This document shows, one piece after another, positions 1 through 64,000 of a stretch of 64,000 bases of DNA. This DNA comes from Candidatus Poribacteria bacterium (lineage in GTDB: Bacteria; Poribacteria; WGA-4E; WGA-3G), in NCBI GenBank assembly GCA_022827625.1, contig JAJEIE010000027.1, positions 486,827 to 550,826 on the forward strand, read 5' to 3'. The notes beneath the pieces were generated by a model. It had not been told where the DNA came from. It made no database searches and saw only the letters and a list, made by a program, of their open reading frames with translations. How positions within the stretch are numbered: the first letter of the stretch is position 1; each line of letters starts with the position of its first letter. The translations under genes were made by a program, and so were the position numbers.

Positions 1-594
1 GGGCAACAATATCAACCGCGTGCCTATAACATTGAACCCGATGCGTCCAATGCCTCTTACTTCTTTGCCGCTGCTGCCCTCACTGGCGGACGTGTCACCC
101 TTCAACATCTACACTCGGATTCCGCACAAGGCGATATTCAGTTTGTGCGTATCTTGGAGCGGATGGGGTGTCGGGTTACCTTTTCTGACACGGGTATTAC
201 CGTTACCGGACCGCGTCAGTTGAAAGGGATTGATGTGGACATGCGGGCGATTTCGGATACCTCTCTAACTCTTGCCGCGATTGCTCCGTTTGCCGATAGC
301 AAGGTAACCATCCGAAACATTGAACACACACGCTGGCAGGAGACCGATCGGATTCATGCGATGGTGACCGAACTCCGCAAATTGGGCGTGCCTGTCGTTG
401 AACACCGGGACGGACTCGAAATTTCACCCGCCCCTATTACGCCTGCGGCAATTGATACCTACGAGGACCACCGGGTGGCAATGGCATTTTCTCTTGTTGG
501 TTTGAAGGTTCCCGGCATTCAGATTAATAATCCAGAGTGTGTCGCTAAGACGTTTCCTCATTATTTTCAGGTGCTTGAACGGTTGTACGGTTGA
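1..594 (+). CDS. aroA: 3-phosphoshikimate 1-carboxyvinyltransferase (EPSP synthase), C-terminal part; 5' end outside the window
   Basis: EPSP synthase joins phosphoenolpyruvate to shikimate-3-phosphate in the cytoplasmic chorismate pathway. The reading frame is open from base 1, so the gene begins upstream of the window; the first in-frame ATG at 145 is internal. Visible family motifs are EPDASNASYF near the left edge, the substrate-binding TRWQETDRI, EDHRVAMAF and, near the end, CVAKTFPHYF. The protein stops at a normal C-terminus (ERLYG), so only the N-terminal half is missing, and that is because of the window edge. The next gene is about 115 bases away and unrelated. Identification is firm. 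Confidence 0.95.
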   Translation, partial: GQQYQPRAYNIEPDASNASYFFAAAALTGGRVTLQHLHSDSAQGDIQFVRILERMGCRVTFSDTGITVTGPRQLKGIDVDMRAISDTSLTLAAIAPFADSKVTIRNIEHTRWQETDRIHAMVTELRKLGVPVVEHRDGLEISPAPITPAAIDTYEDHRVAMAFSLVGLKVPGIQINNPECVAKTFPHYFQVLERLYG

Positions 595-708
595 GAGTGA
601 CTCTTTTTCATGAGAGTTGACAGTCGGCGTATTTTTGTGGTATCTTTAAATCATTGTATCTTTAAGTGACGGTTGAAAATCAATACATTGTTTAAGGAGA
701 ACTTGCAC

Positions 709-960
709 ATGGAATTCGATGAACAGACAAAACAAACTGTTAGCAATCTCATTACCTGCAATGCACAAATTATGAGTGGTACGCCTGTTTTTAAGAATAC
801 CCGTGTTCCTCTCGAAAACCTTATTGACTATTTGGAAGCCGGTGATAGTTTGGACGAATTTTTAGAGGATTTCCCATCTGTCAGCCGCGCCCAAGCTGTT
901 CAAGCATTAGAACTCGCGAAAGAGATGCTACTCACCCAAGCCTATGTACATTCTCATTGA
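709..960 (+). CDS. DUF433-family antitoxin
   Basis: This 83-residue protein has the DUF433 pattern: ITCNAQIMSGTPVFKNTRVP, then a helical segment (LIDYLEAGDSLDEFLEDFP) and a final helix with SRAQAVQALELA. DUF433 proteins are winged-helix antitoxins that typically sit before DUF5615 PIN-like toxins, which is the arrangement here: the next gene overlaps it by 17 bases. I chose ATG 709 over an in-frame start at 673 because AAGGAGA lies eight bases before 709. By family it should bind and neutralise the downstream toxin and repress its own promoter; that is inference. Confidence 0.85.
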   Translation: MEFDEQTKQTVSNLITCNAQIMSGTPVFKNTRVPLENLIDYLEAGDSLDEFLEDFPSVSRAQAVQALELAKEMLLTQAYVHSH

Positions 961-1264
961 CGAATGCTTGCCTAAAAAACTAAAGCAAGAGTTGAGTGAG
1001 TATACTGTTTTCACAGTTCAAGAAAAAGGCTGGTCGGGTTTAGAGAACGGAGACTTGCTCCGCGTAGCGGAAAACGAATTTGATGTTTGGGTTACTGCGG
1101 ATAAGAATGTTGAATATCAACAAAATCTTGACCGTTTTGATATTGCAGTTGTTGTGCTTGTTACCCCTCGAAGTCGTTTGGATATGCTGCTTCCGTTGAT
1201 GCCCCAGTTACGAGAGATTCTACAAGTTATTCAACCACATCAAATCGTTTATATTGGGTCTTAG
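944..1264 (+). CDS. DUF5615 PIN-like toxin
   Basis: This 106-residue protein begins MYILIDECLP and has an internal FDVWVTADKNVEYQQN. These are the acidic positions expected of the DUF5615 (Mut7-C-like PIN) fold: an early Asp-Glu pair and a central Asp. PIN-like toxins are metal-dependent ribonucleases; the activity is inferred from the family. The start lies inside the DUF433 gene with no strong ribosome binding site, so translation is probably coupled to the antitoxin. The module looks intact at full length. Confidence 0.8.
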   Translation: MYILIDECLPKKLKQELSEYTVFTVQEKGWSGLENGDLLRVAENEFDVWVTADKNVEYQQNLDRFDIAVVVLVTPRSRLDMLLPLMPQLREILQVIQPHQIVYIGS

Positions 1265-1378
1265 CCCAAATTTTACTATAGATGCTTTTTTTTTGCTTTT
1301 CAAATATGCTTCGTGACTCTTAAGTCTGCTTTGAATTCAGATGTAGAAGACCCTGAAACTTTATAGGAATGATTGGTA

Positions 1379-2320
1379 ATGGATACGCTTAAACGAGACA
1401 GAAAAATCGTCGATCCCTATCTTCACTGTAGGTTCGCACACGGGCATCAGATTGAAGGCACGCCGAAAACAGCACACCCACAGCTTGCCAAGGCAGAAGT
1501 ATATAACGCTCGCGGTATTGCCTACAGTGAAAATGAAGAACACGACCGCGCGATAGTAAGCTTTGACAAAGCGATTGAACTGCAACCGGATTATATCAAT
1601 GCCCATTACAACCGTGGCTTGGCTTATATGAGAAAAGGCGAGGTAGACAAAGCACTTATTGATTACAGCGGCGCAATCCAGTTTAAACGTAGTTATGCTG
1701 AAGCGTATAACAATCGCGGCATCGCTTATCACACAAAAGGTGAAACCATCTATGCTGTCCAAGACTATAGCACAGCAATAGGTTTGAATTCAGAACTCGC
1801 TGAACCTTACGCGAATCGTGGAAACCTCTACCTCAGTAGACTGGATATTCACCGCGCGGTTTATGACTGCACCAAGGCACTTAGACTGAATCCGGACATG
1901 GGTGTGGCTTACGGAACGTGTGGTGTTGCCTGGTTACATTACGGTCACTGGAAGAAGGCGAAAGCCGACTTCACTGTTGCTACTATCTTACGTGTGGATG
2001 TCAGCGCGCTGTTTCATCATTTTTACGAGAGTGTCAAGGTTTTTGAGCAGAAAACAGAGATTCAGATACCAGCGGATGTCGCCGACATGCTGGCTCCCCA
2101 AGCAGAACTCCCTGAATTTGAGGGGGGCGCGCGACTTAAGTTAGCCTTGGAGGCTTACGACAACAAAGAACTCAGCACAGGTTTGTCTGCCCGATTCGCA
2201 GGTATGTCCCGCGAAGAATTTATCTATACCATGGGTAAATATGGGCTCTCTCCCATTCGACTCACAGCTGAGGAACTCCGGAAGGACGTTGAGAGTGCCA
2301 GAAACGCCAGTCATCAGTAA
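1379..2320 (+). CDS. TPR-repeat protein with a C-terminal UPF0175-type antitoxin domain
   Basis: This protein of about 313 residues has two parts. Roughly residues 38-210 are five tetratricopeptide repeats of 34 residues, for example YNARGIAYSENEEHDRAI, HYNRGLAYMRKGEVDKAL and AYNNRGIAYHTKGETIYA. The last 65 residues (RLKLALEAYDNKELSTG, SARFAGMSREEFIYTMGK, then PIRLTAEELRKDVE) match the UPF0175 antitoxin pattern, including the AGMSR helix-turn-helix. The next gene encodes DUF3368, the usual toxin partner of UPF0175, and overlaps by 26 bases. ATG 1379 is preferred over TTG 1373 because AGGA sits ten bases before it. A TPR moiety on this antitoxin is unusual; it may sense a partner protein. The domain calls are by eye. 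Confidence 0.75.
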   Translation: MDTLKRDRKIVDPYLHCRFAHGHQIEGTPKTAHPQLAKAEVYNARGIAYSENEEHDRAIVSFDKAIELQPDYINAHYNRGLAYMRKGEVDKALIDYSGAIQFKRSYAEAYNNRGIAYHTKGETIYAVQDYSTAIGLNSELAEPYANRGNLYLSRLDIHRAVYDCTKALRLNPDMGVAYGTCGVAWLHYGHWKKAKADFTVATILRVDVSALFHHFYESVKVFEQKTEIQIPADVADMLAPQAELPEFEGGARLKLALEAYDNKELSTGLSARFAGMSREEFIYTMGKYGLSPIRLTAEELRKDVESARNASHQ

Positions 2321-2786
2321 TACGAGCCCTCTCATAGGTCTTTGGACCCTCAATCTTTTCCCTCTATTGCGAGAACTTTATACCGAGGTATTAATTCCAG
2401 AAGAAGTTCGAGGTGAATTTTTCGCGATCGAACAAGAGTCTCGCGAAGCAGCACTCAAAAACGCACCATGGATTAGAACTGTCCCTTTGCGTAATCCAGA
2501 AAACATAGCAATACATGAGGAGGTCGATCTCGGTGAAGCCGCAGTTTTTGTCTTGGCTGAAGAGCGCGGTGCCCGCCTCGTAATTCTTGATGATCGAGAT
2601 GCCCGACGGTACGCCGAACGCCTCGGGTTGCCCTTTACTGGCACGGTTGGTATTTTGCTTGAAGCAAAGGAAAGAGGATTTGTTGATGCTGTTAGACCTC
2701 TTTTAGACGTATTGCTGGAGAACGGCGTACGTCTGAGCCTATCACTCATCAGCGATGCGTTACAACAAGCTGGGGAAACGCCTTGA
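2295..2786 (+). CDS. DUF3368 PIN-like toxin
   Basis: This protein of about 163 residues starts PETPVISNTSPLIGL, the hallmark N-terminus of DUF3368, and continues with the acidic motifs DLGEAAVFVLAEE and VILDDRDARRYAE and the glycine segment FTGTVGILLEA. The family is a PIN-like ribonuclease group paired with UPF0175 antitoxins. GTG 2295 is chosen because AAGGA lies eight bases upstream, inside the end of the TPR-antitoxin gene. A longer in-frame version from 2241 would add residues outside the family. The 26-base overlap with the upstream antitoxin implies co-expression. Confidence 0.82.
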   Translation: MPETPVISNTSPLIGLWTLNLFPLLRELYTEVLIPEEVRGEFFAIEQESREAALKNAPWIRTVPLRNPENIAIHEEVDLGEAAVFVLAEERGARLVILDDRDARRYAERLGLPFTGTVGILLEAKERGFVDAVRPLLDVLLENGVRLSLSLISDALQQAGETP

Positions 2787-2815
2787 TGCCCTAAACATTG
2801 ACGAAAGGAAGCCTG

Positions 2816-2948
2816 TTTATAGTAACGTCCGAAAATATGTGAACTTATGCGGCAGAAAGTATGAGGTCGTGTGTAGGGTTGGAGAACCCGCAAACTGACA
2901 GTTTGCGCTACAATAGAAGTTCCGATTAATTATGGGATTCACTGTAAA
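2816..2948 (+). mobile_element. MITE-like element, copy 1 (degenerate)
   Basis: The left end TTTATAGTAACGTCC and the right end GGGATTCACTGTAAA are degenerate forms of the 15 bp terminal inverted repeats seen in the copies at 53513 and 62739. The interior carries the palindrome CGCAAACTGACAGTTTGCG at 2889-2907 and the shared stretch GTGTAGGGT..GGAGAACCCG. It codes for nothing. It lies between the DUF3368 toxin gene and the large secreted protein. Confidence 0.7.
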
Positions 2949-2983
2949 TTAAACTCTAATGCAGTTTAGAAAGGGAAAATACT

Positions 2984-5900
2984 TTGCGTTTCTTTACTAT
3001 AGTCGTTCTGGCTGGAATATTCTGTGTGCTTTATTCTCAAACTGCCCAGTCTGCCGAGATGAAAGTCGTTGACAACAGCGTTTTTGTTGAAACTGATACT
3101 TATGAAGTCCAATTCACCGACGGTGTTATCACCCAAATCCACAACAAACTCACAGCAGAAACCTATACCCTCCCTCTCGGCGTTGATTATGTGCCTACGG
3201 GTACGGGTATCAGTGGGCGCAGTGGTTTATTGAAGAGAAGCGGCGGCATCTGGACGAACCAAGCGACGCTAACAGAAGCAAAGAAAATCGCACCGCTCAG
3301 AGCACGACTTATATTTAAGCACGGACAAAACGAGATCCGTCTATTTATAGAGGTTGATGAGAGCACTGGCGATTTACTGATTGAACAGAAAGGTTTTTCG
3401 GACACAGCAGGCGTTTATGGAATTCAGTGGGGATGTGTAAATCTGGATGTCAGGAATTTGGACTTTATTCTTCCAGCAGATGGCGGACAAATCATTAACG
3501 CGATGGCTCCATTCACTTCCAGAAGTTTCAGTTATCCTTTTAGTTGGGAAGTACAACTCGCCATTCTTCAAGGGGAACAGGGTGGGTTTTTCGTTCGCGG
3601 AGCAGATGAAACCTTTCAGTTTAAAGTCCTCCACTATGAAAAATATTTCGAGAGTTTTGCCCTCGGTTTTGAGACGGAAAACCAAGCACCTTTTGATGCC
3701 CTTACATCTGCGCAATCTGTTGTATGGCGACTGAATACATACACGGGTGATTGGCGTGTCCCTGCAAGGCAGTATCGGGATTGGATGGAACAGACTTTCA
3801 AACCATGGCGATTGGATGAGATGCCAGTATGGGTTAGAGAGATCGGTCTGGTCGTTACCTATATCGATCCTCGTTTGGATATTGGAATATTGGATAGATT
3901 AGCGGAGCAGGTTGATCCCACAAAAACCTTATTGTATTTGAATCAGTGGCGAAGGTATCCTTTTGACGTCAATTTTCCAGACTATACAGCAAAACCTGAG
4001 TTTGGTGGTTTTGTTGAAGCTGCTCACCAACGCGGATTTCGAGTGATGGCGCATGTGAATCTCATTGGTGTCAATGCCGATCATCCCCGCTACGCTGAAT
4101 TTCAGGAATTCCAATATCGAAATCCGTGGACTGGGAATCTTATGGGCTGGTTTTGGGATCGAACGGACATTCCGAGAAATCGCATTGCCGCCATTAATCC
4201 GGCGAGTTCCGAATTTAGAAAATACTTTGTTCAACAACTAAAAGAGGTTTGGCAAAAATACAGTGTGGATGCCTTTTTTTTAGATGTTAGTGCTCGTGTC
4301 GAAAACGATGCGAATGGTTTGATTGAGGGGTTAAATGCTGGGCAAGGAAATGTCTTGTTGCACAAGGAATTGGCAGCAGCAATGCCGGGTGTTATTTTTG
4401 GTGGTGAGAGCCTTCATGAGGTGACATTCTTCCGCGAGAGCTTCGCACAACGTTGGAAAAACCCGCCACAATGGGACCCCACGCGCCGGAGCACCCCACA
4501 TCCGATTAGTTCGTTCCTATTTTCTCTTTATACGTTGCCTTACGGCCATTTGGGATTGCCTAACCCAGATCAGGGTCTACAACTTTACCAAGAATATCTG
4601 GATGCGTATGAGATTTGGGGCGTTTTGCCCACGTTTCTGCTCTCGTCAGTGGCTGATTTGGAGCCTGAACGGATGCGTACCCAGGAGTTACTTTCCATTG
4701 CGCGAACATGGCAACAACGCGGTTTGAAACCTGACTTTGAATCCGACTGGACACCTGACACTTTATTTCAATATGTTGGAGAAGATGGCGAAATCGCCGC
4801 ACTCAGAAAAACAGAAACGGGGGTTACACTTGCTCTACCCGAAGAAAGTCTCGGGTATGAACGCGTTTTGGGTGTGACACAAGTGAAGACCCATCGGAAT
4901 CTATCCCATTGGCGCGCCTACAACGAAACGACCCTGCTCGGATTGCATCCTGAAAAATCTTATTTTTTACACGACACACCGCGCGATTTCTCTCAAGTGC
5001 ATATCAACGCCTTGCCAGATGGTGTTTCTGTGACGGAATCGCGTGTAACAGACAATGCTGCGCTATTTCGACTCGAAAAGACGGGTATCTCTCACGAAAT
5101 TGATTTATTATCAGAACTTCATCTTGTAAGGACGGGCATCGTCCACAAAGGTAAGGAATTGCCACGACAAAGAGGGGCATCTTTTCATAAAACGGAGGTA
5201 TCCATCGCTGGTGTTCGTAAGTGGGCTATTGATGCACACCCGCCTTATCAACATATCCACGATGATAATATTCGTCGTAATACTTCTACTTTTGGTGAAT
5301 GGACGCTCTCACTCCCTGATACTTCAACGCCTCTCTATCTTGATTTTGATATTGGGTTACGAGAGGGGTCTGTCGGCTCTGATGGCGTAACGTTTATTGT
5401 CTCTATTCAAGGAACAGAAATTTTTCGTCGGCTTTACAACGCGCAGCGATGGGAACATGTCCGGCTTGATTTGACACCGTATCGGAAGCAAAATGTGACA
5501 CTCCGCTTTTCCACGACCCCTGGACCCGTTGGAAATGGCGCATGGGATTGGGCAATGTGGGGAGCCCCTGAAATCACCTATGAACCGGTAGATCAACTGA
5601 CAGAGATAGGGTTCTTCATACCGAATGTACCGATAAAAAGCTTCCCGGATACATTAGAGAGTCAGAGAAACGGACAGTATTGGCTGAAAACGCAACTCCC
5701 TGCCCAGGTGCTTCTTCTTTTCGGCACACCTCAACGGACAGAGGTGCTCGGTAATCTTCGAGATGCCCATTATGTTGCAGGGCTCCAATTGGGTGGTATC
5801 TTCCGGGAGGGAATCCTTTGGGATGCTGGAAATCGCTCAGCATTAACTACCACTGGCGTGCGTAAGCAAACACTAGACGGGCATCCACCCGCTGGTGGAC

Positions 5901-6841
5901 AAACTGTTTTGCAATTCTTATTGACACTACCCGCTGCCGAGGATGTGACATTCTCTTTTTCCATGGGATTACCCGATACAAGTTGTAGTATTGATGGGGT
6001 GTTCTTTAAAGTGATTTTAAATGGACAGGTCCGATTTGAACACTTGGGATTCAACGAACCGGGTTGGGTAGATCGATCCATTTCTCTTTCTGAATTTGCA
6101 GGCGAAACGGTGTTATTGGAATTAGTAACTGATTCCGGTGAAACCGTGAGTTGTGACTGGGCGCATTGGGCAGATCTGTTTATTACGGCTGAAGGATCTG
6201 AACCGTATGGAGATGTCAATCAGGACGGAACAGTTAACATCCTTGATCTCGTGCTTGTTGGGCAGAATCTTGGGCGAAATCCATCATCCAATCCAAGGGC
6301 AGATATCAATAATGACGGACAGGTAAATATCCTTGACCTTGTGCTTGTCGCGGAACGCCTCGGTGAAAAGGTAGCCGCTGCGCCTACTCAGGTGGATACC
6401 ATCAAACCTACAGCAGCCTCTACTGTGGAAATTATTACGATACAACGTTCCCTACGAGAATTAGAAGCACTGCCAGAGAAATCCCATAATATTAAAATAG
6501 CGATCCAATTTTTACGTCTTTGGTTAGAGAATGCCAATCGAAGTGCGTCGGAAACGAAACTCCTCCCAAACTATCCCAACCCTTTCAATCCAGAGACATG
6601 GATTCCGTATCAGTTGGCAGAAGCCACGGATGTGAGTGTGAAAATCTACGATGTCAGTGGACGTTTAATCCGAGTGCTTTCTGTTGGGTTCAAACCTGTC
6701 GGATATTATCTGACGCGAGAACGGGCAGCCTATTGGGATGGACGCAATGAGATAGGCGAATCTGTTTCAAGCGGTGTCTATTTTATACGATTTGTAGCAG
6801 GTGCGTTTGCTGAGACGCAACGTATAGTGGTAGTGAAGTAG
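2984..6841 (+). CDS. Secreted glycosidase-like protein with dockerin repeats and a T9SS/FlgD-like sorting domain
   Basis: This is a 1285-residue exported protein. Residues 1-24 form a signal peptide ending QSAE. Residues about 280-510 resemble a (beta/alpha)8 glycosidase-like domain of the DUF6259 type, with VDAFFLDVSARVEND near 430 and VIFGGESLHEV near 473 as candidate acidic catalytic positions. Two related beta-sandwich modules follow (about 745-865 and 955-1065; shared patterns RKWAIDAHPP/RKQTLDGHPP and CDWAHW/WDWAMW). Dockerin-like EF-hand repeats lie near 1074-1130 (GDVNQDGTVNILDLVLV, ADINNDGQVNILDLVLV). The C-terminal domain from about 1192 begins NYPNPFNPETWIPYQLAE. TTG 2984 has AAGGG eight bases upstream. 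Polysaccharide breakdown outside the cell is inferred; the substrate is unknown. Confidence 0.75.
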   Translation: MRFFTIVVLAGIFCVLYSQTAQSAEMKVVDNSVFVETDTYEVQFTDGVITQIHNKLTAETYTLPLGVDYVPTGTGISGRSGLLKRSGGIWTNQATLTEAKKIAPLRARLIFKHGQNEIRLFIEVDESTGDLLIEQKGFSDTAGVYGIQWGCVNLDVRNLDFILPADGGQIINAMAPFTSRSFSYPFSWEVQLAILQGEQGGFFVRGADETFQFKVLHYEKYFESFALGFETENQAPFDALTSAQSVVWRLNTYTGDWRVPARQYRDWMEQTFKPWRLDEMPVWVREIGLVVTYIDPRLDIGILDRLAEQVDPTKTLLYLNQWRRYPFDVNFPDYTAKPEFGGFVEAAHQRGFRVMAHVNLIGVNADHPRYAEFQEFQYRNPWTGNLMGWFWDRTDIPRNRIAAINPASSEFRKYFVQQLKEVWQKYSVDAFFLDVSARVENDANGLIEGLNAGQGNVLLHKELAAAMPGVIFGGESLHEVTFFRESFAQRWKNPPQWDPTRRSTPHPISSFLFSLYTLPYGHLGLPNPDQGLQLYQEYLDAYEIWGVLPTFLLSSVADLEPERMRTQELLSIARTWQQRGLKPDFESDWTPDTLFQYVGEDGEIAALRKTETGVTLALPEESLGYERVLGVTQVKTHRNLSHWRAYNETTLLGLHPEKSYFLHDTPRDFSQVHINALPDGVSVTESRVTDNAALFRLEKTGISHEIDLLSELHLVRTGIVHKGKELPRQRGASFHKTEVSIAGVRKWAIDAHPPYQHIHDDNIRRNTSTFGEWTLSLPDTSTPLYLDFDIGLREGSVGSDGVTFIVSIQGTEIFRRLYNAQRWEHVRLDLTPYRKQNVTLRFSTTPGPVGNGAWDWAMWGAPEITYEPVDQLTEIGFFIPNVPIKSFPDTLESQRNGQYWLKTQLPAQVLLLFGTPQRTEVLGNLRDAHYVAGLQLGGIFREGILWDAGNRSALTTTGVRKQTLDGHPPAGGQTVLQFLLTLPAAEDVTFSFSMGLPDTSCSIDGVFFKVILNGQVRFEHLGFNEPGWVDRSISLSEFAGETVLLELVTDSGETVSCDWAHWADLFITAEGSEPYGDVNQDGTVNILDLVLVGQNLGRNPSSNPRADINNDGQVNILDLVLVAERLGEKVAAAPTQVDTIKPTAASTVEIITIQRSLRELEALPEKSHNIKIAIQFLRLWLENANRSASETKLLPNYPNPFNPETWIPYQLAEATDVSVKIYDVSGRLIRVLSVGFKPVGYYLTRERAAYWDGRNEIGESVSSGVYFIRFVAGAFAETQRIVVVK

Positions 6842-6907
6842 GATCGGAGTAATAGATAGTTTTTTGGCGAGGGTTGATAGTTAACTCACGGATTAGGCCT
6901 CGTCTTT

Positions 6908-7072
6908 TCATGCAAACGGAATAGTGCCGCTGGTAAGTTCGGTGTAAATGTCAAGAAGATTTTCCTCTAACGCTTCTATTGTTTCGCCTTGTGTCCAATA
7001 ATCAGGATATTCCTCAAGATATCCGAGAAACATCGTTTCGTCTTGCCAATAAATGTATTTTTCCGTTTTCAT
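6908..7072 (-). CDS. Small HicB-like (UPF0150) antitoxin, orphan
   Basis: A 54-residue reading frame on the minus strand reads MKTEKYIYWQDETMFLGYLE, then EYPDYWTQGETIEALEENLL and DIYTELTSGTIPFA. This is the compact HicB/UPF0150 fold: an N-terminal strand pair, the YPDYWTQGETIEEA-type turn and a helix EENLLDIY. HicB proteins neutralise the HicA ribonuclease, but no HicA-like gene was found on either side, so this is an orphan or a regulator. No strong ribosome binding site precedes the ATG. Confidence 0.7.
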   Translation of the reverse strand: MKTEKYIYWQDETMFLGYLEEYPDYWTQGETIEALEENLLDIYTELTSGTIPFA

Positions 7073-7188
7073 AGTGGGTTCAAATTGGGGAAAACCCCTG
7101 CTCCTTTCCTTGGCATCAGTTTTTATGGAATTGTGTTCAGATTTCGATAATTATACCATCTGAATTTGTACCAGTCAAGATATGTTTT

Positions 7189-7341
7189 GTAGGACTTACG
7201 CACTTTATCGGTAGGTGCGGTTTTGCAGCGTACACGCTCCCAGTTCATGCCATAAGGAAACCTGAATACTGTTGATTCATGCGATGTGCATTCTAACCGC
7301 ACCAGTGCTGGGTGTCCAATTAATTCTAAGGTCTACCATAA
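7189..7341. repeat. Remnants of short intergenic repeats
   Basis: The stretch opens with GTAGGACTTACGCA, an end also seen near 55747. It then has GGTGCGGTT and, about 90 bases later, AACCGCACC as an inverted pair. It finishes with GTGTCCAATTAATT followed by a motif resembling the right end of the MITE-like element (CTAAGGTCTACCATAAA versus ATGGGCTTTACAATAAA). I read this as overlapping decayed elements. No gene was found between 7073 and 7362. Confidence 0.45.
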
Positions 7342-7362
7342 ATGCCCTATTGTAATATGGAT

Positions 7363-8793
7363 TTAATCAAGCCGAAATCTCTCACGAAATTCCCCAAAAA
7401 GGGCAATCCCGCCACCATAAAACAGCACCGCCACCGGAATCAACACCCAGATAGACAGAAACCCCTTCAACAGCGTCAAACTTATACCCATCACACCACA
7501 GAGAAAGACTGCCTTCAAAAGTGTCGGCAGGATAAGAGACGTTTCTCGGAATCTAACAATATTTCTTGAGATATAGCCAATCCCAACGACAAGCAGATAC
7601 GTTTCGCTGACAACCATCGCTATCGCCGCACCGACATGACTGAAACGTGGGATTAGGAATAAATTCAAGCAGATATTCAGGAGTGCCGTTGTTCCCATGA
7701 GAACTGAGAAGGCACGACGTTTATCCGTCGCACGCAGCACCGCCTGCACCGCTGTTGTCACGAAGATCAACCCACCCGTCCAACTGAGCCATTGGAGTGC
7801 CGTTGATACTTTGTCTACTTCATCCGGTGTGTAGGTCGAAAATAGGACCCGCGTAATTTCGGGAGAGAGTATTGACAGCCCAACGGCGAACGGCAGTCCA
7901 GTCAGTAACATCCATCGCATCCCAAACGTCCATGCCCCCGGAAACCTCTCTTTCTCGCGTTCCCATGCTCGTGATAGCACCGGGAACATCGCACCCATCA
8001 TGAACGCACCCGGCAGAATCGTGAAGGCATTAACGATTGTATACGCTAAGCCGTACCATGTGTTGGCATCCACACCGTCCGAACTCAGTTTTGACACCAG
8101 AATCGCATCCACTCGGAAATAGAGCAGATTGAAAAGATTACCGATAGCGAACGGCAATGCCTGCTGCATCAACACGGTCACAATCTCTCGACTCGGTTGA
8201 AAACCGAGCGGCGTGAAGCGGAATCGCGTGAGTCCAACGCTCAATATTAGGTTCATACAACCCGCTACCAGCATGGCATGGCAGACGGTCATCAGTCCGT
8301 AGTCAAGGAGAATCGCACCACCCCCGATTAAGAGAAACACACCACGCTCGGCTATCACAGTGAACGCTTCATACTTCATCTTCTCGTGGGCGCGAAAGAC
8401 GCACCGATACAACTGCGCTAAGGAATTCGCAATCTCTGCCAGTCCTAAGAAGATTATCATCTCTACAATGATTGGGGTATAGAGGAATATACCACTAACA
8501 ATCATGATGCCGTAAGCGATGATTGACAGAATGCAGCGAACAATCAGTGCGTTGCCGAGGTAGTGCCGCGTCTGTTGCAGGTGGAGCGTCATTTCCCGTA
8601 TAAGCGGATTTTGCATGCCGAGTTCCGTCAGGCTCGCAATCAGATTAGTGAGCGCAATTGCAACAAAATAGCCGCCAAGCTCACTTTCTGTGAAATAACG
8701 GGGCATAAGCCATATCGTTATTACGAGTGAACCGAGGCGACTGATAAGATGTGCGCTAAAGAGACTCGACGTATTTCTAAAGATGCGGTTCAT
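7363..8793 (-). CDS. Wzx/MATE-type polysaccharide flippase (oligosaccharide transporter)
   Basis: This is a 476-residue polytopic membrane protein with 12 or more hydrophobic segments. It has the N-terminal signature of the polysaccharide biosynthesis flippase family (NTSSLFSAHLISRLGSLVIT), an ELGGYFVAIALTNLI segment and a mid-protein YFRVDAILVSKL motif typical of Wzx/RfbX. Such proteins move lipid-linked glycan across the inner membrane. The start codon directly follows the stop of the CopG-like gene (TAGATG), so it is probably the last gene of the minus-strand operon from the methyltransferase. No glycosyltransferase cluster surrounds it. The substrate is unknown. Confidence 0.8.
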   Translation of the reverse strand: MNRIFRNTSSLFSAHLISRLGSLVITIWLMPRYFTESELGGYFVAIALTNLIASLTELGMQNPLIREMTLHLQQTRHYLGNALIVRCILSIIAYGIMIVSGIFLYTPIIVEMIIFLGLAEIANSLAQLYRCVFRAHEKMKYEAFTVIAERGVFLLIGGGAILLDYGLMTVCHAMLVAGCMNLILSVGLTRFRFTPLGFQPSREIVTVLMQQALPFAIGNLFNLLYFRVDAILVSKLSSDGVDANTWYGLAYTIVNAFTILPGAFMMGAMFPVLSRAWEREKERFPGAWTFGMRWMLLTGLPFAVGLSILSPEITRVLFSTYTPDEVDKVSTALQWLSWTGGLIFVTTAVQAVLRATDKRRAFSVLMGTTALLNICLNLFLIPRFSHVGAAIAMVVSETYLLVVGIGYISRNIVRFRETSLILPTLLKAVFLCGVMGISLTLLKGFLSIWVLIPVAVLFYGGGIALFGEFRERFRLD

Positions 8794-9057
8794 CTAATTT
8801 GGCAAAGTTGATTCCCGTATGTGATCAATCAAAAGGGTATTCACTAAGGTCTCAATTGATACGCCTTGCGCTTGTGCTTTTTGACTGAGTTCTTCAGCGA
8901 TTTCAGGAAGAATGGCAACGCGAATTGCTCGCTTGCATGGAGTTTCAAAGTGGAACCATTGTCCATCGTCTTCCATGAAATCAGCGGTGTCTAAGTGATC
9001 CCAAAAATCAGCTTCCTCTTCATAAGTTGCAAACTCTGGGACCTGTAACGCTTTCAT
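8794..9057 (-). CDS. CopG/BrnA-type antitoxin, orphan
   Basis: This 87-residue protein has the N-terminal TYEEEADFWDHLDTADFME pattern of the CopG-antitoxin (BrnA-like) family, then a ribbon-helix-helix region (KRAIRVAILPEIAEELSQ, GVSIETLVNTLLIDHI). It would bind DNA and a toxin. No BrnT/DUF497-like toxin lies beside it: the neighbours are tsaB (18 bases upstream) and the flippase (zero bases downstream). It is therefore an orphan antitoxin or an autoregulator carried inside the operon. Confidence 0.75.
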   Translation of the reverse strand: MKALQVPEFATYEEEADFWDHLDTADFMEDDGQWFHFETPCKRAIRVAILPEIAEELSQKAQAQGVSIETLVNTLLIDHIRESTLPN

Positions 9058-9075
9058 TTTTGGTTTTTCCTTGCC

Positions 9076-9756
9076 TTAATACAACCCAATTCTAACATAA
9101 TTTGGAACTAAAGTCCAATAACTATCGGTATCTCCATGCTTTAAGCGTTCCCCACCGAGATGCGCAATCGTTGCGCCGCGTGGCACATTGAAAATCGAAT
9201 CCGCAAAATGCACCCGCTCACCGAGATTTTCCCGGACGACATCCCCGTAGGTTTCCAACCCGTCCCCAACAAAGTTGATAGCGTAGTCCGATGTAGTGTC
9301 CGCTTTGATGCGTTCCAAGAAGTCGTAGATTGGTAGGCAGAGGTCCTCGCTGAGGCGTTGCCATTTCGTGTTTCCTTCAAAAATGGCACCGTAGATTTCA
9401 CTACGCCGCGCATTCAGCAGTGGGCAGATAATGCTATTCGACCAGCGCAGATTATAAGCGATCGCCTCCAAAGTTGAGACACCGATAATCGGTTTATCAA
9501 CAGCGTAGCAGATAGATTTGACTGTCGCAATACCGATACGGATACCTGTGAACGATCCAGGACCGATACCGACAGCACATCCATCTAAGTCGTCTACTGT
9601 AATGTTCCCCCATTTCAGGACGCTATCAATTGCAGGCATCAGTCTGGAGGAGTGGGCTTGGACAATATCAAGCGTATGCTCCGCCACTAAGTTATCGCCA
9701 TCTATTAAGGCAACGCTTCCAATTGGGGTTGAGGTATCGACACCTAAAATTTTCAT
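9076..9756 (-). CDS. tsaB: tRNA threonylcarbamoyladenosine biosynthesis protein TsaB
   Basis: TsaB is the dimerisation partner of TsaD in the cytoplasmic complex that makes t6A37 in ANN-decoding tRNAs. The 226-residue protein begins ILGVDTSTPIGSVALIDGD and contains HSSRLMPAID and the family signature GIGPGSFTGIRIGIA, then GVSTLEAIAYN. Length is typical. Its ATG overlaps the stop of the upstream CfrBI-like gene in an ATGA arrangement, so expression of this core gene appears translationally coupled to a restriction enzyme gene, which is odd for a housekeeping function. Confidence 0.93.
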   Translation of the reverse strand: MKILGVDTSTPIGSVALIDGDNLVAEHTLDIVQAHSSRLMPAIDSVLKWGNITVDDLDGCAVGIGPGSFTGIRIGIATVKSICYAVDKPIIGVSTLEAIAYNLRWSNSIICPLLNARRSEIYGAIFEGNTKWQRLSEDLCLPIYDFLERIKADTTSDYAINFVGDGLETYGDVVRENLGERVHFADSIFNVPRGATIAHLGGERLKHGDTDSYWTLVPNYVRIGLY

Positions 9757-10745
9757 TCAAATTCAACCAGTAATTGTGAGCCAGAATCTTCAGTTTGTTC
9801 ACTTTCTCGTAGAACTGCTTCTGGCGTTACAGAGTCTTGAACATCATCAGATAAAATGCTATCCAAAATTTTATCTAACGCGCGTTGAAGGTCTCCAGTA
9901 AAGTGTTTACAAGGAATTGAAAGGGCATTTAAGACGTGCTCAAACCGCTTGTAATCGTCTGTCTCTTTAAGTTCGACCCAGAGAATGCCATTTGCATCCA
10001 TTTGTTCTTTGTTCAAATCCGAAAGTGTATTCGCAATCAATACGCGGCTGCCTCGCGCATACACCGCGTCAGCACTTTCAGGATTTCCTTTGCCCATCAG
10101 TTTCACTTCACAGGGAAAGCCTTTTCCTGTATCGTCAAACAGATAAAAATCGGATTCACGTTGTGAGTCTGGAAGATTACCTTGGTCGAAGTATTTTTTC
10201 GGCACTTGGAAGAGCGCACAGAGAGAAATCATCAACGGTTTTTCAACCTGTTTTCCCGCAGTGCTCCATAATCCGCCCCGAAGTGCTGAACGTTTCACGG
10301 CAAGTGTATTGATCACAATCAAACTCTCGTTAATACTCAAATCAACGCTGACATTCCGAAATTTTATTGTAAGTGTTACGTCAAAATCATCTTGCTCAGT
10401 CAGACTGATAATAGCATCGCAAAGGGCATCGTAATGTTCTAAAGATGCTTCCAACACAATTTTCTTGCTGGTTGAATTGTACATATTCGAGATTGTTTTC
10501 ATGTTCAGACCTGAGTGGACAGCGATTTCCTCTTTGGTAAGCGAAGCTGAAAGGAGGAGTTCTTTTTTGTACCAGTCAACCGTTATATTTTTGTTCTCTA
10601 ACTTCGCACAAGCGACACGTTTGAAAAAGGCAATAACATATTGCAAAAACTCGGCATCAAGCAGCGTCACGATTTCGGAACGGTAATCTTGTCCAGCGAG
10701 CAGTTTCCGAATAATATTCTTGATAACAGCACCGGTAACAGTCAT
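9753..10745 (-). CDS. CfrBI-like type II restriction endonuclease
   Basis: This 330-residue protein starts TVTGAVIKNIIRKLLAGQDY, which I recognise as the N-terminus of the CfrBI endonuclease family (prototype site CCWWGG). A PD-(D/E)XK-type site is visible: ESDFYLFDDTGKGFPCEVKL supplies an Asp, then Glu-x-Lys. A helix-turn-helix-like segment (SLTKEEIAVHSGLNMKTISN) precedes it. It lies five bases after the methyltransferase stop and overlaps tsaB by four bases. Its function should be cleavage of unmodified DNA. The recognition site is inferred from the family and could differ. Confidence 0.72.
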   Translation of the reverse strand: MTVTGAVIKNIIRKLLAGQDYRSEIVTLLDAEFLQYVIAFFKRVACAKLENKNITVDWYKKELLLSASLTKEEIAVHSGLNMKTISNMYNSTSKKIVLEASLEHYDALCDAIISLTEQDDFDVTLTIKFRNVSVDLSINESLIVINTLAVKRSALRGGLWSTAGKQVEKPLMISLCALFQVPKKYFDQGNLPDSQRESDFYLFDDTGKGFPCEVKLMGKGNPESADAVYARGSRVLIANTLSDLNKEQMDANGILWVELKETDDYKRFEHVLNALSIPCKHFTGDLQRALDKILDSILSDDVQDSVTPEAVLRESEQTEDSGSQLLVEFE

Positions 10746-10750
10746 AGATT

Positions 10751-12148
10751 TTAGTTCCTTTCCTTAAGTTCGGGTTTTAATTCCGGGAGCGAGAGAAACC
10801 GAGGCTTGGCATTCGTAAATAAGGCAGCATCAAGTGTCTGTTTTGCGCGTTCAACATATTCTGCTTCTTTTTCGCAGAGAAAGAAGTACCTTTCATGGCT
10901 GAGAGCGACCTGCCCAACAGTTCCGCTACCACCAAATGGATCGAATACAAGATCTCCTTTAAACGAATAAAATTGAATAACCCGCATTGCCAATTCAGGA
11001 GGAAAAACTGCCGGATGCACTTTGTCTGTTGCCGGATTGATATGCCAGAGGTTCGTTTTTTCGTAGTCGCCCATAACTTTACTGGCGGCAACAGTTTCGT
11101 CGTCATATTGACGGATATTCCAATCGATCAGTTTGTCTGTCTTTTTGCGGTACACCATAACACTTTCGGTGACAGAGTTCGCCTTGTAACCCAACGGTTT
11201 TCGATGTTGGAAAAACCCTCCATTTCGATTTTTGGCAGCATAGTCGGGTTTCGTCCAAACGATGTCGTCGATAAATTCCCACCCGATGTCAGTCAGGCGC
11301 GGGTGCATATCGTATGGGATAGCATATCGTTTGCTGGAGTGTGCTCGGCTAATACGCGGCACGATAACGGGTGATGTGTTCAGCACAAAAAACCGTCCCT
11401 CTTTGGTGATACGATGCGTTTCCTTGAAAATAGCAATTAGGAAGTCAAGATATGCCTCGTAGCTTTGATAAATTGTGTAATCGCGTGCGTTGTAATATGG
11501 CGGTGATGTAAAGGTGAGATGGATTGACTCGTCTGGAATTACTTTTAATACTTTCTGCACGTCGGCGTGAACAATCACATTTTTAAGAGCATCTGGACTG
11601 GATGGATGTGAAGGATCCTTTTTGGCGTTTTGTGAGCGTGCACTTTTGTCCTTCACTTCGTTAGTAAGGTGTTCACGGATGAGTTCATTCGGATGTTCAT
11701 GTAGCGAGTCTAATGCCTTTTGGACTTCGGGTTTTTCCTTGAAGTAGAGTAGCCCGCGCAGTGCTTGTAAAATGACTTTCGGGTCCGCGTCGGTGAGATA
11801 TTGCATCAAAATAGGAATTGCTGTCTCATTTCTCATACGTCCAATTGCAGAGATCGCTTCACGACGGGCGAATGTGTTTTTTTCGGTGGCGGCGAGTTGG
11901 GAGAGTTCCCGTAAAAATCTGGAGTTTTTGAGTTTTCCTACATTTTTTGCGGCGAGCGTGCGAATTTTAGGGTTCGTGTGTCTGAGTAGAGGGACGAAGA
12001 GTTCACCGTTAAATCCTGCTGGTAATTTACCAAGATTATCAAGAAGAGACAAAAGATTTGGTTCAGCGCAAGTGGGTGCGAGAGCATTCTTGAAAAATGG
12101 TGAATCTGGATTTAATTTTTCTGCGTCAATTTGGGCTTTGGCAAACAT
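10751..12148 (-). CDS. HEAT-repeat DNA methyltransferase (N4-cytosine type) of a type II restriction-modification system
   Basis: The 465-residue protein is a fusion. Residues about 1-165 are alpha-helical HEAT-like repeats (PLLRHTNPKIRTLAAKNVGK, FARREAISAIGRM, DPKVILQALRGLLYF). Residues about 190-440 are a beta-class methyltransferase: motif IV is TFTSPPYYNARDY (SPPY, typical of N4-cytosine enzymes) and the AdoMet-binding motif DPFGGSGTVGQVAL comes after it. It should protect the sites cut by the adjacent CfrBI-like nuclease. AGGAGGG lies upstream of the ATG (12 bases). A HEAT array on a type II methyltransferase is uncommon and may mediate protein or DNA contacts. Confidence 0.85.
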   Translation of the reverse strand: MFAKAQIDAEKLNPDSPFFKNALAPTCAEPNLLSLLDNLGKLPAGFNGELFVPLLRHTNPKIRTLAAKNVGKLKNSRFLRELSQLAATEKNTFARREAISAIGRMRNETAIPILMQYLTDADPKVILQALRGLLYFKEKPEVQKALDSLHEHPNELIREHLTNEVKDKSARSQNAKKDPSHPSSPDALKNVIVHADVQKVLKVIPDESIHLTFTSPPYYNARDYTIYQSYEAYLDFLIAIFKETHRITKEGRFFVLNTSPVIVPRISRAHSSKRYAIPYDMHPRLTDIGWEFIDDIVWTKPDYAAKNRNGGFFQHRKPLGYKANSVTESVMVYRKKTDKLIDWNIRQYDDETVAASKVMGDYEKTNLWHINPATDKVHPAVFPPELAMRVIQFYSFKGDLVFDPFGGSGTVGQVALSHERYFFLCEKEAEYVERAKQTLDAALFTNAKPRFLSLPELKPELKERN

Positions 12149-12186
12149 GTGCTTCCCTTTCCCTCCTAATCTGTATTATTTGACAT

Positions 12187-12192
12187 CCTTGG
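12187..12192. promoter_or_regulatory. CCTTGG, possible CfrBI-type recognition site upstream of the methyltransferase gene
   Basis: The hexamer CCTTGG fits CCWWGG and lies 39 bases before the methyltransferase ATG. In the prototype CfrBI system a site between the genes is methylated and alters transcription. A CCWWGG match is expected about once per kilobase by chance, so this is weak evidence alone. Confidence 0.3.
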
Positions 12193-12226
12193 TGAGTGGA
12201 CACTAACTCTACTACTACAACCGATT

Positions 12227-13063
12227 TTAATTCAAGCGCGAGAGCAGTTTATGAAGATGTTGGATGTCCCGCTCAATCGCCGCCGCATCTGGTGGCGATT
12301 CTGCGACTTGAAGGTACTTCTCAAAAGCCGCAATACCTTCACCGTAGGCATGGTTTTTGTAATACAGATAACCGAGCAAACGATAATCCGTTGCTGCATT
12401 CGGCAACAACCACGTGATGCGTTCTGCTGCGATGCGTGCTTTATCGTAACGCTCCAGCAGCGTATAGGCGCGCACCAAATTCCGTAGGATACGCGCTAAA
12501 ATTTCTCGATCCGAGGCTTCCGCTAACATACGGGGTTCTAATGGCACTGATTTCCCCATCACTTCTGTGAGTTTTGCCTGAAGCCGGTCTTCACATAGGA
12601 AGCGTCCCGCTTTAAAGACATCAAGGTGAATATCTAAATGCTCACACTGGTATTTAACCAGGAAATGCCCAGGGAAGTTAACACCCACAAGGGGTAACCC
12701 GGCACGTCTACCGACTTCGATGTAGACAACACCTAACGTGATGGGAATCCCAGTTTTGCTGTCAAGCACCGTATTCAGAAAGTTGTTCCCTAAGGCGTAG
12801 TAGTTCTCGGTGTTTCCCGTAAATCCGTTTTCCTGAAAAAGATAGCGGTTCAACTCAGCGATATGGTGTTCAGGGAGCGTTGTGTCCTGAATCTGTTCTC
12901 GAACGGCACTCGCCATCTCGTCTAACCGACACAGATAGTCCTCAATCTTAAGCGCGATGTACTCGCTTTGTGCGATAAGGAGCGCACCGGTTGCGAGTTG
13001 AATCTCGGTATCTGTACGCTTGGCAAAGGAAAAAAATGGATCAGTTTGCTGGTTTTTCGCCAT
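12227..13063 (-). CDS. SirB1/UPF0162-family protein: transglutaminase-like domain plus TPRs
   Basis: The 278-residue protein has the SirB1 N-terminal pattern: LNRYLFQENGFTGNTENYYA, then NFLNTVLDSKTGIPITLGVV and GLPLVGVNFPGHFLV, which correspond to a catalytically altered transglutaminase-like fold. The C-terminal 80 residues hold two TPR-like helices (RAYTLLERYDKARIAAERI, LLGYLYYKNHAYGEGIAAFE). The family is widespread but has no settled biochemical role. It is transcribed away from tRNA-Ala. No clear ribosome binding site precedes the ATG. Confidence 0.85.
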   Translation of the reverse strand: MAKNQQTDPFFSFAKRTDTEIQLATGALLIAQSEYIALKIEDYLCRLDEMASAVREQIQDTTLPEHHIAELNRYLFQENGFTGNTENYYALGNNFLNTVLDSKTGIPITLGVVYIEVGRRAGLPLVGVNFPGHFLVKYQCEHLDIHLDVFKAGRFLCEDRLQAKLTEVMGKSVPLEPRMLAEASDREILARILRNLVRAYTLLERYDKARIAAERITWLLPNAATDYRLLGYLYYKNHAYGEGIAAFEKYLQVAESPPDAAAIERDIQHLHKLLSRLN

Positions 13064-13086
13064 TTTTCTGAAAAAGCAATTTTTTC

Positions 13087-13115
13087 TTGCATTCCCTGAA
13101 GATATATGATATAAT
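13087..13115 (+). promoter_or_regulatory. Sigma-70-type promoter of tRNA-Ala
   Basis: The -35 TTGCAT (13087-13092) and the -10 TATAAT (13110-13115) are exactly 17 bases apart. The predicted start, near 13122, is about 12 bases before the tRNA. Confidence 0.8.
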
Positions 13116-13133
13116 TAAACGCAATAGTCGAGT

Positions 13134-13206
<73 letters not shown>

Positions 13207-13212
13207 CCTTTC

Positions 13213-13722
13213 TTATTGCGCCTCTTGCTTCAGAGGGGGTGTAGCATTCTCGTCAGTTTTCTTATCGCTTTGTGCTCTCGTCATTTTCCGCGGGATACCG
13301 TTGTCCAGTACCCCTAAAACCGTCAAATGGAGTTGTGCCCGAGTCGGCAACGTCTGAATCAGTTCTTCCTCAGTCTCGTCAATCCGTTCTTGCATCTCTA
13401 TACGTTTCGCGCGGAAGGCATCCAACTTTTCTTGAATCTCCCCCTCTGCGGCAAGCGAATCCCTTACGAGCCGATTCAACGTTTTCAGATCGGCGACTGC
13501 CTGAATTTGTTTCTGGCGTTTTAGTTCCCAGAGTGCCTCAATTTGCGTTTTCTGTGCTTCTGTCACGCCGAGGTCAGCCAGGGTGACACCTTTCTGGTTT
13601 TCGTTGTTATTCTTTTGTCCCCACGCGATAACACTGAAAAGCGCAACACACATCAGGATCCCCAAGGCACCTCTCCACCAAGTAGACCTGTGTTGCCGTC
13701 GTCTCTGCTCAACATTTCGCAT
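13213..13722 (-). CDS. Membrane-anchored or secreted protein of Spy/CpxP-like or zinc-resistance type, function unknown
   Basis: The 169-residue protein has an Arg-rich start (RRRQHRSTWWRG) followed by one hydrophobic segment (ALGILMCVALFSVIAWG), then a long helical region with LTEAQKTQIEALWELKRQK-like spacing and EKLDAFRAKRIEMQERIDE. This layout resembles periplasmic Spy/CpxP-family helical chaperone-like proteins, but no diagnostic LTxxQ repeat pair is clear. I choose the ATG at 13722: the longer in-frame GTG start at 13737 would translate the GGAGGT ribosome binding site itself. It converges on tRNA-Ala. Confidence 0.5.
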   Translation of the reverse strand: MRNVEQRRRQHRSTWWRGALGILMCVALFSVIAWGQKNNNENQKGVTLADLGVTEAQKTQIEALWELKRQKQIQAVADLKTLNRLVRDSLAAEGEIQEKLDAFRAKRIEMQERIDETEEELIQTLPTRAQLHLTVLGVLDNGIPRKMTRAQSDKKTDENATPPLKQEAQ

Positions 13723-13769
13723 AATTTTTACCTCCACCTCCGGTAGCCAGTTTCAGGCGTTCTCATACT

Positions 13770-13798
13770 ATAGTAACACGGAATAGAGGGGATGTCAA
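13770..13798 (-). promoter_or_regulatory. Sigma-70-type promoter for the Spy-like gene
   Basis: On the minus strand TTGACA (13793-13798) is followed after 17 bases by TACTAT (13770-13775). It is divergent from the helicase promoter about 30 bases away. Confidence 0.65.
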
Positions 13799-13828
13799 GG
13801 GTAAACGGAGCGAATCCCAGAAATACCC

Positions 13829-13857
13829 TTGACAAAAAATACCGTGTCTATTACAAT
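13829..13857 (+). promoter_or_regulatory. Sigma-70-type promoter for the Ski2-like helicase
   Basis: TTGACA (13829-13834), a 17-base spacer and TACAAT (13852-13857) lie about 75 bases before the helicase ATG. Confidence 0.7.
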
Positions 13858-13931
13858 TACTTTAGAGTAATATCACATCTCAAACTGCATAACGTTATGC
13901 AAAGCGGGATTGGCGTGCAAAGGAGGGTTGA

Positions 13932-16391
13932 ATGCTTTACAAGGGCTTACAACTTGATCGATTTCAAGAAGAAGCGATCGAGGCCATTGACCGCGATGTT
14001 TCAGTCATTGTCACCGCGCCGACAGGTGCGGGGAAAACTGTCATCGCTGAATATGCTGTTGAAAAGTGCATCGAAGAAAACCGTCGCGTGATTTACACCG
14101 CCCCAATCAAAGCCCTCAGTAATCAGAAGTATCGGGATTTTTACGCTGAATACGGAGACAAAATCGGTATTGTTACCGGTGATGTGGTCATAAATCCTTA
14201 TGCCCAAGTGCTATTGATGACCACTGAGATTTTCCGAAATACCATTTTTGATGATATTGAACGCTTACAAGATGTCTCATACGTCATCTTCGACGAAATT
14301 CACTATATTAACGATATTGAGCGCGGGACCGTCTGGGAAGAGAGTCTCATCTTTGCACCCCAACATATCAAGTTTGTCTGTCTGAGTGCTACCATCCCAA
14401 ATATTGACTCTTTTACGGAGTGGATGCAGAGCGTGCGGGATATAAATATTGAAATAGTCGAGGAATTGAAGCGTCCCGTGCCTTTAAAACATTACCTCTA
14501 TTTTCAAGATTACGGTATCGGGCGTCAAAATCACATTTCGCTTGTTCGTCGCATAGCACAACGTAAGGCACGTAAACGGAAATCCGACTCGGACAATGAG
14601 GCCACGATAACACTACCGCCTGACTTTATAGAGACAAGGCTCATCCCGTATCTGTGCCGTGAAAAGCAACTGCCGTGTCTCTATTTCTGTTTTAGTCGGA
14701 AGGGCTGTGAGCAAAACGCGAACTCACTCGCCTATGGATCGCAGCTGCAGCTCCTGAAGAAAAGACAGAAAACCCAGATTTTGGCGCAATTTGACGCGCT
14801 CTGTGTCCAATTTGACATCGTGGACGAAAAAAAGATTAGTGATTTTCGAGGGTTAATTAGTCGCGGAATTGCCTATCACCATGCGGGTATGTTACCAACA
14901 CTCAAAGAGGTCGTAGAGCGGTTGTTTACTTCTGGGTTGATCCAGCTCCTTTTCACCACTGAAACGTTCGCTGTCGGTATTAATATGCCAGCCTGCACTG
15001 TCGTCTTCGACAGTCTTGAAAAATATGATGGGATCGGGTTCCGCTATCTCAAGGCGCGTGAATATCACCAAATGGCGGGGCGCGCTGGGAGACGCGGTAT
15101 TGATACCATCGGTTATGTCTATGCCCAAATTGTACCCGCTTATGCTGATTCAAAAGAGATTCGGGGTGTTATCGCTGATAAAATAGAACCGATTGAGAGC
15201 CAGTTTAATCTTTCCTATTCCAGTATTCTCAATCTTTATCAGAAGTATGGAGATGATATTTACGATGTTTACACCATGAGTTTAAGCAACCATCAAAACT
15301 ATGTCCGCGTCGCCAAACTCAACGAACAGCTTAAGACCAACACCCAGAAACTTCAAACACTGCCTGAACCTGAATGCATCCATGAAGGCATTGATGGCAG
15401 TACACAGATTGAACACTACTATCGTCTGGACCGAGATCATGGAAAGAATCTCCAGCGTTTATATGCTGAGCGGGCGCAAATCAAATCCCAAACTCGGGGA
15501 AAGAAACGAAAAAAAGAGCGGGTTAAAAGATTAAACATTGTTCAACGAAAGATAGCGCATTTTCAGGCAAGCCGCGAGCAGAGTCTTTGTGACGAATGCC
15601 AGCATTTGAGCACATGCAGCGGGAGATACAAAGCTATCCGTAAAGAGGAAACCCGGATCCAAAAACTCAAAGAGCGGACAACGCGTATTGAGAACAGCCC
15701 CAGAGAGCAAATCGCGGCACGTCTAAAGGTGCTTGAAGAACTCGGTTATGTTGAAGCGCAAACGCTTCTCCCGCGGGGAACCATCGCTGCACATATCTAT
15801 GGATATGAACTCCAATTGACCCACTTGCTCTTTAGCGGTTTTTTTGAAAGACTCACGGAAGATGAGATTAACTGTCTCATGGTCGCAATTGTCTCTGAAC
15901 CCCGTAAGGATGGGTATTTTAAACCTCTCAAAGACAAACGCTTGCTTGAAATACTCTATACAGTCAGTAACGAGATTTCATCTATCCAGTATTTAGAGGT
16001 TGAGCACGAGGTGACCGAAGTCACACCTTTTTTGGAGCTTCGACTTTGCACTGCGATGCTCGCTTGGAGTCGCGGTTGTTCCTTCGATAAGCTGGAACAG
16101 TATGCGCGTGTAGATCCCGGCGATTTCGTCCGAACTTTTCGACTCGTTATTGATCAACTCCGCCAAATCCGTCGCGCGATGAGCGGACACACTGCTCTCG
16201 TTGATAAACTCAACCGATGCATCGGAAAAATCAACAGAGATGTTGTTGACGCAGAACGACAATTGCGGATTGGACAGGAAGGTCTTGATGACGCAGCTGC
16301 AGCGGACGATTTCGATGCTGAAGATCCATTGTCGACGAACTCTGAGCATACAGAGGGTTCTGGCATCGAAAATGAAACGCCACTTTCCTAA
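13932..16391 (+). CDS. Ski2/HelY-type superfamily 2 RNA helicase
   Basis: The 819-residue protein carries SF2 helicase motifs: Walker A TAPTGAGKTVIAEYAV, APIKALSNQKYRDF, the DEIH box (VIFDEIHYINDIERG), CLSATIPN and QMAGRAGRRGID. The C-terminal half has the Ski2-like arch/DSHCT character (AMLAWSRGCSFDKLEQYARV) and a cysteine cluster LCDECQHLSTCSGRY, as in bacterial HelY-type enzymes. It should unwind RNA in the cytoplasm, probably in RNA processing or decay. AGGAGGG precedes the ATG and a strong divergent promoter lies upstream. The last 40 residues are an acidic tail of low complexity. Confidence 0.88.
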   Translation: MLYKGLQLDRFQEEAIEAIDRDVSVIVTAPTGAGKTVIAEYAVEKCIEENRRVIYTAPIKALSNQKYRDFYAEYGDKIGIVTGDVVINPYAQVLLMTTEIFRNTIFDDIERLQDVSYVIFDEIHYINDIERGTVWEESLIFAPQHIKFVCLSATIPNIDSFTEWMQSVRDINIEIVEELKRPVPLKHYLYFQDYGIGRQNHISLVRRIAQRKARKRKSDSDNEATITLPPDFIETRLIPYLCREKQLPCLYFCFSRKGCEQNANSLAYGSQLQLLKKRQKTQILAQFDALCVQFDIVDEKKISDFRGLISRGIAYHHAGMLPTLKEVVERLFTSGLIQLLFTTETFAVGINMPACTVVFDSLEKYDGIGFRYLKAREYHQMAGRAGRRGIDTIGYVYAQIVPAYADSKEIRGVIADKIEPIESQFNLSYSSILNLYQKYGDDIYDVYTMSLSNHQNYVRVAKLNEQLKTNTQKLQTLPEPECIHEGIDGSTQIEHYYRLDRDHGKNLQRLYAERAQIKSQTRGKKRKKERVKRLNIVQRKIAHFQASREQSLCDECQHLSTCSGRYKAIRKEETRIQKLKERTTRIENSPREQIAARLKVLEELGYVEAQTLLPRGTIAAHIYGYELQLTHLLFSGFFERLTEDEINCLMVAIVSEPRKDGYFKPLKDKRLLEILYTVSNEISSIQYLEVEHEVTEVTPFLELRLCTAMLAWSRGCSFDKLEQYARVDPGDFVRTFRLVIDQLRQIRRAMSGHTALVDKLNRCIGKINRDVVDAERQLRIGQEGLDDAAAADDFDAEDPLSTNSEHTEGSGIENETPLS

Positions 16392-16426
16392 GGAACGACA
16401 TTTCTGCAACGCTCGAAAGAAAGTCG

Positions 16427-16455
16427 TTGTAATGAGAAATTAATTGTATTATAAT
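16427..16455 (+). promoter_or_regulatory. Sigma-70-type promoter for the GNAT/HEAT lipoprotein operon
   Basis: TTGTAA (16427-16432), 17 bases, then TATAAT (16450-16455). The predicted transcript leader is about 100 bases. Confidence 0.6.
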
Positions 16456-16560
16456 AACGTGAGAATCCGACGCGTCTGAAAACCAACGCTGTAAACTTCT
16501 TGCTGTCCGGGACGCGGAGGTACTGACTCACATGCTAATGATAATCAAAGGAGAAGGTCT

Positions 16561-17151
16561 ATGGCAAATCAAGACTTCAACTTAATCGGAGCTATTAAAG
16601 TACGATCGGCTGAAGAAAGCGATGCAGTGAATTTGCACGCGTATTGTTTTCCTGAAAAAACCATAGAGCAGGTTACCGAAGAATTAAAAACGGATCTGGA
16701 AGCCGACAGTGGTACCTATCGGCTCGTCGCCGAAGCCAGCGGGTATCCGATCGGGCAAATCACAGTCAAGAAAGATGCTGCCGATTCGCAAATCGCGCAG
16801 GTCGGAAGTCTCGCAGTCGCAGGCCCCTTTCGTCAGTTAGGTGTTGCCGACTACCTTATGGAAGCAGCTGCGGCTACGGCAACAGCGAACGACGTGAAGT
16901 CTCTTGAAATAGAGTTAGCCCCTTCGGAAACGAGCGTCATTCAGAGATATAAGGCATGGGGATTCGCCGAGAAACCGGTCGTCATCCTCCAAAAGGTGCT
17001 TGGTGAAGCGGAAGCTGCGGCAGAAACTGCAGGGGAAAAAATAGAAGTGGAGGCGGATGATACCGACGAAAACGCAGAAGAGGCGGAGGTATCTGAAACA
17101 GGGGACGGACAACGCAGCCTCCTTGATAGATATTTAGGGGACACGCAATGA
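16561..17151 (+). CDS. GNAT-family N-acetyltransferase
   Basis: The 196-residue protein has a GNAT fold: an N-terminal KVRSAEESDAVNLHAYCF, YRLVAEASGYPIGQITVKK, and the acetyl-CoA region VGSLAVAGPFRQLGVADYLM (motif A, QxxGV, less canonical than R/QxxGxG/A). The substrate cannot be told. A Glu/Asp/Ala-rich tail of about 45 residues follows the catalytic domain and is unlike the core. GGAGAAGG precedes the ATG. Its stop overlaps the next ATG (ATGA), so it is co-translated with the HEAT lipoprotein. Confidence 0.8.
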   Translation: MANQDFNLIGAIKVRSAEESDAVNLHAYCFPEKTIEQVTEELKTDLEADSGTYRLVAEASGYPIGQITVKKDAADSQIAQVGSLAVAGPFRQLGVADYLMEAAAATATANDVKSLEIELAPSETSVIQRYKAWGFAEKPVVILQKVLGEAEAAAETAGEKIEVEADDTDENAEEAEVSETGDGQRSLLDRYLGDTQ

Positions 17152-18032
17152 AGAAACTCTGGCTCGTTTTCGTACTCGTCCTGTTTGTGGTTGGGTGCGG
17201 CACCCAGAACGAAAACCTCGCTAAGGGCAAGGAATTAATTAAATCGGATAAACGCCGGAAAGAGGAACGCGCTGTCCGAGAATTTAAACTTGCACTCCAA
17301 CAACCGATGGATACTGCCGAAGCACACTACCTCCTCGGATTTTACAATTCGCAGGAATTTTACGAGCCCAACACCACCGATTGGGAGGAGGCATCCATCG
17401 CTGAGCGGGGCAGACAGATGTTCCTCGCGTACAAAAAAGAACCTCGTAAATATCTCGAAAGACTGATTTTTGAGACCCTTCGCGATGACGATTTGGATAT
17501 TCAGAACGCCGCGCTTGACGCGCTAAAACGCATATACGAACAAGGCGATCGGAAACGGCTCATCAGTCAGCTTCAAAAGGCGATTAAATCCGGCGACAAT
17601 CGTGATAGGCACAGCGCACATTGGATCTTTGGACATCTCGGTAAAGAGGACCCTGCAACCCTTGTGCCTATTTTGGTGAAACTGCTTGATCACCGACGCG
17701 AGGAAACCCGATTGAACGCCGTCAAAGCACTTGGGGAGATTGGAAGTGAAGACGCAATTCCCGCACTCGCTGCGATCATCGAATCCGGCTCTGCCAGATG
17801 GAAACGGGATCGAGAGAAACCCGAAGTCCGTCAACTCGCTGTAGAGGCTCTCGGAAAAATCGGTGGTGCGGCTGTTCCAGAACTCATCAAAATTGTTGAG
17901 AACAAAGGATCGTCCCTACGCGTTGACGCGATACGGGCGTTAGCGACACTCGGCGATGAAAAGGTCGTTGAACCGCTCTTAAATGCTTTGGGAGAGCAGG
18001 GGAGTCGGGAGGTTCCTGTCCCTCTCAATTGA
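17148..18032 (+). CDS. HEAT-repeat lipoprotein
   Basis: The 294-residue protein starts KKLWLVFVLVLFVVGCGTQ: a lipoprotein signal with lipobox VVGC, so it is probably membrane-anchored by its Cys. A short TPR-like region (EERAVREFKLALQQPMDTAE) is followed by HEAT repeats (PILVKLLDHRREETRLNAVK, VRQLAVEALGKIGGAAVPEL, LRVDAIRALATLGDEKVVEP). It is a scaffold-like protein outside the cytoplasm with unknown partners. It overlaps the GNAT gene by four bases and lies just before a second HEAT lipoprotein. Confidence 0.8.
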   Translation: MKKLWLVFVLVLFVVGCGTQNENLAKGKELIKSDKRRKEERAVREFKLALQQPMDTAEAHYLLGFYNSQEFYEPNTTDWEEASIAERGRQMFLAYKKEPRKYLERLIFETLRDDDLDIQNAALDALKRIYEQGDRKRLISQLQKAIKSGDNRDRHSAHWIFGHLGKEDPATLVPILVKLLDHRREETRLNAVKALGEIGSEDAIPALAAIIESGSARWKRDREKPEVRQLAVEALGKIGGAAVPELIKIVENKGSSLRVDAIRALATLGDEKVVEPLLNALGEQGSREVPVPLN

Positions 18033-18105
18033 ATTGTGAATCGTGATAGCACTTTTTGACGCGCCTGATAAGCTGAGACGTACTATTGGATGGAAAGGAT
18101 TTAGC

Positions 18106-19551
18106 ATGCTACGAAAAATAACACGATTGGAAAATCTATGCCGTTTCGCATTTGTCCTGCCGCTCTTTACGCTGGCACTCGGACTCGGATGTGATAATCG
18201 GCATTACGATGAACGCCTAAAAATGGAAGTTCAACAATTGGATAGCGATCTTATGAACCGTTGGGCGACGAGTGGTGTCGTCGTTTTAAATACGCAACCG
18301 AACGGACCTGCGCACAAGGCGGCACTTGAAACCGGTGAACTGATCTCTCATATCATCGTAGAATATCCAATCGAAAATTCTGGGGACTTTAACAGTGCAA
18401 TGAAGAAAGCACTTGAGGAGGATAATAACTTCGTCCTCTATTTGAAGGATAAGCCTCCAATTCGTATCGCGCTTCGCAGACGCGGTGATAAGGCCGGACT
18501 TACTGTTGAAGGAAACGGAACCGTCCGTATTAAGCAGATTCAACCTGGAACACCTGCCGCAAATGCGGATATTCAGGTAGGCGACACTGTTGAAAAGATC
18601 GTTGATGAGCGTAATATTTATAGCCTCGCGGATTACAAGGAGACGGTCGGAAAACTCTCGAAACACAACTTCATCTTCCGAACTTCTGAATTAATAGGTG
18701 TGAAAATTGCTGCTGTGACTGCGCTCGGTGAGTTAGGAGACGCACGCGCAATTGAACCCCTCGTAGAACTCTTCAAAGATAGTACGGAATTCTCACTTCG
18801 TAAAGCTGCTATTAGCAGTCTCCAACGCCTTGTTGAATTGAGTGTCCTCAATGATCTCTTCCAAGAATTTCAGCGGGCAGATGTCAATCAACTGCCTGCT
18901 GATAGCCTTCAGGCAAACCAACTTGAATCTGCCTCAATTCTCGGATTGCTTACCGTCGATAGAGCCGAAAATACCGTGACCCTTGAAGTGCCTTTCGGCA
19001 CCCAATTCAGACACAAATCCGAGGCACTCTATCAGAAAATCAACGAGGGACAACTCGCTGAACTGGCGCAGCAATACATTCAGATTCAGGTGGAACCCGA
19101 ACAGGAGATTCGACGTGCGTGTCTCGCGATACTCGGAATTCTCAAGCCCGTTTCTGCAATTGATGATCTCGTTGTTGTTCTCGAAAACACAACAGAAATC
19201 CCCGGGATCCGTTTCCAAGCAGGACTCGCACTGAGTCAGATTGGTGAGCCCGCTGTTGATGCGCTTATCGCTGCTTTTGAAACCGAAGATACCAGCACGA
19301 AAGATATTGCTGCTTCTGCACTGGGTGGTATTGGCGGTGCCAAGGCACGGGATCAACTGATTAATGCACTCGATACTGCAGACGAACCGGCTATCCGGCT
19401 TACGCTTGTTGATGCCATCGCTAAGATTGGCGACGCGCCTTCGATACGGGCACTTGAGCGACAACGTGAAAGATACCAACAAGACCCTGACAGCGGCATC
19501 CGTATCTTTTTGGATGAGCTCTTTAGAAACTTAGACCAAAAATCGATGTAG
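18106..19551 (+). CDS. PDZ- and HEAT-repeat lipoprotein
   Basis: The 481-residue protein starts at ATG 18106, with AAAGGA six bases before it; the longer frame from 18043 would bury the signal. The signal LRKITRLENLCRFAFVLPL ends in the lipobox LGLGC. PDZ-like modules follow (about residues 45-110, then RIKQIQPGTPAANADIQVGD around 145), and HEAT repeats fill the rest (KIAAVTALGELGDARAIEPL, RFQAGLALSQIGEPAVDALI, DIAASALGGIGGAKARDQLI). PDZ domains bind peptide tails, so it may recognise envelope proteins; that is inference. It is in a run with the HEAT lipoprotein upstream and a phosphoesterase downstream. Confidence 0.8.
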   Translation: MLRKITRLENLCRFAFVLPLFTLALGLGCDNRHYDERLKMEVQQLDSDLMNRWATSGVVVLNTQPNGPAHKAALETGELISHIIVEYPIENSGDFNSAMKKALEEDNNFVLYLKDKPPIRIALRRRGDKAGLTVEGNGTVRIKQIQPGTPAANADIQVGDTVEKIVDERNIYSLADYKETVGKLSKHNFIFRTSELIGVKIAAVTALGELGDARAIEPLVELFKDSTEFSLRKAAISSLQRLVELSVLNDLFQEFQRADVNQLPADSLQANQLESASILGLLTVDRAENTVTLEVPFGTQFRHKSEALYQKINEGQLAELAQQYIQIQVEPEQEIRRACLAILGILKPVSAIDDLVVVLENTTEIPGIRFQAGLALSQIGEPAVDALIAAFETEDTSTKDIAASALGGIGGAKARDQLINALDTADEPAIRLTLVDAIAKIGDAPSIRALERQRERYQQDPDSGIRIFLDELFRNLDQKSM

Positions 19552-19590
19552 TCCAACGCAGGGCTTCGCGCAGTTGGGTGTCGGATACCA

Positions 19591-20448
19591 ATGAAAATTG
19601 GACTCGTTTCGGACTTACACATAGACGCTTCGCCGTGGAATAAGGCACTTGTTCCACATCTCGTTGGTGCGGTTGCGGCAGCGGAACTTGACGTTTTAGT
19701 CGTCGCGGGCGATATCGCATCGCATCTCGTACCGCTTTCTGAAACGCTTAACGATTTTCAACTCGCAAATTTGGAGTGCCACAAATTGTTTGTCCCAGGA
19801 AACCATGACATCTGGGCAATTGAGACACCCGACGTTACAAGTGAACAGAAATGCGACATTATTTCACAAATCTGTTATGAGTGCGGATTTCATCCCCTTA
19901 TGGAGAAGCCCTTCGTCACCGAGAAAGTCGCTTTCTGTGGTACTATCGGTTGGTACGACTACACTTTCGCACCGGATGGATACGGTTTTTCCGAGGATCA
20001 ATATGCGAAAAAGAAGTTAATGGGAGCCGTCTGGAACGATAGGCGATACGCCAAATGGAGCGATCCAGATCCCGTTGTTGCTCGACACTTTGAAGCAGCT
20101 CTTGAGACACAGATTGCCTCTATTCGGAACGATGTCTCACGTATTATTGTGGTCACCCACCATGTTCCGTTTCGGGAGTGTGTCCAATACCGCGGTGAGC
20201 TGCCATGGGATTTTTTTAGTGCCTTCATGGGAAGCAAAGGACTTGGAGCGCAATGCTTGCGAGAGCCGCTTGTCACACATGCCCTCTTTGGACATTCACA
20301 TCAAGTCCTTGATAGACAGATTCACAGCGTCCGGGCTATCAATGCTCCTATCGGTTATCTTCACGAAAGACCTACAGTCGATTGGCAGACGTATGCCTCG
20401 CTGCAAACGTATGCTTCGCAGTGCTTAACCTGTTTTGAAGTTTTTTAA
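19591..20448 (+). CDS. Calcineurin-like metallophosphoesterase
   Basis: The 285-residue cytoplasmic protein shows all five metallophosphoesterase motifs in order: SDLHID, AGDIASH, PGNHDIW, VVTHHVPF and FGHSHQ. These residues bind two metal ions. The substrate cannot be predicted. It follows the PDZ-HEAT lipoprotein gene by 39 bases and precedes a cupin by 21 bases, so it may belong to the same transcript. Confidence 0.88.
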   Translation: MKIGLVSDLHIDASPWNKALVPHLVGAVAAAELDVLVVAGDIASHLVPLSETLNDFQLANLECHKLFVPGNHDIWAIETPDVTSEQKCDIISQICYECGFHPLMEKPFVTEKVAFCGTIGWYDYTFAPDGYGFSEDQYAKKKLMGAVWNDRRYAKWSDPDPVVARHFEAALETQIASIRNDVSRIIVVTHHVPFRECVQYRGELPWDFFSAFMGSKGLGAQCLREPLVTHALFGHSHQVLDRQIHSVRAINAPIGYLHERPTVDWQTYASLQTYASQCLTCFEVF

Positions 20449-20469
20449 AAATTAAAAAAGGGGACGACT

Positions 20470-20829
20470 ATGAAAATAACCTTAACCAATAGTAACGATG
20501 CTGGTGCCCTTGAATTCCCATGGGGCGCGATTAAATGGCTCTGCAACGATCAAATTGATGCAGAAGCTGAAATGACCTTCGGCGTTGTCTATATTAACGC
20601 TGGCGAAGGCAATCCTGTCCATTACCATCCCAATTGTGAGGAGCTCATCTATGTCCTCTCCGGTGAATGTGATCACAGTTTGGGCGATGAGGTTATCCCG
20701 CTCAAACCTGGGATGATGTTGCGTATCCCTCGGAATGTCAAACACAATGCCGTCAACACCGGTTGGCAACCCGTGACAATGATTATCTGTTATTCGGATG
20801 CCGACAGGCAAACTATCTTTGAAGAGTGA
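20470..20829 (+). CDS. Small single-domain cupin
   Basis: The 119-residue protein is one cupin barrel: motif 1 is GNPVHYHPNCEELIYVLSGE (two His and a Glu) and motif 2 is PRNVKHNAVNTG (a metal His). This can hold a divalent metal. The catalytic role is unknown; small cupins of this kind often bind or isomerise sugars. AAAAAGGGGA precedes the ATG. It ends 79 bases before the TrpF-like start. Confidence 0.82.
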   Translation: MKITLTNSNDAGALEFPWGAIKWLCNDQIDAEAEMTFGVVYINAGEGNPVHYHPNCEELIYVLSGECDHSLGDEVIPLKPGMMLRIPRNVKHNAVNTGWQPVTMIICYSDADRQTIFEE

Positions 20830-20908
20830 GATGTGCAGCGCGTATGGACCCTTAGTCGCGTCGCGATTCACTAAAAACCATCACGAAACGAAGTGGAGTG
20901 ATGCTCAG

Positions 20909-21616
20909 ATGCCCATCGTAAAAAAAATGTCCAAAGAATCACCCTGCAGTGTTAAAATCTGCGGTATCACCTCTGACCATGACGCTCGCCTTGCTGCCAA
21001 CGCAGGTGCGGACTATATCGGCGTGTTGGTTGATGTCGCCGTGTCAGAGCGGACGCGTTCTGCTGTCCAAGCCTCTGAAATCGCAAACGGGAGTCCTATT
21101 CCGACGGTCCTCCTCCTCTATAACCGCACAACATCTGATATTCAAGAGGTCGTCTCACAAGTTCAGCCGTTTGCCGTGCAACTTCTTGGTCAGGAGCCGC
21201 CACAACAGGTTGAAGCACTTAAGGACACCGTGTCTTGTCAGCTCTGGAAGTCGGTCTATCTGCCTGCGGGAAGCCCAGAAAATGTAGATATGCCCACTGT
21301 TCGAGCGGAGATGCAGGCGTATCGAGATGCCGGCGCGGATTTCCTATTATTTGATAGCGTTGATATGAGCTTGGAAAAACCCCGATACGGTGGCACCGGG
21401 AAAACTTGCGATTGGAACGTCGCTGCTGAACTGATTACAGAAAGCCCGCTGCCGGTCTTCTTCGCCGGTGGCATTCGTCCAGAGAATGTTAAAACCGCGA
21501 TTGAGACAATCCGCCCAGACGGCATCGATCTCTGCTCTGGCGTTGAGGCATCTAAGGGGATCAAAGATCCACATAAACTCGAACAACTGATGGAACAGGT
21601 TAATCAAGCGAATTAA
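20909..21616 (+). CDS. Phosphoribosylanthranilate isomerase-like protein (TrpF-like)
   Basis: The protein of about 235 residues is a (beta/alpha)8 barrel with TrpF features: VKICGITSDHDARLAANAGA with the catalytic Cys, an FLLFDSVD segment with the catalytic Asp, YGGTGKTCDW, FFAGGIRPENV and GIDLCSGVEASKGIKD. ATG 20909 is preferred because GGAG lies about ten bases upstream and the longer frame from 20798 overlaps the cupin without family similarity. The usual FxxxSPRxV segment is replaced by DVAVSERTRSAV, and no trp genes are near, so it may be a paralogue with another substrate rather than the tryptophan enzyme. Confidence 0.72.
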   Translation: MPIVKKMSKESPCSVKICGITSDHDARLAANAGADYIGVLVDVAVSERTRSAVQASEIANGSPIPTVLLLYNRTTSDIQEVVSQVQPFAVQLLGQEPPQQVEALKDTVSCQLWKSVYLPAGSPENVDMPTVRAEMQAYRDAGADFLLFDSVDMSLEKPRYGGTGKTCDWNVAAELITESPLPVFFAGGIRPENVKTAIETIRPDGIDLCSGVEASKGIKDPHKLEQLMEQVNQAN

Positions 21617-21621
21617 AAAGG

Positions 21622-21755
21622 AGTTATCAGTTTTAATAGTTGTCGGTCAAAGGACACTTGTAATAATCTTTCCCAACTCGGTGTACTCCAAGGAGGGGTG
21701 GGTTGTTACAAAGTCGCCTCTTAACTAACAACTGACAACTGATAACCGACAACCA
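21622..21755. repeat. Heptamer-type intergenic inverted repeat, copy A
   Basis: It opens AGTTATCAG..TAGTTGTCGGT and closes with ACTGACAACTGATAACCGAC, which is roughly its reverse complement. The interior (CCAAGGAGGGGTGGGTTGTTAC..CTCTTAACT, given in part) resembles that of the copy at 38127. Confidence 0.75.
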
Positions 21756-21787
21756 TTCCTCTAACGACCCTTAAAAAGGAGACTTTT

Positions 21788-22543
21788 ATGAAGAACTGTC
21801 TTGTCTACCATGCGCAGCTGTTCAATAATCTATTTCGGTTAACCGCTGTTGTAGTCTTAATTTGTATGTTATCTCTTGTTAGTTTCTCGACTGCCTTCGC
21901 TGATGCGCATGAAGCTGGAGGTGAAACAGCAGAAGAAAAACCGATGGAAGAAAAACCAAAAATTACAGGATGGTTCCAAATTGATGTTGATAGTTTGGGC
22001 ACCTATTTCCTGGTTGGTGCGAGCCATCCGCTCAGTGGTGGTCTTTCGTTTGATTCTAATATCTATGTTAATGATCATTTGGGCGAGTTTGATATGGGGG
22101 TTACATTCCCTGTTATCGCGAATGACAGCATGGCACTCCTGCTAACACCGATGCTCGGCGTTGGGTTCAATTATACCAGTCCGGACGGGCCCTATGCCTT
22201 ATACCCACAAATCTTTGCTATCCTGCCCGCCGGTAAAATCTTCGGTTTCCATTGGACAATCAGTACAATTTCTTCCATATTTGATGACCAAAGCCTAAAT
22301 GAGCTCTACAATCGTACGTATTTCACCTATGCTCTTAATGACATCGTTGCTGTTGGTCCGCAGTTTGAATCCGTGCTTGGGCTTGGTGATGGTGGTGGAT
22401 TGTGGGCTTTAAATTTCGGTGGACGTATAAATATCGGTTATGGTGAGAACAACACGCTTGGCATATACGTTGGGTATGAAACGAAAAAGGACGAGGGTCA
22501 AACCGGACTTACCGGTAGAATGAATTTTACGCGTAGATGGTAG
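21788..22543 (+). CDS. Exported DUF6733-like outer-membrane-type protein, paralogue 1
   Basis: The 251-residue protein has a long N-terminal signal (LTAVVVLICMLSLVSFSTAFA), then DAHEAGGETAEE and a domain of amphipathic strands: GWFQIDVDSLGTYFLVGASH, a FNYTSPDGPYALYPQIFAIL segment, and GYGENNTLGIYVGYET, ending GRMNFTRRW with an aromatic last residue. It closely parallels the protein at 25041-25757. This matches my memory of the DUF6733 family, probably a small beta-barrel or beta-sandwich in the envelope. The function is unknown; ammonium transporter genes lie downstream of the second paralogue. Confidence 0.65.
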   Translation: MKNCLVYHAQLFNNLFRLTAVVVLICMLSLVSFSTAFADAHEAGGETAEEKPMEEKPKITGWFQIDVDSLGTYFLVGASHPLSGGLSFDSNIYVNDHLGEFDMGVTFPVIANDSMALLLTPMLGVGFNYTSPDGPYALYPQIFAILPAGKIFGFHWTISTISSIFDDQSLNELYNRTYFTYALNDIVAVGPQFESVLGLGDGGGLWALNFGGRINIGYGENNTLGIYVGYETKKDEGQTGLTGRMNFTRRW

Positions 22544-22622
22544 ACACACAAGGGTGGGTGTGGTGGCCCACCCTATTGGTGGAGCAAAAGATGAATGCCT
22601 CTGGGTAAGTGGCAAAATGCCC

Positions 22623-22652
22623 TTGACTTTTTTCCATAAGGGCAAGTATAAT
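22623..22652 (+). promoter_or_regulatory. Sigma-70-type promoter before the coiled-coil gene
   Basis: TTGACT (22623-22628), 18 bases, then TATAAT (22647-22652). The start is about 140 bases before the coiled-coil gene. A mini-ORF of 18 codons at 22682 lies in the leader; I do not regard it as a supported gene. Confidence 0.6.
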
Positions 22653-22800
22653 ACTCGTATGTCGTACTATTGGAGATAACCATGCCAGAATTACCTTCAC
22701 CACGAACCGTGTGGTACTCACGAAGCAACTCGGCGTGATAATAAGACCGTGCCGCGCGATTTTAAAGCCGTCAGGTTGTAGGCGAATGGGAGGAAAAGCA

Positions 22801-23190
22801 ATGAACAATGATACGATAACAACTAAAGAGATGTTTGAGTTACTGCGTTCTGATATACAAAATCAATCTTCAGAACTCAAGGGACAGATCACTGAACTTA
22901 AGGCAGAGATCTCCGATGTCCGATCTGATATGAAAAACCAATCTTCGGAACTTAAGGCAGAGATCTCCGATGTCCGTTCGGAACTCAAGGCGGAGATATC
23001 TGATGTCCGTTCCGAGATCTCCGGTGTCCGATCTGATATTCAATCTTTAGAGGATCGACTTCGGAACGTTGAAACCGCTGTAGCGGGGACGACAGCCGTT
23101 GCGACGTACAAGAAAACATTGATTGACTGGTTATTTCGGATTGCAGCCGCAGTCGGTGTCGGCGGGGCGATCAAGGCGTTTTTGTCTTGA
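22801..23190 (+). CDS. Coiled-coil protein with a C-terminal membrane segment
   Basis: The 129-residue protein is mostly a coiled coil made of near-identical units (SSELKAEISDVRSDM, SELKAEISDVRSE, EISGVRSDI), repeated also in the DNA. After SLEDRLRNVETAVAGT comes a final hydrophobic stretch (LIDWLFRIAAAVGVGGAIKA). ATG 22801 has GGGAGG seven bases upstream; an earlier in-frame start at 22711 is unlikely. Its shape resembles small bacterial tail-anchored coiled-coil proteins of the DUF1640 kind, whose role is unclear. The tandem units mean copy number could vary between strains. Confidence 0.65.
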   Translation: MNNDTITTKEMFELLRSDIQNQSSELKGQITELKAEISDVRSDMKNQSSELKAEISDVRSELKAEISDVRSEISGVRSDIQSLEDRLRNVETAVAGTTAVATYKKTLIDWLFRIAAAVGVGGAIKAFLS

Positions 23191-23240
23191 AGAAAGCCCA
23201 TCCAAACCACCTTCCATTGGGGTAGGGCTATCGAAATGTT

Positions 23241-24650
23241 CTATTCCAACAAGTAAATATAAATCGTTCTGTCTTTCGCTCGTGAGAAAGCAGGAAATGT
23301 TTCTACAAGATGCCCGCGTTCACGAATCCAATCGCGAACTGCCACATCCGCATCAAAGACGTTAAAACTCGCCACATCCACGACAAACCACAATCGCCTT
23401 CTTCCAGAAGATTTCCACTCTCTCTCAAATTCTTCCTCGTCGTCCAGCAACCCACCGATGTAGACGGAGGTTAGTTCTGGAAGATAATACCGACCCATCT
23501 CAGGTTCCGAAAGTACTACGCTATCGGTGGATCTCTTCTCAGCTTGAATCGCTTCAAACGCCTCTCGCCATCTTGGTCGCCCACCGTTTTCAATCTGAAA
23601 GTAAAGGTAGGTCTGCGACAGTAGCGTCACCACCAGAACACACGGCATAAACATCCCCAATATTTTTCTACTTGATTGTGATTCTACCGCCTCCCAAACC
23701 CTTTCGCACGCAACACCAGCGAGAATAAAATAGGCAGGAATCGTCCAGAATAAGTAATAACCAGCGACGTTTTGAAACTGCGATGCTACGAGGAAGAGTA
23801 CCATCGGTACACCCGCATAACAGAGTAAAAACTGGACAGACCTTTTGCGTCCGGTCGTAACGAAGCCGAAAAAGGCAGTAACGGCTATCGGCACACTCAC
23901 CCCGTGGATGAGTGTTAGCACAATGTAAATCGGACTCCGCTGCCACTCGTTGTGTCCCCAACCAGAAAAGAGATACCCCCGCACCTGTGGAAGTAGCAGT
24001 GCTAACACCGGCATCGCGAACGGGAAAAAGAAAATAAGCAGATTTAGCCATCGTTTCCTGCTACGTTTTTCTAATAGACAGATCAGCGCATAAATCGCTA
24101 ATGCTGGCACAATCACGACAGAAAGGGTGTGCGAGAGAATGAGGCAGAGACAAGAAACGAGTGCGCCTATTGTCAAAAGTGTCGAATCGTGTTCCAGAGA
24201 CAGATAGAAGGACCACGCTGTCAGAACCGCAAAGAGCAGCGTAAAAACGGGATAGCGGGCGTTCTGTGTCCAAAACAGATGCCAACTTGAACACGCCACA
24301 AATGCGCTACCAAGAAGCCCAATCCGCCAATTGAAGAGCGTGCGTCCTAACCCAAAAACCGCAGGAATTGCGGCAATCCCAATGATACACGGAATGAGGC
24401 GGCTCCCCCATTCACTATCACTGGCAAGCGCGATCGATAATTTGACTGCAAGATACGGAATAGGATTCGGAATGCCTTGCCAACTTCTGAGTGAGAGGTT
24501 CTGTGCATCTCTAACAGTAAAGACCTCGTCGATCCAAAAACTCCACTCGCCCAAATCCCAGAAGCGGAGGAGTGTCCCGAACATCACAACGCTGCTCAAA
24601 AGCAGAATATGCTTTTTTTTTGGGCAATCTTTTGTTGAAAATTTCAGCAT
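23241..24650 (-). CDS. Membrane glycosyltransferase of the GT39/PMT (ArnT-like) type
   Basis: The 469-residue protein has about ten hydrophobic segments. The first extracytoplasmic loop carries the acidic motif FWIDEVFTVRDA typical of GT-C enzymes that use polyprenyl-phosphate sugars, and WHLFWTQNARYPVFTLLF follows. The last 110 residues form a soluble domain. It should move a sugar to an acceptor on the outer face of the inner membrane; donor and acceptor are unknown. The start codon is directly preceded, on its strand, by the heptamer repeat (AACTGTAAAAAAA then ATG) with no ribosome binding site. Confidence 0.75.
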   Translation of the reverse strand: MLKFSTKDCPKKKHILLLSSVVMFGTLLRFWDLGEWSFWIDEVFTVRDAQNLSLRSWQGIPNPIPYLAVKLSIALASDSEWGSRLIPCIIGIAAIPAVFGLGRTLFNWRIGLLGSAFVACSSWHLFWTQNARYPVFTLLFAVLTAWSFYLSLEHDSTLLTIGALVSCLCLILSHTLSVVIVPALAIYALICLLEKRSRKRWLNLLIFFFPFAMPVLALLLPQVRGYLFSGWGHNEWQRSPIYIVLTLIHGVSVPIAVTAFFGFVTTGRKRSVQFLLCYAGVPMVLFLVASQFQNVAGYYLFWTIPAYFILAGVACERVWEAVESQSSRKILGMFMPCVLVVTLLSQTYLYFQIENGGRPRWREAFEAIQAEKRSTDSVVLSEPEMGRYYLPELTSVYIGGLLDDEEEFEREWKSSGRRRLWFVVDVASFNVFDADVAVRDWIRERGHLVETFPAFSRAKDRTIYIYLLE

Positions 24651-24659
24651 TTTTTTTAC

Positions 24660-24783
24660 AGTTATCAGTTATCAGTTATCAGTTGTCGGTAACAGGTTTC
24701 CTTTAGTGATAGCCACAAACTCGGTAACTCCCACGGGTTCCTACTGATAATCAACAACCGACAGTCAATAAACCGATAACTGA
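24660..24783. repeat. Heptamer-type intergenic inverted repeat, copy B
   Basis: Three tandem units of TTATCAG at 24662-24682 lead to TTGTCGGTAAC, and the far end has CAACCGACAGTC and CCGATAACTGA. It abuts the start of the glycosyltransferase gene. The rest of the 390-base gap to 25040 contains only the sigma-54-type site listed separately; I see no gene there. Confidence 0.75.
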
Positions 24784-24831
24784 AAATGGCTTCGGCTTTC
24801 GGAGCGAACGCCCTGACTGCCGATAGCCAAT

Positions 24832-24847
24832 TGGCACGCGTTTTGCT
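24832..24847 (+). promoter_or_regulatory. Sigma-54 (RpoN) type promoter
   Basis: TGGCAC (24832-24837), five bases, then TTGCT (24843-24847), in the context TTGGCACGCGTTTTGCTT. This matches the sigma-54 -24/-12 consensus TGGCACG-N4-TTGCW at every position with correct spacing. It reads toward the DUF6733-like gene at 25041 and the ammonium transporters, which fits nitrogen control. The predicted start is near 24858. No NtrC-type enhancer site could be found with confidence. Confidence 0.6.
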
Positions 24848-25040
24848 TTAAGCGACAATAGGTGCGCAAGATGTGCTGGTGAAAGCCTGTTATTTGCAGG
24901 CGAGTATATCACGAATTGATGTTGAAGTCAAGAGACTCCGTTCTCTATAAAACCCAAATTGGCACTATAGCACCGTGATTGTCGGTTAGTTAAATCTACA
25001 CAACACCCATGCACGCTTTAATGTGCACAAGGAGATTTTA

Positions 25041-25757
25041 ATGAAAACGCATACATTTTGGTTCGTTCAGTTGTTAGCAGTCGTCTGTATTTTCGCCGTC
25101 GGTAGTATCCCTATGGCCTATGCAGACGCACATGAAGCCGGTGAAGAGATGGCAGAAGAAGAAGCATCAAGTGCTTCCGGTTGGTTCCGTACGGACACGG
25201 ATAGTTTAGGCACACAGATCTGGGTTGGTGCAAGCCATTCCCCAAGTTTCCTCGGCGGTCTCTCATTAGATACCGATATTTACGTCGTGGGAACGTTCGG
25301 TGAGTTGGATGTCGGACTCGGTATTCCGGTCGTCGATAGCGACTCATTGTCTCTCAGTTTCCTTCCCATGGTAGGTATCGGGTTTGATTACGCCGCACCG
25401 AACGGTCCATCTTCCTTAATTGCCCCGCAGCTATTTACCTATCTCACTGCCGGATCTATCTATTTTGAGTCGTGGATACAAGGATTTTTCAACTCGCCTT
25501 TTGATTACGGTGATGATTCTATCTACACCCGGAACTTTTTGCTTCTGTCGCTCAACGATACACTCTCTGTTGGTCCACAGGTAGAAGTAACGCTTGATTT
25601 GACCAACGGGGGACTCGGTGGCCTCGCCCCCGGCCTCCGCGCGAATGTCGGCTATGGTGAAAATAACACGCTCGGAGTCTTCGTCGGATTTGAAACCCAA
25701 AAAGAGGACGAGGATACAGGAATTACCGGCAGAATGACATTCGTTCGCACATGGTAA
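25041..25757 (+). CDS. Exported DUF6733-like outer-membrane-type protein, paralogue 2
   Basis: The 238-residue protein has a signal peptide (FVQLLAVVCIFAVGSIPMAYA), an acidic linker (DAHEAGEEMAEEEA) and a strand-rich domain: GWFRTDTDSLGTQIWVGASH, GIGFDYAAPNGPSSLIAPQL, FLLLSLNDTLSVGPQVEVTL and GYGENNTLGVFVGFETQ, ending TFVRTW. It aligns along its whole length with the protein at 21788. AAGGAG lies eight bases before ATG 25041. A sigma-54-type site lies 195 bases upstream and an Amt transporter gene 124 bases downstream, so it is likely nitrogen-regulated; its role is unknown. Confidence 0.68.
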   Translation: MKTHTFWFVQLLAVVCIFAVGSIPMAYADAHEAGEEMAEEEASSASGWFRTDTDSLGTQIWVGASHSPSFLGGLSLDTDIYVVGTFGELDVGLGIPVVDSDSLSLSFLPMVGIGFDYAAPNGPSSLIAPQLFTYLTAGSIYFESWIQGFFNSPFDYGDDSIYTRNFLLLSLNDTLSVGPQVEVTLDLTNGGLGGLAPGLRANVGYGENNTLGVFVGFETQKEDEDTGITGRMTFVRTW

Positions 25758-25765
25758 AGACGCGG

Positions 25766-25855
25766 ACTATCAGTTGTTAGTTATCGGTGATTGGTAATGA
25801 GAGGCGTGTGATGAATTAACCCTTCTTCACTGATTGCTGACAACTGATAACTGAC
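25766..25855. repeat. Heptamer-type intergenic inverted repeat, copy C
   Basis: It opens CTATCAGTTGTTAGTTATCG and closes CTGACAACTGATAACTGA, with a non-palindromic middle. It lies between the second DUF6733-like gene and amt and stops about 15 bases before the AAGGAGATAT ribosome binding site. Confidence 0.7.
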
Positions 25856-25881
25856 TGCTGTTCTACAAGGAGATATTTCAA

Positions 25882-27225
25882 ATGAAGAAAAAGGTGATCA
25901 TATTAGTTTTTGCTCTTACGTGCGTATTGAGTCTAAACGTTTTCGCCTTAAATGGATCGGTCGAGGGTGAAAAGGTTTCTGACGCAAAATATATGGCTGA
26001 CACGTTGTGGGTGCTTGTCGCTGCATTTCTCGTTTTCTTTATGCAGGCAGGATTCGCTATGGTGGAATCTGGATTCACACGCGCCAAGAACGCTGTCAAC
26101 ATTCTCATGAAGAACCTGATGGACTTTTCGATGGGTTCGATCGCATATTGGGCGATCGGTTTTGCCATCATGTTTGGTGCCGGTAATGCATTCATGGGAA
26201 CAAGTGGATGGTTCGTTCCAGCTGAGTCTAATGCGTTTGGCTCATTAGAATGGAGTTCTGTGCCGACGCACGCCGCATGGCTCTTCCAGCTTGTGTTCGC
26301 TGCTACTGCCGCAACTATCGTTTCCGGTGCAATGGCAGAACGCACACAGTTCAAGAGTTATCTCATTTACAGCGTCTTCATCACGGGTGTTATCTATCCG
26401 ATTGTTGGACACTGGATTTGGGGTGGCGGTTGGTTATCAAATTTCGGTGTGGGTATGTCAGATTTTGCAGGTTCGACGGTCGTCCATTCGACCGGTGGGT
26501 GGCTGGCGTTGACAGGCGCTATCGTCTTAGGTCCCCGTGCTGGTAAATACGACAGTGAAGGCAACCCGAGGCCTATTGCTGGACACAACCTTCCGCTCGC
26601 TGCCCTGGGTGTCTTTATCTTGTGGCTCGGTTGGTTCGGGTTTAATCCGGGTAGTCAGATGGGTGCTGATGCAGCAGATATTTCCAGTATTGCCGTAACC
26701 ACGAACCTCGCAGCAGCAGCAGGTGCTATTACCGCTATGATTACAGCTTGGATATTCCTCGGTAAACCCGATGCCGGTATGTCGCTCAACGGCGCACTCG
26801 CTGGCTTAGTCGCGATTACCGCAGGTTGTGCCTCTGTGAGTCCGGTCTCCGCCGCGATTATCGGTGGGCTCGGTGGTATTGTTGTTGTTCTGAGTGTCTT
26901 GTTCTTTGAACGGTTGCGTATTGACGATCCCGTCGGTGCCATCTCTGTTCACGGAACCTGCGGTGCGTTAGGCACAATTCTGCTTGGATTTTTTGATAAA
27001 GAAAGTGGACTTTTCTTCGGGGGCGGTGCTGGACTCCTCTGGACACAGATCGTCGGTGTTGTCGCCGTTTTCGTATGGTGTCTCGTTACAGGCTTTATTC
27101 TCTTTTACGGTATTAAAGCCGTTACGGGGTTACGCGTCAGTGAAGATGAAGAAATGGCAGGACTTGACTACGAAGAACATGGTGCAAGTGCCTATCCAGA
27201 CTTCAACGTCTCTTCAATACGTTAA
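25882..27225 (+). CDS. amt: Ammonium transporter (Amt), copy 1
   Basis: The 447-residue protein has a cleavable-looking N-terminal segment and 11 membrane spans. Family motifs include GFAMVESGFTRAKNAVNILM and the two pore histidines in FAGSTVVHSTGGW and AISVHGTCGALGT. Amt proteins carry ammonium across the inner membrane. The cytoplasmic tail begins GLRVSEDEEMAGLD, the conserved segment that GlnK-type PII proteins regulate, but no glnK gene is adjacent. AAGGAGATAT precedes the ATG. It lies downstream of a sigma-54-type promoter and a DUF6733-like gene. Confidence 0.95.
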   Translation: MKKKVIILVFALTCVLSLNVFALNGSVEGEKVSDAKYMADTLWVLVAAFLVFFMQAGFAMVESGFTRAKNAVNILMKNLMDFSMGSIAYWAIGFAIMFGAGNAFMGTSGWFVPAESNAFGSLEWSSVPTHAAWLFQLVFAATAATIVSGAMAERTQFKSYLIYSVFITGVIYPIVGHWIWGGGWLSNFGVGMSDFAGSTVVHSTGGWLALTGAIVLGPRAGKYDSEGNPRPIAGHNLPLAALGVFILWLGWFGFNPGSQMGADAADISSIAVTTNLAAAAGAITAMITAWIFLGKPDAGMSLNGALAGLVAITAGCASVSPVSAAIIGGLGGIVVVLSVLFFERLRIDDPVGAISVHGTCGALGTILLGFFDKESGLFFGGGAGLLWTQIVGVVAVFVWCLVTGFILFYGIKAVTGLRVSEDEEMAGLDYEEHGASAYPDFNVSSIR

Positions 27226-27263
27226 AAGTATTTTTCTGAGAGCCTTTTGGTTATAAAACGAAT

Positions 27264-27333
27264 AGGGACCGCCCACACGAAGTTTCGCTTATATTCTGAG
27301 TTTGCTTCACACTTTGTGGGCGTTTCCCTTTTT
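27264..27333 (+). terminator. Probable intrinsic terminator after amt copy 1
   Basis: CGCCCACA (27270-27277) pairs with TGTGGGCG (27315-27322), with flanking AGGGA/TCCCT also able to pair, followed by a T-rich run. The loop is long (about 37 bases), which lowers confidence. Confidence 0.4.
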
Positions 27334-27680
27334 GCTGTTGTATTTGATTGCCTTTTTCTCTCGGTTATAGACTATAGTTCACTGGTTGTTCCAATAGGAA
27401 CGGATGCTACCTTCACAGGGTCGAAACGCTGGTGGAACGCAATACACTTGAAATTATTACTTGATACCTTCGCTGTATTCTGGTAAAATGGCACATTAAT
27501 GCCTTTTATCGTAAAAATTGGGACATATAACTTCTGGTTTACAACCCACTTTTCTGCTGGATGTGGTTTCGGACTTCGCCAGCGAAAGTGTGCTTTAACT
27601 GAATGGTAGACAAAGCAGTCTGCTTTTACAGAAACAACAGAACAAGCACTATGTGTTTGTGAATATTATGGAGGATCCAG
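27334..27680. other. Intergenic region between the two Amt genes
   Basis: Apart from the GGAGG ribosome binding site of the second transporter at 27670, I see no gene or clear promoter here. A near-miss to a sigma-54 site (TGGCACATTAATGCC, near 27489) has spacing one base too short. Confidence 0.4.
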
Positions 27681-29045
27681 ATGCGACAACGCTGTGCATC
27701 AACGTCTACGAAAAAACGATCTGGTTATACGCGTATTGGGACGCTAATTGTTATTCTATTGATTTGTGGTGTGCCGGGCGTGGCGATGGCACAAGAGGCT
27801 TCACTGGATTCAGGCGACACCGCTTGGATGCTTACCTCAACGGCTCTCGTCCTGTTTATGACTATTCCCGGACTCGCTCTCTTCTATGGCGGTCTCGTAC
27901 GCGTCCAAAATGTGCTCTCTGTCCTTATGCAGTGTTTTGCATTGACAGGGTTGATTACGATTATATGGGTTATCTGTGGTTATAGCCTTGCCTTTAACAC
28001 CGATGGTATGGAGGCAGGAAAAATCACGCTCGCTTCTTTTGTTGGCGGGCTTGGGACTATGTTCCTGCGAGGCATCGGTGTAGATACGCTCTCTGGGACT
28101 ATCCCTGAAACTGTTTTTATCACCTTCCAGCTCACCTTCGCGATTATCACGCCTGCGCTGATTGCTGGGGCGTTTGCTGAGCGGATGAAATTCTCGGCGA
28201 TGCTCATCTTCTCTATACTCTGGTCGATAATCGTGTACGCCCCGCTCTGCCACATGGCATGGTCTGGCGACGGATCGCTGTTTGGTGATATAATTGGTGC
28301 ACTCGACTTCGCGGGTGGCACTGTGGTGCATATTAACGCCGGAATCGCAGCCCTCATCGCTGCAATCTTAGTCGGAAAACGTCTCGGTTACCAAACAACG
28401 GCGATGCCACCGCATAGTTTGACGCTGACTGTCGTCGGGGCATCTATGCTTTGGGTCGGATGGTTCGGCTTCAATGCCGGTAGTGCTGTTGCTGCTGATG
28501 GTGCCGCTGGTATGGCGATGCTCGTTACCCAGATTTCAACCGCAACAGCCGCTGTTGCGTGGATGTTCGTTGAATGGGCGAAACACGGCAAACCGAGTGC
28601 CTTGGGTATTGTAACAGGTGCTGTTGCTGGCTTGGTTGCTATTACCCCAGCTTCTGGTTCCGTTGGACCTATCGGTGCCCTCGTTATCGGCATCGTCTCA
28701 GGGGTCGTCTGTTTCTGGGGTGCTACGAGCTTAAAATCGCAACTCGGCTATGATGACTCCTTAGACGCATTCGGTGTTCACGGTATCGGCGGGATTGTCG
28801 GTGCCTTATTGACAGGCGTTTTTGCCGCTGAAGGTTTAGGGGGTGTTGGGCTGGATAAAAGTATAGGGATGCAAGTTTGGGCGCAGTTCCTTAGTATTGT
28901 CGTCACTCTGATTTGGAGTGGCGTGCTTTCGTTTATTATCCTCAAAATCGTTGATGCCACAGTCGGCTTACGCGTTGAAGAGGATGAGGAACGCATGGGA
29001 CTCGACCTCTCCCAACACAACGAACGTGGATACAACCTCTCATAA
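27681..29045 (+). CDS. amt: Ammonium transporter (Amt), copy 2
   Basis: The 454-residue protein has a signal-like N-terminus (ending GVAMAQEASLDSGDTAW) and AmtB-type spans: TIPGLALFYGGLVRVQNVLS, then the pore histidines in FAGGTVVHINAGIAALI and FGVHGIGGIVGALLTG, and the C-terminal GLRVEEDEERMGLDL. It is closer to the AmtB subtype than copy 1, so the pair is not a recent duplication. GGAGG lies six bases before the ATG. A strong terminator follows. No PII gene is adjacent. Confidence 0.95.
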   Translation: MRQRCASTSTKKRSGYTRIGTLIVILLICGVPGVAMAQEASLDSGDTAWMLTSTALVLFMTIPGLALFYGGLVRVQNVLSVLMQCFALTGLITIIWVICGYSLAFNTDGMEAGKITLASFVGGLGTMFLRGIGVDTLSGTIPETVFITFQLTFAIITPALIAGAFAERMKFSAMLIFSILWSIIVYAPLCHMAWSGDGSLFGDIIGALDFAGGTVVHINAGIAALIAAILVGKRLGYQTTAMPPHSLTLTVVGASMLWVGWFGFNAGSAVAADGAAGMAMLVTQISTATAAVAWMFVEWAKHGKPSALGIVTGAVAGLVAITPASGSVGPIGALVIGIVSGVVCFWGATSLKSQLGYDDSLDAFGVHGIGGIVGALLTGVFAAEGLGGVGLDKSIGMQVWAQFLSIVVTLIWSGVLSFIILKIVDATVGLRVEEDEERMGLDLSQHNERGYNLS

Positions 29046-29092
29046 GGGACAAATTTGTAATTCCGCACGATTACAAATCGTGTTGACAAACG

Positions 29093-29130
29093 TAAGGGCG
29101 GACTACTGTGTCCGCCCTTATGCTTTCTTC
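29093..29130 (+). terminator. Intrinsic terminator after amt copy 2
   Basis: TAAGGGCGGA pairs perfectly with TCCGCCCTTA around an eight-base loop (29093-29120), followed by a T-rich stretch (TGCTTTCTTCT). Confidence 0.75.
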
Positions 29131-29168
29131 TGAATAGAGAGAGTTCGTTGTTTACGACGGTTTTGTAC

Positions 29169-29187
29169 CGCAAACTGTTAGTTTGCG
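29169..29187. repeat. Solitary 19 bp palindrome of the MITE-like family
   Basis: CGCAAACTGTTAGTTTGCG is the internal palindrome of the MITE-like element, here without its terminal repeats. It lies downstream of amt copy 2 and of the convergent hydrolase gene. Confidence 0.65.
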
Positions 29188-29236
29188 ACTGAGGGTACGC
29201 AATCTGACAGGTTACATTATCACTGAATTAATTTAA

Positions 29237-31258
29237 TTAGCTTGCCGTTACCCGTGCAACAATCTCCTCATCAGGTAATACGCCTTTTTCCACAAGCAAA
29301 TGATCGCTTGCCCCAATATTTCCGTAGACTTCAGTAATCCATGTTGTGTCAAATGCTTCACCCGTATTGTGAATAATCAGGGGTCGAGGCGCAATCAGCG
29401 TCCCCGCAGTCTGAAAATCTCCGACTTGGCGGATATTTGGTATCGGTAGCGTTTCCAAGAAAACAGCGTCGCCTTCAAGAGCGTCTTTCAGGTTGAATTC
29501 TGCTGCATCAACAACAATGTTTTTCACATTTGCAAATCCAGCTGCCAGTAGACTCCACAATCCCGCTTCACCGATTCCAATCAAATTCACCTCTGAAACA
29601 TCGCCTCTACCTGTAAAACAGTGCAGTGCCGTCACAATGTCTTGCACACGGAGGGCTGCCGTTGTTCGGTTATAGGTGGTGAAGTAATTGGTATCTTCTG
29701 ATCTCTCATAATCCGTATGTTCGCCTGTACCGAAAACATCAATCAGGAGTACTTTCCGGTCGGCACTGAGCAAGTCCCTGATGAGTGGCAACGGTTCACC
29801 CGTTTCTGCCTCAATTAACTTCTCTTTGCCTTCTGGATGGACGATAACAACGACTGGGTCATGTCCTACCTGTGGTTCCGGGCTAAATAGAATAGTAGGG
29901 ATGGTGTCTCCTATGTCCTTTCTGCTGATGACGAGATGTCTTGCGGATAAATTCGCTTGATAAGTCGTTGGAAATGCACCCTTCGGTTCAACAAGCGTCA
30001 CGTCCGTACTTTTTGGAATCTGTAGTCCGAGTGCGTGTTGCAACCCACTGCCGATTTCTTGGCGGAATGTTTCGAGTTCTGATGCATTCGTCGGTTTCCG
30101 TTTTTCCATCGCTTGGCGGCAGCGATTCGCCCAGGTCGATAGAAACGCCTCCTGTTTTAAGGCGTGTGTTGGCATCTCACGTCCTGAGAACGCCAAGAGT
30201 GCCTCATCCGGTTCAACCTGAAACGGCACCTCTTTGAACGCTGATGGGTCCTCCGCTCCTAAAAACCATTTAGCAAGCCAAGCATACACGGCTTCGCGGC
30301 TTTCTTGATTGTAGTTATGTTCTGCGTCTACCTGAACCTGATGCACTTTATCTTCTGCGTCAAAGTGGGCATAGATGCTTCGGATAGCAGGATATTCAAT
30401 CGTCGGTGTGTTGACTGTCCAATCACCTGTAGCGGATACCAGTAAGAGTGGCCTCGGTGCCATCAGCGCACCGATCTCAATGTTACTGACATCTAAACGG
30501 AGGTTCGGTGCATTTTCACAGATACAACCGCCTTGCATTGTCGCTGAAATCATATTCACAGGTGCCGAGACCTTGATACGTTCGTCAACCGCTGTCAAGA
30601 TAAAAGTCTGCGTTCCACCGCCTGATGCGCCTGTACACCCGATGCGTTCACTGTCCACATCTGGGAGGCTCTCTAAAAAGTCGATGGAGCTGATGCTATT
30701 TTGGAGTTGTAGCCCCATTGCGCTGAGGCCCCATAAGTCTTCGCGCGCACCCCCATAGCGGTGATCTATCTGTTTCCCGCTATCGTTGTAACCGAGCATA
30801 TCGTAGGCAAAAATGACGTATCCCTGTTTCGCGAAGTTGATACAGCGACCCGGGATTGAACCGCGTTCAATACTCTCAAGTCTCCCGCGCGTCCAGTGTC
30901 CATGCGGACTCACAATCCCCGGAAACGGACCGGATTTCCCTAAGGGACGATACAGATTCCCGGTGGTGAAGAAGCCTGGAAAAGGTTCAAAATAGACTTT
31001 CTCCACGCTGTAACCTTCCCGCTCTATTTTCCCAAATATCTCAGCATTTAGGGGGGTCGGTTCGTGCGCAGGGATTAAGCCGTTGGCTACCCGAATTTGT
31101 TGGCGTAAGGCATCGGCTTTTTCAGTCCATTCGGCTTTGGTGTAGCTTGGAAAGGTGTAGGGTGTATTCAGATCGCGTGGCGTACCGCCGCGTGCGTCGT
31201 TAACAACCTGCGAAGCGTCCGTAAAAACGTGGGCGAGTTCGTGGTGTTGTTCAGGCAT
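29237..31258 (-). CDS. Large alpha/beta-hydrolase (acetyl xylan esterase/peptidase S9-like)
   Basis: The 673-residue protein has an alpha/beta-hydrolase domain: VSPHGHWTRGR (oxyanion region), GYVIFAYDMLGYNDSG, the nucleophile elbow IGCTGASGGGTQTFIL (GASGG) and a C-terminal His in VDAEHNYNQESREA. A second, weaker hydrolase-like half follows (VVIVHPEGKEK, LLIDVFGTGEHTDYERS), as if duplicated. No signal peptide is visible, so it is probably cytoplasmic. It overlaps the upstream nuclease-like gene by eight bases, with GGAGGT directly before the ATG. The substrate is unknown; ester removal from glycans is a family-based guess. Confidence 0.72.
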   Translation of the reverse strand: MPEQHHELAHVFTDASQVVNDARGGTPRDLNTPYTFPSYTKAEWTEKADALRQQIRVANGLIPAHEPTPLNAEIFGKIEREGYSVEKVYFEPFPGFFTTGNLYRPLGKSGPFPGIVSPHGHWTRGRLESIERGSIPGRCINFAKQGYVIFAYDMLGYNDSGKQIDHRYGGAREDLWGLSAMGLQLQNSISSIDFLESLPDVDSERIGCTGASGGGTQTFILTAVDERIKVSAPVNMISATMQGGCICENAPNLRLDVSNIEIGALMAPRPLLLVSATGDWTVNTPTIEYPAIRSIYAHFDAEDKVHQVQVDAEHNYNQESREAVYAWLAKWFLGAEDPSAFKEVPFQVEPDEALLAFSGREMPTHALKQEAFLSTWANRCRQAMEKRKPTNASELETFRQEIGSGLQHALGLQIPKSTDVTLVEPKGAFPTTYQANLSARHLVISRKDIGDTIPTILFSPEPQVGHDPVVVIVHPEGKEKLIEAETGEPLPLIRDLLSADRKVLLIDVFGTGEHTDYERSEDTNYFTTYNRTTAALRVQDIVTALHCFTGRGDVSEVNLIGIGEAGLWSLLAAGFANVKNIVVDAAEFNLKDALEGDAVFLETLPIPNIRQVGDFQTAGTLIAPRPLIIHNTGEAFDTTWITEVYGNIGASDHLLVEKGVLPDEEIVARVTAS

Positions 31259-31919
31259 TGCTTACCTCCTTCAAATGCTTGGCAACGATAAACTTCAGGA
31301 GTTGGACGATCTGCTCTGCATCCCATACGCCGTTGTATACCGGCGAAAATTCAATCGCGAAGGTGGGTTTATCAGTCTCAATGTTGCTAACGATCCCTCG
31401 CACGAATGCCCAACTGTCATTGACAGTATAGCACCCGAAAACTTCCTGTTCGGGATCAGCGTCTCTGTCCCAATTGAGCCATGCCGCGGCAAGCATTTCA
31501 CCGTAGAGTTGAAATTGCGGATCGGGCGCATGGATACCGCGTTTCGCTTCATTTACAATGAGATAAGGCGGTCGAATACGTCCACCGAGTGCAGGCGCGA
31601 GTGCTCCATCCGCCTCGCCTTCCAATTTAAATGTAGGATATATGGCTTTGAGTGGTACACCGCTCCACGCTTGAATATGTCCTTGTTCTGCCAGTACCAA
31701 CATTGGGTAAATCGCTCGTGCCCAGAGCGTCGTCTCGTTCATGACAACCAGATGACGATGGTACAGGGTTGATTTAATATCGTCAAGCCGTCTGCGCTCG
31801 TCCCCAGTGAGGGGTACTTGCATTTTCTCCCATGCTTCTGGGGCAATGTACTTTTCGTTCAAGGTTACCAGTGTCTTGAGCGTTTCTTCCGAGAGTTGTG
31901 AGAATACATACGTGCACAT
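31251..31919 (-). CDS. PD-(D/E)XK nuclease-like protein, paralogue 1
   Basis: The 222-residue protein is a clear paralogue of the one at 50907-51569. The pattern GEADGALAP, then PYLIVNEAKRG, then QFQLYGEMLAAAWLNW gives Asp, Glu-x-Lys and the Q-x-x-x-Y helix expected of PD-(D/E)XK nuclease folds such as the HsdR N-terminal domain. Conserved flanks shared by both paralogues are LWARAIYP, LAEQ.HIQAW and FGCYTVNDSW. It begins CTYVFSQLSEETLKTLV. It is translationally coupled to the alpha/beta-hydrolase. The nuclease fold is inference; activity is not established. Confidence 0.55.
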   Translation of the reverse strand: MCTYVFSQLSEETLKTLVTLNEKYIAPEAWEKMQVPLTGDERRRLDDIKSTLYHRHLVVMNETTLWARAIYPMLVLAEQGHIQAWSGVPLKAIYPTFKLEGEADGALAPALGGRIRPPYLIVNEAKRGIHAPDPQFQLYGEMLAAAWLNWDRDADPEQEVFGCYTVNDSWAFVRGIVSNIETDKPTFAIEFSPVYNGVWDAEQIVQLLKFIVAKHLKEVSNA

Positions 31920-31973
31920 AGTTCAAAACCTCCATCCAATATAGATTTAGCAAAACTTTAGGTTCCCGCGTGT

Positions 31974-32378
31974 CTATTGATTATCTGTAGCAAGTTCTAT
32001 ATTGGGTTCTGTACGCTCTATCGGTGTCACCGGAGCCTCAGCATCTCCCATTTCAGCCCGTGAATTTTCGGTGGGCAATGGTTTGATCGAGAGTCTGCAC
32101 CCCAGCGCAGTGAGAATGGTTGCGAGCGTATCAATCCGCGGCGTGTCTTCACTGGATAGCACTTTCGTAAGGGTTTGCGGGTCCATACTGGTTCGTTTGG
32201 CAACCTCTGGAACCCCGCCTTGCGATTCTATAACGGTTTGGACTGCACTCATCACAGTAGCAGAATTCCCGAATACGTGATAATCTTCCATAATTGTTTG
32301 GAGAAATCCAATTGCAGCCGTTGGGTCAGCGGCGAGTTGTTCAATTAGAATGTCTCTCCATTTTCGGTATTTTCTCAT
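31974..32378 (-). CDS. HTH (HigA/HTH_37-type) antitoxin-like regulator, orphan
   Basis: The 134-residue protein begins RKYRKWRDILIEQLAADPTA and has a helix-turn-helix region with GGVPEVAKRTSMDPQTLTKV and DTPRIDTLATILTALGC, as in addiction-module antidote proteins of the HTH_37/HigA type. ATG 32378 is chosen because AAGGA lies nine bases upstream on its strand; the longer frame from 32435 extends into the divergent promoter of purD. No RelE/HigB-like toxin gene is adjacent. The C-terminal 30 residues are acidic and not conserved. Confidence 0.72.
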   Translation of the reverse strand: MRKYRKWRDILIEQLAADPTAAIGFLQTIMEDYHVFGNSATVMSAVQTVIESQGGVPEVAKRTSMDPQTLTKVLSSEDTPRIDTLATILTALGCRLSIKPLPTENSRAEMGDAEAPVTPIERTEPNIELATDNQ

Positions 32379-32467
32379 GTTCGTGTTTCCTTCTCTACAA
32401 TTAGCGTAATCCATCTGATGCCTTTTGTCAACCAAAATCGCTGATTTTTCAATTTAACTTAAAATCT

Positions 32468-32496
32468 TTGAATTTCCTAACACTTCATGATATAAT
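32468..32496 (+). promoter_or_regulatory. Sigma-70-type promoter of purD
   Basis: TTGAAT (32468-32473), 17 bases, then TATAAT (32491-32496). The predicted start near 32503 is about 16 bases before the purD ATG. Confidence 0.75.
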
Positions 32497-32518
32497 ACAC
32501 TCAAAAAGGACAGACATA

Positions 32519-33793
32519 ATGAAAATACTGGTTATCGGGCAAGGCGGACGTGAACACACCCTCGTCTGGAAACTTGCCCAAAGTCCACTTGTCGAAAAAA
32601 TCTATTGCACACCCGGGAATGCCGGCATCTCACAAATCGCGGAATTGATCCCTATGCCTGACCGGTTTACTGACTTGGCAGATTGGGCGGAATCTGAGAA
32701 CATCGCGCTGACCGTTGTTGGACCCGAAGCACCATTGGCTGAAGGGATCGTTGATATATTCCACAAACGTGGACTCAAAGCGTTTGGACCCGATAAACGC
32801 GCTGCCCGTCTTGAAGCCAGCAAGGATTTTGCGAAGCAGCTGATGGTGAAAAACAATATACCGACAGCAGCGCACCGCACATTTGTGGATGCTGAGGCGG
32901 CGATGGCGTATATTGAGGATCACAAGATACCTGTTTTTGTTAAGGCAAACGGACTCGCTGCGGGTAAAGGTGTTATCCCCGGACGTACCTTCAAACAGGC
33001 GGCGCAAGCTGTCACAACTATTTTGGTGGACAAGGCATTTGGTGAAGCAGGCAATAGTGTCGTGATTGAGGAAGAATTAATCGGCGAAGAAGCCTCCTTT
33101 ACCGTCCTCACCGATGGGACACACTGTCTGCCTTTTGTCTCTTCGCAAGACCATAAAATGTCTCACGACGGCGATACGGGTAAGAATACCGGCGGAATGG
33201 GCGCGTATTCGCCTGCCCCTGTTATTACATCTGAACTTCACGACTATGTGATGCAACGCGTCGTTTACCCGACTGTCAAGGGTATGGCGGATATCGGAAA
33301 TCCATTCAAGGGTGTGTTATACGTCGGATTGATGATTACGGATGCCGGTCCAAAGGTGCTGGAATTCAACTGTCGTTTTGGAGACCCGGAGGCGCAAGTG
33401 CTTTTACCGCGTCTCAAGAGCGATTTGGTCCCTCTGTTGATGGCGTGTATTGACGGGACACTTGCCCAGCACGCTGATGTCGAATGGCATGATGAGGCGG
33501 CAGCCTGTGTCGTCATGGCTTCTGGTGGGTATCCTGATCCGTATCAGACGGGCAAAATCATTACAGGGTTGGAAGATGCCGCAACGATTGAAGGTGTGGA
33601 CGTCTTTCACGCTGGTACAAAACAGGAGGGTGAAAACATCCTTACCGATGGGGGGCGCGTCCTAGGTGTGACTGCTACCGCTGATGGGTTACACGATGCC
33701 ATCCAACGGGCATATCAAGGCGTTTCTGCTATTCGGTTCGCTGATGCCCATTTTCGGAACGACATCGGATACCGAGCGTTAGGACGCGATTGA
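32519..33793 (+). CDS. purD: Phosphoribosylamine-glycine ligase (GARS)
   Basis: PurD makes glycinamide ribonucleotide from phosphoribosylamine, glycine and ATP in purine synthesis. The 424-residue protein starts KILVIGQGGREHTLVWKLAQ and has the ATP-grasp features VKANGLAAGKGVIPGRT, FVSSQDHKMSHDGDTGKNTG, GMGAYSPAP and LEFNCRFGDPEAQVLLP. ATG 32519, with AAAGGA eight bases upstream, is correct; an earlier in-frame TTG (32468) is the promoter itself. No other pur gene is close. Confidence 0.96.
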   Translation: MKILVIGQGGREHTLVWKLAQSPLVEKIYCTPGNAGISQIAELIPMPDRFTDLADWAESENIALTVVGPEAPLAEGIVDIFHKRGLKAFGPDKRAARLEASKDFAKQLMVKNNIPTAAHRTFVDAEAAMAYIEDHKIPVFVKANGLAAGKGVIPGRTFKQAAQAVTTILVDKAFGEAGNSVVIEEELIGEEASFTVLTDGTHCLPFVSSQDHKMSHDGDTGKNTGGMGAYSPAPVITSELHDYVMQRVVYPTVKGMADIGNPFKGVLYVGLMITDAGPKVLEFNCRFGDPEAQVLLPRLKSDLVPLLMACIDGTLAQHADVEWHDEAAACVVMASGGYPDPYQTGKIITGLEDAATIEGVDVFHAGTKQEGENILTDGGRVLGVTATADGLHDAIQRAYQGVSAIRFADAHFRNDIGYRALGRD

Positions 33794-33836
33794 GATATTG
33801 TAGTGAATTTTAGAATGAACCGTCCGTATTTTGTAG

Positions 33837-33855
33837 CATAAACTGTTGGTTTGTG
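33837..33855. repeat. Solitary degenerate palindrome of the MITE-like family
   Basis: CATAAACTGTTGGTTTGTG is a one- or two-base variant of the palindrome found in the MITE-like element. It lies 21 bases before the start of the RIS-like/DUF2250 gene, within the likely promoter or leader. Confidence 0.5.
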
Positions 33856-33875
33856 TGGGACTGAAGGACGATAAT

Positions 33876-34388
33876 ATGGTAGCCGAACTCACATATAAAA
33901 TTGCTAAATGTTGCACCCCACAAGAGGAAGACCGAATTACAGGCTATTTCAAGGAGGACGGCACGATTACTGTCCACGATGCCATGTGCAACGCAGTCCA
34001 AGGTTTACGGACAGAGCGATTGCTCAAGGTAACGTGGGATGAAATTCGGACGACTGAAGCCGCAGCGGATGCTATTCCACTTGCCCCCGAATTCGCCGAA
34101 CTTGATGAGACCGATTACTTTATACTCAAGCACCACCAAGAATTCGGAATGGACTACTCCATCGTTGTCGCTGAGGTTTTAAGAGTTCCGCTTGAAGAGA
34201 TGCAACAGCGGCACCGAAAATTGAGAGAGATCGGCGGACTCAAACGGGTTGAAGGTCGTATCATCCACTATCGAAAGAATATTGTTAAAGGCAAGTGGAT
34301 CAAACACCGAAATCATACTTACTATGAACTGACACCGGAAGGCAAAACGTGGATTGCGGCTTTTGAAAGCCAGCAAACTTCGTCTTAA
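33876..34388 (+). CDS. RelA/SpoT RIS-like zinc-finger domain fused to a DUF2250-type winged helix
   Basis: The 170-residue protein has two halves. Residues about 2-50 (YKIAKCCTPQEEDRITGYF, then TITVHDAMCNAV and LLKVTWDEI) match the conserved Cys-Cys...His...Cys region near the C-terminus of RelA/SpoT (AKCCxPxxGDxIxGY, VHxxxC, V.W). Residues about 80-170 look like a DUF2250/ArsR-MarR-type winged helix (DYFILKHHQEFGMDYSIVVA, LREIGGLKRVEGR, KHRNHTYYELTPEGK). No synthetase or hydrolase domain is present. It may be a regulator sensing a ligand or metal through the Cys/His set. AAGGA lies nine bases before ATG 33876. Confidence 0.65.
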   Translation: MVAELTYKIAKCCTPQEEDRITGYFKEDGTITVHDAMCNAVQGLRTERLLKVTWDEIRTTEAAADAIPLAPEFAELDETDYFILKHHQEFGMDYSIVVAEVLRVPLEEMQQRHRKLREIGGLKRVEGRIIHYRKNIVKGKWIKHRNHTYYELTPEGKTWIAAFESQQTSS

Positions 34389-34478
34389 ACTTAGATAGCC
34401 CGGACTCCCGCATTTATGCACGTAAACCTTATATTAGACGTGTCGTTTGAAAGAGAAAATACACTGAGAGGCTTTATT

Positions 34479-35687
34479 ATGTTAAATCAACTCCTGAATT
34501 GGCGCATTGATGCCGAACGGCGTAGGAATCGGACACGTTCTGTCGTTTTATTATCTCTTATTGCCCACATGATTGTTGTCATTGTTTACCTCTTCCTGCC
34601 AATCAACCAGCTCAGCCACGAACAAGAGGATGCGTTTGCTGTTGATCTGCTTAACGACGCAGAGGCTCCCAGAAAGCGGAGCCCAAAACCGAAACCGCCA
34701 CTCACAAAAAAATTATATGATCCCAATCAGCAGCTCGCAAGGAATGCAGAGGATAGGAAAATTGAAACGACGCGAAACAAAATAGATGAAGTCATGAAAC
34801 GCAGTCCACGTGTTGTCCTTGAAGACGTTGAGGTTAACAAAGCCCCCGTAAGTGAGTTCATACCCGACGTTATGACGGATGCCCAATTACGGGAGGCCGA
34901 AGCCTCAAATCTCAGTAGACTCATCTCGCAACCCGGGCGCACCGATGGACGTGGGGTTGTTACCGGTAGGGTTCGGGCGCGCGGCGATGGTGGAATGGGT
35001 AGATTCCGCGGCACTGGACAGGGCGGCGGCGATGGACTCCTCGGCGGTGGCGGAAAAGACGGTGCCGCTGATCGGCTCGGTATCATCGATTTCCTCAATG
35101 AACTCAATGGACCCAAGGATGTTGTTTATTGTCTTGACATCACTGCAAGCATGCAAGCAGCTGGAATGAAAAAATTGCCACTGGCAATAGACTCACTCAA
35201 GGATTCCGTTATGATGTTAGGCAATGAGGATAACTTGAACATTGTAACATTTTCTGACACAGCGAAAGCTATGAGTGAGAAGATGCTTCCTGCGAATGCT
35301 GTGAATATAGAACGTGTTTTCAAGTATCTTGACAGGTTCACCCCAAAGAGTATTCAGAACAATCTTGACACTAATATCCTTTCTGCTATTGAAACTGCCT
35401 TAGCGTTTGAACCCACTGTTGTTGTTTTGATAACAGACGGCTTACCACAAGTAGATGAGAATAGTGTGGTAAACATTGAAACCAGCACACAGAAGATTCT
35501 TGATATTGTCCGTGAACGGAATCGCAGTAACGCTGCTATCTATGTTGTCGCCCTTGAAATTAATCTAAAACACTCGCGCGGGGCAGAACTACTTGTCTCT
35601 CTCGCTGAGGAGCACAACGGAAAGATAAAGCCAATTGATGGTGGACAATTGTTTGAATTCGCTGAACAGGAAGGGTTGAACGATTAA
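34479..35687 (+). CDS. Membrane-anchored von Willebrand factor type A protein
   Basis: The protein of about 402 residues has a basic N-terminus, one membrane span (residues about 20-40, VVLLSLIAHMIVVIVYLFL), a Pro/Lys-rich segment resembling TonB/TolA-type linkers (RKRSPKPKPPLTKK), a Gly-rich region (about 160-205, many GGG) and a VWA domain from about 213. The MIDAS motif is DITAS (DxTxS, not DxSxS), followed by NIVTFSD and VVLITDGLPQ. VWA domains bind protein ligands through a metal. GAGAGG precedes ATG 34479. Function unknown; batatin- or TonB-like envelope roles are guesses. Confidence 0.7.
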   Translation: MLNQLLNWRIDAERRRNRTRSVVLLSLIAHMIVVIVYLFLPINQLSHEQEDAFAVDLLNDAEAPRKRSPKPKPPLTKKLYDPNQQLARNAEDRKIETTRNKIDEVMKRSPRVVLEDVEVNKAPVSEFIPDVMTDAQLREAEASNLSRLISQPGRTDGRGVVTGRVRARGDGGMGRFRGTGQGGGDGLLGGGGKDGAADRLGIIDFLNELNGPKDVVYCLDITASMQAAGMKKLPLAIDSLKDSVMMLGNEDNLNIVTFSDTAKAMSEKMLPANAVNIERVFKYLDRFTPKSIQNNLDTNILSAIETALAFEPTVVVLITDGLPQVDENSVVNIETSTQKILDIVRERNRSNAAIYVVALEINLKHSRGAELLVSLAEEHNGKIKPIDGGQLFEFAEQEGLND

Positions 35688-35712
35688 TTACATCTTGAAA
35701 TTGGAGTAAAAT

Positions 35713-36519
35713 ATGAATCAAAAATCTGCTACGGGTCTCATTCAGCAATTTCGACTCGACGGCAAGGTGAGCCTCGTTACCGGTGCGAGTCGTGGCATTG
35801 GGCTTGCCATGGCGGAAGGACTCGCAGGTGCGGGTTCCGAACTCGTTATTGTCGGTAGGAAACTGGAAACATTAACCCCGATTGCTGAACGGATTGCTGC
35901 GGAGACCGGTAGGACCGTGCTCCCGATTCAGGCGGATGTCGGGAATCTCACGGAAATTGACGCGCTCGTTGCCCAGACTGTTGAAACTTTCGGCAGAATT
36001 GATGTGCTTGTCAACAACGCTGGGGTCAATAGACGGAGTCCGGCACTGGACTTTACCGAAGTGGATTGGGATTTTGTCACAGATATTAATCTCAAAGGTG
36101 CTTTCTTTCTCGCAAAAGCCTGTGGCAATATTATGAAAGAACAGAAATCTGGCAAGGTCATTAATACCTTATCGCTCACCTCAGCGATCGGGCTGCCGAC
36201 AAGCGTCGCCTACACGGCAGCGAAGGGTGGGCTCCTCCAGTTAACCAAACTTCTTGCTGTCGAATGGGCGGAACACAACATTCAAGTCAACGGCATTGCC
36301 CCCGGTTTTATCCGCACTGAGATGACTGCACCCGCACGTGAAGACGCACGAAATGAATGGATCCTCAACCGGACACCTGCCTATCGGTGGGGAGAGCCTG
36401 AAGACTTGGCGGGGTTGACAATCTTCTTCGCGTCCAATGCCTCCGATTTTGTCACCGGTCAAATGGTTTTCGTGGATGGTGGATTCATGGCGGGAAGCGA
36501 CTGGAGGCGGCGTTCCTAA
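35713..36519 (+). CDS. Short-chain dehydrogenase/reductase (gluconate 5-dehydrogenase-like)
   Basis: The 268-residue SDR has the NAD(P)-binding motif VTGASRGIGLAMAEGL, the NNAGVNRR motif and the catalytic Ser...Tyr-x-x-x-Lys (LSLTSAIGLPTSVAYTAAKG), then NGIAPGFIRTEMT. It resembles classical sugar-acid/polyol dehydrogenases such as gluconate 5-dehydrogenases. The cofactor and substrate are not settled from sequence. GGAG lies about nine bases before the ATG. A LarE-like small gene follows immediately. Confidence 0.85.
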   Translation: MNQKSATGLIQQFRLDGKVSLVTGASRGIGLAMAEGLAGAGSELVIVGRKLETLTPIAERIAAETGRTVLPIQADVGNLTEIDALVAQTVETFGRIDVLVNNAGVNRRSPALDFTEVDWDFVTDINLKGAFFLAKACGNIMKEQKSGKVINTLSLTSAIGLPTSVAYTAAKGGLLQLTKLLAVEWAEHNIQVNGIAPGFIRTEMTAPAREDARNEWILNRTPAYRWGEPEDLAGLTIFFASNASDFVTGQMVFVDGGFMAGSDWRRRS

Positions 36520-36520
36520 G

Positions 36521-36757
36521 ATGGAAAAAGAACACAGTCTCGGACAAGGCGAAACCCAGACTTCACTCAAAGCAATTGCGCAGGTACTGCACGAATTTCA
36601 AATTGAAGATGCTATCCTCTCCGACCACGCACCCGTTTTACGCATCCAGATCTCTGAGGCGCAATTTGCGCATGCCCTTCAAATCCGAGAAGTTTTAGTT
36701 GAACGCATAAAACCGTTCGGATACCGCTTCGTTGCACTCGATTTAGATGAATTGTAG
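36521..36757 (+). CDS. Stand-alone 78-residue protein like the C-terminal end of LarE
   Basis: The protein reads EKEHSLGQGETQTSLKAIAQ, then PVLRIQISEAQFAHALQIRE and ERIKPFGYRFVALDLDEL. The segment from PVLRI to the end matches the final part of LarE/ExsB-type sulfur transferases (R-I-x-I...R...ERIK..GF..V.LDL). The PP-loop domain is absent and no frame for it is seen upstream, where the SDR gene ends one base before this start. It may be an independent small domain or a relic. GGAGG lies 12 bases upstream. Confidence 0.5.
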   Translation: MEKEHSLGQGETQTSLKAIAQVLHEFQIEDAILSDHAPVLRIQISEAQFAHALQIREVLVERIKPFGYRFVALDLDEL

Positions 36758-36912
36758 GGCGAATAGTGCTTTATTTACCTTGAATTTAAGAGCCGTTTCC
36801 GCGTAGGAGCGAGGTTCCCTTGCCCGTTTTGTACGCTATTACTGTCTGCTAACCCCAACCGCTATTCGCAATCCGCTGCGAGAATATTGGCACACCCCTG
36901 CTTAACAAAAAT
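36758..36912. other. Intergenic stretch before the polyprenyl synthetase promoter
   Basis: No gene or clear repeat pair was recognised. A stretch like CGTAGGAGCGAGGTTCCC may be part of a dispersed repeat, but only one copy was seen in this window. Confidence 0.3.
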
Positions 36913-36941
36913 TTGATTTTCGCGCCATGATGTAGTATAAT
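36913..36941 (+). promoter_or_regulatory. Sigma-70-type promoter of the polyprenyl synthetase gene
   Basis: TTGATT (36913-36918), 17 bases, then TATAAT (36936-36941). The leader to the ATG at 37061 is about 110 bases, unusually long for this window. Confidence 0.65.
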
Positions 36942-37060
36942 ATTAAGGCGGAATTTGCGAGTCAACCCTTGAGAAGCCTTAGGTTTTCTACCGCTGTAAT
37001 TTGGAAGGAACAATGGAGGGTTGGAGAAAATGAAAAACGGCGTAAGATATAAGGATACCG

Positions 37061-38125
37061 ATGCAGAAAACTGGACAGGACTCTTCACGAACACAGCACC
37101 TTGTCACGACTTATCTCAGCGATGTCAAACGCAGGGTTGATGCCTGCATCTTCGATTTCCTCCCGACTGCCCACGAGCACCCGGATGTACATCAGTTGTA
37201 CCAGATGATGTTAGACTACCCTCGCCGCGCCGCTAAGGGGTTAAGACCTGCGCTTTGTATGCTGATCTGTGAAGCGTTCGGCGGAGATCCAGAACGTGCC
37301 GTAAACACTGCCGCCTCACTCGAGCTCCTCCAGAATTGGCTCCTGATTCACGACGACATTGAAGACGGTTCCGAACTCCGTAGAGGTGAACCTTGCCTCC
37401 ATCAGAAGCACGGAATTCCGATGGCAATCAACGTCGGGGATGCACTCCATTGCAAGATGTGGGAGCTCCTCCACCGAAATACAGAGGTCCTCGGACACGA
37501 ACTCGCCTTCCGGATTCTATCGGAGTTTATACAACTCAGTAACCAAGTTGTTGAGGGACAGCACATTGAATTGAGTTGGGTCAACGATAATCGCTGGAAT
37601 CTCGACGAGGAAGACTACTTGACAATGTGTGTCCAGAAAACGGCTTGGTATACCTGTATCACGCCTTGTCGGGTCGGGGCAATTATTGGCGGCGCAAGCG
37701 AAACAGAAATAGACGGATTCGTTGAACTCGGCAAAGAAATCGGCATCGCTTTCCAGATTCAGGACGATGTCCTTAACCTCATCGGCGATGTCGGTAGGTA
37801 CGGAAAAGAAATCGCTGGCGACATCAGCGAAGGCAAGCGCACCCTCGTTCTTATCCACCTCATCAATACCTGCACCGCTGCCGAAGCACGACAGGTCGTT
37901 GATATTATGGCACGTCCACGAGATGAAAAGTCTGAGGCGGAAGTCGAGCGTGTTCTTCAGTTAATGCAAAAATATAAATCTATTACTTACGCCCAGCAAC
38001 GTTCTAAAGCCCTTTTACAGGAAGCTGCAGGACAATTTAGCCATAACTTTGCCCATCTTCCAGATGAACGTGCAAAACAATTGTTTTTATCTTTAATTCA
38101 TTTTTTCGTTGAACGTGAATACTAA
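37061..38125 (+). CDS. Polyprenyl (isoprenyl) diphosphate synthase
   Basis: The 354-residue protein is a trans-isoprenyl diphosphate synthase. The first aspartate-rich motif is LLIHDDIEDGSELRRGEPC, the second QIQDDVLNLIGD, and GKRTLVLIHL follows as usual. The conserved basic site RRAAKGLRPALCMLICEAFG binds isopentenyl diphosphate. Such enzymes make C15-C40+ chains for quinones, carotenoids or undecaprenyl-type carriers; chain length cannot be set from sequence. The ATG has a poor ribosome binding site (AAGGATACCG). Confidence 0.88.
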   Translation: MQKTGQDSSRTQHLVTTYLSDVKRRVDACIFDFLPTAHEHPDVHQLYQMMLDYPRRAAKGLRPALCMLICEAFGGDPERAVNTAASLELLQNWLLIHDDIEDGSELRRGEPCLHQKHGIPMAINVGDALHCKMWELLHRNTEVLGHELAFRILSEFIQLSNQVVEGQHIELSWVNDNRWNLDEEDYLTMCVQKTAWYTCITPCRVGAIIGGASETEIDGFVELGKEIGIAFQIQDDVLNLIGDVGRYGKEIAGDISEGKRTLVLIHLINTCTAAEARQVVDIMARPRDEKSEAEVERVLQLMQKYKSITYAQQRSKALLQEAAGQFSHNFAHLPDERAKQLFLSLIHFFVEREY

Positions 38126-38126
38126 A

Positions 38127-38280
38127 TGGTTGTTAGTTGTCAGTACGGATTACTGCGTAATCCTTTCAGTGGTCAGTTAAGAGGGCTCTTGTATCAATTT
38201 GAAGCTCCGTAGAATATGCCAAGGGAAGGTAGATTGTTACGAATCAGGCTCTTAACTGATAACCGACCACTGATAACCAC
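38127..38280. repeat. Heptamer-type intergenic inverted repeat, copy D
   Basis: It opens TGGTTGTTAGTTGTCAGT and closes CTTAACTGATAACCGACC then ACTGATAACCA. The interior (CCAAGGGAAGGTAGATTG, then CTCTTAACT) aligns with copy A at 21622, so these are true copies and not only chance heptamers. Confidence 0.75.
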
Positions 38281-38297
38281 CAAAAAAGGAGAGGTTA

Positions 38298-39362
38298 ATG
38301 AACGATATTTCTTCTGGAAAATTGCGTGGCATCACAAAACTCGCCGATACAAACGGTCGTTTTAAAATGATGGCGATCGACCAGCGGGGCTCCATGGTAC
38401 AAGCCCTTGCTGATGCACTCAACAAGGACAATGCCGATGTCCAATACGAAGATGTCGCCGCACTCAAAACCTTGATAACACGGGTGCTTGCCCCGAATGC
38501 CACCGCAGTTCTCACCGACCCGATTTACGGACACCCTTACTCTATCACGGAAATTCCGCGCGACGTAGCACTGTTGCTCGCTTATGAAGAATCTGGTTAT
38601 GTCAGCGAAGGGGTTGCCGAGAACGAGCGTCTCTCCAATCCTATTGGAAATTGGAGTATCGCAAAGGCACAGCGCGCCGGCGCGGATGCCATTAAACTCC
38701 TCGCCTACTACCATCCCGATGCCTCACCGGAAACCCTGAAGCATCAGCAAGCCTTTGTACGCCATGTCGGAGACGAGTGTGAGAAGCACGATCTGCCGTT
38801 CTTGTTGGAATTAGTGAGCTACGCACTTGAAGGCACTGCTAAGAGCGTCGCGTTTGCAAAACTGAAACCCGATCTTGTTATTCGGAGCGTCGAGGAATTC
38901 ATTGATCCCAGTTATAAAGTCGATATTCTGAAATTAGAGTTCCCCGCCGACCTTAAATACACTGCGGATTATCAAAATTCTGATTTTTATGCTGGGGATT
39001 CGGCTTACGAACTCGCTGAAGTGAAGGAAGTCTGCCAGAAATTAGACGAGACTTCAACGCTGCCTTGGGTCATCTTAAGTGCCGGTGTCGATATTGAGGA
39101 GTTTATCGAAAACGTGCACCTCGCAACCGAGGCTGGCGCGAGCGGTTTCCTCTGCGGGAGAGCCATCTGGAAAGACGCTGTCCAGTATTATCCTGACACC
39201 GACGCTGTCAAGCAATTCCTTGAAAACGAAGCGACGACGAACTTCAAAAATGCAAACGCTGCAGCAGAAAACGCACTGCCGTGGTTTGAGCATCGCCAGT
39301 TCGGAGGCGAACAGAATGTTCGCGTAGCCAAGCAATCCGGGACGTGGTATCAGGACTATTAA
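38298..39362 (+). CDS. Tagatose 1,6-bisphosphate aldolase-like (LacD family) class I aldolase
   Basis: The 354-residue protein has LacD-type features: KMMAIDQRGSMVQALAD, TAVLTDPIYGHP, RAGADAIKLLAYYHPDA with the probable Schiff-base Lys, PFLLELVSYALEG and EAGASGFLCGRAIWKDAVQ. It should cleave a ketose bisphosphate or a related sugar phosphate. Substrate specificity is uncertain because no lac or tagatose genes are near. AAAAAGGAGAGG precedes the ATG. Confidence 0.85.
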   Translation: MNDISSGKLRGITKLADTNGRFKMMAIDQRGSMVQALADALNKDNADVQYEDVAALKTLITRVLAPNATAVLTDPIYGHPYSITEIPRDVALLLAYEESGYVSEGVAENERLSNPIGNWSIAKAQRAGADAIKLLAYYHPDASPETLKHQQAFVRHVGDECEKHDLPFLLELVSYALEGTAKSVAFAKLKPDLVIRSVEEFIDPSYKVDILKLEFPADLKYTADYQNSDFYAGDSAYELAEVKEVCQKLDETSTLPWVILSAGVDIEEFIENVHLATEAGASGFLCGRAIWKDAVQYYPDTDAVKQFLENEATTNFKNANAAAENALPWFEHRQFGGEQNVRVAKQSGTWYQDY

Positions 39363-39444
39363 ATTCTATCGGCGTTTACCGGTGAAAGTGCCGGCAGTTT
39401 GCAACAGCGGCGCAAGCGGAACTTGACCGAAAACGCTTAGGTTA

Positions 39445-39915
39445 CTAATCGTTAAAAAAGTGAATTTTTGAAAAGATTTTTTGGGCAATCTGGAGGGTTG
39501 TGTCCGCTGAGACCTTCCCTCCTGTTTCTGCTACCAGTATAACAACGGTATCTTGGACGAATAGGAAATTCGCACCCGCTTGCCATACCATATCGCCGAG
39601 ACCGTGTTTGTTGTTCACTGGCGGTTGATAGACAGAATCACGTCCACCGGGTTTCGGGACCGTCTGTGCCGATAGCCGGAATCTACCTTCGTCCGCCGCT
39701 GTACATGCCTCGGTGTCCGACTCGAAAAACCAATAATGGATCGCTACTGCCGCTGCTGCTGTCTGATTTAACCACCATCTATCACGCCAGCCGAATTGCG
39801 CCGAAGGGGCTTTCGGTGCTGTTGGAGAATAGATCTCTTGGGAGGATACATGGCGTGCTGCCACGTCCGCAAGGTCATCAGTTGTGAGTTGAATCTGTTC
39901 CAGCGTAAGTTTCAT
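39445..39915 (-). CDS. Hypothetical protein
   Basis: The 156-residue protein starts KLTLEQIQLTTDDLADVAAR and has WRDRWWLNQTAAAAVAIHYW, a hydrophobic NFLFVQDTVVILVAETGG segment near the end and no signal peptide or membrane span. I do not recognise the family. It is flanked by heptamer-repeat DNA and converges with the aldolase gene. The codon use and length look like those of a real gene. Confidence 0.55.
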   Translation of the reverse strand: MKLTLEQIQLTTDDLADVAARHVSSQEIYSPTAPKAPSAQFGWRDRWWLNQTAAAAVAIHYWFFESDTEACTAADEGRFRLSAQTVPKPGGRDSVYQPPVNNKHGLGDMVWQAGANFLFVQDTVVILVAETGGKVSADTTLQIAQKIFSKIHFFND

Positions 39916-40039
39916 AACGGATATAATACCATTTCAATCGCCGAATTTCAAATTAAAAACGGTGTTTATTTCCACTAACTTATAAACCTATGTTCTATTT
40001 CTTCTGGGTTTGTAACTGATTTGTAAGGAAACATCGTTA

Positions 40040-40103
40040 AAGTTATCGGTTTTTCTATCGAACGACTTACAACTGACAACCAATAACTAACAACTCATAA
40101 CTG
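40040..40103. repeat. Heptamer-type intergenic repeat, copy E (short)
   Basis: It has AAGTTATCGG at the left and a run of CAACTGACAACCAATAACTA, ACAACTCATAACTG at the right. The last base lies one base before the ATG of lptF, so no ribosome binding site is present. Confidence 0.65.
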
Positions 40104-40104
40104 T

Positions 40105-41307
40105 ATGCGCATATTATCACGATATATCCTCAAAGAATTTTTTCCGCCCTTCATAATAGCACTCACCTGTTTCACCGTTATGCTTATCTTCAACGATCTT
40201 TTTCGGTTAACGAAGCTTTTTGTGCAAAAAGGGGTAAATCCGATCTATCTTGTTGAATTAATTTTCTATATGATGCCGGTTATGGTTGTGTTAGCACTCC
40301 CGATGGCAGTTTTGGTCGCGATCTTACTTGCACTTGGACGACTCTCTTCTGATAACGAAATAACGGCAATGAAATCGCACGGTGTGGCATTCTACCAACT
40401 GATGCTCCCCCTTTTGGGAGTCGCACTGATATTGAGTTTTATAAACTTGGCACTAATGGACTATGCCTTGCCCCAGGCGAACCTCGCTTATGCATCACTC
40501 AGGCGTGATATACAAAAACATAATCCGGCTTTCGTTCTTGAGGAAGCGACTGTTATGAAGGAATTGGAAACCGAAGGGAAGTTGTGGATGTATGAATCTA
40601 CCAATGCAGAAAGCGGACGCATGCAGAACGTCAAAATCTGGGATAGCATCTGGGGTGGACGCCCAGTATTTAGCCACGCACAAGAAGCAACCCTCGCTTT
40701 TGAAGACGGTCGGGCAATGCTTACGCTTTACGACGGACTTTCTTACGAACCCGCAACAGACAATCCAGATGAGTTTCGTATAACAAAGTTTCAACAACAA
40801 AAACTTTCACTTCAGATGACCGAAGACTTGGCGCGTGGCGAATTTCAAAATCAGACCCCGCGTTCGATGAGTGTTGCTCAACTCAAGGAATTCATCGGCA
40901 CATTGCAATCCACCGTCCAAACCAGCGCAAACCCGGACTACACACGCCATAAGCTCCGTTTCGCTCAGGTCGAATATCACAAAAAGTTCTCCATTCCGTT
41001 CGCATGTTTCGCACTCGGTTTAATTGGTATTCCGTTGGGGTTGATGGTGAAACGGAGCGGCAAAATGATCGGATTCGGGATCGGATTAGCTGTCATCGTC
41101 ATCTATTACTTACTCTTACAAGCCGGACAGACGGCAGGGGTTGACGATGTTCTCTCGCCGATGTTTGCTATGTGGCTACCGAATATTGTCGTTGGGATAT
41201 TCGGGATCGGGCTCAGTCTCTGGGTAATGGGTGAAGGAAAATTACGCGCGTGGCGGGATCGGGACAGAAAAGTACCTCTCGTTGTTAATAGGAACGCGGA
41301 ATCTTAG
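40105..41307 (+). CDS. lptF: LptF/LptG-family permease, first copy (LptF-like)
   Basis: The 400-residue membrane protein belongs to the YjgP/YjgQ family, the inner-membrane part of the LptBFG transporter that extracts lipopolysaccharide. It has six spans, with N-terminal RILSRYILKEFFPPFIIALT and ALPMAVLVAILLALGRLSSD, a central jellyroll-like domain and three C-terminal spans (FACFALGLIGIPLGLMVK). LptB is not in the window. There is no ribosome binding site before the ATG because a repeat abuts it. The presence of LPS-type transport supports an outer membrane. Confidence 0.85.
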   Translation: MRILSRYILKEFFPPFIIALTCFTVMLIFNDLFRLTKLFVQKGVNPIYLVELIFYMMPVMVVLALPMAVLVAILLALGRLSSDNEITAMKSHGVAFYQLMLPLLGVALILSFINLALMDYALPQANLAYASLRRDIQKHNPAFVLEEATVMKELETEGKLWMYESTNAESGRMQNVKIWDSIWGGRPVFSHAQEATLAFEDGRAMLTLYDGLSYEPATDNPDEFRITKFQQQKLSLQMTEDLARGEFQNQTPRSMSVAQLKEFIGTLQSTVQTSANPDYTRHKLRFAQVEYHKKFSIPFACFALGLIGIPLGLMVKRSGKMIGFGIGLAVIVIYYLLLQAGQTAGVDDVLSPMFAMWLPNIVVGIFGIGLSLWVMGEGKLRAWRDRDRKVPLVVNRNAES

Positions 41308-41408
41308 CGGCTCCATCGCGTGCCTTACGGATGCAAGACACGCAGTTGTAGCACATGCGTCCCACTGCCTCGCGATTTGCTATAAAAGCTTCAGGATGTG
41401 AACATCGT

Positions 41409-42470
41409 TTGAATATTTTAGACCGTTACTTGCTTCGGGAATATCTCCGCGCCTTCCTTGTTGGGCTGTGTTTCTTTATCGCGTTGGTTGTCATCGTCCG
41501 TCTGCTGGATTACGACCTCAAGAAGTTTGAGGACGACATCGACTATATAACGGCGGTCAAGATTGTTCTTTTTCGGACACCGCGTCGGATTATGGAAATG
41601 GTGCCTATCGCTGCGTTTGTCGCTGTCTTTTTTACACTCGGCAGGATGGTGAGAAACAACGAATTCACGGCGATGAAGGCTGGCGGTGTCAGTGTCTACC
41701 GGCTTCTCGTTCCGATTCTTGTGGTAACACTCCTTATCTGTGGGCTCTTCGCACTTTTTTATGACCGAGTTGCATCACCCGCCTTCCACGAAGCGCATCT
41801 CTTGGAAAACAAAGTCCGACCGCGACGCGGCAGAAACATCGTCTTTAAAGGCAAAGACAATCGTATCTTTTACTCGCAGCGCATCGCCTTAGATGCTCAG
41901 GAAATCAGCCACTTGACAATCTATGCGTATGATGCAGATGAGCAGCTTGAACGCGTTACCTTTGCGAAGTCAGCAACATGGACCCCTACACAGTGGGAAC
42001 TCACCGATGGGTATATCCGTCACTTTGAGAAAGGCGTTGAGGTCAATTACGAAACTTTTGACACTTATGCGATTGAACGCTATGAAGACCCCGCACGTTT
42101 TATCGGGAGCGAAAAAGACCCGAGGGCGATGACGATTAAGGAGCTCCGGGAGCAGATCGCGTATAAACAAGAAGCGGGGCAGATCTCCCGGAAGGAGCGC
42201 GTGAAGTTATATCACAAAACGGCATATCCCTTCGCTGCCGTTGTCGTCATCATGCTTGGCGCACCAATTGCGATCCGATTCGGGAGGGCAGGTTTTTTTG
42301 CGGGTTTAGTGATTGCCTTCTTTATCTCTTTCATCTACTGGGCACTCTCCTTTGCAACGCTTGAAGGGTTGAGTGAAAGCGGCAAACTCCATCCATTTCT
42401 CGCTTGTTGGGGCGCGAATATCCTCTATGCAATTGTCGGCAGTATCCTCATCTGGCGGACACCCAAATAG
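41409..42470 (+). CDS. lptG: LptF/LptG-family permease, second copy (LptG-like)
   Basis: The protein of about 353 residues starts NILDRYLLREYLRAFLVGLC, typical of LptG, and has VPIAAFVAVFFTLGRMVRNN, the middle soluble domain and C-terminal spans GAPIAIRFGRAGFFAGLVIA. TTG 41409 is preferred because the family begins there and AGGATGTG lies upstream; an ATG at 41355 would add 18 unrelated residues. It pairs with the preceding gene to form the transporter's two permease subunits. Confidence 0.83.
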   Translation: MNILDRYLLREYLRAFLVGLCFFIALVVIVRLLDYDLKKFEDDIDYITAVKIVLFRTPRRIMEMVPIAAFVAVFFTLGRMVRNNEFTAMKAGGVSVYRLLVPILVVTLLICGLFALFYDRVASPAFHEAHLLENKVRPRRGRNIVFKGKDNRIFYSQRIALDAQEISHLTIYAYDADEQLERVTFAKSATWTPTQWELTDGYIRHFEKGVEVNYETFDTYAIERYEDPARFIGSEKDPRAMTIKELREQIAYKQEAGQISRKERVKLYHKTAYPFAAVVVIMLGAPIAIRFGRAGFFAGLVIAFFISFIYWALSFATLEGLSESGKLHPFLACWGANILYAIVGSILIWRTPK

Positions 42471-42501
42471 AACCAAACCCCTCGCTGGCACGATACAAAA
42501 C

Positions 42502-43083
42502 ATGACCTCCGCAAAAATCGGCAACTTCTTCTTCAAAATCCGTAGTTACACGCCGATTCCTTTTATCTTCGCTCTCCTCTATTTCGCGGAACCTGCATGG
42601 TATACGGTAGCGGTAGGTGTGCCGTTTATTATTATCGGTGAATTTCTCCGAATATGGGCAGTCGGTTATGCCGGCGCATCCACTCGTGCCAGAACCCTCG
42701 GTGCCGCCCGCGACCTCGTTACAACGGGTCCTTATAGTTACGTCCGCAACCCACTCTATCTCGGCAATTTCCTGCTTAGTTTCGGGGTTTGCCTTGTCGC
42801 AAATGTTTATTGGCTTGTTGCTGTCTTGGTTGTTGGTTATTTTTTTCAATACCTTCCAATTATTGCGCTGGAGGAGGCATATCTCTTGGAGTCCTGCGGG
42901 CAAGTCTATCAGGCATATCGAGAGCGAGTACCCCGTTTCCTTCCACGTTTCCGTCCCCACCCCGACCCATCTCCCCACGATTTTTCTTGGACACGCGCTA
43001 TTAGGAGTGAGAAGCGCACCTTGACAGCAATCGTCTGTGTCATCGGATTGATTTTCGCGCGGCAGCTTGTTAATCTGTTGTAG
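42502..43083 (+). CDS. Isoprenylcysteine/phospholipid methyltransferase-like membrane protein (ICMT/PEMT family)
   Basis: The 193-residue protein has four or five membrane spans and the family motif GPYSYVRNPLYLGNFLLSFG, followed by LEEAYLLESCGQVYQAYRER. These residues bind AdoMet at the membrane surface. Bacterial members methylate small lipids or unknown membrane substrates; there are no prenylated-protein partners here. ATG 42502 is chosen because the longer frame from 42373 lies inside lptG. It may be co-transcribed with lptF-lptG. Confidence 0.75.
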   Translation: MTSAKIGNFFFKIRSYTPIPFIFALLYFAEPAWYTVAVGVPFIIIGEFLRIWAVGYAGASTRARTLGAARDLVTTGPYSYVRNPLYLGNFLLSFGVCLVANVYWLVAVLVVGYFFQYLPIIALEEAYLLESCGQVYQAYRERVPRFLPRFRPHPDPSPHDFSWTRAIRSEKRTLTAIVCVIGLIFARQLVNLL

Positions 43084-43107
43084 TTGTTTCCTACACGCGT
43101 CCTTTTC

Positions 43108-43136
43108 TTGAAAGACAGCGAAGCCTGTGGTATAAT
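43108..43136 (+). promoter_or_regulatory. Sigma-70-type promoter
   Basis: TTGAAA (43108-43113), 17 bases, then TATAAT (43131-43136), 22 bases before the next ATG. Confidence 0.75.
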
Positions 43137-43157
43137 GACCGCGAGAAAGGAGGCAAA

Positions 43158-43853
43158 ATGACTAACCAACCTGCAATGTTTGACAACATCCCAAAAGTGT
43201 CCAAAGTAACATGGGAAACAATACTGGTGAATCCATGGATTTTTGCGGCTTTACTGATTCCGTCAGATAGCAATAGCACGCTCTCATTGATCGCAGCCGG
43301 CTTTATGTTGGCTGTGTCAGGTCTGATGCCTTTAGGCATTCCGCGCGTGTCTGTCTCTGTCTCTATTGCTTGCGGTATTGTATTTCTTTTGGGGTGCGGC
43401 GTTGCCAGCTTCGGATTGGCAAGAATATTAGAGAATCTGTTTCCTAATTTTCCGACGACGCGAGCGTGGGAATGGATGCAGTGGGTCCCTTCAACTTTTG
43501 AGAGCCTGGCAGCTTTAGTGTGGATTTTCGTGGTGCTGAACATATCCCCTATAACCCGTCCGTTGCTTATTAGTGCGATGCTCGTCGCTGCTGCAGCAGG
43601 ATACGCGCTGATTTCTGATGTCCTTTTGATAAGGGATGCTCTCGTTTTCAATACAACTCGCGAAATGGCAGACTGGGAACAAGGCGTAAGGTTTCTTTTG
43701 AATGGTTGCGCGTTGACAGCCTGGGCACGTCTCGTCATCTACAAATTCGCCGCTACCTCACTTGAGCGATTTGTTGGGAGATGTGCGCTATTTATGGGGG
43801 TAGTGTCTATTCTAATGGGAGTTTTTGGGATTCTATGGGACATCTTTTCGTAA
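43158..43853 (+). CDS. Hypothetical multi-span membrane protein
   Basis: The 231-residue protein has about six hydrophobic segments (for example AAGFMLAVSGLMPLGIPRVS, IACGIVFLLGCGVASFGLAR). Its N-terminal 20 residues are polar. I do not recognise a family. AAAGGAGG lies six bases before the ATG and a good promoter precedes it. Two smaller membrane-protein genes follow on the same strand. Confidence 0.65.
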   Translation: MTNQPAMFDNIPKVSKVTWETILVNPWIFAALLIPSDSNSTLSLIAAGFMLAVSGLMPLGIPRVSVSVSIACGIVFLLGCGVASFGLARILENLFPNFPTTRAWEWMQWVPSTFESLAALVWIFVVLNISPITRPLLISAMLVAAAAGYALISDVLLIRDALVFNTTREMADWEQGVRFLLNGCALTAWARLVIYKFAATSLERFVGRCALFMGVVSILMGVFGILWDIFS

Positions 43854-43884
43854 TGGCGAATCCCATAGAGAGAATGGAGATTGA

Positions 43885-44151
43885 ATGAAATTACAGTTTG
43901 ACCCATTAAACAAAAGACATGTTGGTTTTATGGCAATGTCCATGGGTTTTCTTATGCTCGCCATAGAGATAATGCAGAATGAAGCAATGCAACAAGCAAT
44001 TGGATTTATTGCGCTTGGGATTGTTATTATATCCGCAATTGTCCTTCTTAAATCAAATGTTTACCGCCTCAGGGTGACAGCCCTCTGTGTTGGAGTGACA
44101 GGACTCGCATTTTTGATGGGATATATGCTAACAACTCTTATATTAGAATGA
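43885..44151 (+). CDS. Small membrane protein
   Basis: The 88-residue protein has three hydrophobic segments (HVGFMAMSMGFLMLAIEIMQ, AIGFIALGIVIISAIVLLKS, VTALCVGVTGLAFLMGYML). No family was recognised. A ribosome binding site (GGAGATTGA) precedes ATG 43885. It is likely in one transcript with the membrane protein upstream and the CxxC protein downstream. Confidence 0.6.
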   Translation: MKLQFDPLNKRHVGFMAMSMGFLMLAIEIMQNEAMQQAIGFIALGIVIISAIVLLKSNVYRLRVTALCVGVTGLAFLMGYMLTTLILE

Positions 44152-44165
44152 GGGGCCAACCACTA

Positions 44166-44363
44166 ATGGAAAATTCAACACCAGCACTGAAACTCTCTCG
44201 CCGCATGGGCAGGATCGTCATCTTGTTGGGATTTATCGGGTTTTTGAGTGGTGTATTGGTTGGGTTATTACCGTGCCAGTACTGCGAAAAGCCGGTGCTA
44301 CAGATGGGTAAGTACAAGGTTCTCGGAGAACATCGCATCTATTGTCCGTTGGGTGATAGATAG
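44166..44363 (+). CDS. Small membrane protein with a CxxC motif
   Basis: The 65-residue protein has one span (IVILLGFIGFLSGVLVGLL) followed by PCQYCEKPVLQ and a last Cys in IYCPLGD. ATG 44166 is used because the in-frame start at 44148 overlaps the upstream gene; GAGGGG lies ten bases before it. A CxxC just after a membrane span could bind metal or form a disulfide. Function unknown. Confidence 0.5.
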   Translation: MENSTPALKLSRRMGRIVILLGFIGFLSGVLVGLLPCQYCEKPVLQMGKYKVLGEHRIYCPLGDR

Positions 44364-44513
44364 TAGGGCTATTTCTCTCCGCAATGGAACTCACAATTTT
44401 CTTGCCATTAATTTTCCTATAGTATATTATGCACGAAAGTGTTATCAGGTACAGGTTTAAGGTTAACTCACTCACTTGAAAGACAACTTTCAAAAACAGG
44501 AGGAGACCACCTC

Positions 44514-45203
44514 ATGAGACCGATATTTTTTTCACTTGCGATGCCATCTGCTCTCCTGATGCTGCTTGTCCTGTCTGTGAACCTTGCTTCAGCGAAGACG
44601 TTTAACAACGACTTTGAAACAGGCGACCTCACGGATTGGGAAGCAGATGGAGAAGCATTTGACTTTCAACCGACTTGGGGCGACAATCCAACGGCACGAA
44701 ACCGCGGTCAGCCCTCTGAACATCAGGGCGATTGGTGGTTAGGTTTATACGAAAAGTATCAGGGACCCGATAAAGGCAAGAAACTCGGACAGAATCCAGG
44801 GGCTACGCAGGGGGACGGCCCTCAAGGCACCCTTACCTCAATCGAGTTCACGATTGTCGGAGAAACTATGAATTTCCTTATCGGTGGTGGCAACCACCCG
44901 TGGAAGGATGATCCGGCACCGTGCAGTGTTAACTTGGAGATTGATGGCAAAGTTGTGCTCACATCAACCGGCAATAACACCGAAACCATGGCACGTGTAG
45001 AGTGGGATCTCTCTGGACTTGATGGAGAGACGGCTCAAATCGTTGTGGTAGATAACAACAGCGGCGGTTGGGGACACCCGAACTTTGATGATATACATCA
45101 AGCCGATTCCAGAGGCAGAAATATCCCCTGGGAACAGGTCCTCACTGTCGATGCACGCGGTAAGTTAGCTGCCACTTGGGCACAGATGAAGAAGTATTAC
45201 TAA
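44514..45203 (+). CDS. Secreted carbohydrate-binding-type (concanavalin-like) protein
   Basis: The 229-residue protein has a signal peptide (FSLAMPSALLMLLVLSVNLA) and opens FNNDFETGDLTDWEADGEAF, a pattern common in glycan-binding jellyroll domains seen in GH32-type fructosidases and sialidases. Further blocks are TIVGETMNFLIGGGNHPW, NLEIDGKVVLTSTGNNTETM and VEWDLSGLDGETAQIVVVDN, and the end is helical. There is no catalytic domain. CAGGAGGAG precedes ATG 44514. Binding to extracellular polysaccharide is inferred. Confidence 0.6.
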   Translation: MRPIFFSLAMPSALLMLLVLSVNLASAKTFNNDFETGDLTDWEADGEAFDFQPTWGDNPTARNRGQPSEHQGDWWLGLYEKYQGPDKGKKLGQNPGATQGDGPQGTLTSIEFTIVGETMNFLIGGGNHPWKDDPAPCSVNLEIDGKVVLTSTGNNTETMARVEWDLSGLDGETAQIVVVDNNSGGWGHPNFDDIHQADSRGRNIPWEQVLTVDARGKLAATWAQMKKYY

Positions 45204-45240
45204 ACGCATCGGAAAGTTAGGCAATAGCAGCGCATTTTCA

Positions 45241-45278
45241 CGCCTTGAGGGGTGTAATTACCTTCATCCTTCAAGGCG
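45241..45278. terminator. Bidirectional hairpin between convergent genes
   Basis: CGCCTTGAGGGGTG pairs with CATCCTTCAAGGCG (14 base pairs, two of them G-T) around a 10-base loop. The stop codon of the minus-strand epimerase gene falls in the right arm. Only short T runs follow on either side. Confidence 0.6.
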
Positions 45279-46224
45279 TTATCTGTTTCAGTCCTGCCCG
45301 CTCGCGGAAACGGTTAAACGTTTTCAGAATCCCTTGCTCCATCGTATACGCAGGCGTGAACCCCATCTCCTCAGCAATCGGAGTCGCGTCATAATCCCAT
45401 GAGATACCGAATACCCCCGGTTCCAGTGTAATCTGCGCGTCCGGCACCAACGTCTTAAGATACGCCACACCTTCCTTGACCGGTCGAATGCCACCTTTCA
45501 CATTAAAAACGCGCGTCCGTGTTGTTGGGCAGGTACACGCCATCACAATCGAGCTGGACACGTCTTCCACATACTGCCAATCCACTGCATCATCGCCGAA
45601 AGGACAGACGTACGGTTCACCTAACGCCACCGCCTCAATCATTTGCGTCGTAAAAGAGCTCATGCCACGCGTCCGACCGACTCCATAGACGGCAGTGAAC
45701 CGGAGTCCAATGGAATCGACCCCATACGCATCGAAATAGTGTGTGGCGTACTTCTCGTTCAGGGATTTACACGCACCGTAGATGAACTTCGGGTAGTGTG
45801 GCGCATCGTTGAGAATCTGTTGGTGGTTGTAATCCTCTGGCGCGCCGAAGACAGCAACACTGCTTGCCCAGACAACCCGTTTGAGGTTGAAGATACGCGC
45901 CGCTTCCAATATGTTGATTGTCCCTTCGCAAACGACTTTCAGTGCCTGAGGTGGGTTCGCGTTGCACGCTGGCACCTGCCACGATGCCAGATGGATAATC
46001 CGATCAATCTCGTGTTCTTGGACGGTGCGTAAAACGTGTGGCAGGTCGGTAATATCGCCCTGCACGAAAGTGAACCCTTCAAGTTGTTCATCCGTCAGTA
46101 CCATCTTTGGAATGGTTAAGTCGTAAGCGAAATCGTAAACGACTACCTTTTCACCAGCAGCCAGCAGGTCACGGATTACATAAGTACCGATGCATCCCAT
46201 GCCACCGGTGAGCAGATATGCCAT
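45271..46224 (-). CDS. NAD-dependent epimerase/dehydratase (extended SDR)
   Basis: The 317-residue protein has the Rossmann motif LTGGMGCIGTYVIRDLLA, VVYDFAYDL and the catalytic YGACKSLNEKYATHYF (Tyr-x-x-x-Lys) with WASSVAVFGAPE before it. It resembles nucleotide-sugar or uronate epimerases, but the N-terminal acidic Asp is unusual; specificity is not known. ATG 46224 has AGGAG six bases upstream, so the longer frame from 46254 is not used. A Rieske gene lies upstream on the same strand. Confidence 0.83.
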   Translation of the reverse strand: MAYLLTGGMGCIGTYVIRDLLAAGEKVVVYDFAYDLTIPKMVLTDEQLEGFTFVQGDITDLPHVLRTVQEHEIDRIIHLASWQVPACNANPPQALKVVCEGTINILEAARIFNLKRVVWASSVAVFGAPEDYNHQQILNDAPHYPKFIYGACKSLNEKYATHYFDAYGVDSIGLRFTAVYGVGRTRGMSSFTTQMIEAVALGEPYVCPFGDDAVDWQYVEDVSSSIVMACTCPTTRTRVFNVKGGIRPVKEGVAYLKTLVPDAQITLEPGVFGISWDYDATPIAEEMGFTPAYTMEQGILKTFNRFRERAGLKQITP

Positions 46225-46305
46225 ATTTTTCTCCTGTTCAAAAGGCGCGATCACGCGATCACGCCGTCATACTAAAACCCGCGTACAACGTATGCATTAA
46301 TTACT

Positions 46306-46623
46306 TTAGCGCGGCGTTTCGACATCTACAAGGATGTCTTCACCTTCCACTTTAACGGCGTACGTCGGCAACTTTTCTTCACCTGGCCACACACACTCGC
46401 CCGTCGTCACATCAAACTCCCACATGTGGAGTGGACACGTGACGCAGCTATCGTCTAAGAAACCGTAACTCAAAACGCCACCAAGGTGTGGACAGATGTT
46501 GTTCATTGCGTAATACTCACCCTTCACATTGTAGATGCCGATGAAAACACCGTCGACTTTTACACCAATACATTTGCCGGGTTGAATCTGATCCGTTGTC
46601 GCGGCTTTTACAAATTGTGCCAT
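46306..46623 (-). CDS. Rieske [2Fe-2S] ferredoxin-like protein
   Basis: The 105-residue soluble protein has the complete Rieske cluster ligand set: Cys44-Pro-His46 and Cys63-Pro-Leu-His66, in NNICPHLGGVLSYGF and CVTCPLHMWEF. Small stand-alone Rieske proteins act as electron carriers for oxygenases. A ring-hydroxylating oxygenase is not found nearby. It lies between gamma-glutamyltransferase and the epimerase, both on the same strand. Confidence 0.9.
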   Translation of the reverse strand: MAQFVKAATTDQIQPGKCIGVKVDGVFIGIYNVKGEYYAMNNICPHLGGVLSYGFLDDSCVTCPLHMWEFDVTTGECVWPGEEKLPTYAVKVEGEDILVDVETPR

Positions 46624-46680
46624 GATTTCTCCATCTTTTCGCGCCTTTTACAAAGCACGAAGTTATTGTCAAAACTTCTG

Positions 46681-48282
46681 TTACTTCGTCATTACTTTGC
46701 CTTCGCCTCGCGGATCCGTCCCGCCATCGTGCCGTGTCCCGTCTTCCCAGAGACGGATCCCGTGTCCGGGACCACCGATCCCCGCACTTGGCGTGATTTC
46801 GTGTCCGAGTTTCCGCAATGCTGTCAGCGTCTCTTCACCTGCGCGCGGTTCGACTTGGATCGGTTCAGCACCGTCGGTATGAAGCCGCGGGGCATCCAAC
46901 GCCGCCTGTATCGGCACCTGAAGGTCCATGAGGCTAACGCTAATGTTCAGCTGATTATTCGGGATAGTCCGACCCCCCGGTATACCGTACGTAGCGAAGG
47001 GCATCCCTTCTCGTGTGGCGAGAAACGGTGCCATATTATGAAGTGGACGTTTGCCAGGTCCGATTGAATTCGCGATGTCCGGTCTCGGATCGAAACGTCC
47101 GACACCGTGACCAAAGAGCAGCCCCGTACCAGGCACCGTCACCATTGAGCCGAAACCACCGCCGTGCGTTTGTGTCAGGGATACCATGTTCCCTTCCGCA
47201 TCTGCAGTAGAGATATGACTCGTGCAGTTCATCGGTTCGTAGTAGACGACTTCTCCAGGTTGCGGAGATTGAAGACCGGCTTGTAATTTTTCCTTGAGTG
47301 TCGCAATGAAATTATCGGAGAGTTCCGTTTCAATATCTATATCAACAAACGCTGGATCGCCGAAGCGGCGGAGCCTTTCGGGCCAGCACACTTTCATCGC
47401 TTCAGCGAAAAGGTGAAACCTTTCGGCGACCGACATTACTGCCATGTCGAATTCTTCCACCAAACGGAGCATGTGTAAGGTTGTGAGTCCGCCCGCACCC
47501 AACGGTGCCGTATAGACCGAATAGCCGCGATACTGAATTTCGTAGGGTTGTGTGATAAATGGACGGTAGTTCTTCAGATCCTCCACAGTGAGGCAACCAC
47601 CTAATTCCTGAATGTGGTTCGCGATTGTTTCGGCGATGCGTCCTTCATAGAACGCCGCGCGTCCACCTTCCGCGACCGCCTCCAGGGTCCGGGCAAGTTC
47701 AGGATTCGTGAGTCTCTCACCTTTCTTAGGGGCTCTACCGTTTTTCAGAAACACACGCGCCGTTTCTGGAAAGTCTTTTTTCCAGCGGTCGGCGTTCCCT
47801 GCCATGCCCCCACGATTCGCACTGTTTGGGGCGTAACCGTGGCGTGCTGAATTGATGGCTGGACGCAGCACATCCGTAAGCGGTAGGCTTCCAAACTCCG
47901 ACAATGTTAAACACAACCCAGCTACAACGCCCGGCACCCCAATGGATTGTGGTCCGTGGACATTTACACGCCCCGGCACACGATACCCCGCAACTGCATC
48001 TGGTGCCTCTTCAATTGTAAACATATTTTCAGAGGCAGCGGCGGGGGCAGCGGTGTTATAGTCTATCGCAATGACATCTTGTGTCTTTTTACGATAGATG
48101 AGTACACAACCTCCATATCCGGCGATGCCGTTGTGTGAGGGTTCAACGACTCCTTCTGCGAAGGCGGCGGCAACTGCGGCATCAACAGCATTGCCACCCG
48201 CAAGCAGCATCTTGAAGCCTGCTTCTGCAGTGCGAGGATGTGGTCCAACAACTGTACCATAATCTCTTTTGCGTAGATTCAT
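46681..48282 (-). CDS. ggt: Gamma-glutamyltransferase family protein
   Basis: The 533-residue protein is a GGT-type N-terminal nucleophile hydrolase. It has ANPLAADVGYKMLLAGG-like segments (AEAGFKMLLAGGNAVDAAVA), GVVEPSHNGIAGYGGCVLIY, and the processing site CTSHISTADAEGN, whose Thr should become the nucleophile after self-cleavage, followed by TQTHGGGFGS. No clear signal peptide is seen; the start is ATG 48282 with AGGAGAG upstream. Substrates may be gamma-glutamyl peptides or a related amide. Confidence 0.88.
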   Translation of the reverse strand: MNLRKRDYGTVVGPHPRTAEAGFKMLLAGGNAVDAAVAAAFAEGVVEPSHNGIAGYGGCVLIYRKKTQDVIAIDYNTAAPAAASENMFTIEEAPDAVAGYRVPGRVNVHGPQSIGVPGVVAGLCLTLSEFGSLPLTDVLRPAINSARHGYAPNSANRGGMAGNADRWKKDFPETARVFLKNGRAPKKGERLTNPELARTLEAVAEGGRAAFYEGRIAETIANHIQELGGCLTVEDLKNYRPFITQPYEIQYRGYSVYTAPLGAGGLTTLHMLRLVEEFDMAVMSVAERFHLFAEAMKVCWPERLRRFGDPAFVDIDIETELSDNFIATLKEKLQAGLQSPQPGEVVYYEPMNCTSHISTADAEGNMVSLTQTHGGGFGSMVTVPGTGLLFGHGVGRFDPRPDIANSIGPGKRPLHNMAPFLATREGMPFATYGIPGGRTIPNNQLNISVSLMDLQVPIQAALDAPRLHTDGAEPIQVEPRAGEETLTALRKLGHEITPSAGIGGPGHGIRLWEDGTRHDGGTDPRGEGKVMTK

Positions 48283-48399
48283 AGGTCTCTCCTTTCACTC
48301 AAGGCTAATAGGTGAGATTTTAAAACTTTTTCACAGAATTGTCAAGTGTTTCAAATATTTATGCCGGAGGCATTCAATAACCGACACCTGAAAACTAAC

Positions 48400-48428
48400 T
48401 TGACACCTCGCCTGAAATGGTGTATAAT
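48400..48428 (+). promoter_or_regulatory. Consensus sigma-70 promoter of nusB
   Basis: TTGACA (48400-48405), 17 bases, then TATAAT (48423-48428): a perfect match to both consensus hexamers at ideal spacing. Confidence 0.85.
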
Positions 48429-48501
48429 ACAAACTAATATGCACACCGAAACAAATGCCTTTATGTATAGTGACGATAAAAGGCAGTAATAGGAATATAT
48501 A

Positions 48502-48903
48502 ATGTTCTCTCGCAGACAATCACGCATCACTGCGATGCAAATGCTCTATCAAATTCAACTCACCGAGACACCGGTGCAAACGGTTATAGATGGGTTTTCA
48601 CAGCGTCAGGATACATCAGTGGAACTCTGTTGCTTCGCAAGGCAGCTTGTTGAAGGCACCATTGCACATCTCGAATCTATTGATACGTTGCTTCAAAACA
48701 CCTCTAAAAACTGGAAACTCCACCGAATGCCTATCGTAGACCTCTCGATCCTGCGATGCGCGACGTATGAGATGCTCTATCTTAATGACGTTGATCCAGC
48801 CACCACAATCGATGAAGCTATTGAGATTGCCAAGTCTTACAGCACGCCGGACTCGCCCAAATTCATCAACGGTGTCTTGGACAATATCCGAAAAAACAGT
48901 TGA
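48502..48903 (+). CDS. nusB: Transcription antitermination protein NusB
   Basis: NusB with NusE binds boxA RNA and keeps rRNA transcription going. The 133-residue protein starts FSRRQSRITAMQMLYQIQLT and has the closing signature SIDTLLQNTSKNWKLHRMP, VDLSILRCATYEMLYL, DVDPATTIDEAIEIAKSYST and SPKFINGVLDNIRK. Length is normal. AGGA lies seven bases before the ATG and a perfect promoter precedes it. Confidence 0.95.
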   Translation: MFSRRQSRITAMQMLYQIQLTETPVQTVIDGFSQRQDTSVELCCFARQLVEGTIAHLESIDTLLQNTSKNWKLHRMPIVDLSILRCATYEMLYLNDVDPATTIDEAIEIAKSYSTPDSPKFINGVLDNIRKNS

Positions 48904-48967
48904 ACCCACCGCATTAATAAAATATCTGTCCATGAGAAAGGTCGATCGCTCGTCCAAAAAATAGCAA

Positions 48968-50782
48968 ATGTCTAAACTAAGAAACTTGATACTCTGTCTT
49001 TTGTTCTTATTCCCGATGTCTCTAAACGCCGCTGGAGAATTCAAATTTGTGAGTGAGTTCGGTGGAAAAGGGGAAGGCGAGGCGCAATTCGCAGAAACCT
49101 TATTTATGGGGTTCGGACCTGACGGTGCCGTCTATATTACAGATACGGATAACTTCAGAATCCAAAAATTCGATGAAACCGGAAGTTTTGTGTTCGACAT
49201 CCAGATGGAGGCGGAGAGCGAATTTCGATTTATCAATCCTACGGATATTGCTGTAGGGACGGATAATGCTATCTATGTCATGGACTGGGTGTTCATTGAA
49301 ATTGCAGACACGATGCCGCAAGCACCATCGGAACCAAGTATCTTCAACTACGCTCCAGGTATCCATAAATTCGACGCACACGGCACCTTTGTCGCAACCT
49401 ACCCACTCCAAGATTTCAGCAAACGCATCGCACCGCTTGAGTCAGCCAGTCCGGGTCTCGATGCCGACGGCAATTATATCCTCATTATTCCACAGGGCGA
49501 CACAAAACGCAATTTTTTGCTAACCGTAGATGGACACGGCAATCTATACGTCTGTGATGCGGGTGGGAAAAACAAACGCATCTTCAAACTGGATGCGAAT
49601 GGCAGCCCTATTGCTCACTATCCGTTCAGACAATCCGGGACGGGAGACTTTATCTATCCGGTTGATATAACCACTGACAAAGCCGGAAACTTCTATATTG
49701 TTGATGAAAAAGGGCATCGCGTGCTGAAGTATAGTGCTGATGGGGAATTCTTACACGCTTTCGGCGAATATGGAGATGCGGGGGGCCAATTTATTGAACC
49801 ATTCCAGATAGCGGCTTTGGAAGACGGAACACTGCTGGTCGCTGACGCAGCAAAATATCTCAAGGATTTCGTCTCTACCCTTCCGACCCGACTTGACGAT
49901 CCGACCCGACGCTATACCGATGTAACCCGCCTGTTTCGCTACCGGCTCCGGCGCATTCAGCGATTTACCACAGATGGTGTCTATACCCAAAAACTACTGG
50001 TTCCATTCCAACGAGAGATGGAAACCGATATTGCATTGGAACTCAAGGGCATTGATGGCACTGGAAACCTTTACTACCTCAATCCAGCAGAATTGCGATT
50101 CAGGAAATATGCACCAACGCAATCCTTAATTTCTCCGATGTTCCAAACAGAACTCAAACTCCGTTATACACGCGACCTACACGACGTGGAAATTGACAAT
50201 CAAGATGACTTAGATGCGGATCTTTATACCAAATCCGATTTTGACGAACAGATTATTCAGGATACCGCAGATGCCAATCTTATCTTATCTTATGACATCA
50301 ACGAAGCTTACCGACTCGCGCTCTCCAACAGGCTGACTTTTATTCGATCTACCGATACAAGTTACTATCGCGCACGGGATTTTGAGGATTTCCGTGGACG
50401 TTTCAATCAAGATGATAGGACGACTGAAACCTCTTGGGACGACCGAGTTCAACTTGATTTCACGTGGATACGCGACCAGAGCCTCTACAATTACCGAGAA
50501 GCGCGGGCATTTGTATACTTTAGCCTTGTCCGCGTCGATTTTATTAACGATGCCCTCGACCGGTTCAATTTCCGGTACTTCGACTTCAACGCAAACCTTT
50601 CTGACTGGGGCGCGGGGATATATTACGACTTGAGCCGAACGTTCCGTCTGAATTTTGAAATCACACACTTTTTCGGTGAGAATAGATATACGTATGTTGA
50701 TGAAACGGCTGTCCTCTATGCCACTGGGTTTCAGGAAGCGGATCTCATACGCGCCGTTTTGTTGATAAACGGGGTGTTTTAA
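48968..50782 (+). CDS. Exported NHL-propeller protein with a C-terminal outer-membrane-barrel-like domain
   Basis: The 604-residue protein has a signal peptide (SKLRNLILCLLFLFPMSLNA) and NHL repeats in residues about 20-330 (AVYITDTDNFRIQKFDETGS, NFYIVDEKGHRVLKYSADGE). From about 390 the sequence becomes alternating polar/hydrophobic strands rich in Tyr, Arg and Asp, with a final Phe (LLINGVF), as expected of an outer-membrane barrel. The strand pattern is read by eye. The ATG has no clear ribosome binding site: a 10-codon mini-ORF ends four bases before it. It follows nusB by about 65 bases. Confidence 0.68.
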   Translation: MSKLRNLILCLLFLFPMSLNAAGEFKFVSEFGGKGEGEAQFAETLFMGFGPDGAVYITDTDNFRIQKFDETGSFVFDIQMEAESEFRFINPTDIAVGTDNAIYVMDWVFIEIADTMPQAPSEPSIFNYAPGIHKFDAHGTFVATYPLQDFSKRIAPLESASPGLDADGNYILIIPQGDTKRNFLLTVDGHGNLYVCDAGGKNKRIFKLDANGSPIAHYPFRQSGTGDFIYPVDITTDKAGNFYIVDEKGHRVLKYSADGEFLHAFGEYGDAGGQFIEPFQIAALEDGTLLVADAAKYLKDFVSTLPTRLDDPTRRYTDVTRLFRYRLRRIQRFTTDGVYTQKLLVPFQREMETDIALELKGIDGTGNLYYLNPAELRFRKYAPTQSLISPMFQTELKLRYTRDLHDVEIDNQDDLDADLYTKSDFDEQIIQDTADANLILSYDINEAYRLALSNRLTFIRSTDTSYYRARDFEDFRGRFNQDDRTTETSWDDRVQLDFTWIRDQSLYNYREARAFVYFSLVRVDFINDALDRFNFRYFDFNANLSDWGAGIYYDLSRTFRLNFEITHFFGENRYTYVDETAVLYATGFQEADLIRAVLLINGVF

Positions 50783-50906
50783 AGGGGTTGCAATATATTC
50801 CAAAATTGGGTATCATGGGATTTGAAGTCCTTTTGAAGCGTACTGAAAAATACTTGTGGGAATAAATGGAGTGTTTTGTAGCACATATCCGACGGAGGTT
50901 TAAACA

Positions 50907-51569
50907 ATGCAAACCTATCCATTATCACAACTCACCGAAGAGACGCTTAACGCGCTTGTGACATTGTACGAACGCCCCGATGTGTCTGAGGAATGGGATG
51001 AAATGACGTGCGTGCTGGACCCCGAAGAAATCAAGTTACTTAACTATCTCAAGTCTCTCTTGTATGGACGGCAACTGGTACTCATGAACGAAGCCACCCT
51101 CTGGGCGCGTGCTATCTATCCGCTGCTGGTGCTCGCAGAGCAAGAGCATATTCAAGCATGGGCGGGAGTCCCACTCAGAGCCAGTTACCCAACTTTTGAA
51201 CTCGAAGGCGAAGCGGATGGGGCCCTCGCCACTTCTATCGGTGGTAAGATTCGAACACCTTATCTCATTGTACATGAAGCGAAGCGGGGTGTGAATGCCC
51301 CAGAGCCACAATATCAACTCTACGGCGAGATGCTTGCTGCTGCATGGCTCAATTGGAAAGGGAACCCCAATCCGGAACAAAAAATTTTCGGATGCTACAC
51401 TGTTAATGACTCTTGGGTGTTCGTGCACGGGGTGGTCGCCGAGATTGAAACCGAAAAACCGATCCTCAGCATTGAATTCGGTCCTGTCTGCAACGGGGTT
51501 CTTGAAGCGGAACGTATCGTACAGATCCTCAAATCTATTGTTGCGAAGCACATAGACAGTAGCACCTAA
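50907..51569 (+). CDS. PD-(D/E)XK nuclease-like protein, paralogue 2
   Basis: The 220-residue protein matches the one at 31251-31919 along its length: LSQLTEETLNALVTLYER, LWARAIYPLLVLAEQEHIQ, EGEADGALATS, PYLIVHEAKRGVN, YQLYGEMLAAAWLNW and FGCYTVNDSW. The spaced Asp, Glu-x-Lys and Q-x-x-x-Y fit a PD-(D/E)XK fold. CGGAGGT precedes the ATG. Here the neighbour is an NHL-propeller gene 14 bases downstream, while paralogue 1 is coupled to an alpha/beta-hydrolase, so the context does not define a shared role. Confidence 0.55.
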   Translation: MQTYPLSQLTEETLNALVTLYERPDVSEEWDEMTCVLDPEEIKLLNYLKSLLYGRQLVLMNEATLWARAIYPLLVLAEQEHIQAWAGVPLRASYPTFELEGEADGALATSIGGKIRTPYLIVHEAKRGVNAPEPQYQLYGEMLAAAWLNWKGNPNPEQKIFGCYTVNDSWVFVHGVVAEIETEKPILSIEFGPVCNGVLEAERIVQILKSIVAKHIDSST

Positions 51570-51583
51570 TAGGAGGCATCAAT

Positions 51584-52438
51584 ATGGCAACTTTTGGAAC
51601 AGGTGATTATCAATATGAAGTCGTAGAAGGTTGGGGTATGATTCCCCAACTCGGGCTCGTTTCGGGTGTGGCATGCGACTCAAACGATCGCGTCTACGTC
51701 TACAATCGGAGTCCACAACCCGCAATGCTCGTTTTCGAGGCTGACGGCACATTTGTCACTGAATGGGGCAAGGATATCTTCCAGAAACCCCACGGCATCT
51801 GGATAAGTCCCGATGACGAAATTTATACCACTGACACTGTCGATCACACCGTACGGAAATTTTCGCTTGACGGTGAACTGTTGGAGACATTTGGGACTGT
51901 CGATCAACCTGGACCCCCAGGCGGTCCCTTTAATGAACCCACCCGCGCGGTACTCTCGGCATCCGGCGAGATGTACGTCTCTGACGGCTACGGACAATCG
52001 CGGGTACACCGAATGACTGCGGACGGCGAAGTTATCGTTTCGTGGGGCGCACCGGGTACTGGACCTGGCGAATTTAATCTGCCGCACGATGTCACCGTCG
52101 ATCACAACGATCGCGTCTATATTCTCGACCGCGGGAACCTCCGCTGCCAGATTTTCAACAACGAAGGTGAATACTTGACGGAGTGGACAGACCTCCGCTC
52201 GCCGAACGATCTCTTTATTGATAGTGATAATATCATCCACATCGCAGAGGGTGGGCAACGCATCAGCATCATGACCCTTGATGGCGAAGTTATCGGGCGA
52301 TGGGGAGAGAAGGGAAGTAATCCTGGTCAATTCAGCGATTCCCCACACGGCATCTGGATCGATTCAAATGGGAACATCTACGTCAGTGAGGTTGTCGCCG
52401 ACAGACGCTTCCAAAAATTTGCGAGGGTTCAGTTTTGA
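51584..52438 (+). CDS. NHL/SMP-30-type six-bladed beta-propeller protein
   Basis: The 284-residue protein has NHL-type blades: DSNDRVYVYNRSPQPAMLVF, SPDDEIYTTDTVDHTVRKFS, EMYVSDGYGQSRVHRM, VDHNDRVYILDRGNLRCQIF and SNGNIYVSEVVADRRFQKF. No signal peptide is seen, so it is cytoplasmic or exported by another route. It resembles peptidyl-glycine lyase/lactonase-like propellers without a recognisable active site. AGGAGG precedes the ATG. The stop overlaps the NicO start by four bases (TTGA). Confidence 0.78.
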   Translation: MATFGTGDYQYEVVEGWGMIPQLGLVSGVACDSNDRVYVYNRSPQPAMLVFEADGTFVTEWGKDIFQKPHGIWISPDDEIYTTDTVDHTVRKFSLDGELLETFGTVDQPGPPGGPFNEPTRAVLSASGEMYVSDGYGQSRVHRMTADGEVIVSWGAPGTGPGEFNLPHDVTVDHNDRVYILDRGNLRCQIFNNEGEYLTEWTDLRSPNDLFIDSDNIIHIAEGGQRISIMTLDGEVIGRWGEKGSNPGQFSDSPHGIWIDSNGNIYVSEVVADRRFQKFARVQF

Positions 52439-53460
52439 AGAAACGTTACCTTTTTATTCTGAGTATTATTTTTATTGGTGTTGTTGCGTGCACATTGGGA
52501 TTAGCAGATGAGGGGCATGAACATTCAGGTGATCGGATAAAGGAACTGATAAACCGACCCCTTACCCTGCAACTCGCGATTGCTGCCCTTGTCATTTCAT
52601 TCGTGCTTGGCGGTTTGCACGCATTGACACCCGGACACGGAAAAGCTATCGTCGCTGCGTACCTCGTCGGTTCTAAGGGCAGGGTAATTGATGCGGTGTT
52701 CCTTGGGCTGGTTGTCACTTTTACGCACACCTTCAGCGTCATAGCGCTTGGTGTTGTCATCTTGGTGGCTCAGGAGTTTGCACCCGAGGATATCGTCCCG
52801 TGGTTGAGTCTGTTTTCTGGGATTTTGATTGTTGGTATTGGGGCGTGGCTCCTCGCGAAAAACATGAAACAGTATTATACCGGCGGTGCGCACAGCCAAA
52901 GTCACGGACATCAGCACCCTCACGGGCATGATCACGGACATTCACACGATCACAATCATTCGCACGACGATGGGCATTCGCACGCACACGACCACGATCA
53001 TGACCATGACCACGGGCACGACGATGAACATTCGCATGATCACGACCATGACCACGGACATTCTCATGATCACGACCACGACCCTGGGCATACACACAGT
53101 CATGGCGGGCGGACGCATAGCCATGTCCCGCCGGAACGCACGAGTTTTTGGGGGCTGCTATCGCTTGGTATCTCCGGTGGTATCGTGCCGTGTGTTGATG
53201 CACTCATCGGGCTTCTATTTGCGATTAGTCTTAACAAACTTGTGTGGGGTCTAATTATCCTCTCTGCTTTCTCATTGGGGCTTGCTGCCGTGTTGGTTGC
53301 TATCGGGATTCTGATGGTAATGGCTAAACCCTTGATGGCGCGTTTCACAGGCGAGGGTGTCTGGTTACAACGTCTACCGATTTTCAGTGCCGCTGTCGTC
53401 ATCCTGCTCGGTGCGGTATTAGTGTTCAAGGCAATCAACTCTGTCGGTGTTCACATGTAA
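52435..53460 (+). CDS. NicO-family (RcnA/HupE-like) nickel/cobalt exporter with a His-rich loop
   Basis: The 341-residue membrane protein has the NicO signature ALTPGHGKAIVAAYLVGSKG after a first span, TFTHTFSVIALGVVIL, and C-terminal spans. Residues about 150-230 form a loop dominated by His and Asp (HGHDHGHSHDHNHS type), typical of metal-binding RcnA/NicO exporters. It should efflux Ni or Co, possibly Zn. Translation starts at TTG within the stop of the propeller gene, with GAGGG upstream. A signal-like N-terminus precedes the domain. DNA of the His loop is repetitive and could slip. Confidence 0.82.
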   Translation: MKKRYLFILSIIFIGVVACTLGLADEGHEHSGDRIKELINRPLTLQLAIAALVISFVLGGLHALTPGHGKAIVAAYLVGSKGRVIDAVFLGLVVTFTHTFSVIALGVVILVAQEFAPEDIVPWLSLFSGILIVGIGAWLLAKNMKQYYTGGAHSQSHGHQHPHGHDHGHSHDHNHSHDDGHSHAHDHDHDHDHGHDDEHSHDHDHDHGHSHDHDHDPGHTHSHGGRTHSHVPPERTSFWGLLSLGISGGIVPCVDALIGLLFAISLNKLVWGLIILSAFSLGLAAVLVAIGILMVMAKPLMARFTGEGVWLQRLPIFSAAVVILLGAVLVFKAINSVGVHM

Positions 53461-53490
53461 AAGAACATTACTGCCATGTCTACCTTGTAG

Positions 53491-53509
53491 CACAAACTGT
53501 TAGTTTGTG
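53491..53509. repeat. Solitary palindrome of the MITE-like family
   Basis: CACAAACTGTTAGTTTGTG lies just before the MITE-like copy 2 and matches its inner palindrome exactly, so two tandem palindromes flank its left end. Confidence 0.65.
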
Positions 53510-53512
53510 GCA

Positions 53513-53647
53513 TTTATAGTAAAGCCGGAAAATATGTAAACACTTGTAGCACAAACTGTTAGTTTGTGTGTAGGGTCCGGAGAACCCGCAAACTAACAGT
53601 TTGCGGTACGATACGAGTGCTCAATTAATTATGGGCTTTACAATAAA
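53513..53647 (+). mobile_element. MITE-like element, copy 2
   Basis: TTTATAGTAAAGCC at the left and GGGCTTTACAATAAA at the right are inverted repeats of about 15 bp. Two internal palindromes are CACAAACTGTTAGTTTGTG (53550-53568) and CGCAAACTAACAGTTTGCG (53587-53605). It is 135 bp long, non-coding and ends 35 bases before the next ATG. Confidence 0.82.
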
Positions 53648-53681
53648 TCGAACTTATGCCAAAAGGAAAGGGAGGCAACCT

Positions 53682-54563
53682 ATGCCTAATACTGTTGGAA
53701 TTTTAAGTCCCGGTGATATGGGACATACCGTGGGAGATGTCCTCCGTCAAAACGGTTTACGCGTCATCACCTGTTTACAAGGAAGGAGCCAACGCACACA
53801 GCAGCTCGCAGAAAAAGCAGGTATTCAAGATGTCCCCACGTATCCACAGTTGGTAACCGAAGCAGACCTTATCCTTTCAATCATGGTGCCAGCACAGGCT
53901 ATGTCTGCTGCGTCTGCAGTCGCAGATGCACTCCAACAGGTGGACACGCCGCTAACCTACGCCGACTGCAACGCCATCGCCCCACAGACAGTGCGTAAAT
54001 TGGGAGAAGTCATTACCGCAGCCGGAGGAACTTTCGTTGATGCCTCCATTATCGGTCCGCCCCCGCGTAATCCAGGGGCAACCCGATTTTACGCATCGGG
54101 ACCCGACTTGAGTCTGTTCTCAGAACTCAGTAATCACGGTTTAGATGTCCGCCCACTCAGCGATGAGATTGGACACGCCTCCGCGATTAAGATGTGTTAC
54201 GCATCCTTGACAAAAGGGTTAACCGCGCTCTGCACTGAATTACTCACAGCCGCGCAGGTTTTGGGTGTTTCAGAAGCACTCACCGCTGAATTTCAGTTGA
54301 GTCAATCGGCACTCTTTGAACGGATGGAGAAGGGGTTACCGGGTATGCCGCCCAAGGCGAGACGTTGGATCGGTGAGATGGAGGAGATTTCGGCGACCTT
54401 TGCGCATGTCGGATTGACTCCGAACATCTTAACAGGTGCAGCCGATATGTATCGTTTTGTCGGTGACACGCATCTGGCGGATCTACCACCAGAAGCGCGC
54501 GACCAGTTCCCAACGTTAGCGGAATTGATTGAAATCTTGGCGAAAAGCCTTAAATCGGAGTAG
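53682..54563 (+). CDS. NAD(P)-dependent oxidoreductase of the 6-phosphogluconate dehydrogenase-like (DUF1932) type
   Basis: The 293-residue protein starts with a dinucleotide-binding motif (VGILSPGDMGHTVGDVLRQN) and continues AADLILSIMVPAQAM-like segments (EADLILSIMVPAQAMSAAS), VDASIIGPPPRNPGATRFYA and a helical C-terminal domain with KMCYASLTKGLTALCTELLT, as in DUF1932 proteins. It should act on an unknown alcohol. ATG 53682 has GGGAGG upstream; the frame from 53601 runs back into the MITE-like element. Confidence 0.78.
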   Translation: MPNTVGILSPGDMGHTVGDVLRQNGLRVITCLQGRSQRTQQLAEKAGIQDVPTYPQLVTEADLILSIMVPAQAMSAASAVADALQQVDTPLTYADCNAIAPQTVRKLGEVITAAGGTFVDASIIGPPPRNPGATRFYASGPDLSLFSELSNHGLDVRPLSDEIGHASAIKMCYASLTKGLTALCTELLTAAQVLGVSEALTAEFQLSQSALFERMEKGLPGMPPKARRWIGEMEEISATFAHVGLTPNILTGAADMYRFVGDTHLADLPPEARDQFPTLAELIEILAKSLKSE

Positions 54564-54601
54564 ATGCCTGCCTCGTATCTATCGTGTGAGGCGAGGTGCT
54601 G

Positions 54602-55708
54602 CTACTTTCCTTCGCCAATTTTTTTGAGGCTTCCCCACGTCTTGACAAGTTTATCCGTTGGATCGACGCTCTGAGGAAATTCTCCTGTATCGTAGACTTC
54701 GACGGTTAGCAATGTCTCCTCCGCCCCCTCGACGCGTCCACCAAAGACATAAATTTTTCCCTTTACGACTTCGGCAGCATGTCCGGATTTGCCAACCGGC
54801 ATGTCTGGTTCCTGGGTCCAACGCCCGGTTTCAGGATGGTAGATGTCAATCGTTGAAAAATACCTAAAATCCCGTCCGTCACCCCGAAAAAATCCGCCGA
54901 TCACATAGATTTTTCCGTTGAGTGCACTTGCGGTGTGACTCGATTTCGCCTCAGGCATCTCTCCTATTTCGCGCCATTGGTTCGTTTTTGGGTTGAACGC
55001 TTCAACACTGGAAAGAAAGGGGCCTGGATGGAATGGAATCTGGGGCCACCCTGTTCCACCCATGACGTAAATTTTTCCGCCCACAACACTGATTGCTGGT
55101 CCAGAACGGGCATGGTTCATTTTTTTCGCCTTCGCCCAAGTATCGGTTGCTGGATCATAGACCTCCACGGTATCTAAACGCCACGGTTTATTCTGCCATC
55201 GATTATTGAGTGCTGTACCACCGATCGCATAGATTTTCCCATTAACGACACAGGTCCTGGTACTTCTGGGTGTTGGCATGTCCGCCTTTTGGATCCATGT
55301 GTCTGTAGCCGGATCATACATTTCTACAGTTGGTAGTTCTTTGATCTGCCACGAATGTCCGATATGTCCCTTAATTTTCTTTTTCTCTGTGCCTCCAATA
55401 GCGTAGATTTTCCCATTGACAACTGAAGCTGATACATCGGATCGGGCTGTCGGCATGTCTGCCTTTCGGTGCCATGTATCAGTTTTCGGGTCGTACATTT
55501 CTACCGTTGCGATAGACACGTCCCCAAATCTGTCGATTTCGCCGCCAATAGCATATATCTTTCCGTTCACAATACACGTAGCAAAATCAGAGCGAGCTGT
55601 GGGCAGGTCTGCTTTTCGCTCCCAATTTTCTTCAGCAGGGAGATTCGCAACGTTGGTAACTAACAATGCCCACAGTATCAATATTCCTAACGTCCAACGC
55701 ATTTTCAT
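54602..55708 (-). CDS. Exported Kelch-repeat beta-propeller protein, copy 1
   Basis: The 368-residue protein has a signal peptide (KMRWTLGILILWALLVTNVA) and Kelch repeats of about 50-60 residues with the VNGKIYAIGG motif (at least six). Representative blades read PTARSDFATCIVNGKIYAIG and VVGGKIYVMGGTGW. It should form one six- or seven-bladed propeller. No catalytic residues were recognised. GGAGGT precedes the ATG. It is the last of four consecutive propeller genes on this strand. Confidence 0.85.
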   Translation of the reverse strand: MKMRWTLGILILWALLVTNVANLPAEENWERKADLPTARSDFATCIVNGKIYAIGGEIDRFGDVSIATVEMYDPKTDTWHRKADMPTARSDVSASVVNGKIYAIGGTEKKKIKGHIGHSWQIKELPTVEMYDPATDTWIQKADMPTPRSTRTCVVNGKIYAIGGTALNNRWQNKPWRLDTVEVYDPATDTWAKAKKMNHARSGPAISVVGGKIYVMGGTGWPQIPFHPGPFLSSVEAFNPKTNQWREIGEMPEAKSSHTASALNGKIYVIGGFFRGDGRDFRYFSTIDIYHPETGRWTQEPDMPVGKSGHAAEVVKGKIYVFGGRVEGAEETLLTVEVYDTGEFPQSVDPTDKLVKTWGSLKKIGEGK

Positions 55709-55746
55709 GATCTACCTCCATCTATTGTTTGTCGGTCATTATCATA

Positions 55747-55903
55747 TAGGACTTACACAGTGCTGCGATAAGGCACGTCGCATTTGGGCGAGTACACCGT
55801 AAAATCGAATCACGACAAACAGATGCCCCTTTCAAGGATGTATGTTTTTCAAAAGTAGTCCGGCTCGTAGTAGCGCAATTCATTGCGCATTGCGTAAGTC
55901 CTT
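55747..55903. repeat. Palindromic-end intergenic element (GGACTTAC family)
   Basis: TAGGACTTACACA at the left and TGCGTAAGTCCTT at the right are inverted repeats. A smaller palindrome GCGCAATTCATTGCGC lies inside at 55873. It separates two Kelch genes and holds no open frame of interest. An unpaired end of the same kind is at 7191. Confidence 0.6.
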
Positions 55904-55916
55904 TAAACGCTGAGGG

Positions 55917-57008
55917 TTAGTATTGGCGGTGTGCTTTGAGTTCACCCCAGCGTGTAGGGACCTTGCCTGTTGCTTCAACGGCACGAAATCCGGTATCGTA
56001 GACAAGAACGTCTGTAGAAAATTGCACACCTGCACCAAGGCTTCCTAAGATATAAATCTTTCCGTTGACCGTCGCTGCATCAAAAGCACCAAGAGGGTTT
56101 GGCAATGCTGAAATCTCCCGCCACGTCTCCGTCCGTGGATGATACACATTCACAGTTGCTACTTCCTGCAAGCCTCCTTCAAGTGTGTAACCCCCGATCA
56201 GATAGATGGCATCCCCAACAACAGCACTTGAGAACCAATTTTTGAGTTCTAACAGATCCTGCTTTTTTCGCCATTGACGGTTTATTGGGTCATACTCTTC
56301 AATGCTCTCCAGAAACGGACCTGCTCCCCACTGTTGAGGGACTGGCCATCCTTCCCCACCAATGACATAAATAGAAGTGCTGACAACCGCTACACCCCCA
56401 GGATCGCGCCGGGTCGGCATTTTGGGACCCTTCGCCCACGTATCCGTGGCAGGATTATAAATGTCAACGCGGTCCATCCGTTGCTCCTGTCCATCACCCA
56501 GACCTGTTGTTCCCCCAATGAGATAGACTTTTCCAGCAACCACCCCCAGACCGAAGTAGAAGCGAGAAACAGGCATCTCCTTTTTCTGTGTCCATATATT
56601 TGTGAGTGGATCGTATGCCTCTACGTGATCCGCCATTTTCCAATTCTGAAAGAATTTGTCTTTTGAATTATACCCCCCAAAGACATAGATCGTGCCATTG
56701 ACGACAGCCGCTTTGGCATTCGTGCGTGCCGTTGGCATATCTGTGCCTCTCTGCCACGTGTTGGTCTGTGGGTCGTAGACCTCAACAGTTGAAAGTCCAA
56801 AGGGCCCTGCATGGTTTTGAAAGAGGCTGCCACCGATGAGATAAATTTTATCCTCTACGACTGCGGTAGAGAATTCCCATCTCTTGGTGGGAATTTGACT
56901 TATCCGTTGCCACTCTTCACCCGCAAAAACTTCTATTTGCATAAGCAAGAAAACGAGAACAACGACACCAATAACGATAGATTTTTTAGAATTAAAAGTG
57001 CTTAGCAT
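55917..57008 (-). CDS. Exported Kelch-repeat beta-propeller protein, copy 2
   Basis: The 363-residue protein has a signal segment (SIVIGVVVLVFLLMQIEVFA) and about six Kelch blades, for example TAVVEDKIYLIGGSLF, VVNGTIYVFGGYNSKD and VVAGKVYLIGGTTGLG. It is parallel in design to the protein at 54602 but only moderately alike, so it is an older paralogue. The WD40 gene lies 54 bases upstream. The function is unknown. Confidence 0.85.
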   Translation of the reverse strand: MLSTFNSKKSIVIGVVVLVFLLMQIEVFAGEEWQRISQIPTKRWEFSTAVVEDKIYLIGGSLFQNHAGPFGLSTVEVYDPQTNTWQRGTDMPTARTNAKAAVVNGTIYVFGGYNSKDKFFQNWKMADHVEAYDPLTNIWTQKKEMPVSRFYFGLGVVAGKVYLIGGTTGLGDGQEQRMDRVDIYNPATDTWAKGPKMPTRRDPGGVAVVSTSIYVIGGEGWPVPQQWGAGPFLESIEEYDPINRQWRKKQDLLELKNWFSSAVVGDAIYLIGGYTLEGGLQEVATVNVYHPRTETWREISALPNPLGAFDAATVNGKIYILGSLGAGVQFSTDVLVYDTGFRAVEATGKVPTRWGELKAHRQY

Positions 57009-57062
57009 GGGAATTCTCCCTTATCTTGTGAATACAAAGTGATTATTTTTTTCGCAACGCTA

Positions 57063-59603
57063 CTACTTCAAAATCACCATCCGTCGCGTGGCGGAGAAAT
57101 CTCCGGCGGTAAGCGTGTAAAGATACAGACCACTGCTGACCGGTTCGCCGACTGTATTCCGACCATCCCAATACGCCGCACGGTTGCGCGATTCATAGAT
57201 GCCCGCGCCTTGCGTGCCTAACGCGAGCCTCCGAACTAACTTCCCATCTGCGGCATAGATAGAGATTTTGACATTCGCAGGTTTTGCCAACTGATACGGT
57301 ATCCATGTTTCTGGGTTAAGCGGATTCGGGTAGTTCGGCAATAAAGCGGTCTGTTTCGGTGTTAATGCTGTAAGAAGTTGTTCTAAAATGAGGATACCGC
57401 GTTGAAAAGCCGGGTCTGTTAGCGACAATTGTCGGGCTTGCTGCAGCCATTTTTCTACATCTGCAGCGGCGAAGGTTTGAAAGGCTTGCGCGTTCAGGGC
57501 AGGCGCGGAATCTCTTGGACCTAAGGCACTCGCAACAAGGACAAGGTCCTGTATATTAACAGTCCCATCACCGTTGACATCCGCAGCAGTGTCTCCCGAT
57601 CTCCCAAGATCTGATCCGGATTGCCCAAGATGTGATGCGACCGATACAAGGTCTTGGATGTTAACAATATCATCCCCAGTGACATCTTCTTTGCGTCTTA
57701 TAGGTTCAGTGATGTCTGCTGTAGGGGAGGGATTGAGTTCCCATACGAGGACTGTGCCGTCCTTACTCCCGCTTACAATGGTATTGCCATCTGGGCTAAA
57801 CGCTACGCCGTCCACGTCATCCGCATGCCCTGTGAGTGTGAGGAGATGGGTCCCCGTGTTCGTATCCCAGAGACGCACAGTGCGATCCCAACTCCCGGTT
57901 GCAAGGGTGCCATCGGGACCAAACGATATGCTGACGATCGAATCCGTATGTCCAGTGAGGGTGTGGAGATGGGTCCCCGTGTTTGCATCCCAGAGACGGG
58001 CAGTATCGTCATAACTCCCGCTGGCGACGAGGGTGCCATCCGGACTAAACAGGACGCTGGCGGCTCCAGCTGTATGCCCGGTGAGTGTGTGGCGCTCGTT
58101 ACCTGTGTTTGCATCCCAGAGACGAACAGTGTCGTCATAGCCTCCGCTTACGATGGTATTGCCATCTGGGCTAAACGCTGCACTTCTGACCCAATGCGTA
58201 TGCCCGGTGAGTGTGCGGAGAGGACGCCCCGTGTTGACATCCCAGAGACGGACAGTGCGGTCACCACTCGCGGTTGCGAGGATTGTCCCATCCGGACTAA
58301 ACGCTACATCTCTGATCCAATCCCTATGTTCGGTGAGTGTATGGAGCAGGCTTCCCGTGTTCGCATCCCAAAGACGGGCAGTGCGATCATAACTCCCGCT
58401 GGCGAGGATCGTTCCATCCGGACTAAACGATAGGCTGTTGACTGTGGTCGTATGCTCGGTGAGTGTGTGGAGCAGGCTTCCCGTGTTCGCATCCCAAAGA
58501 CGGACAGCCCCGTCCTCGCTTCCACTGGCGACGGTCGTTCCATTCGGACTGAACGCTACGCCGATGACTCCAGCCGTATATCCGGTGAGCGTGCGGAGAT
58601 GGTCCCCTGTGTTTGCATCCCAGAGACGGACAGTGCTATCCCAACTCCCGCTGGCGACGGTCGCCCCATCCGGACTTAATGATACAGTGATGACCCGAGC
58701 CGTATGCTCTGTGAGTGTGTGGAGATTGCTCCCTGTGTTCACATTCCAGAGACGGACAGTGTTATCATCGTTCCCGCTTGCGATAAGGGTACCATCCGGA
58801 CTAAATGATACGCTGGTAACCGCACGTCTATCCGCGGTGAGCGTGCGAAAATTTCTACCTGTGTTGACCTCCCAAAGCCGGATAGTGCCGTCCCAACCCC
58901 CGCTTGCGATGGTGGTGCCATCCGGACTAAACGCTATACTGTTGATCAAACCGGTATGTCCAATAAACGTATGGAGATCGGCACCTGTGTTGGCATCCCA
59001 AAGCCGGACAGTGCCGTCATAACTCCCACTTGCGATGGTGGTGCCGTCCGGACTAAACGCGACGCTGGCGACCGGAGCCCTATGCCCTGTGAGCGTATGG
59101 AGATCGGCACCTGTGTTCGCATCCCAGAGACGGGCAGTGCCGTCATAACTCCCACTTGCGATAATCGTGCTATCTGGACTAAATGCTACGCTGAGAACGC
59201 CAGACCTAACAAAGTTTCTGGACGGCTTTGTATGCCCTGTGAGTGTGTGGAGATGACTCCCTGTGTTTGCATCCCAGAGACGAGCGGTGTTGTCCACACC
59301 CCCGCTTGCGATGGTATTGCCATCCGGACTAAACGCTACGCTGTTGACCCCATCCGTATGTCCTTTGATCAGTTCAAGTTCTTCGCCTGTCTGTGCGTCG
59401 TAGATCCAAATACCTATCATACTGACGACTGCCAGACGTGTGCCATCTGCGGAATACTTTACTTCATTTATCTTACCTTTGCCGAGACGTGCTTTCGCAT
59501 CTTCGGGTAATCCCGACGTTGTGTAGTCTTGTGCCGAGGTGTGTGCCACAACAGTAAATATCGCCAAAAGTCCAACTAAAATTGAAAATTGTGTGGTTTT
59601 CAT
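57063..59603 (-). CDS. Exported WD40 double-propeller protein with dockerin repeats and a sorting domain
   Basis: The 846-residue protein has a signal peptide (FSILVGLLAIFTVVAHTSA) and 14 WD40 units of about 42 residues (the first, KYSADGTRLAVVSMIGIWIY, is degenerate), which fits two seven-bladed propellers. Typical blades read VAFSPDGTTIASGSYDGT and VRLWDANTG. Then come dockerin-like repeats (DVTGDDIVNIQDLVSVASHL, DVNGDGTVNIQDLVLVASAL) and a final NYPNPLNPETWIPYQLAK domain like that at the end of the protein at 2984. No catalytic domain is seen; protein or glycan binding at the cell surface is inferred. Confidence 0.85.
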   Translation of the reverse strand: MKTTQFSILVGLLAIFTVVAHTSAQDYTTSGLPEDAKARLGKGKINEVKYSADGTRLAVVSMIGIWIYDAQTGEELELIKGHTDGVNSVAFSPDGNTIASGGVDNTARLWDANTGSHLHTLTGHTKPSRNFVRSGVLSVAFSPDSTIIASGSYDGTARLWDANTGADLHTLTGHRAPVASVAFSPDGTTIASGSYDGTVRLWDANTGADLHTFIGHTGLINSIAFSPDGTTIASGGWDGTIRLWEVNTGRNFRTLTADRRAVTSVSFSPDGTLIASGNDDNTVRLWNVNTGSNLHTLTEHTARVITVSLSPDGATVASGSWDSTVRLWDANTGDHLRTLTGYTAGVIGVAFSPNGTTVASGSEDGAVRLWDANTGSLLHTLTEHTTTVNSLSFSPDGTILASGSYDRTARLWDANTGSLLHTLTEHRDWIRDVAFSPDGTILATASGDRTVRLWDVNTGRPLRTLTGHTHWVRSAAFSPDGNTIVSGGYDDTVRLWDANTGNERHTLTGHTAGAASVLFSPDGTLVASGSYDDTARLWDANTGTHLHTLTGHTDSIVSISFGPDGTLATGSWDRTVRLWDTNTGTHLLTLTGHADDVDGVAFSPDGNTIVSGSKDGTVLVWELNPSPTADITEPIRRKEDVTGDDIVNIQDLVSVASHLGQSGSDLGRSGDTAADVNGDGTVNIQDLVLVASALGPRDSAPALNAQAFQTFAAADVEKWLQQARQLSLTDPAFQRGILILEQLLTALTPKQTALLPNYPNPLNPETWIPYQLAKPANVKISIYAADGKLVRRLALGTQGAGIYESRNRAAYWDGRNTVGEPVSSGLYLYTLTAGDFSATRRMVILK

Positions 59604-59671
59604 CTGTAATTTCTCCTTATCGGTTCACCCTATTCATTTACGGAGTATTTTAGTTCCATAGATCCTAACAA

Positions 59672-62572
59672 CTATTCTGCTGCAAGCGGAAGGTGGAATA
59701 GCCCACGTCCATTAACAGCGCTATAGAGCTTATCTTTAATGATGGCGAGAGAAATCACTTCATTTACAGCTTCTGAAGAGATCTTTTGCCATCGGTTACG
59801 AATATCCAAACAATAAATGCCGGTGTCGCCGGTCCCATAAACTTTTATGCCGTCCGTAGCAAATCTATCTATGATGGGACGCGCACCCGCGCTATCGGTT
59901 AGCACGCGCCAATGTGCGCCGGTTTGTGAAACTAAGACCCCTTCGTCTGTTGAAACGTAGAGGGTTGATCCTATAAAGGTTATCTCTTTGAAGTGCGTGA
60001 AACGCAGCGGTAAGCTGGATGTAATGTCTCGCCAACTGTGTCCTTCATCAAGCGATTGAAACAACCTGCCATCTCGTTGACCTACATAGATAGTTTCACC
60101 CGAAACCGCCGTTTTGAATCCACCTCTGTATTTCCCACCATTCCAGTGATCATGCCCTTCACTCGTGTCTGCCAATCCCGTATATGTCCACTCTGGATCA
60201 CCGACTTTCCATTTGAAGAGTCCTCTTTGGTATTCCACGTAAAATGCATCGCTGCCGGCTGCAGCTGTCTCACCTTGCAGCCGAGTTATGGCGTAAGGTG
60301 CATCAATTTGCATCCGAGCGATCGCATAAGCAGAATTTGTTTTCCGATCAAAAAGCGGGACACCTTGAACAGGGATTAGCATGTCGCCATCTGTAGATAA
60401 ACGGAAAATTTGGAACGCCTCTGCTTCAGATGAAACGAAATAAAGTGTGTTTCCAACAACCGCAAACTTTGACTCATAAGCGAGTTTCGTCCTGGGGTTA
60501 AGCACGCTTCCCTCTCCATCAACCGGAACTTTTTTCCAAGACACGCCCGCGTCAATTGATTGATAAACCTCATAACCAGTATGTGCGTATAACCTGTTGT
60601 TGAACGCAACTAAATCCACTATGTGCATCCCTATTATCCCATTCATAAATGGGTGCCATGACTCACCACCGTCAGTCGTGCGATGAATGCCCCATACACT
60701 GGCTTTGTAATACGTTTTTTCATTCACCATCACTGCTGGAAGGCTACTACGCCGCACCCAATTCTGGTCGCTTCTAAGTTGTGTCCAAGTTTGTCCACCA
60801 TCTGTTGAACGAGATTGATCGTACCCCAGTGCTAAGAGCGTTTTACCGGCAGCTAAAACCGTTATACCCGCATGGGCATGCGTAAGTCTGTATTGACTTC
60901 CATGTCTTATTTCTATCCACGAAGCCCCTAAGTCAGCTGAATGGAAAATCTTGACTGGATGCGAACGCTTACCCTTCGTTGCCTCATATTGTTCTGATCG
61001 AGTTAATCTCACCAACAGCTCGGAACCTGTTCCAACATAAAGATTGTTTCCAGACACTGCCAAAGAACAGACGGCTCCTGATGTATCCAGCGGTAGTTTT
61101 TTCCAAGTGTCTGAATCAAGACGATAGAGACCAATGTCTGTCCCGGCGAACACTGTTTTTCCAACAGCAGCGAGTGTCGAAACTTTTTCAGCTGTCAACC
61201 CATAGTTAAAAGGCTGCCATTGTGTGCCCCCGTCTATAGATCGGAAAATCCCTTCATCTTTAAGCGCAAGATACATCGTTCTATCTGCTTGCGAGCTGCG
61301 AGCATGCGTCGCCTCTGTGATGATGAGTCCAACAGCATCTCCGTTGGGTCGGGGACCCAGTGTTTGCCACGTCTCGCCGTTATCATCTGAAGTAAATATC
61401 TCGTCTGTAGAAACAATATAAAGCACTCCGTCATGCGCCGCCATCGGTATTCGAGATTCACCAATAGGGATACTGGCATTGACGTGCGTCCATGCGGTTG
61501 CATCTGCTGATAATCTGTAAATTCCTGTTGATGCAGCAGCATAGACAGTCCCTTCAGGTGTAGCGAAGAGATCGCGGATATAACCCGCTGGCGGTCCTTT
61601 TCCCTGCGTCCACTGTGAGGTAGAGAGTGTGGCATGATCCTCCGATGTAACAGATGCTGTCACATCAGAAACTTGCGGACTGCTCCCACTGCTCTTGCCG
61701 GGTGTCGCAGCGCGACCGAATTGGTTTCGCACAGCCGGTTTCACCGCAACATTAAGGACGATAGGCGCGTCAACGATTTCAACCGTCCGTTCAGATTCCG
61801 CCTCGAAACTGTACGGTTTCTGAAACCGCGCCAGGATTTGGTTACTTGCCCCGAGCATCAATAGAACCAAAACTGCCGTCGTTCCAAGAGCCATCCACGG
61901 CAACAACGGTTTTCCAACTGGAGGTGCTGCTGGGTTGATGTCAGCGACCCGCCGCAGGATACGCTCGGTTACGTGGGCGGGGAACGGGATACCTCCGAGT
62001 GTCTCGCGAACCAAGAACTCTTCCCCTTGATCCTGTAAACGCTTTATGCCGCGGCGGAGCCGACTCTTAATCGTATTTACAGATACACCTAAAAATTTTC
62101 CAATTTCCTTCGCCGTCATTTCTCCGAGATAGTGAAGTGTAACCACCGTGCGTTCGCTCTCTGGTAGCCGTGCCAGCAGCTTTTTTACCTGTTCATAGCG
62201 ATGTTCCTTAACCTCCATCTCCCGCTGTTCCGATACATAACGTGTATAAGAGGATTTATCGATTTCTGCCATAGGTGTACCCTCCAGCGATTGCATCGCA
62301 GATTTGTTCTTTTGGAGCCATCTCAGACAGAGTCGATTGGCAATGACGTAAGCCCATCCCGCGAACTGGTTCGGATTTTTGAGTTTCGCGAGGTTCTTAT
62401 ATGCCTGGAAGAAAGTGTCTTGAGTAATCTCTTCAGCAGCGTGAAAATCACCAACCTTCCGCCACGCGAGGGCGTGAATACTCTTTTGGTGTTTTCGGAC
62501 TAAGGCACTGAATGCCGTATCGTCGCCTGATAAAATGCTATGAATCAACTGAACATCGTCTTCTTTTTCCAT
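59672..62572 (-). CDS. ECF sigma factor fused through a membrane segment to an Asp-box (BNR) propeller
   Basis: The 966-residue protein starts as an ECF sigma-70 factor: region 2 about residues 10-90 (AWRKVGDFHAAEEITQDTFF, KLKNPNQFAGWAYVIANR) and region 4 about 128-182 (LPESERTVVTLHYLGE, VNTIKSRLRRGIKRLQ). Residues about 225-246 are a membrane span (WMALGTTAVLVLLMLGA). The rest, about 700 residues, has at least seven Asp-boxes of the S-x-D-x-G-x-x-W type (SDDNGETW, SIDGGTQW, STDGGQTW, TTDGGESW, SIDAGVSW, SLDEGHSW, SADLGASW). The layout predicts a cytoplasmic sigma factor tied to an extracytoplasmic propeller. No separate anti-sigma gene is adjacent. The function is inferred. Confidence 0.88.
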   Translation of the reverse strand: MEKEDDVQLIHSILSGDDTAFSALVRKHQKSIHALAWRKVGDFHAAEEITQDTFFQAYKNLAKLKNPNQFAGWAYVIANRLCLRWLQKNKSAMQSLEGTPMAEIDKSSYTRYVSEQREMEVKEHRYEQVKKLLARLPESERTVVTLHYLGEMTAKEIGKFLGVSVNTIKSRLRRGIKRLQDQGEEFLVRETLGGIPFPAHVTERILRRVADINPAAPPVGKPLLPWMALGTTAVLVLLMLGASNQILARFQKPYSFEAESERTVEIVDAPIVLNVAVKPAVRNQFGRAATPGKSSGSSPQVSDVTASVTSEDHATLSTSQWTQGKGPPAGYIRDLFATPEGTVYAAASTGIYRLSADATAWTHVNASIPIGESRIPMAAHDGVLYIVSTDEIFTSDDNGETWQTLGPRPNGDAVGLIITEATHARSSQADRTMYLALKDEGIFRSIDGGTQWQPFNYGLTAEKVSTLAAVGKTVFAGTDIGLYRLDSDTWKKLPLDTSGAVCSLAVSGNNLYVGTGSELLVRLTRSEQYEATKGKRSHPVKIFHSADLGASWIEIRHGSQYRLTHAHAGITVLAAGKTLLALGYDQSRSTDGGQTWTQLRSDQNWVRRSSLPAVMVNEKTYYKASVWGIHRTTDGGESWHPFMNGIIGMHIVDLVAFNNRLYAHTGYEVYQSIDAGVSWKKVPVDGEGSVLNPRTKLAYESKFAVVGNTLYFVSSEAEAFQIFRLSTDGDMLIPVQGVPLFDRKTNSAYAIARMQIDAPYAITRLQGETAAAGSDAFYVEYQRGLFKWKVGDPEWTYTGLADTSEGHDHWNGGKYRGGFKTAVSGETIYVGQRDGRLFQSLDEGHSWRDITSSLPLRFTHFKEITFIGSTLYVSTDEGVLVSQTGAHWRVLTDSAGARPIIDRFATDGIKVYGTGDTGIYCLDIRNRWQKISSEAVNEVISLAIIKDKLYSAVNGRGLFHLPLAAE

Positions 62573-62738
62573 CGGAACACTCCATGACTGCGGTACGCGA
62601 TAGCAAACTGAGATACTTAAATTTAAAGCATTGCTTTGTTATCCTGTTGTTAAAGATACAATTTTAAGGCGGAAAAGGTGCATAATCTGCATTTTTACCT
62701 AAAAAACGGCGAGAATATCCTTTGCGGCAGATTACAAC

Positions 62739-62869
62739 ATTATTGTAAAGCCCATAATTAATTGGACACTCCTATCGTACCGCAAACTGTTAGTTTGCGT
62801 GCTGGTCCCTATACACAAACTAACAGTTTGTGCTACAAGTGTTTACATATTTTCGGGCTTTACTATAAA
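62739..62869 (-). mobile_element. MITE-like element, copy 3 (reverse orientation)
   Basis: ATTATTGTAAAGCCC at the left and GGGCTTTACTATAAA at the right form 15 bp inverted repeats. The interior has CGCAAACTGTTAGTTTGCG and CACAAACTAACAGTTTGTG, the same two palindromes as copy 2 in reverse order. It is 131 bp long, in the 450-base gap before the sigma-fusion gene. I saw no gene in the gap. Confidence 0.82.
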
Positions 62870-62920
62870 CGCTATTCTGGGCAGAAGGGTTGACGTAACC
62901 AGAGGTTGTTCGTACGCGAA

Positions 62921-62967
62921 ACAGCCAAGCCCTGAAGAATTTTTAATTCCTACAACGACTTGGCTGT
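62921..62967. terminator. Long-loop hairpin, possible terminator
   Basis: ACAGCCAAG pairs with CTTGGCTGT (nine base pairs), and the loop contains a second small inverted repeat (GAATT..AATTC). It lies 56 bases beyond the stop of the minus-strand gene at 63023. T tracts are weak on the minus strand, so terminator activity is uncertain. Confidence 0.4.
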
Positions 62968-63022
62968 AATTGCAAAATGGGATTTTATTTTTTTATGGTT
63001 TTGGTTTACTCGCTAAGGATAC

Positions 63023-63460
63023 TTAATCTTTTTGTAGCCAAAAAGTTAGCATCATAGCACCTGCTCCAACAACAGTTATAGTAGGATAATACCACCATAA
63101 GAATCGGTTGCGTTTTTTTTCGAGGGCTTTCCTTTGCTGTTGGATAATCGAAATTGCTCTGTTTGCCCTCTCAAGGGACGCAGGATCGTAGTTGACTAAC
63201 ATCCAGCGTTTAACGAACAATTCGTCCTCAGTCAGTTTGCGAATTTCAGCCTGCCATTCGTCTAACGGTGTTAGCCAACGTCCAAAAGAGGTAACACCTA
63301 TTACAACAAGGGTTGGGAGTCCAGTGAGAAATCTGCTTTCTTCACGGGGTGGTGGATTACTTGCGATTTCAATTGGAGTGGCAACTGAAATATTCGCCAA
63401 TAGCATAGCAAATATTACCGTCCAAATTAAGGCAAAGCGCGGTACAAATGCTGAAGTCAT
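63023..63460 (-). CDS. Hypothetical two-span membrane protein
   Basis: The 145-residue protein has a signal-like N-terminus (FALIWTVIFAMLLANISVA), a middle region (RFLTGLPTLVVIGVTSFGRW) that may be a second hydrophobic segment, a basic/acidic helical region (ANRAISIIQQQRKALEKKR) and a last membrane span (YYPTITVVGAGAMMLTFWLQ). No family was recognised. AGGAGAG precedes the ATG and the stop of the upstream gene is eight bases away, so the two are likely one transcript. Confidence 0.6.
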   Translation of the reverse strand: MTSAFVPRFALIWTVIFAMLLANISVATPIEIASNPPPREESRFLTGLPTLVVIGVTSFGRWLTPLDEWQAEIRKLTEDELFVKRWMLVNYDPASLERANRAISIIQQQRKALEKKRNRFLWWYYPTITVVGAGAMMLTFWLQKD

Positions 63461-63468
63461 AATCTCTC

Positions 63469-64000
63469 CTATGGTTCTTCTATGAAGAAATCACCATTGA
63501 TCCATTTCAGGAACGCATCGGTATTCGTGAAATTATTGAGAATCTCCGCCGTTAATGCGGGGTTACGGAGGGCAACCCATAAGATTCCATCATTTTTCCC
63601 ATGTTTTTCAAACTGCTCTTGTATGAAAAGTGTATCAACTCTTTCGGTTTCTCTGACGAAATCGTCAATAGTGCTGACAAAGTTTTCCTCTGGAAAATGT
63701 AATTTCCTCCAAGCCTTCACGTTTTTTTCATTAAGGATCCCTAACTTTTTTTCCAAGACAGCAAATATAGCCTCAAGAATATTTCCGCCGAGTAACATCT
63801 GATATTGCATCGCATTCGCACAGCGGAACTGCAAGGTTATTTGATGCATAATGGCTATATCTGTTTCGTTGGGGTTCTTGATAAATTCCTTCAAAAAAGG
63901 TGTGTATCTTTCTGGATCAGGCTGTGCCACGTCGAGGTACGCTGCTAATGTTTTGAACGGTTTTTCTGTTCGATATTCTTGGGTGAGAAAATCCAAATAT
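63469..64000 (-). CDS. Hypothetical protein, 5' end beyond the window
   Basis: The frame is open to the right edge; the TTG at 63996 is probably internal. The visible 175 or more residues are mostly alpha-helical and soluble (TLAAYLDVAQPDPERYTPFL, VLEKKLGILNEKNVKAWRKL, GILWVALRNPALTAEILNNF). No signal peptide, span or family was recognised. It ends eight bases before the ATG of the membrane protein gene that follows on the minus strand. Confidence 0.6.
   Translation of the reverse strand, partial: YLDFLTQEYRTEKPFKTLAAYLDVAQPDPERYTPFLKEFIKNPNETDIAIMHQITLQFRCANAMQYQMLLGGNILEAIFAVLEKKLGILNEKNVKAWRKLHFPEENFVSTIDDFVRETERVDTLFIQEQFEKHGKNDGILWVALRNPALTAEILNNFTNTDAFLKWINGDFFIEEP

Follow-up and report, generated by a model that had tools for sequence, protein, structure and literature searches.

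In proteobacteria, the sigma-54 promoters of the nitrogen (Ntr) regulon include those of glnA and glnK-amtB, and sigma-54 activators usually bind 80-200 bp upstream of the promoter that they serve. Divergent arrangements that overlap are called excludons. We know of no cultured member of the Poribacteria. Passages of published work describe these bacteria as abundant sponge symbionts (PMC3909097), state the release of ammonium by one sponge (PMC6081418) and list PII among the genes transcribed in Poribacteria, together with those of two glutamine synthases and of two ammonium permeases (PMC5087111). In other such passages, amtB, glnK and glnA carry negative values in an NtrBC table (PMC7214821), long antisense leaders are mentioned for Listeria (PMC4591121), and the Kuenenia porin-domain gene KSMBR1_3177 is up in ammonium limitation, its authors proposing ammonium influx (PMC7438415). 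No paper combining Poribacteria with sigma54 was found in the literature searched, and Poribacteria together with rpoN or sigma-54 returned only a paper on a Janthinobacterium strain, to judge by its title.

Here, we analyzed a window of 64,000 nucleotides (the whole stretch of DNA under study) from Candidatus Poribacteria, in which a sigma-54 motif precedes a gene, called A below, and two ammonium transporter genes (Table 1). We consider it likely that this motif acts as a -24/-12 promoter for two genes transcribed as one unit, the predicted barrel gene A and amt1, and that it is served by an NtrC-type activator responding most likely to low nitrogen or ammonium.

Table 1. Features of the locus, in window coordinates.
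Feature	Position	Strand	Basis
Paralog B of gene A	21788..22543	+	B orthologs lack the sigma-54 site (negative control)
Divergent glycosyltransferase-like gene (PMT_2)	23241..24650	-	family match
Repeat-filled, non-conserved stretch from divergent gene to sigma-54 site	24651..24831		comparison of relatives
Sigma-54 promoter, -24 (TGGCACG) and -12 (TTGCT)	24832..24847	+	motif match, conserved in 30/30 and 48/48
Predicted leader of the A-amt1 messenger	24858..25040	+	start placed 12 nt past the C of the -12 element
Facing sigma-70-like promoter, TTGACT-N17-TATACT, TG before -10, toward divergent gene	24903..24931	-	pattern, 48 leaders
Small hairpin, then ribosome-binding site AGGAG	25010..25034	+	5-pair hairpin, paired changes
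Gene A, predicted 12-strand outer-membrane beta-barrel, 238 aa	25041..25757	+	structure prediction and structural matches
amt1, ammonium transporter	25882..27225	+	family matches
Hairpin with T-run 3' of amt1, probable terminator	27259..27334	+	folding
amt2 sigma-70-like promoter, TTGATA-N17-TAAAAT, outside the sigma-54 unit	27461..27489	+	pattern, amt1-amt2 gaps
amt2, ammonium transporter, probably a separate unit	27681..29045	+	family matches, own promoter

The motif scan of the window found TGGCACGCGTTTTGCT at 24832-24847 on the + strand with zero mismatches, and this TGGCACG-CGTT-TTGCT sequence is the only zero-mismatch sigma-54 match that the window holds. It carries the GG and GC elements of TGGCAC-N5-TTGCW, at the exact spacing that the original prediction had stated. 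The gap to the gene, given there as 195 bases, measures 193 between the last base of the site and the ATG of A at 25041. By itself the motif is weak evidence, because about one simulated window in 20 gives a perfect match (9 of 200 first-order Markov windows, mean 0.045). At the scale of genomes, its use is clear and goes beyond chance: the own genome holds 16 matches to the motif and 3 to the motif read backwards; over 36 same-genus genomes the corresponding numbers are 926 and 89, the motif exceeding its control in all 36.

A match to gene A is present in each of these 36 genomes, with loci given for 30, and a zero-mismatch site precedes A in every one of the 30 loci fetched. A set of 74 loci came from named records (Candidatus Poribacteria, with single records of Myxococcales and Deltaproteobacteria) and comprise 48 with A orthologs and 26 with paralog B or other homologs. 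The site was found, at no more than one mismatch, in all 48 of the former (46 perfect, and two, L184 and L186, with one mismatch, both reading TGGCAT) and in 1 of the 26 paralogous or other homologous loci; since the named-record loci overlap the same-genus genomes, 30/30 and 48/48 are not independent. The 48 upstream regions (33,406 bases) contain 51 forward sites, no reversed ones and no antisense ones. These orthologs take in a more distant group in which A is about 65-75% identical, and protein A of the window is 97% identical to its counterparts in L153 and L154, which points to Poribacteria as the host of the window too. In 11 regions of other families no sigma-54 site was found at the A homolog, most of these genes being nearer to paralog B. 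Furthermore, the site has been retained although the DNA adjoining it upstream was swapped for other repeats, and although the length of the leader varies among relatives. The sigma-54 motif originally noticed at this position is thus confirmed, being conserved in every A ortholog examined; it is almost certainly a working promoter, and the observation is much stronger than the earlier reading of one sequence could know. At one locus (L178), two identical perfect sites stand 24 bp apart upstream of A.

The own genome encodes RpoN (E 2.2e-58, with the RpoN box ARRTIQKYRD), on which the original prediction depended, as well as nine strong AAA+ sigma-54 activators, each at E < 1e-64. The sequence evidence argues strongly that A-amt1 depends on sigma-54. 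A sigma-54 activator, L023 (G000:C21:87471-87971), combines an N-terminal Rieske [2Fe-2S] domain with GAF, PAS, AAA+ and Fis-type HTH domains and is possibly redox-sensing.

How far does the unit extend? The order divergent glycosyltransferase, site, A, amt1, amt2 is found in all 20 of the 36 genomes that were read further out. We compared the amt1-amt2 gap in the own genome and in 16 of these 20 loci (n=17). The hairpin after amt1 (-30 kcal/mol, z -4.55, followed by a T-run) folds in 17 of 17, with paired changes in its stem, and a sigma-70-like promoter of the form TTGATN-N17-TA[A/G]AAT precedes amt2 in 14, the gaps without it being those of L092, L108 and L110. Because amt1 is followed by a conserved hairpin and T-run, and amt2 has a sigma-70-like promoter of its own, the sigma-54 unit probably comprises A and amt1; the promoter, first assigned to the ammonium-transport region at large, would serve A and amt1 and probably not amt2. 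A sigma-54 site for amt2 was considered as well, the half-match TGGCACATTAATGCC near 27489, and rejected: it is wrongly spaced, and amt2 has the sigma-70-like promoter instead.

The partner of A is not always amt1, as the gene directly behind A is amt2-like in seven named loci (L166, L167, L177, L178, L191, L194 and L196), which suggests that amt1 was lost or that another transporter took its place downstream of the sigma-54 promoter. In L206 and L217, a Poribacteria and a Myxococcales record, an A-like gene adjoins amt in reversed order, a hint of an older partnership between A and Amt.

Gene A had been labeled DUF6733-like. This label is unsupported, since A matches no Pfam model (no family up to E = 10); it likewise found no match in NCBIfam, nor among PDB sequences up to E 10. 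AlphaFold2, run with 42 sequences, gave a model (pLDDT 85) of 12 strands following a signal-peptide-like helix, whose closest structures are porins of the 12-strand type: VhGalP (Z 17.8), KdgM (17.1-17.2) and NanC (16.2), at 8-9% identity. From this model, the product of A is most likely an outer-membrane barrel, through which ammonium may pass.

A deeply conserved sigma-54 promoter stands before A and amt1, so that ammonium uptake probably needs an activator of its own to be turned on. In the sequence of events that we propose, sigma-54 RNA polymerase would sit at the site as a closed complex and would start near 24858 only once triggered by an ATP-driven, NtrC-type activator. The resulting messenger would have a leader of about 180 nt and would probably end at the hairpin after amt1. 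The activator would most likely answer low nitrogen or ammonium, and the cell would thereby supplement the separately expressed amt2 with another ammonium channel and with a pore in the outer membrane.

In this proposal sigma-54 dependence is strong, and the nitrogen signal is plausible or at most likely. It is favored by the target genes themselves and by the published transcription of nitrogen genes in Poribacteria mentioned above. The same motif had been expected before glnA, and indeed all 30 glnA loci have a sigma-54 site there, which for the most part reads TGGCATAAATTTTGCT; nearly all show TGGCAT, and the site of the own genome has one mismatch. A single P-II gene was found, and it stands behind glnA and not with amt. 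As for the ntrC gene that was also anticipated, no activator of the genome attains the NCBIfam NtrC cut-off (TIGR01818; best 479.5 and 478.4 bits against 558.6), and in a scan of the 3 kinases beside activators, the one next to the best NtrC candidate scored 127.7 bits against the NR(II) cut-off of 240. About 70 bp upstream of the glnA site, a conserved palindrome like CTCGTGATTTTACACGAG was seen at L062-L091 and is a candidate activator site; in 28 of 30 loci the match that scores best falls between -69 and -72. This one candidate palindrome is absent from the A regions, with a mean best score of 3.7 against 30.2 at glnA, a value flattered by the choice of the consensus by eye from the glnA regions, and 1.0 for shuffles. 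A classical NtrC site at the A promoter, looked for in the form of this palindrome, was thus rejected. Control common to A and glnA is unproven, since no conserved activator site was seen in the 144-262 bp upstream of the A promoter and the glnA palindrome is lacking there. The nitrogen-dependent expression first proposed therefore holds in its sigma-54 part, with site, RpoN and activators all in place, but is unproven in its nitrogen part, given the many non-nitrogen targets, no NtrC equivalog and the missing palindrome.

These targets can be described further. Our reading of the loci places 10 of the 16 perfect sites of the own genome before a correctly oriented gene and 5 within longer ORFs, 1 having no visible target; groES, Hsp20 and envelope genes are among the targets. 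Perfect sites of this genome (L010, L015, L016) precede groES-groEL-like ORFs, and two, 64 bp apart, an Hsp20-like gene. Control of GroES by sigma-54 has been reported elsewhere, in a passage of PMC12316311. Sites of the genus also precede TonB-like, surface and ECF-sigma-like genes. In one genome (G028, 44 sites), a downstream ORF was found at 25 of the 30 loci examined, few of them nitrogen-like. Read by sequence, sites of this genome (L133, L137, L144, L128) stand before ECF-sigma-like ORFs and one activator-like ORF.

The strongest competing explanation accepts the sigma-54 promoter as real, with an activator that would sense envelope or other stress, the barrel being the main product and amt1 following along. 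The genus-level sites before groES, Hsp20, TonB-like, surface and ECF-sigma-like genes would fit it, as would a published account in which sigma-54 controls the exterior of the bacterial cell (in part of PMC3162934), and neither an activator site common to glnA nor an NtrC equivalog was found. However, the A-amt order is fixed in 20 of 20 genomes, glnA-PII has a sigma-54 site too, and the sister paralog B, which has no amt, has no site. We regard a stress signal as rather unlikely and retain low nitrogen or ammonium as the preferred signal.

The region upstream of the site offers little that is shared. In 21 sequences the gap between site and divergent gene measures 144-262 bp and is not conserved, its fillers differing and many containing inverted GATAACT-type repeats; no conserved block was found in it by eye, and an activator site may instead lie in the leader or at a distance. 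Conservation begins again at the sigma-54 promoter and runs into the leader. In the window, repeats of the GATAACT type fill 24651-24831 and 25760-25860, and the versions in relatives differ and stop right at the promoter.

The leader ends in an AGGAG ribosome-binding site (25030-25034), and its covariation is confined to the 5-pair hairpin at this site (27 of 30 leaders aligned, leaving aside L046, L048 and L055, which carry long insertions). The possibility that the leader is a structured RNA or a riboswitch was considered and set aside, Rfam giving only a chance match at the amt1 hairpin and the consensus fold being weak. GTGC/GCAC repeats of the A leader were also tried as an activator site and rejected, since their polarity is opposite to that of the NtrC site and since the window itself does not preserve the inverted-repeat arrangement. 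No sigma-70 promoter on the + strand of the leader is conserved, and a + strand sigma-70 start inside it is possible.

On the opposite strand, the leader contains a strong facing sigma-70-like promoter, written TTGACT-N17-TATACT or TATAGT among relatives. Its strict pattern occurs in 43 of the 48 leaders and the relaxed one in all 48. In the two controls, the + strand and the reversed string, the strict pattern gave 0 and 0 and the relaxed pattern 1 and 1. Its position and orientation suggest that it probably serves the divergent glycosyltransferase gene, by way of a predicted leader of about 250 nt that would cross the sigma-54 promoter. The two predicted starts are about 40 bp apart in the window, and 27-103 bp separate the sigma-54 site from the -10 element in the 48 relatives. 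An ORF at 22711-23190 gave sub-threshold coiled-coil matches only. As the promoters face each other, interference is predicted: transcription from either would run through its counterpart, and the firing of one would silence the other. We tentatively suggest that the locus could be a conserved two-way switch, in which a sigma-54 promoter for pore and ammonium channel and a sigma-70-like promoter for the glycosyltransferase silence one another; as conserved sites are lacking upstream, the activator may exert its effect from within the transcribed leader.

The facing promoter, conserved in 48 of 48, is also what gives some weight to a second alternative, that the sigma-54 site acts mainly as a roadblock or as part of a facing pair regulating the glycosyltransferase gene, A-amt1 being transcribed mostly by sigma-70 from the leader. 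Inactive sigma-54 binding has indeed been reported in E. coli, in a passage of PMC4591121. Nevertheless, the leader has no conserved + strand sigma-70 promoter to play this part, and the -12 element, the orientation and the position before the ribosome-binding site suit a true promoter of A, which makes this alternative improbable. A chance match without function, suggested by the perfect match in about one simulated window in 20, is refuted by the depth of conservation: the site is present in all 48 orthologs and in just 1 of the 26 other homologs, and 51 forward sites compare with none in either control.

In conclusion, our preferred reading of a sigma-54 promoter for A and amt1 provides a concrete, conserved control point for ammonium uptake by a symbiont, puts forward an outer-membrane barrel as a component of the uptake route and, with the facing sigma-70-like promoter, provides a case in which interference with a sigma-54 promoter can be tested. 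A sigma-54 promoter before ammonium uptake is familiar; new are its host group, its pairing with a barrel gene and the promoter that faces it. As in the proteobacterial Ntr regulon, a -24/-12 site precedes an ammonium transporter gene, RpoN and activators of the NtrC type are encoded, and glnA has a site too. Here, however, an outer-membrane barrel gene takes the place of glnK, P-II is found with glnA, no conserved upstream activator site is seen, a conserved sigma-70-like promoter faces the site, and the NtrC identity is not reached. The barrel itself shares the fold of the 12-strand porins of the KdgM/NanC type (4fqe, 2wjr, 8xua; Z 16.2-17.8 over 161-177 residues), but with only 8-9% identity and no sequence family match. 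Its proposed role resembles that of Kuenenia KSMBR1_3177, an outer-membrane porin suggested to ease ammonium influx, although the latter has a different porin domain (BBP2) and the passage describing it links it neither to sigma-54 nor to an amt operon. Finally, as in excludon-like divergent transcription, the leaders of two divergent genes would overlap head to head, whereas here one of the two promoters is of the sigma-54 class and activator-dependent, and interference is a prediction.

Follow-up and report, generated by a model that had tools for sequence, protein, structure and literature searches.

How can a sigma factor, a membrane span and a β-propeller serve one function when all three are parts of the same polypeptide? 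The question is raised by a gene at positions 59672–62572(-) of a 64,000-nucleotide stretch of Candidatus Poribacteria DNA (the window), which comes from a genome of 5.02 Mb in 41 contigs. An initial annotation of the window had proposed a self-contained membrane sensor that controls its own tethered sigma factor. On balance, the product of the gene is probably a one-component membrane-tethered ECF sigma factor that is released by proteolysis, regulates its own expression and controls surface repeat proteins. The larger finding, which goes beyond that annotation, is a multi-copy cassette with exchangeable ectodomains.

Domain architecture

The gene is a single uninterrupted ORF of 966 amino acids. 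Sigma-70 region 2 covers residues 24–90 (62303–62503(-); Pfam PF04542, 3e-13) and region 4 covers residues 127–179 (62036–62194(-); PF08281, Sigma70_r4_2, 1.3e-15). Pfam matches in the sigma part are limited to region 2, region 4 and Sigma70_ECF with region 3 absent, which places it in group 4 (ECF), and its structural matches include SigW, AlgU and SigE. Region 4 is followed by an inner juxtamembrane segment (residues 183–221, 61910–62026(-)) that is conserved across the 18 paralogues and is predicted by AlphaFold to contain two short helices, 185–193 and 199–212. The membrane span, at about residues 222–244 (61841–61909(-)), is the sole strong hydrophobic segment of the protein: its best 19-mer, 223–241, has a mean Kyte–Doolittle value of 1.98, compared with 1.32 for the runner-up elsewhere.

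Beyond the span lies a conserved outer juxtamembrane stretch (residues 246–286, 61715–61837(-)) with the consensus RFQKPYSFEAxSEPTIEIIDAPIVLDxxxKPAVRNQxGR. In alignments A2 and A6, Phe250, Gln251, Pro253 and Tyr254 are invariant or nearly so despite differing C-terminal domains, and the stretch is a candidate site-1 cleavage or partner site. The remainder of the protein is an Asp-box ectodomain (residues 320–966, 59675–61615(-)) with Sortilin-Vps10/BNR matches in Pfam. Its seven Asp-boxes (S/T-x-D-x-G-x-x-W) are located at 395, 445, 545, 589, 632, 672 and 840, while 2000 shuffled ectodomains contain a mean of 0.013 and a maximum of one. Pfam, hydropathy and shuffling thus bear out the elements originally seen, and the sigma factor and span are indeed part of one polypeptide.

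The same order of sigma factor, span and ectodomain is found in 78 of 78 cassette genes from other Poribacteria MAGs, as the initial annotation would have it. The join of two genes during assembly that had been named as a caveat is ruled out by this recurrence of the layout in independent genomes: the span lies at about 217–247 in each of the 78 relatives, and the genomes that share the layout include single-contig chromosomes. We give hardly any credence to the notion that the sigma domain is vestigial or that the gene is an artefact of assembly or prediction. Its unusual layout, and nothing further, speaks for this; the repetition of that layout, single-contig chromosomes included, and the strong constraint on the sigma part speak against it. 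In eight homologue pairs dN/dS is 0.02–0.21 for region 2 and 0.02–0.13 for region 4, compared with 0.23–0.44 for the propeller.

Distribution of the cassette

Eighteen genes in the window's genome have residues 1–310 of the cassette in common, with 47–74% identity to the window protein. Their C-terminal parts differ: eight carry Asp-boxes, two are Kelch and three are LRR proteins (two of these with GHL15), and the others include a redoxin, a Big_5/DUF3108-like domain and unassigned sequences. When the proteins of other MAGs are included (95 in all), the types are Asp-box (52), Kelch (13), LRR (13), M16-like (five), Reg_prop (two) and others.

In a search of the phylum, 68 of 85 Poribacteria genomes contained the juxtamembrane module. 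It is present in all 59 genomes of the family searched, in nine of 14 from other families of the same order and in none of 12 from other orders or classes, so that among these 85 genomes the cassette is restricted to one order. Four genomes contain at least 51 copies each.

Several relatives deserve separate mention. An Asp-box paralogue with 50% identity lies just past the end of the window (G000:C30:551168-554137(-)) and has its own promoter motif at C30:554205. The protein encoded at L044:13325-16057(-) (G000:C37:131445) combines a sigma factor with an Asp-box propeller. Because the span and outer stretch are both absent, it is probably cytoplasmic and would be a natural deletion for comparison. 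At L056:5267-7666(-) (G000:C31:51087 region) a cassette-related sigma factor is joined to an M61 aminopeptidase-like domain, with no predicted span and a weak promoter motif upstream.

Fold of the ectodomain

In the AlphaFold model (mean pLDDT 74), residues 320–966 form about 14 four-stranded blades. GH74 xyloglucanases are the top Foldseek matches of the window ectodomain, and the first 17 rows of VIA-align are all GH74 (Z = 24.7–26.7, about 567 residues over 312–966, 16% identity). A profile built from 21 ectodomains matches 2cn2 at 6e-18. Structure matches and profile together identify the two tandem seven-bladed propellers that define GH74. Matches to WD40 and G-beta propeller structures were set aside, as they reflect the common fold.

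The presumed catalytic aspartate of the first propeller, which we take to be D70 in the C. thermocellum enzyme, is where 2cn2 and 2cn3 differ (D versus A). In the window protein the aligned residue is Ser348, and an aspartate is found here in none of 41 homologues, which mostly have Pro, Gln, Ser or His. Since this position is never Asp, a role in binding rather than hydrolysis is likely, and the double propeller is probably non-catalytic. The same absence makes it very improbable that the protein is a membrane-bound GH74-type enzyme whose sigma part merely regulates its own synthesis, even though the fold is that of GH74 and a statement in PMC6081418 citing Kamke 2013 describes GH74 as abundant in Poribacteria.

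Exchange and probable export of the ectodomain

On the cassette tree the type of ectodomain changes 17 times, and the Kelch members L098, L109 and L139 nest within Asp-box clades. One exchange can be followed in the DNA. The Kelch gene L098 and the Asp-box gene L107 are 88% identical from -229 to +923 and diverge afterwards. Positions 949–1149 of L098 then match 3025–3225 of L107, where a second gene begins: a Kelch gene right downstream of the Asp-box gene, with a signal-like N-terminus of its own. Evidently, as read from these alignments, a deletion fused the cassette with the mature portion of the neighbouring Kelch gene, whose signal peptide was replaced by the span. In another genus, an M16-like gene that stands alone has the same relation to the cassette-fused M16-like domain.

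As the span now stands where a signal peptide had been, the ectodomain should be exported. This deletion-fusion is the best evidence for export, and it lends strong if indirect support to the extracellular propeller of the initial annotation. The positive-inside rule was also considered as a guide to topology and is nearly neutral (5.4 versus 4.4 Lys/Arg in the 45 residues on each side).

Promoter motif and candidate targets

A bipartite ECF-type promoter motif, GATTATGCACC...AAAATTGTATCTTTAA, is located at 62648–62692(-) and ends about 76 nucleotides upstream of the ATG of the window gene. Its PWM score of 28.8 makes it the sole match above 15 in the window; shuffled windows contain 0.1 such matches per strand. 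The upstream motif common to cassette genes is TTTCAAATTATGCACCTTTT...AAAATyGYGTCTTTAA, which we take to read as AAC/CAC-N17-YGTC, presumably the usual ECF spacing. The motif was first seen by eye in upstream regions of the window's genome, and both the PWM and the search model described below were partly trained on these. With a simple regular expression it is found in 37 of 99 upstream regions, versus 2.9 (s.d. 2.0) when shuffled. By PWM, most upstream regions exceed the 99th percentile of shuffled controls, while about a third have no motif directly upstream. A stricter regular expression missed the window site, the last element of which is GTATC rather than GTGTC; the PWM found it.

The sequence-only model R1 returns 44 sites with E < 0.01 in the window's genome; the window site, a member of the training set, has an E value of 7.8e-10. 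Fourteen sites precede cassette-type sigma genes and several precede operons that reach one. The top site lies before a non-sigma gene and is from outside the training set. Other sites precede PD40/TolB-like propellers bearing signal peptides, Kelch, WD40, Reg_prop, LRR-dockerin and FG-GAP proteins, and ABC-2 permeases. The initial annotation had asked for a promoter motif shared with propeller genes, and such a motif does precede both cassette genes and stand-alone propeller genes.

The model has 73 matches in G005, a single-contig genome, and these lie before cassette genes, WD40 and LRR genes and an ABC-2 gene. It has none in G082, a genome of the same phylum that has no cassette. In genus g3 the top match lies in front of a gene for an M16-like protein that stands alone and has a signal-like N-terminus; elsewhere an M16-like domain is fused to the cassette. 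When motif variants are mapped onto the sigma clades, six changes are required versus 21.5 after shuffling. This covariation is compatible with cognate recognition of the motif by these sigma factors. We do not count it as proof because shared descent alone could give it.

ABC-2 permease genes that stand behind the motif and are followed in line by a cassette-type sigma gene are found at L253:393-1790(+), L258:427-1938(+) and L246:2359-3870(-), the last being assigned by sequence resemblance alone.

The cassette could also be a device for surface variation, serving the export, anchoring and self-regulated expression of changing surface proteins with sensing secondary or absent. Its large copy number, the 17 ectodomain changes and the recent deletion-fusion would suit such a device, as would the secreted repeat proteins encoded behind the motif. 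Anchoring would not require an active sigma factor, but purifying selection on the sigma part is strong and cassette sigma genes carry the promoter motif. We regard this explanation as distinctly improbable.

The probable window operon and other sigma fusions

Downstream of the window gene and on the same strand lie genes for a secreted WD40 propeller protein with an N-terminal signal-like segment (57063–59603(-), 68-nucleotide gap) and a secreted Kelch protein (55917–57008(-), 54-nucleotide gap), both probably in the same operon. A second secreted protein with Kelch-type repeats and a signal-like N-terminus (54602–55708(-), 208-nucleotide gap) possibly belongs to it as well; in L089 and L107 a homologue of it comes after a cassette gene of the Asp-box type. 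The window thus keeps an order of the kind seen in L107, its sigma/Asp-box gene being followed on one strand by WD40, Kelch and Kelch genes. A scan of the window operon for sigma-70 promoters and terminators gave nothing above chance. An NHL-type propeller gene (51584–52438(+)) lies near the Kelch and WD40 genes, and this end of the window is propeller-rich.

Other ECF sigma fusions occur in these genomes. A protein of 403 amino acids joins an ECF sigma factor to an FtsZ/tubulin GTPase (G000:C15:47060-48268(-), identical to L055:7061-8269(-)) and has relatives with 73–78% identity in most of 20 genomes of the genus. At L267:811-5082(+) in G005, a 1423-residue protein combines sigma factor, FtsZ and DNA polymerase III alpha (PHP, polymerase and finger domains), and frames of 1350–1430 amino acids matching sigma factor and FtsZ are found in most genomes of the genus. 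Both kinds of fusion are very unusual. A third, of 571 amino acids, joins an ECF sigma factor to a full DNA polymerase III beta clamp (G000:C20:13088-14800(+), identical to L057:5089-6801(+)); full-length relatives occur alongside stand-alone clamps in many of the 20 genomes, and in G005 the promoter motif lies immediately upstream.

Proposed silencing and release of the sigma factor

None of the cassette genes in the window's genome, the window gene included, has a zf-HC2 anti-sigma gene beside it, whereas six canonical ECFs of the same genome do. This agrees with the self-contained sensor originally proposed. Pfam recognises no complete anti-sigma domain within the cassette protein. The two helices before the span take the place of the pre-span segment of canonical anti-sigmas and are possibly the remnant of such a domain. 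These helices are predicted with confidence in the cassette model, although the relative placement of the domains is not (pTM = 0.59). The model is closer to anti-sigma-bound ECFs (CnrH/CnrY and SigW/RsiW) than to holoenzyme forms, which weakly suggests a compact resting state. The FQxPY stretch has very low confidence and is probably disordered. The genome contains one full M50 site-2-protease gene.

By analogy with IutY and ECF52 (PMC8999054, PMC5826349), the likeliest mechanism is regulated intramembrane proteolysis in which a ligand controls site-1 cleavage, as it does in RsiV (PMC4183432). The N-terminal sigma factor would reside in the cytoplasm, anchored by the single span, with the double propeller outside the inner membrane as sensor. 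In the resting state the sigma factor would be held at the membrane, possibly compacted by the two pre-span helices. Binding of a putative ligand, for which the initial annotation suggested a glycan or protein, or another change in the ectodomain would make the outer juxtamembrane stretch accessible to a site-1 protease, after which the M50 (RseP-type) protease would cut within the span and free the sigma domain. The latter may then recognise TATGCAmC-N(about 20)-YGTC promoters, both the one that drives its own synthesis, alone or as part of an operon, and those of ABC-2 permease genes and of genes for secreted proteins of propeller, Kelch, LRR or similar type, regulation presumably running from the freed sigma factor to these genes.

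Alternatively, the protein might never be cleaved and the sigma factor might work at the membrane, the ectodomain acting through conformation or clustering as in CadC/ToxR. Conservation of the span and outer stretch would fit this, and the likeness of the cassette model to compact anti-sigma-bound ECFs weakly suggests conformational control. However, an invariant FQxPY in a probably disordered region would suit a site of cleavage or docking, and TM-fused ECFs that have been characterised or proposed (IutY and ECF48/52/53) are assigned to proteolysis (PMC8999054). Permanent tethering is unlikely in our view, and proteolytic release remains the preferred reading.

More tentatively, we propose that the sigma-span cassette with its shared outer motif is a modular platform: fused to neighbouring exported genes, it would have given rise to dozens of parallel one-component receptors in one cell, each of which would drive a common autoregulated surface-repeat regulon. 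If true, this would be a bacterial receptor repertoire with sigma factors as output, in which many surface domains apparently report directly to transcription. Poribacteria proteins annotated as GH74, Kelch or LRR may in some cases be receptors and not enzymes or plain surface proteins. The proposal offers a hypothesis for environmental sensing in uncultured sponge-associated Poribacteria, and the cassette could serve as a module from which to engineer new membrane sensors.

Comparison with known systems

Both membrane-fused sigma factors (ECF48, 52, 53 and 243) and propeller-extended ECFs (ECF57) are already known. In openly readable papers we came across no multi-copy family whose ectodomains are exchangeable, no GH74-fold sensor and no such regulon, nor any link between ECF sigma factors and Poribacteria; a prior report elsewhere is possible. 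Sigma factors are absent from the main text of the 2014 paper on Poribacteria repeat proteins.

In ECF52, ECF48 and ECF53 an ECF sigma factor likewise runs on into a membrane span, with a binding domain outside the cell (PMC5826349, PMC8999054). For the ECF52 protein SCO4117 of Streptomyces coelicolor, proteolytic activation has been proposed and positive autoregulation suggested (PMC5826349, PMC8999054). These proteins are actinobacterial and have a zinc-finger anti-sigma domain, and SCO4117 is the sole ECF52 member in S. coelicolor, whereas the Poribacteria cassette has dozens of copies, exchangeable ectodomains and no zinc finger: Pfam gives no zf-HC2 match in the window protein, and the zf-HC2 matches of the genome are located elsewhere. 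The window protein has a span too, and in the place of the C-terminal carbohydrate-binding domain of ECF52 it has a GH74-type propeller that may bind a ligand.

IutY (ECF243) of Pseudomonas putida is also a single polypeptide that unites a sigma factor with a membrane-anchored regulator. Prc and RseP have been demonstrated to cleave it and so to free the sigma factor, and proteolysis is supported for ECF52 (PMC8999054). IutY is part of siderophore cell-surface signalling, however, and neither a propeller nor swapped ectodomains have been reported for it. ECF57 of the Singulisphaera type has a long C-terminal extension containing WD40-like repeats and is proposed to act via protein interaction; a link between σ2 and σ4 through two cysteines has also been proposed (PMC8999054). 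The window protein is set apart by its Pfam content, having an ectodomain of Sortilin/BNR rather than WD40 type beyond a span; Cys82 is conserved in region 2 and region 4 has no cysteine.

The GH74 xyloglucanases (2CN2 and 6P2M) share the tandem seven-bladed Asp-box fold (Z of about 25–26.7). They differ in sequence (about 16% identity) and in the catalytic aspartate examined, which is gone here, and the propeller described here is fused to a sigma factor and span. The Bacteroides hybrid two-component sensors BT4663 and BT4673 couple a periplasmic tandem propeller to transcription in one polypeptide. Their ectodomains are among the Foldseek matches, and Reg_prop also occurs as a cassette ectodomain. 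Their output is a histidine kinase with an AraC-type domain and not a sigma factor. In the RsiV–SigV lysozyme receptor, binding to the ectodomain makes the outer site cleavable and starts intramembrane proteolysis (PMC4183432), but there the anti-sigma is a separate protein.

Known self-sensing sigma fusions are few and scattered, whereas in Poribacteria they form a large lineage-specific family with exchangeable sensors, in which a fusion event can be read in the DNA and a promoter motif names candidate targets. The Poribacteria cassette is a hugely expanded version of the fused sigma design.
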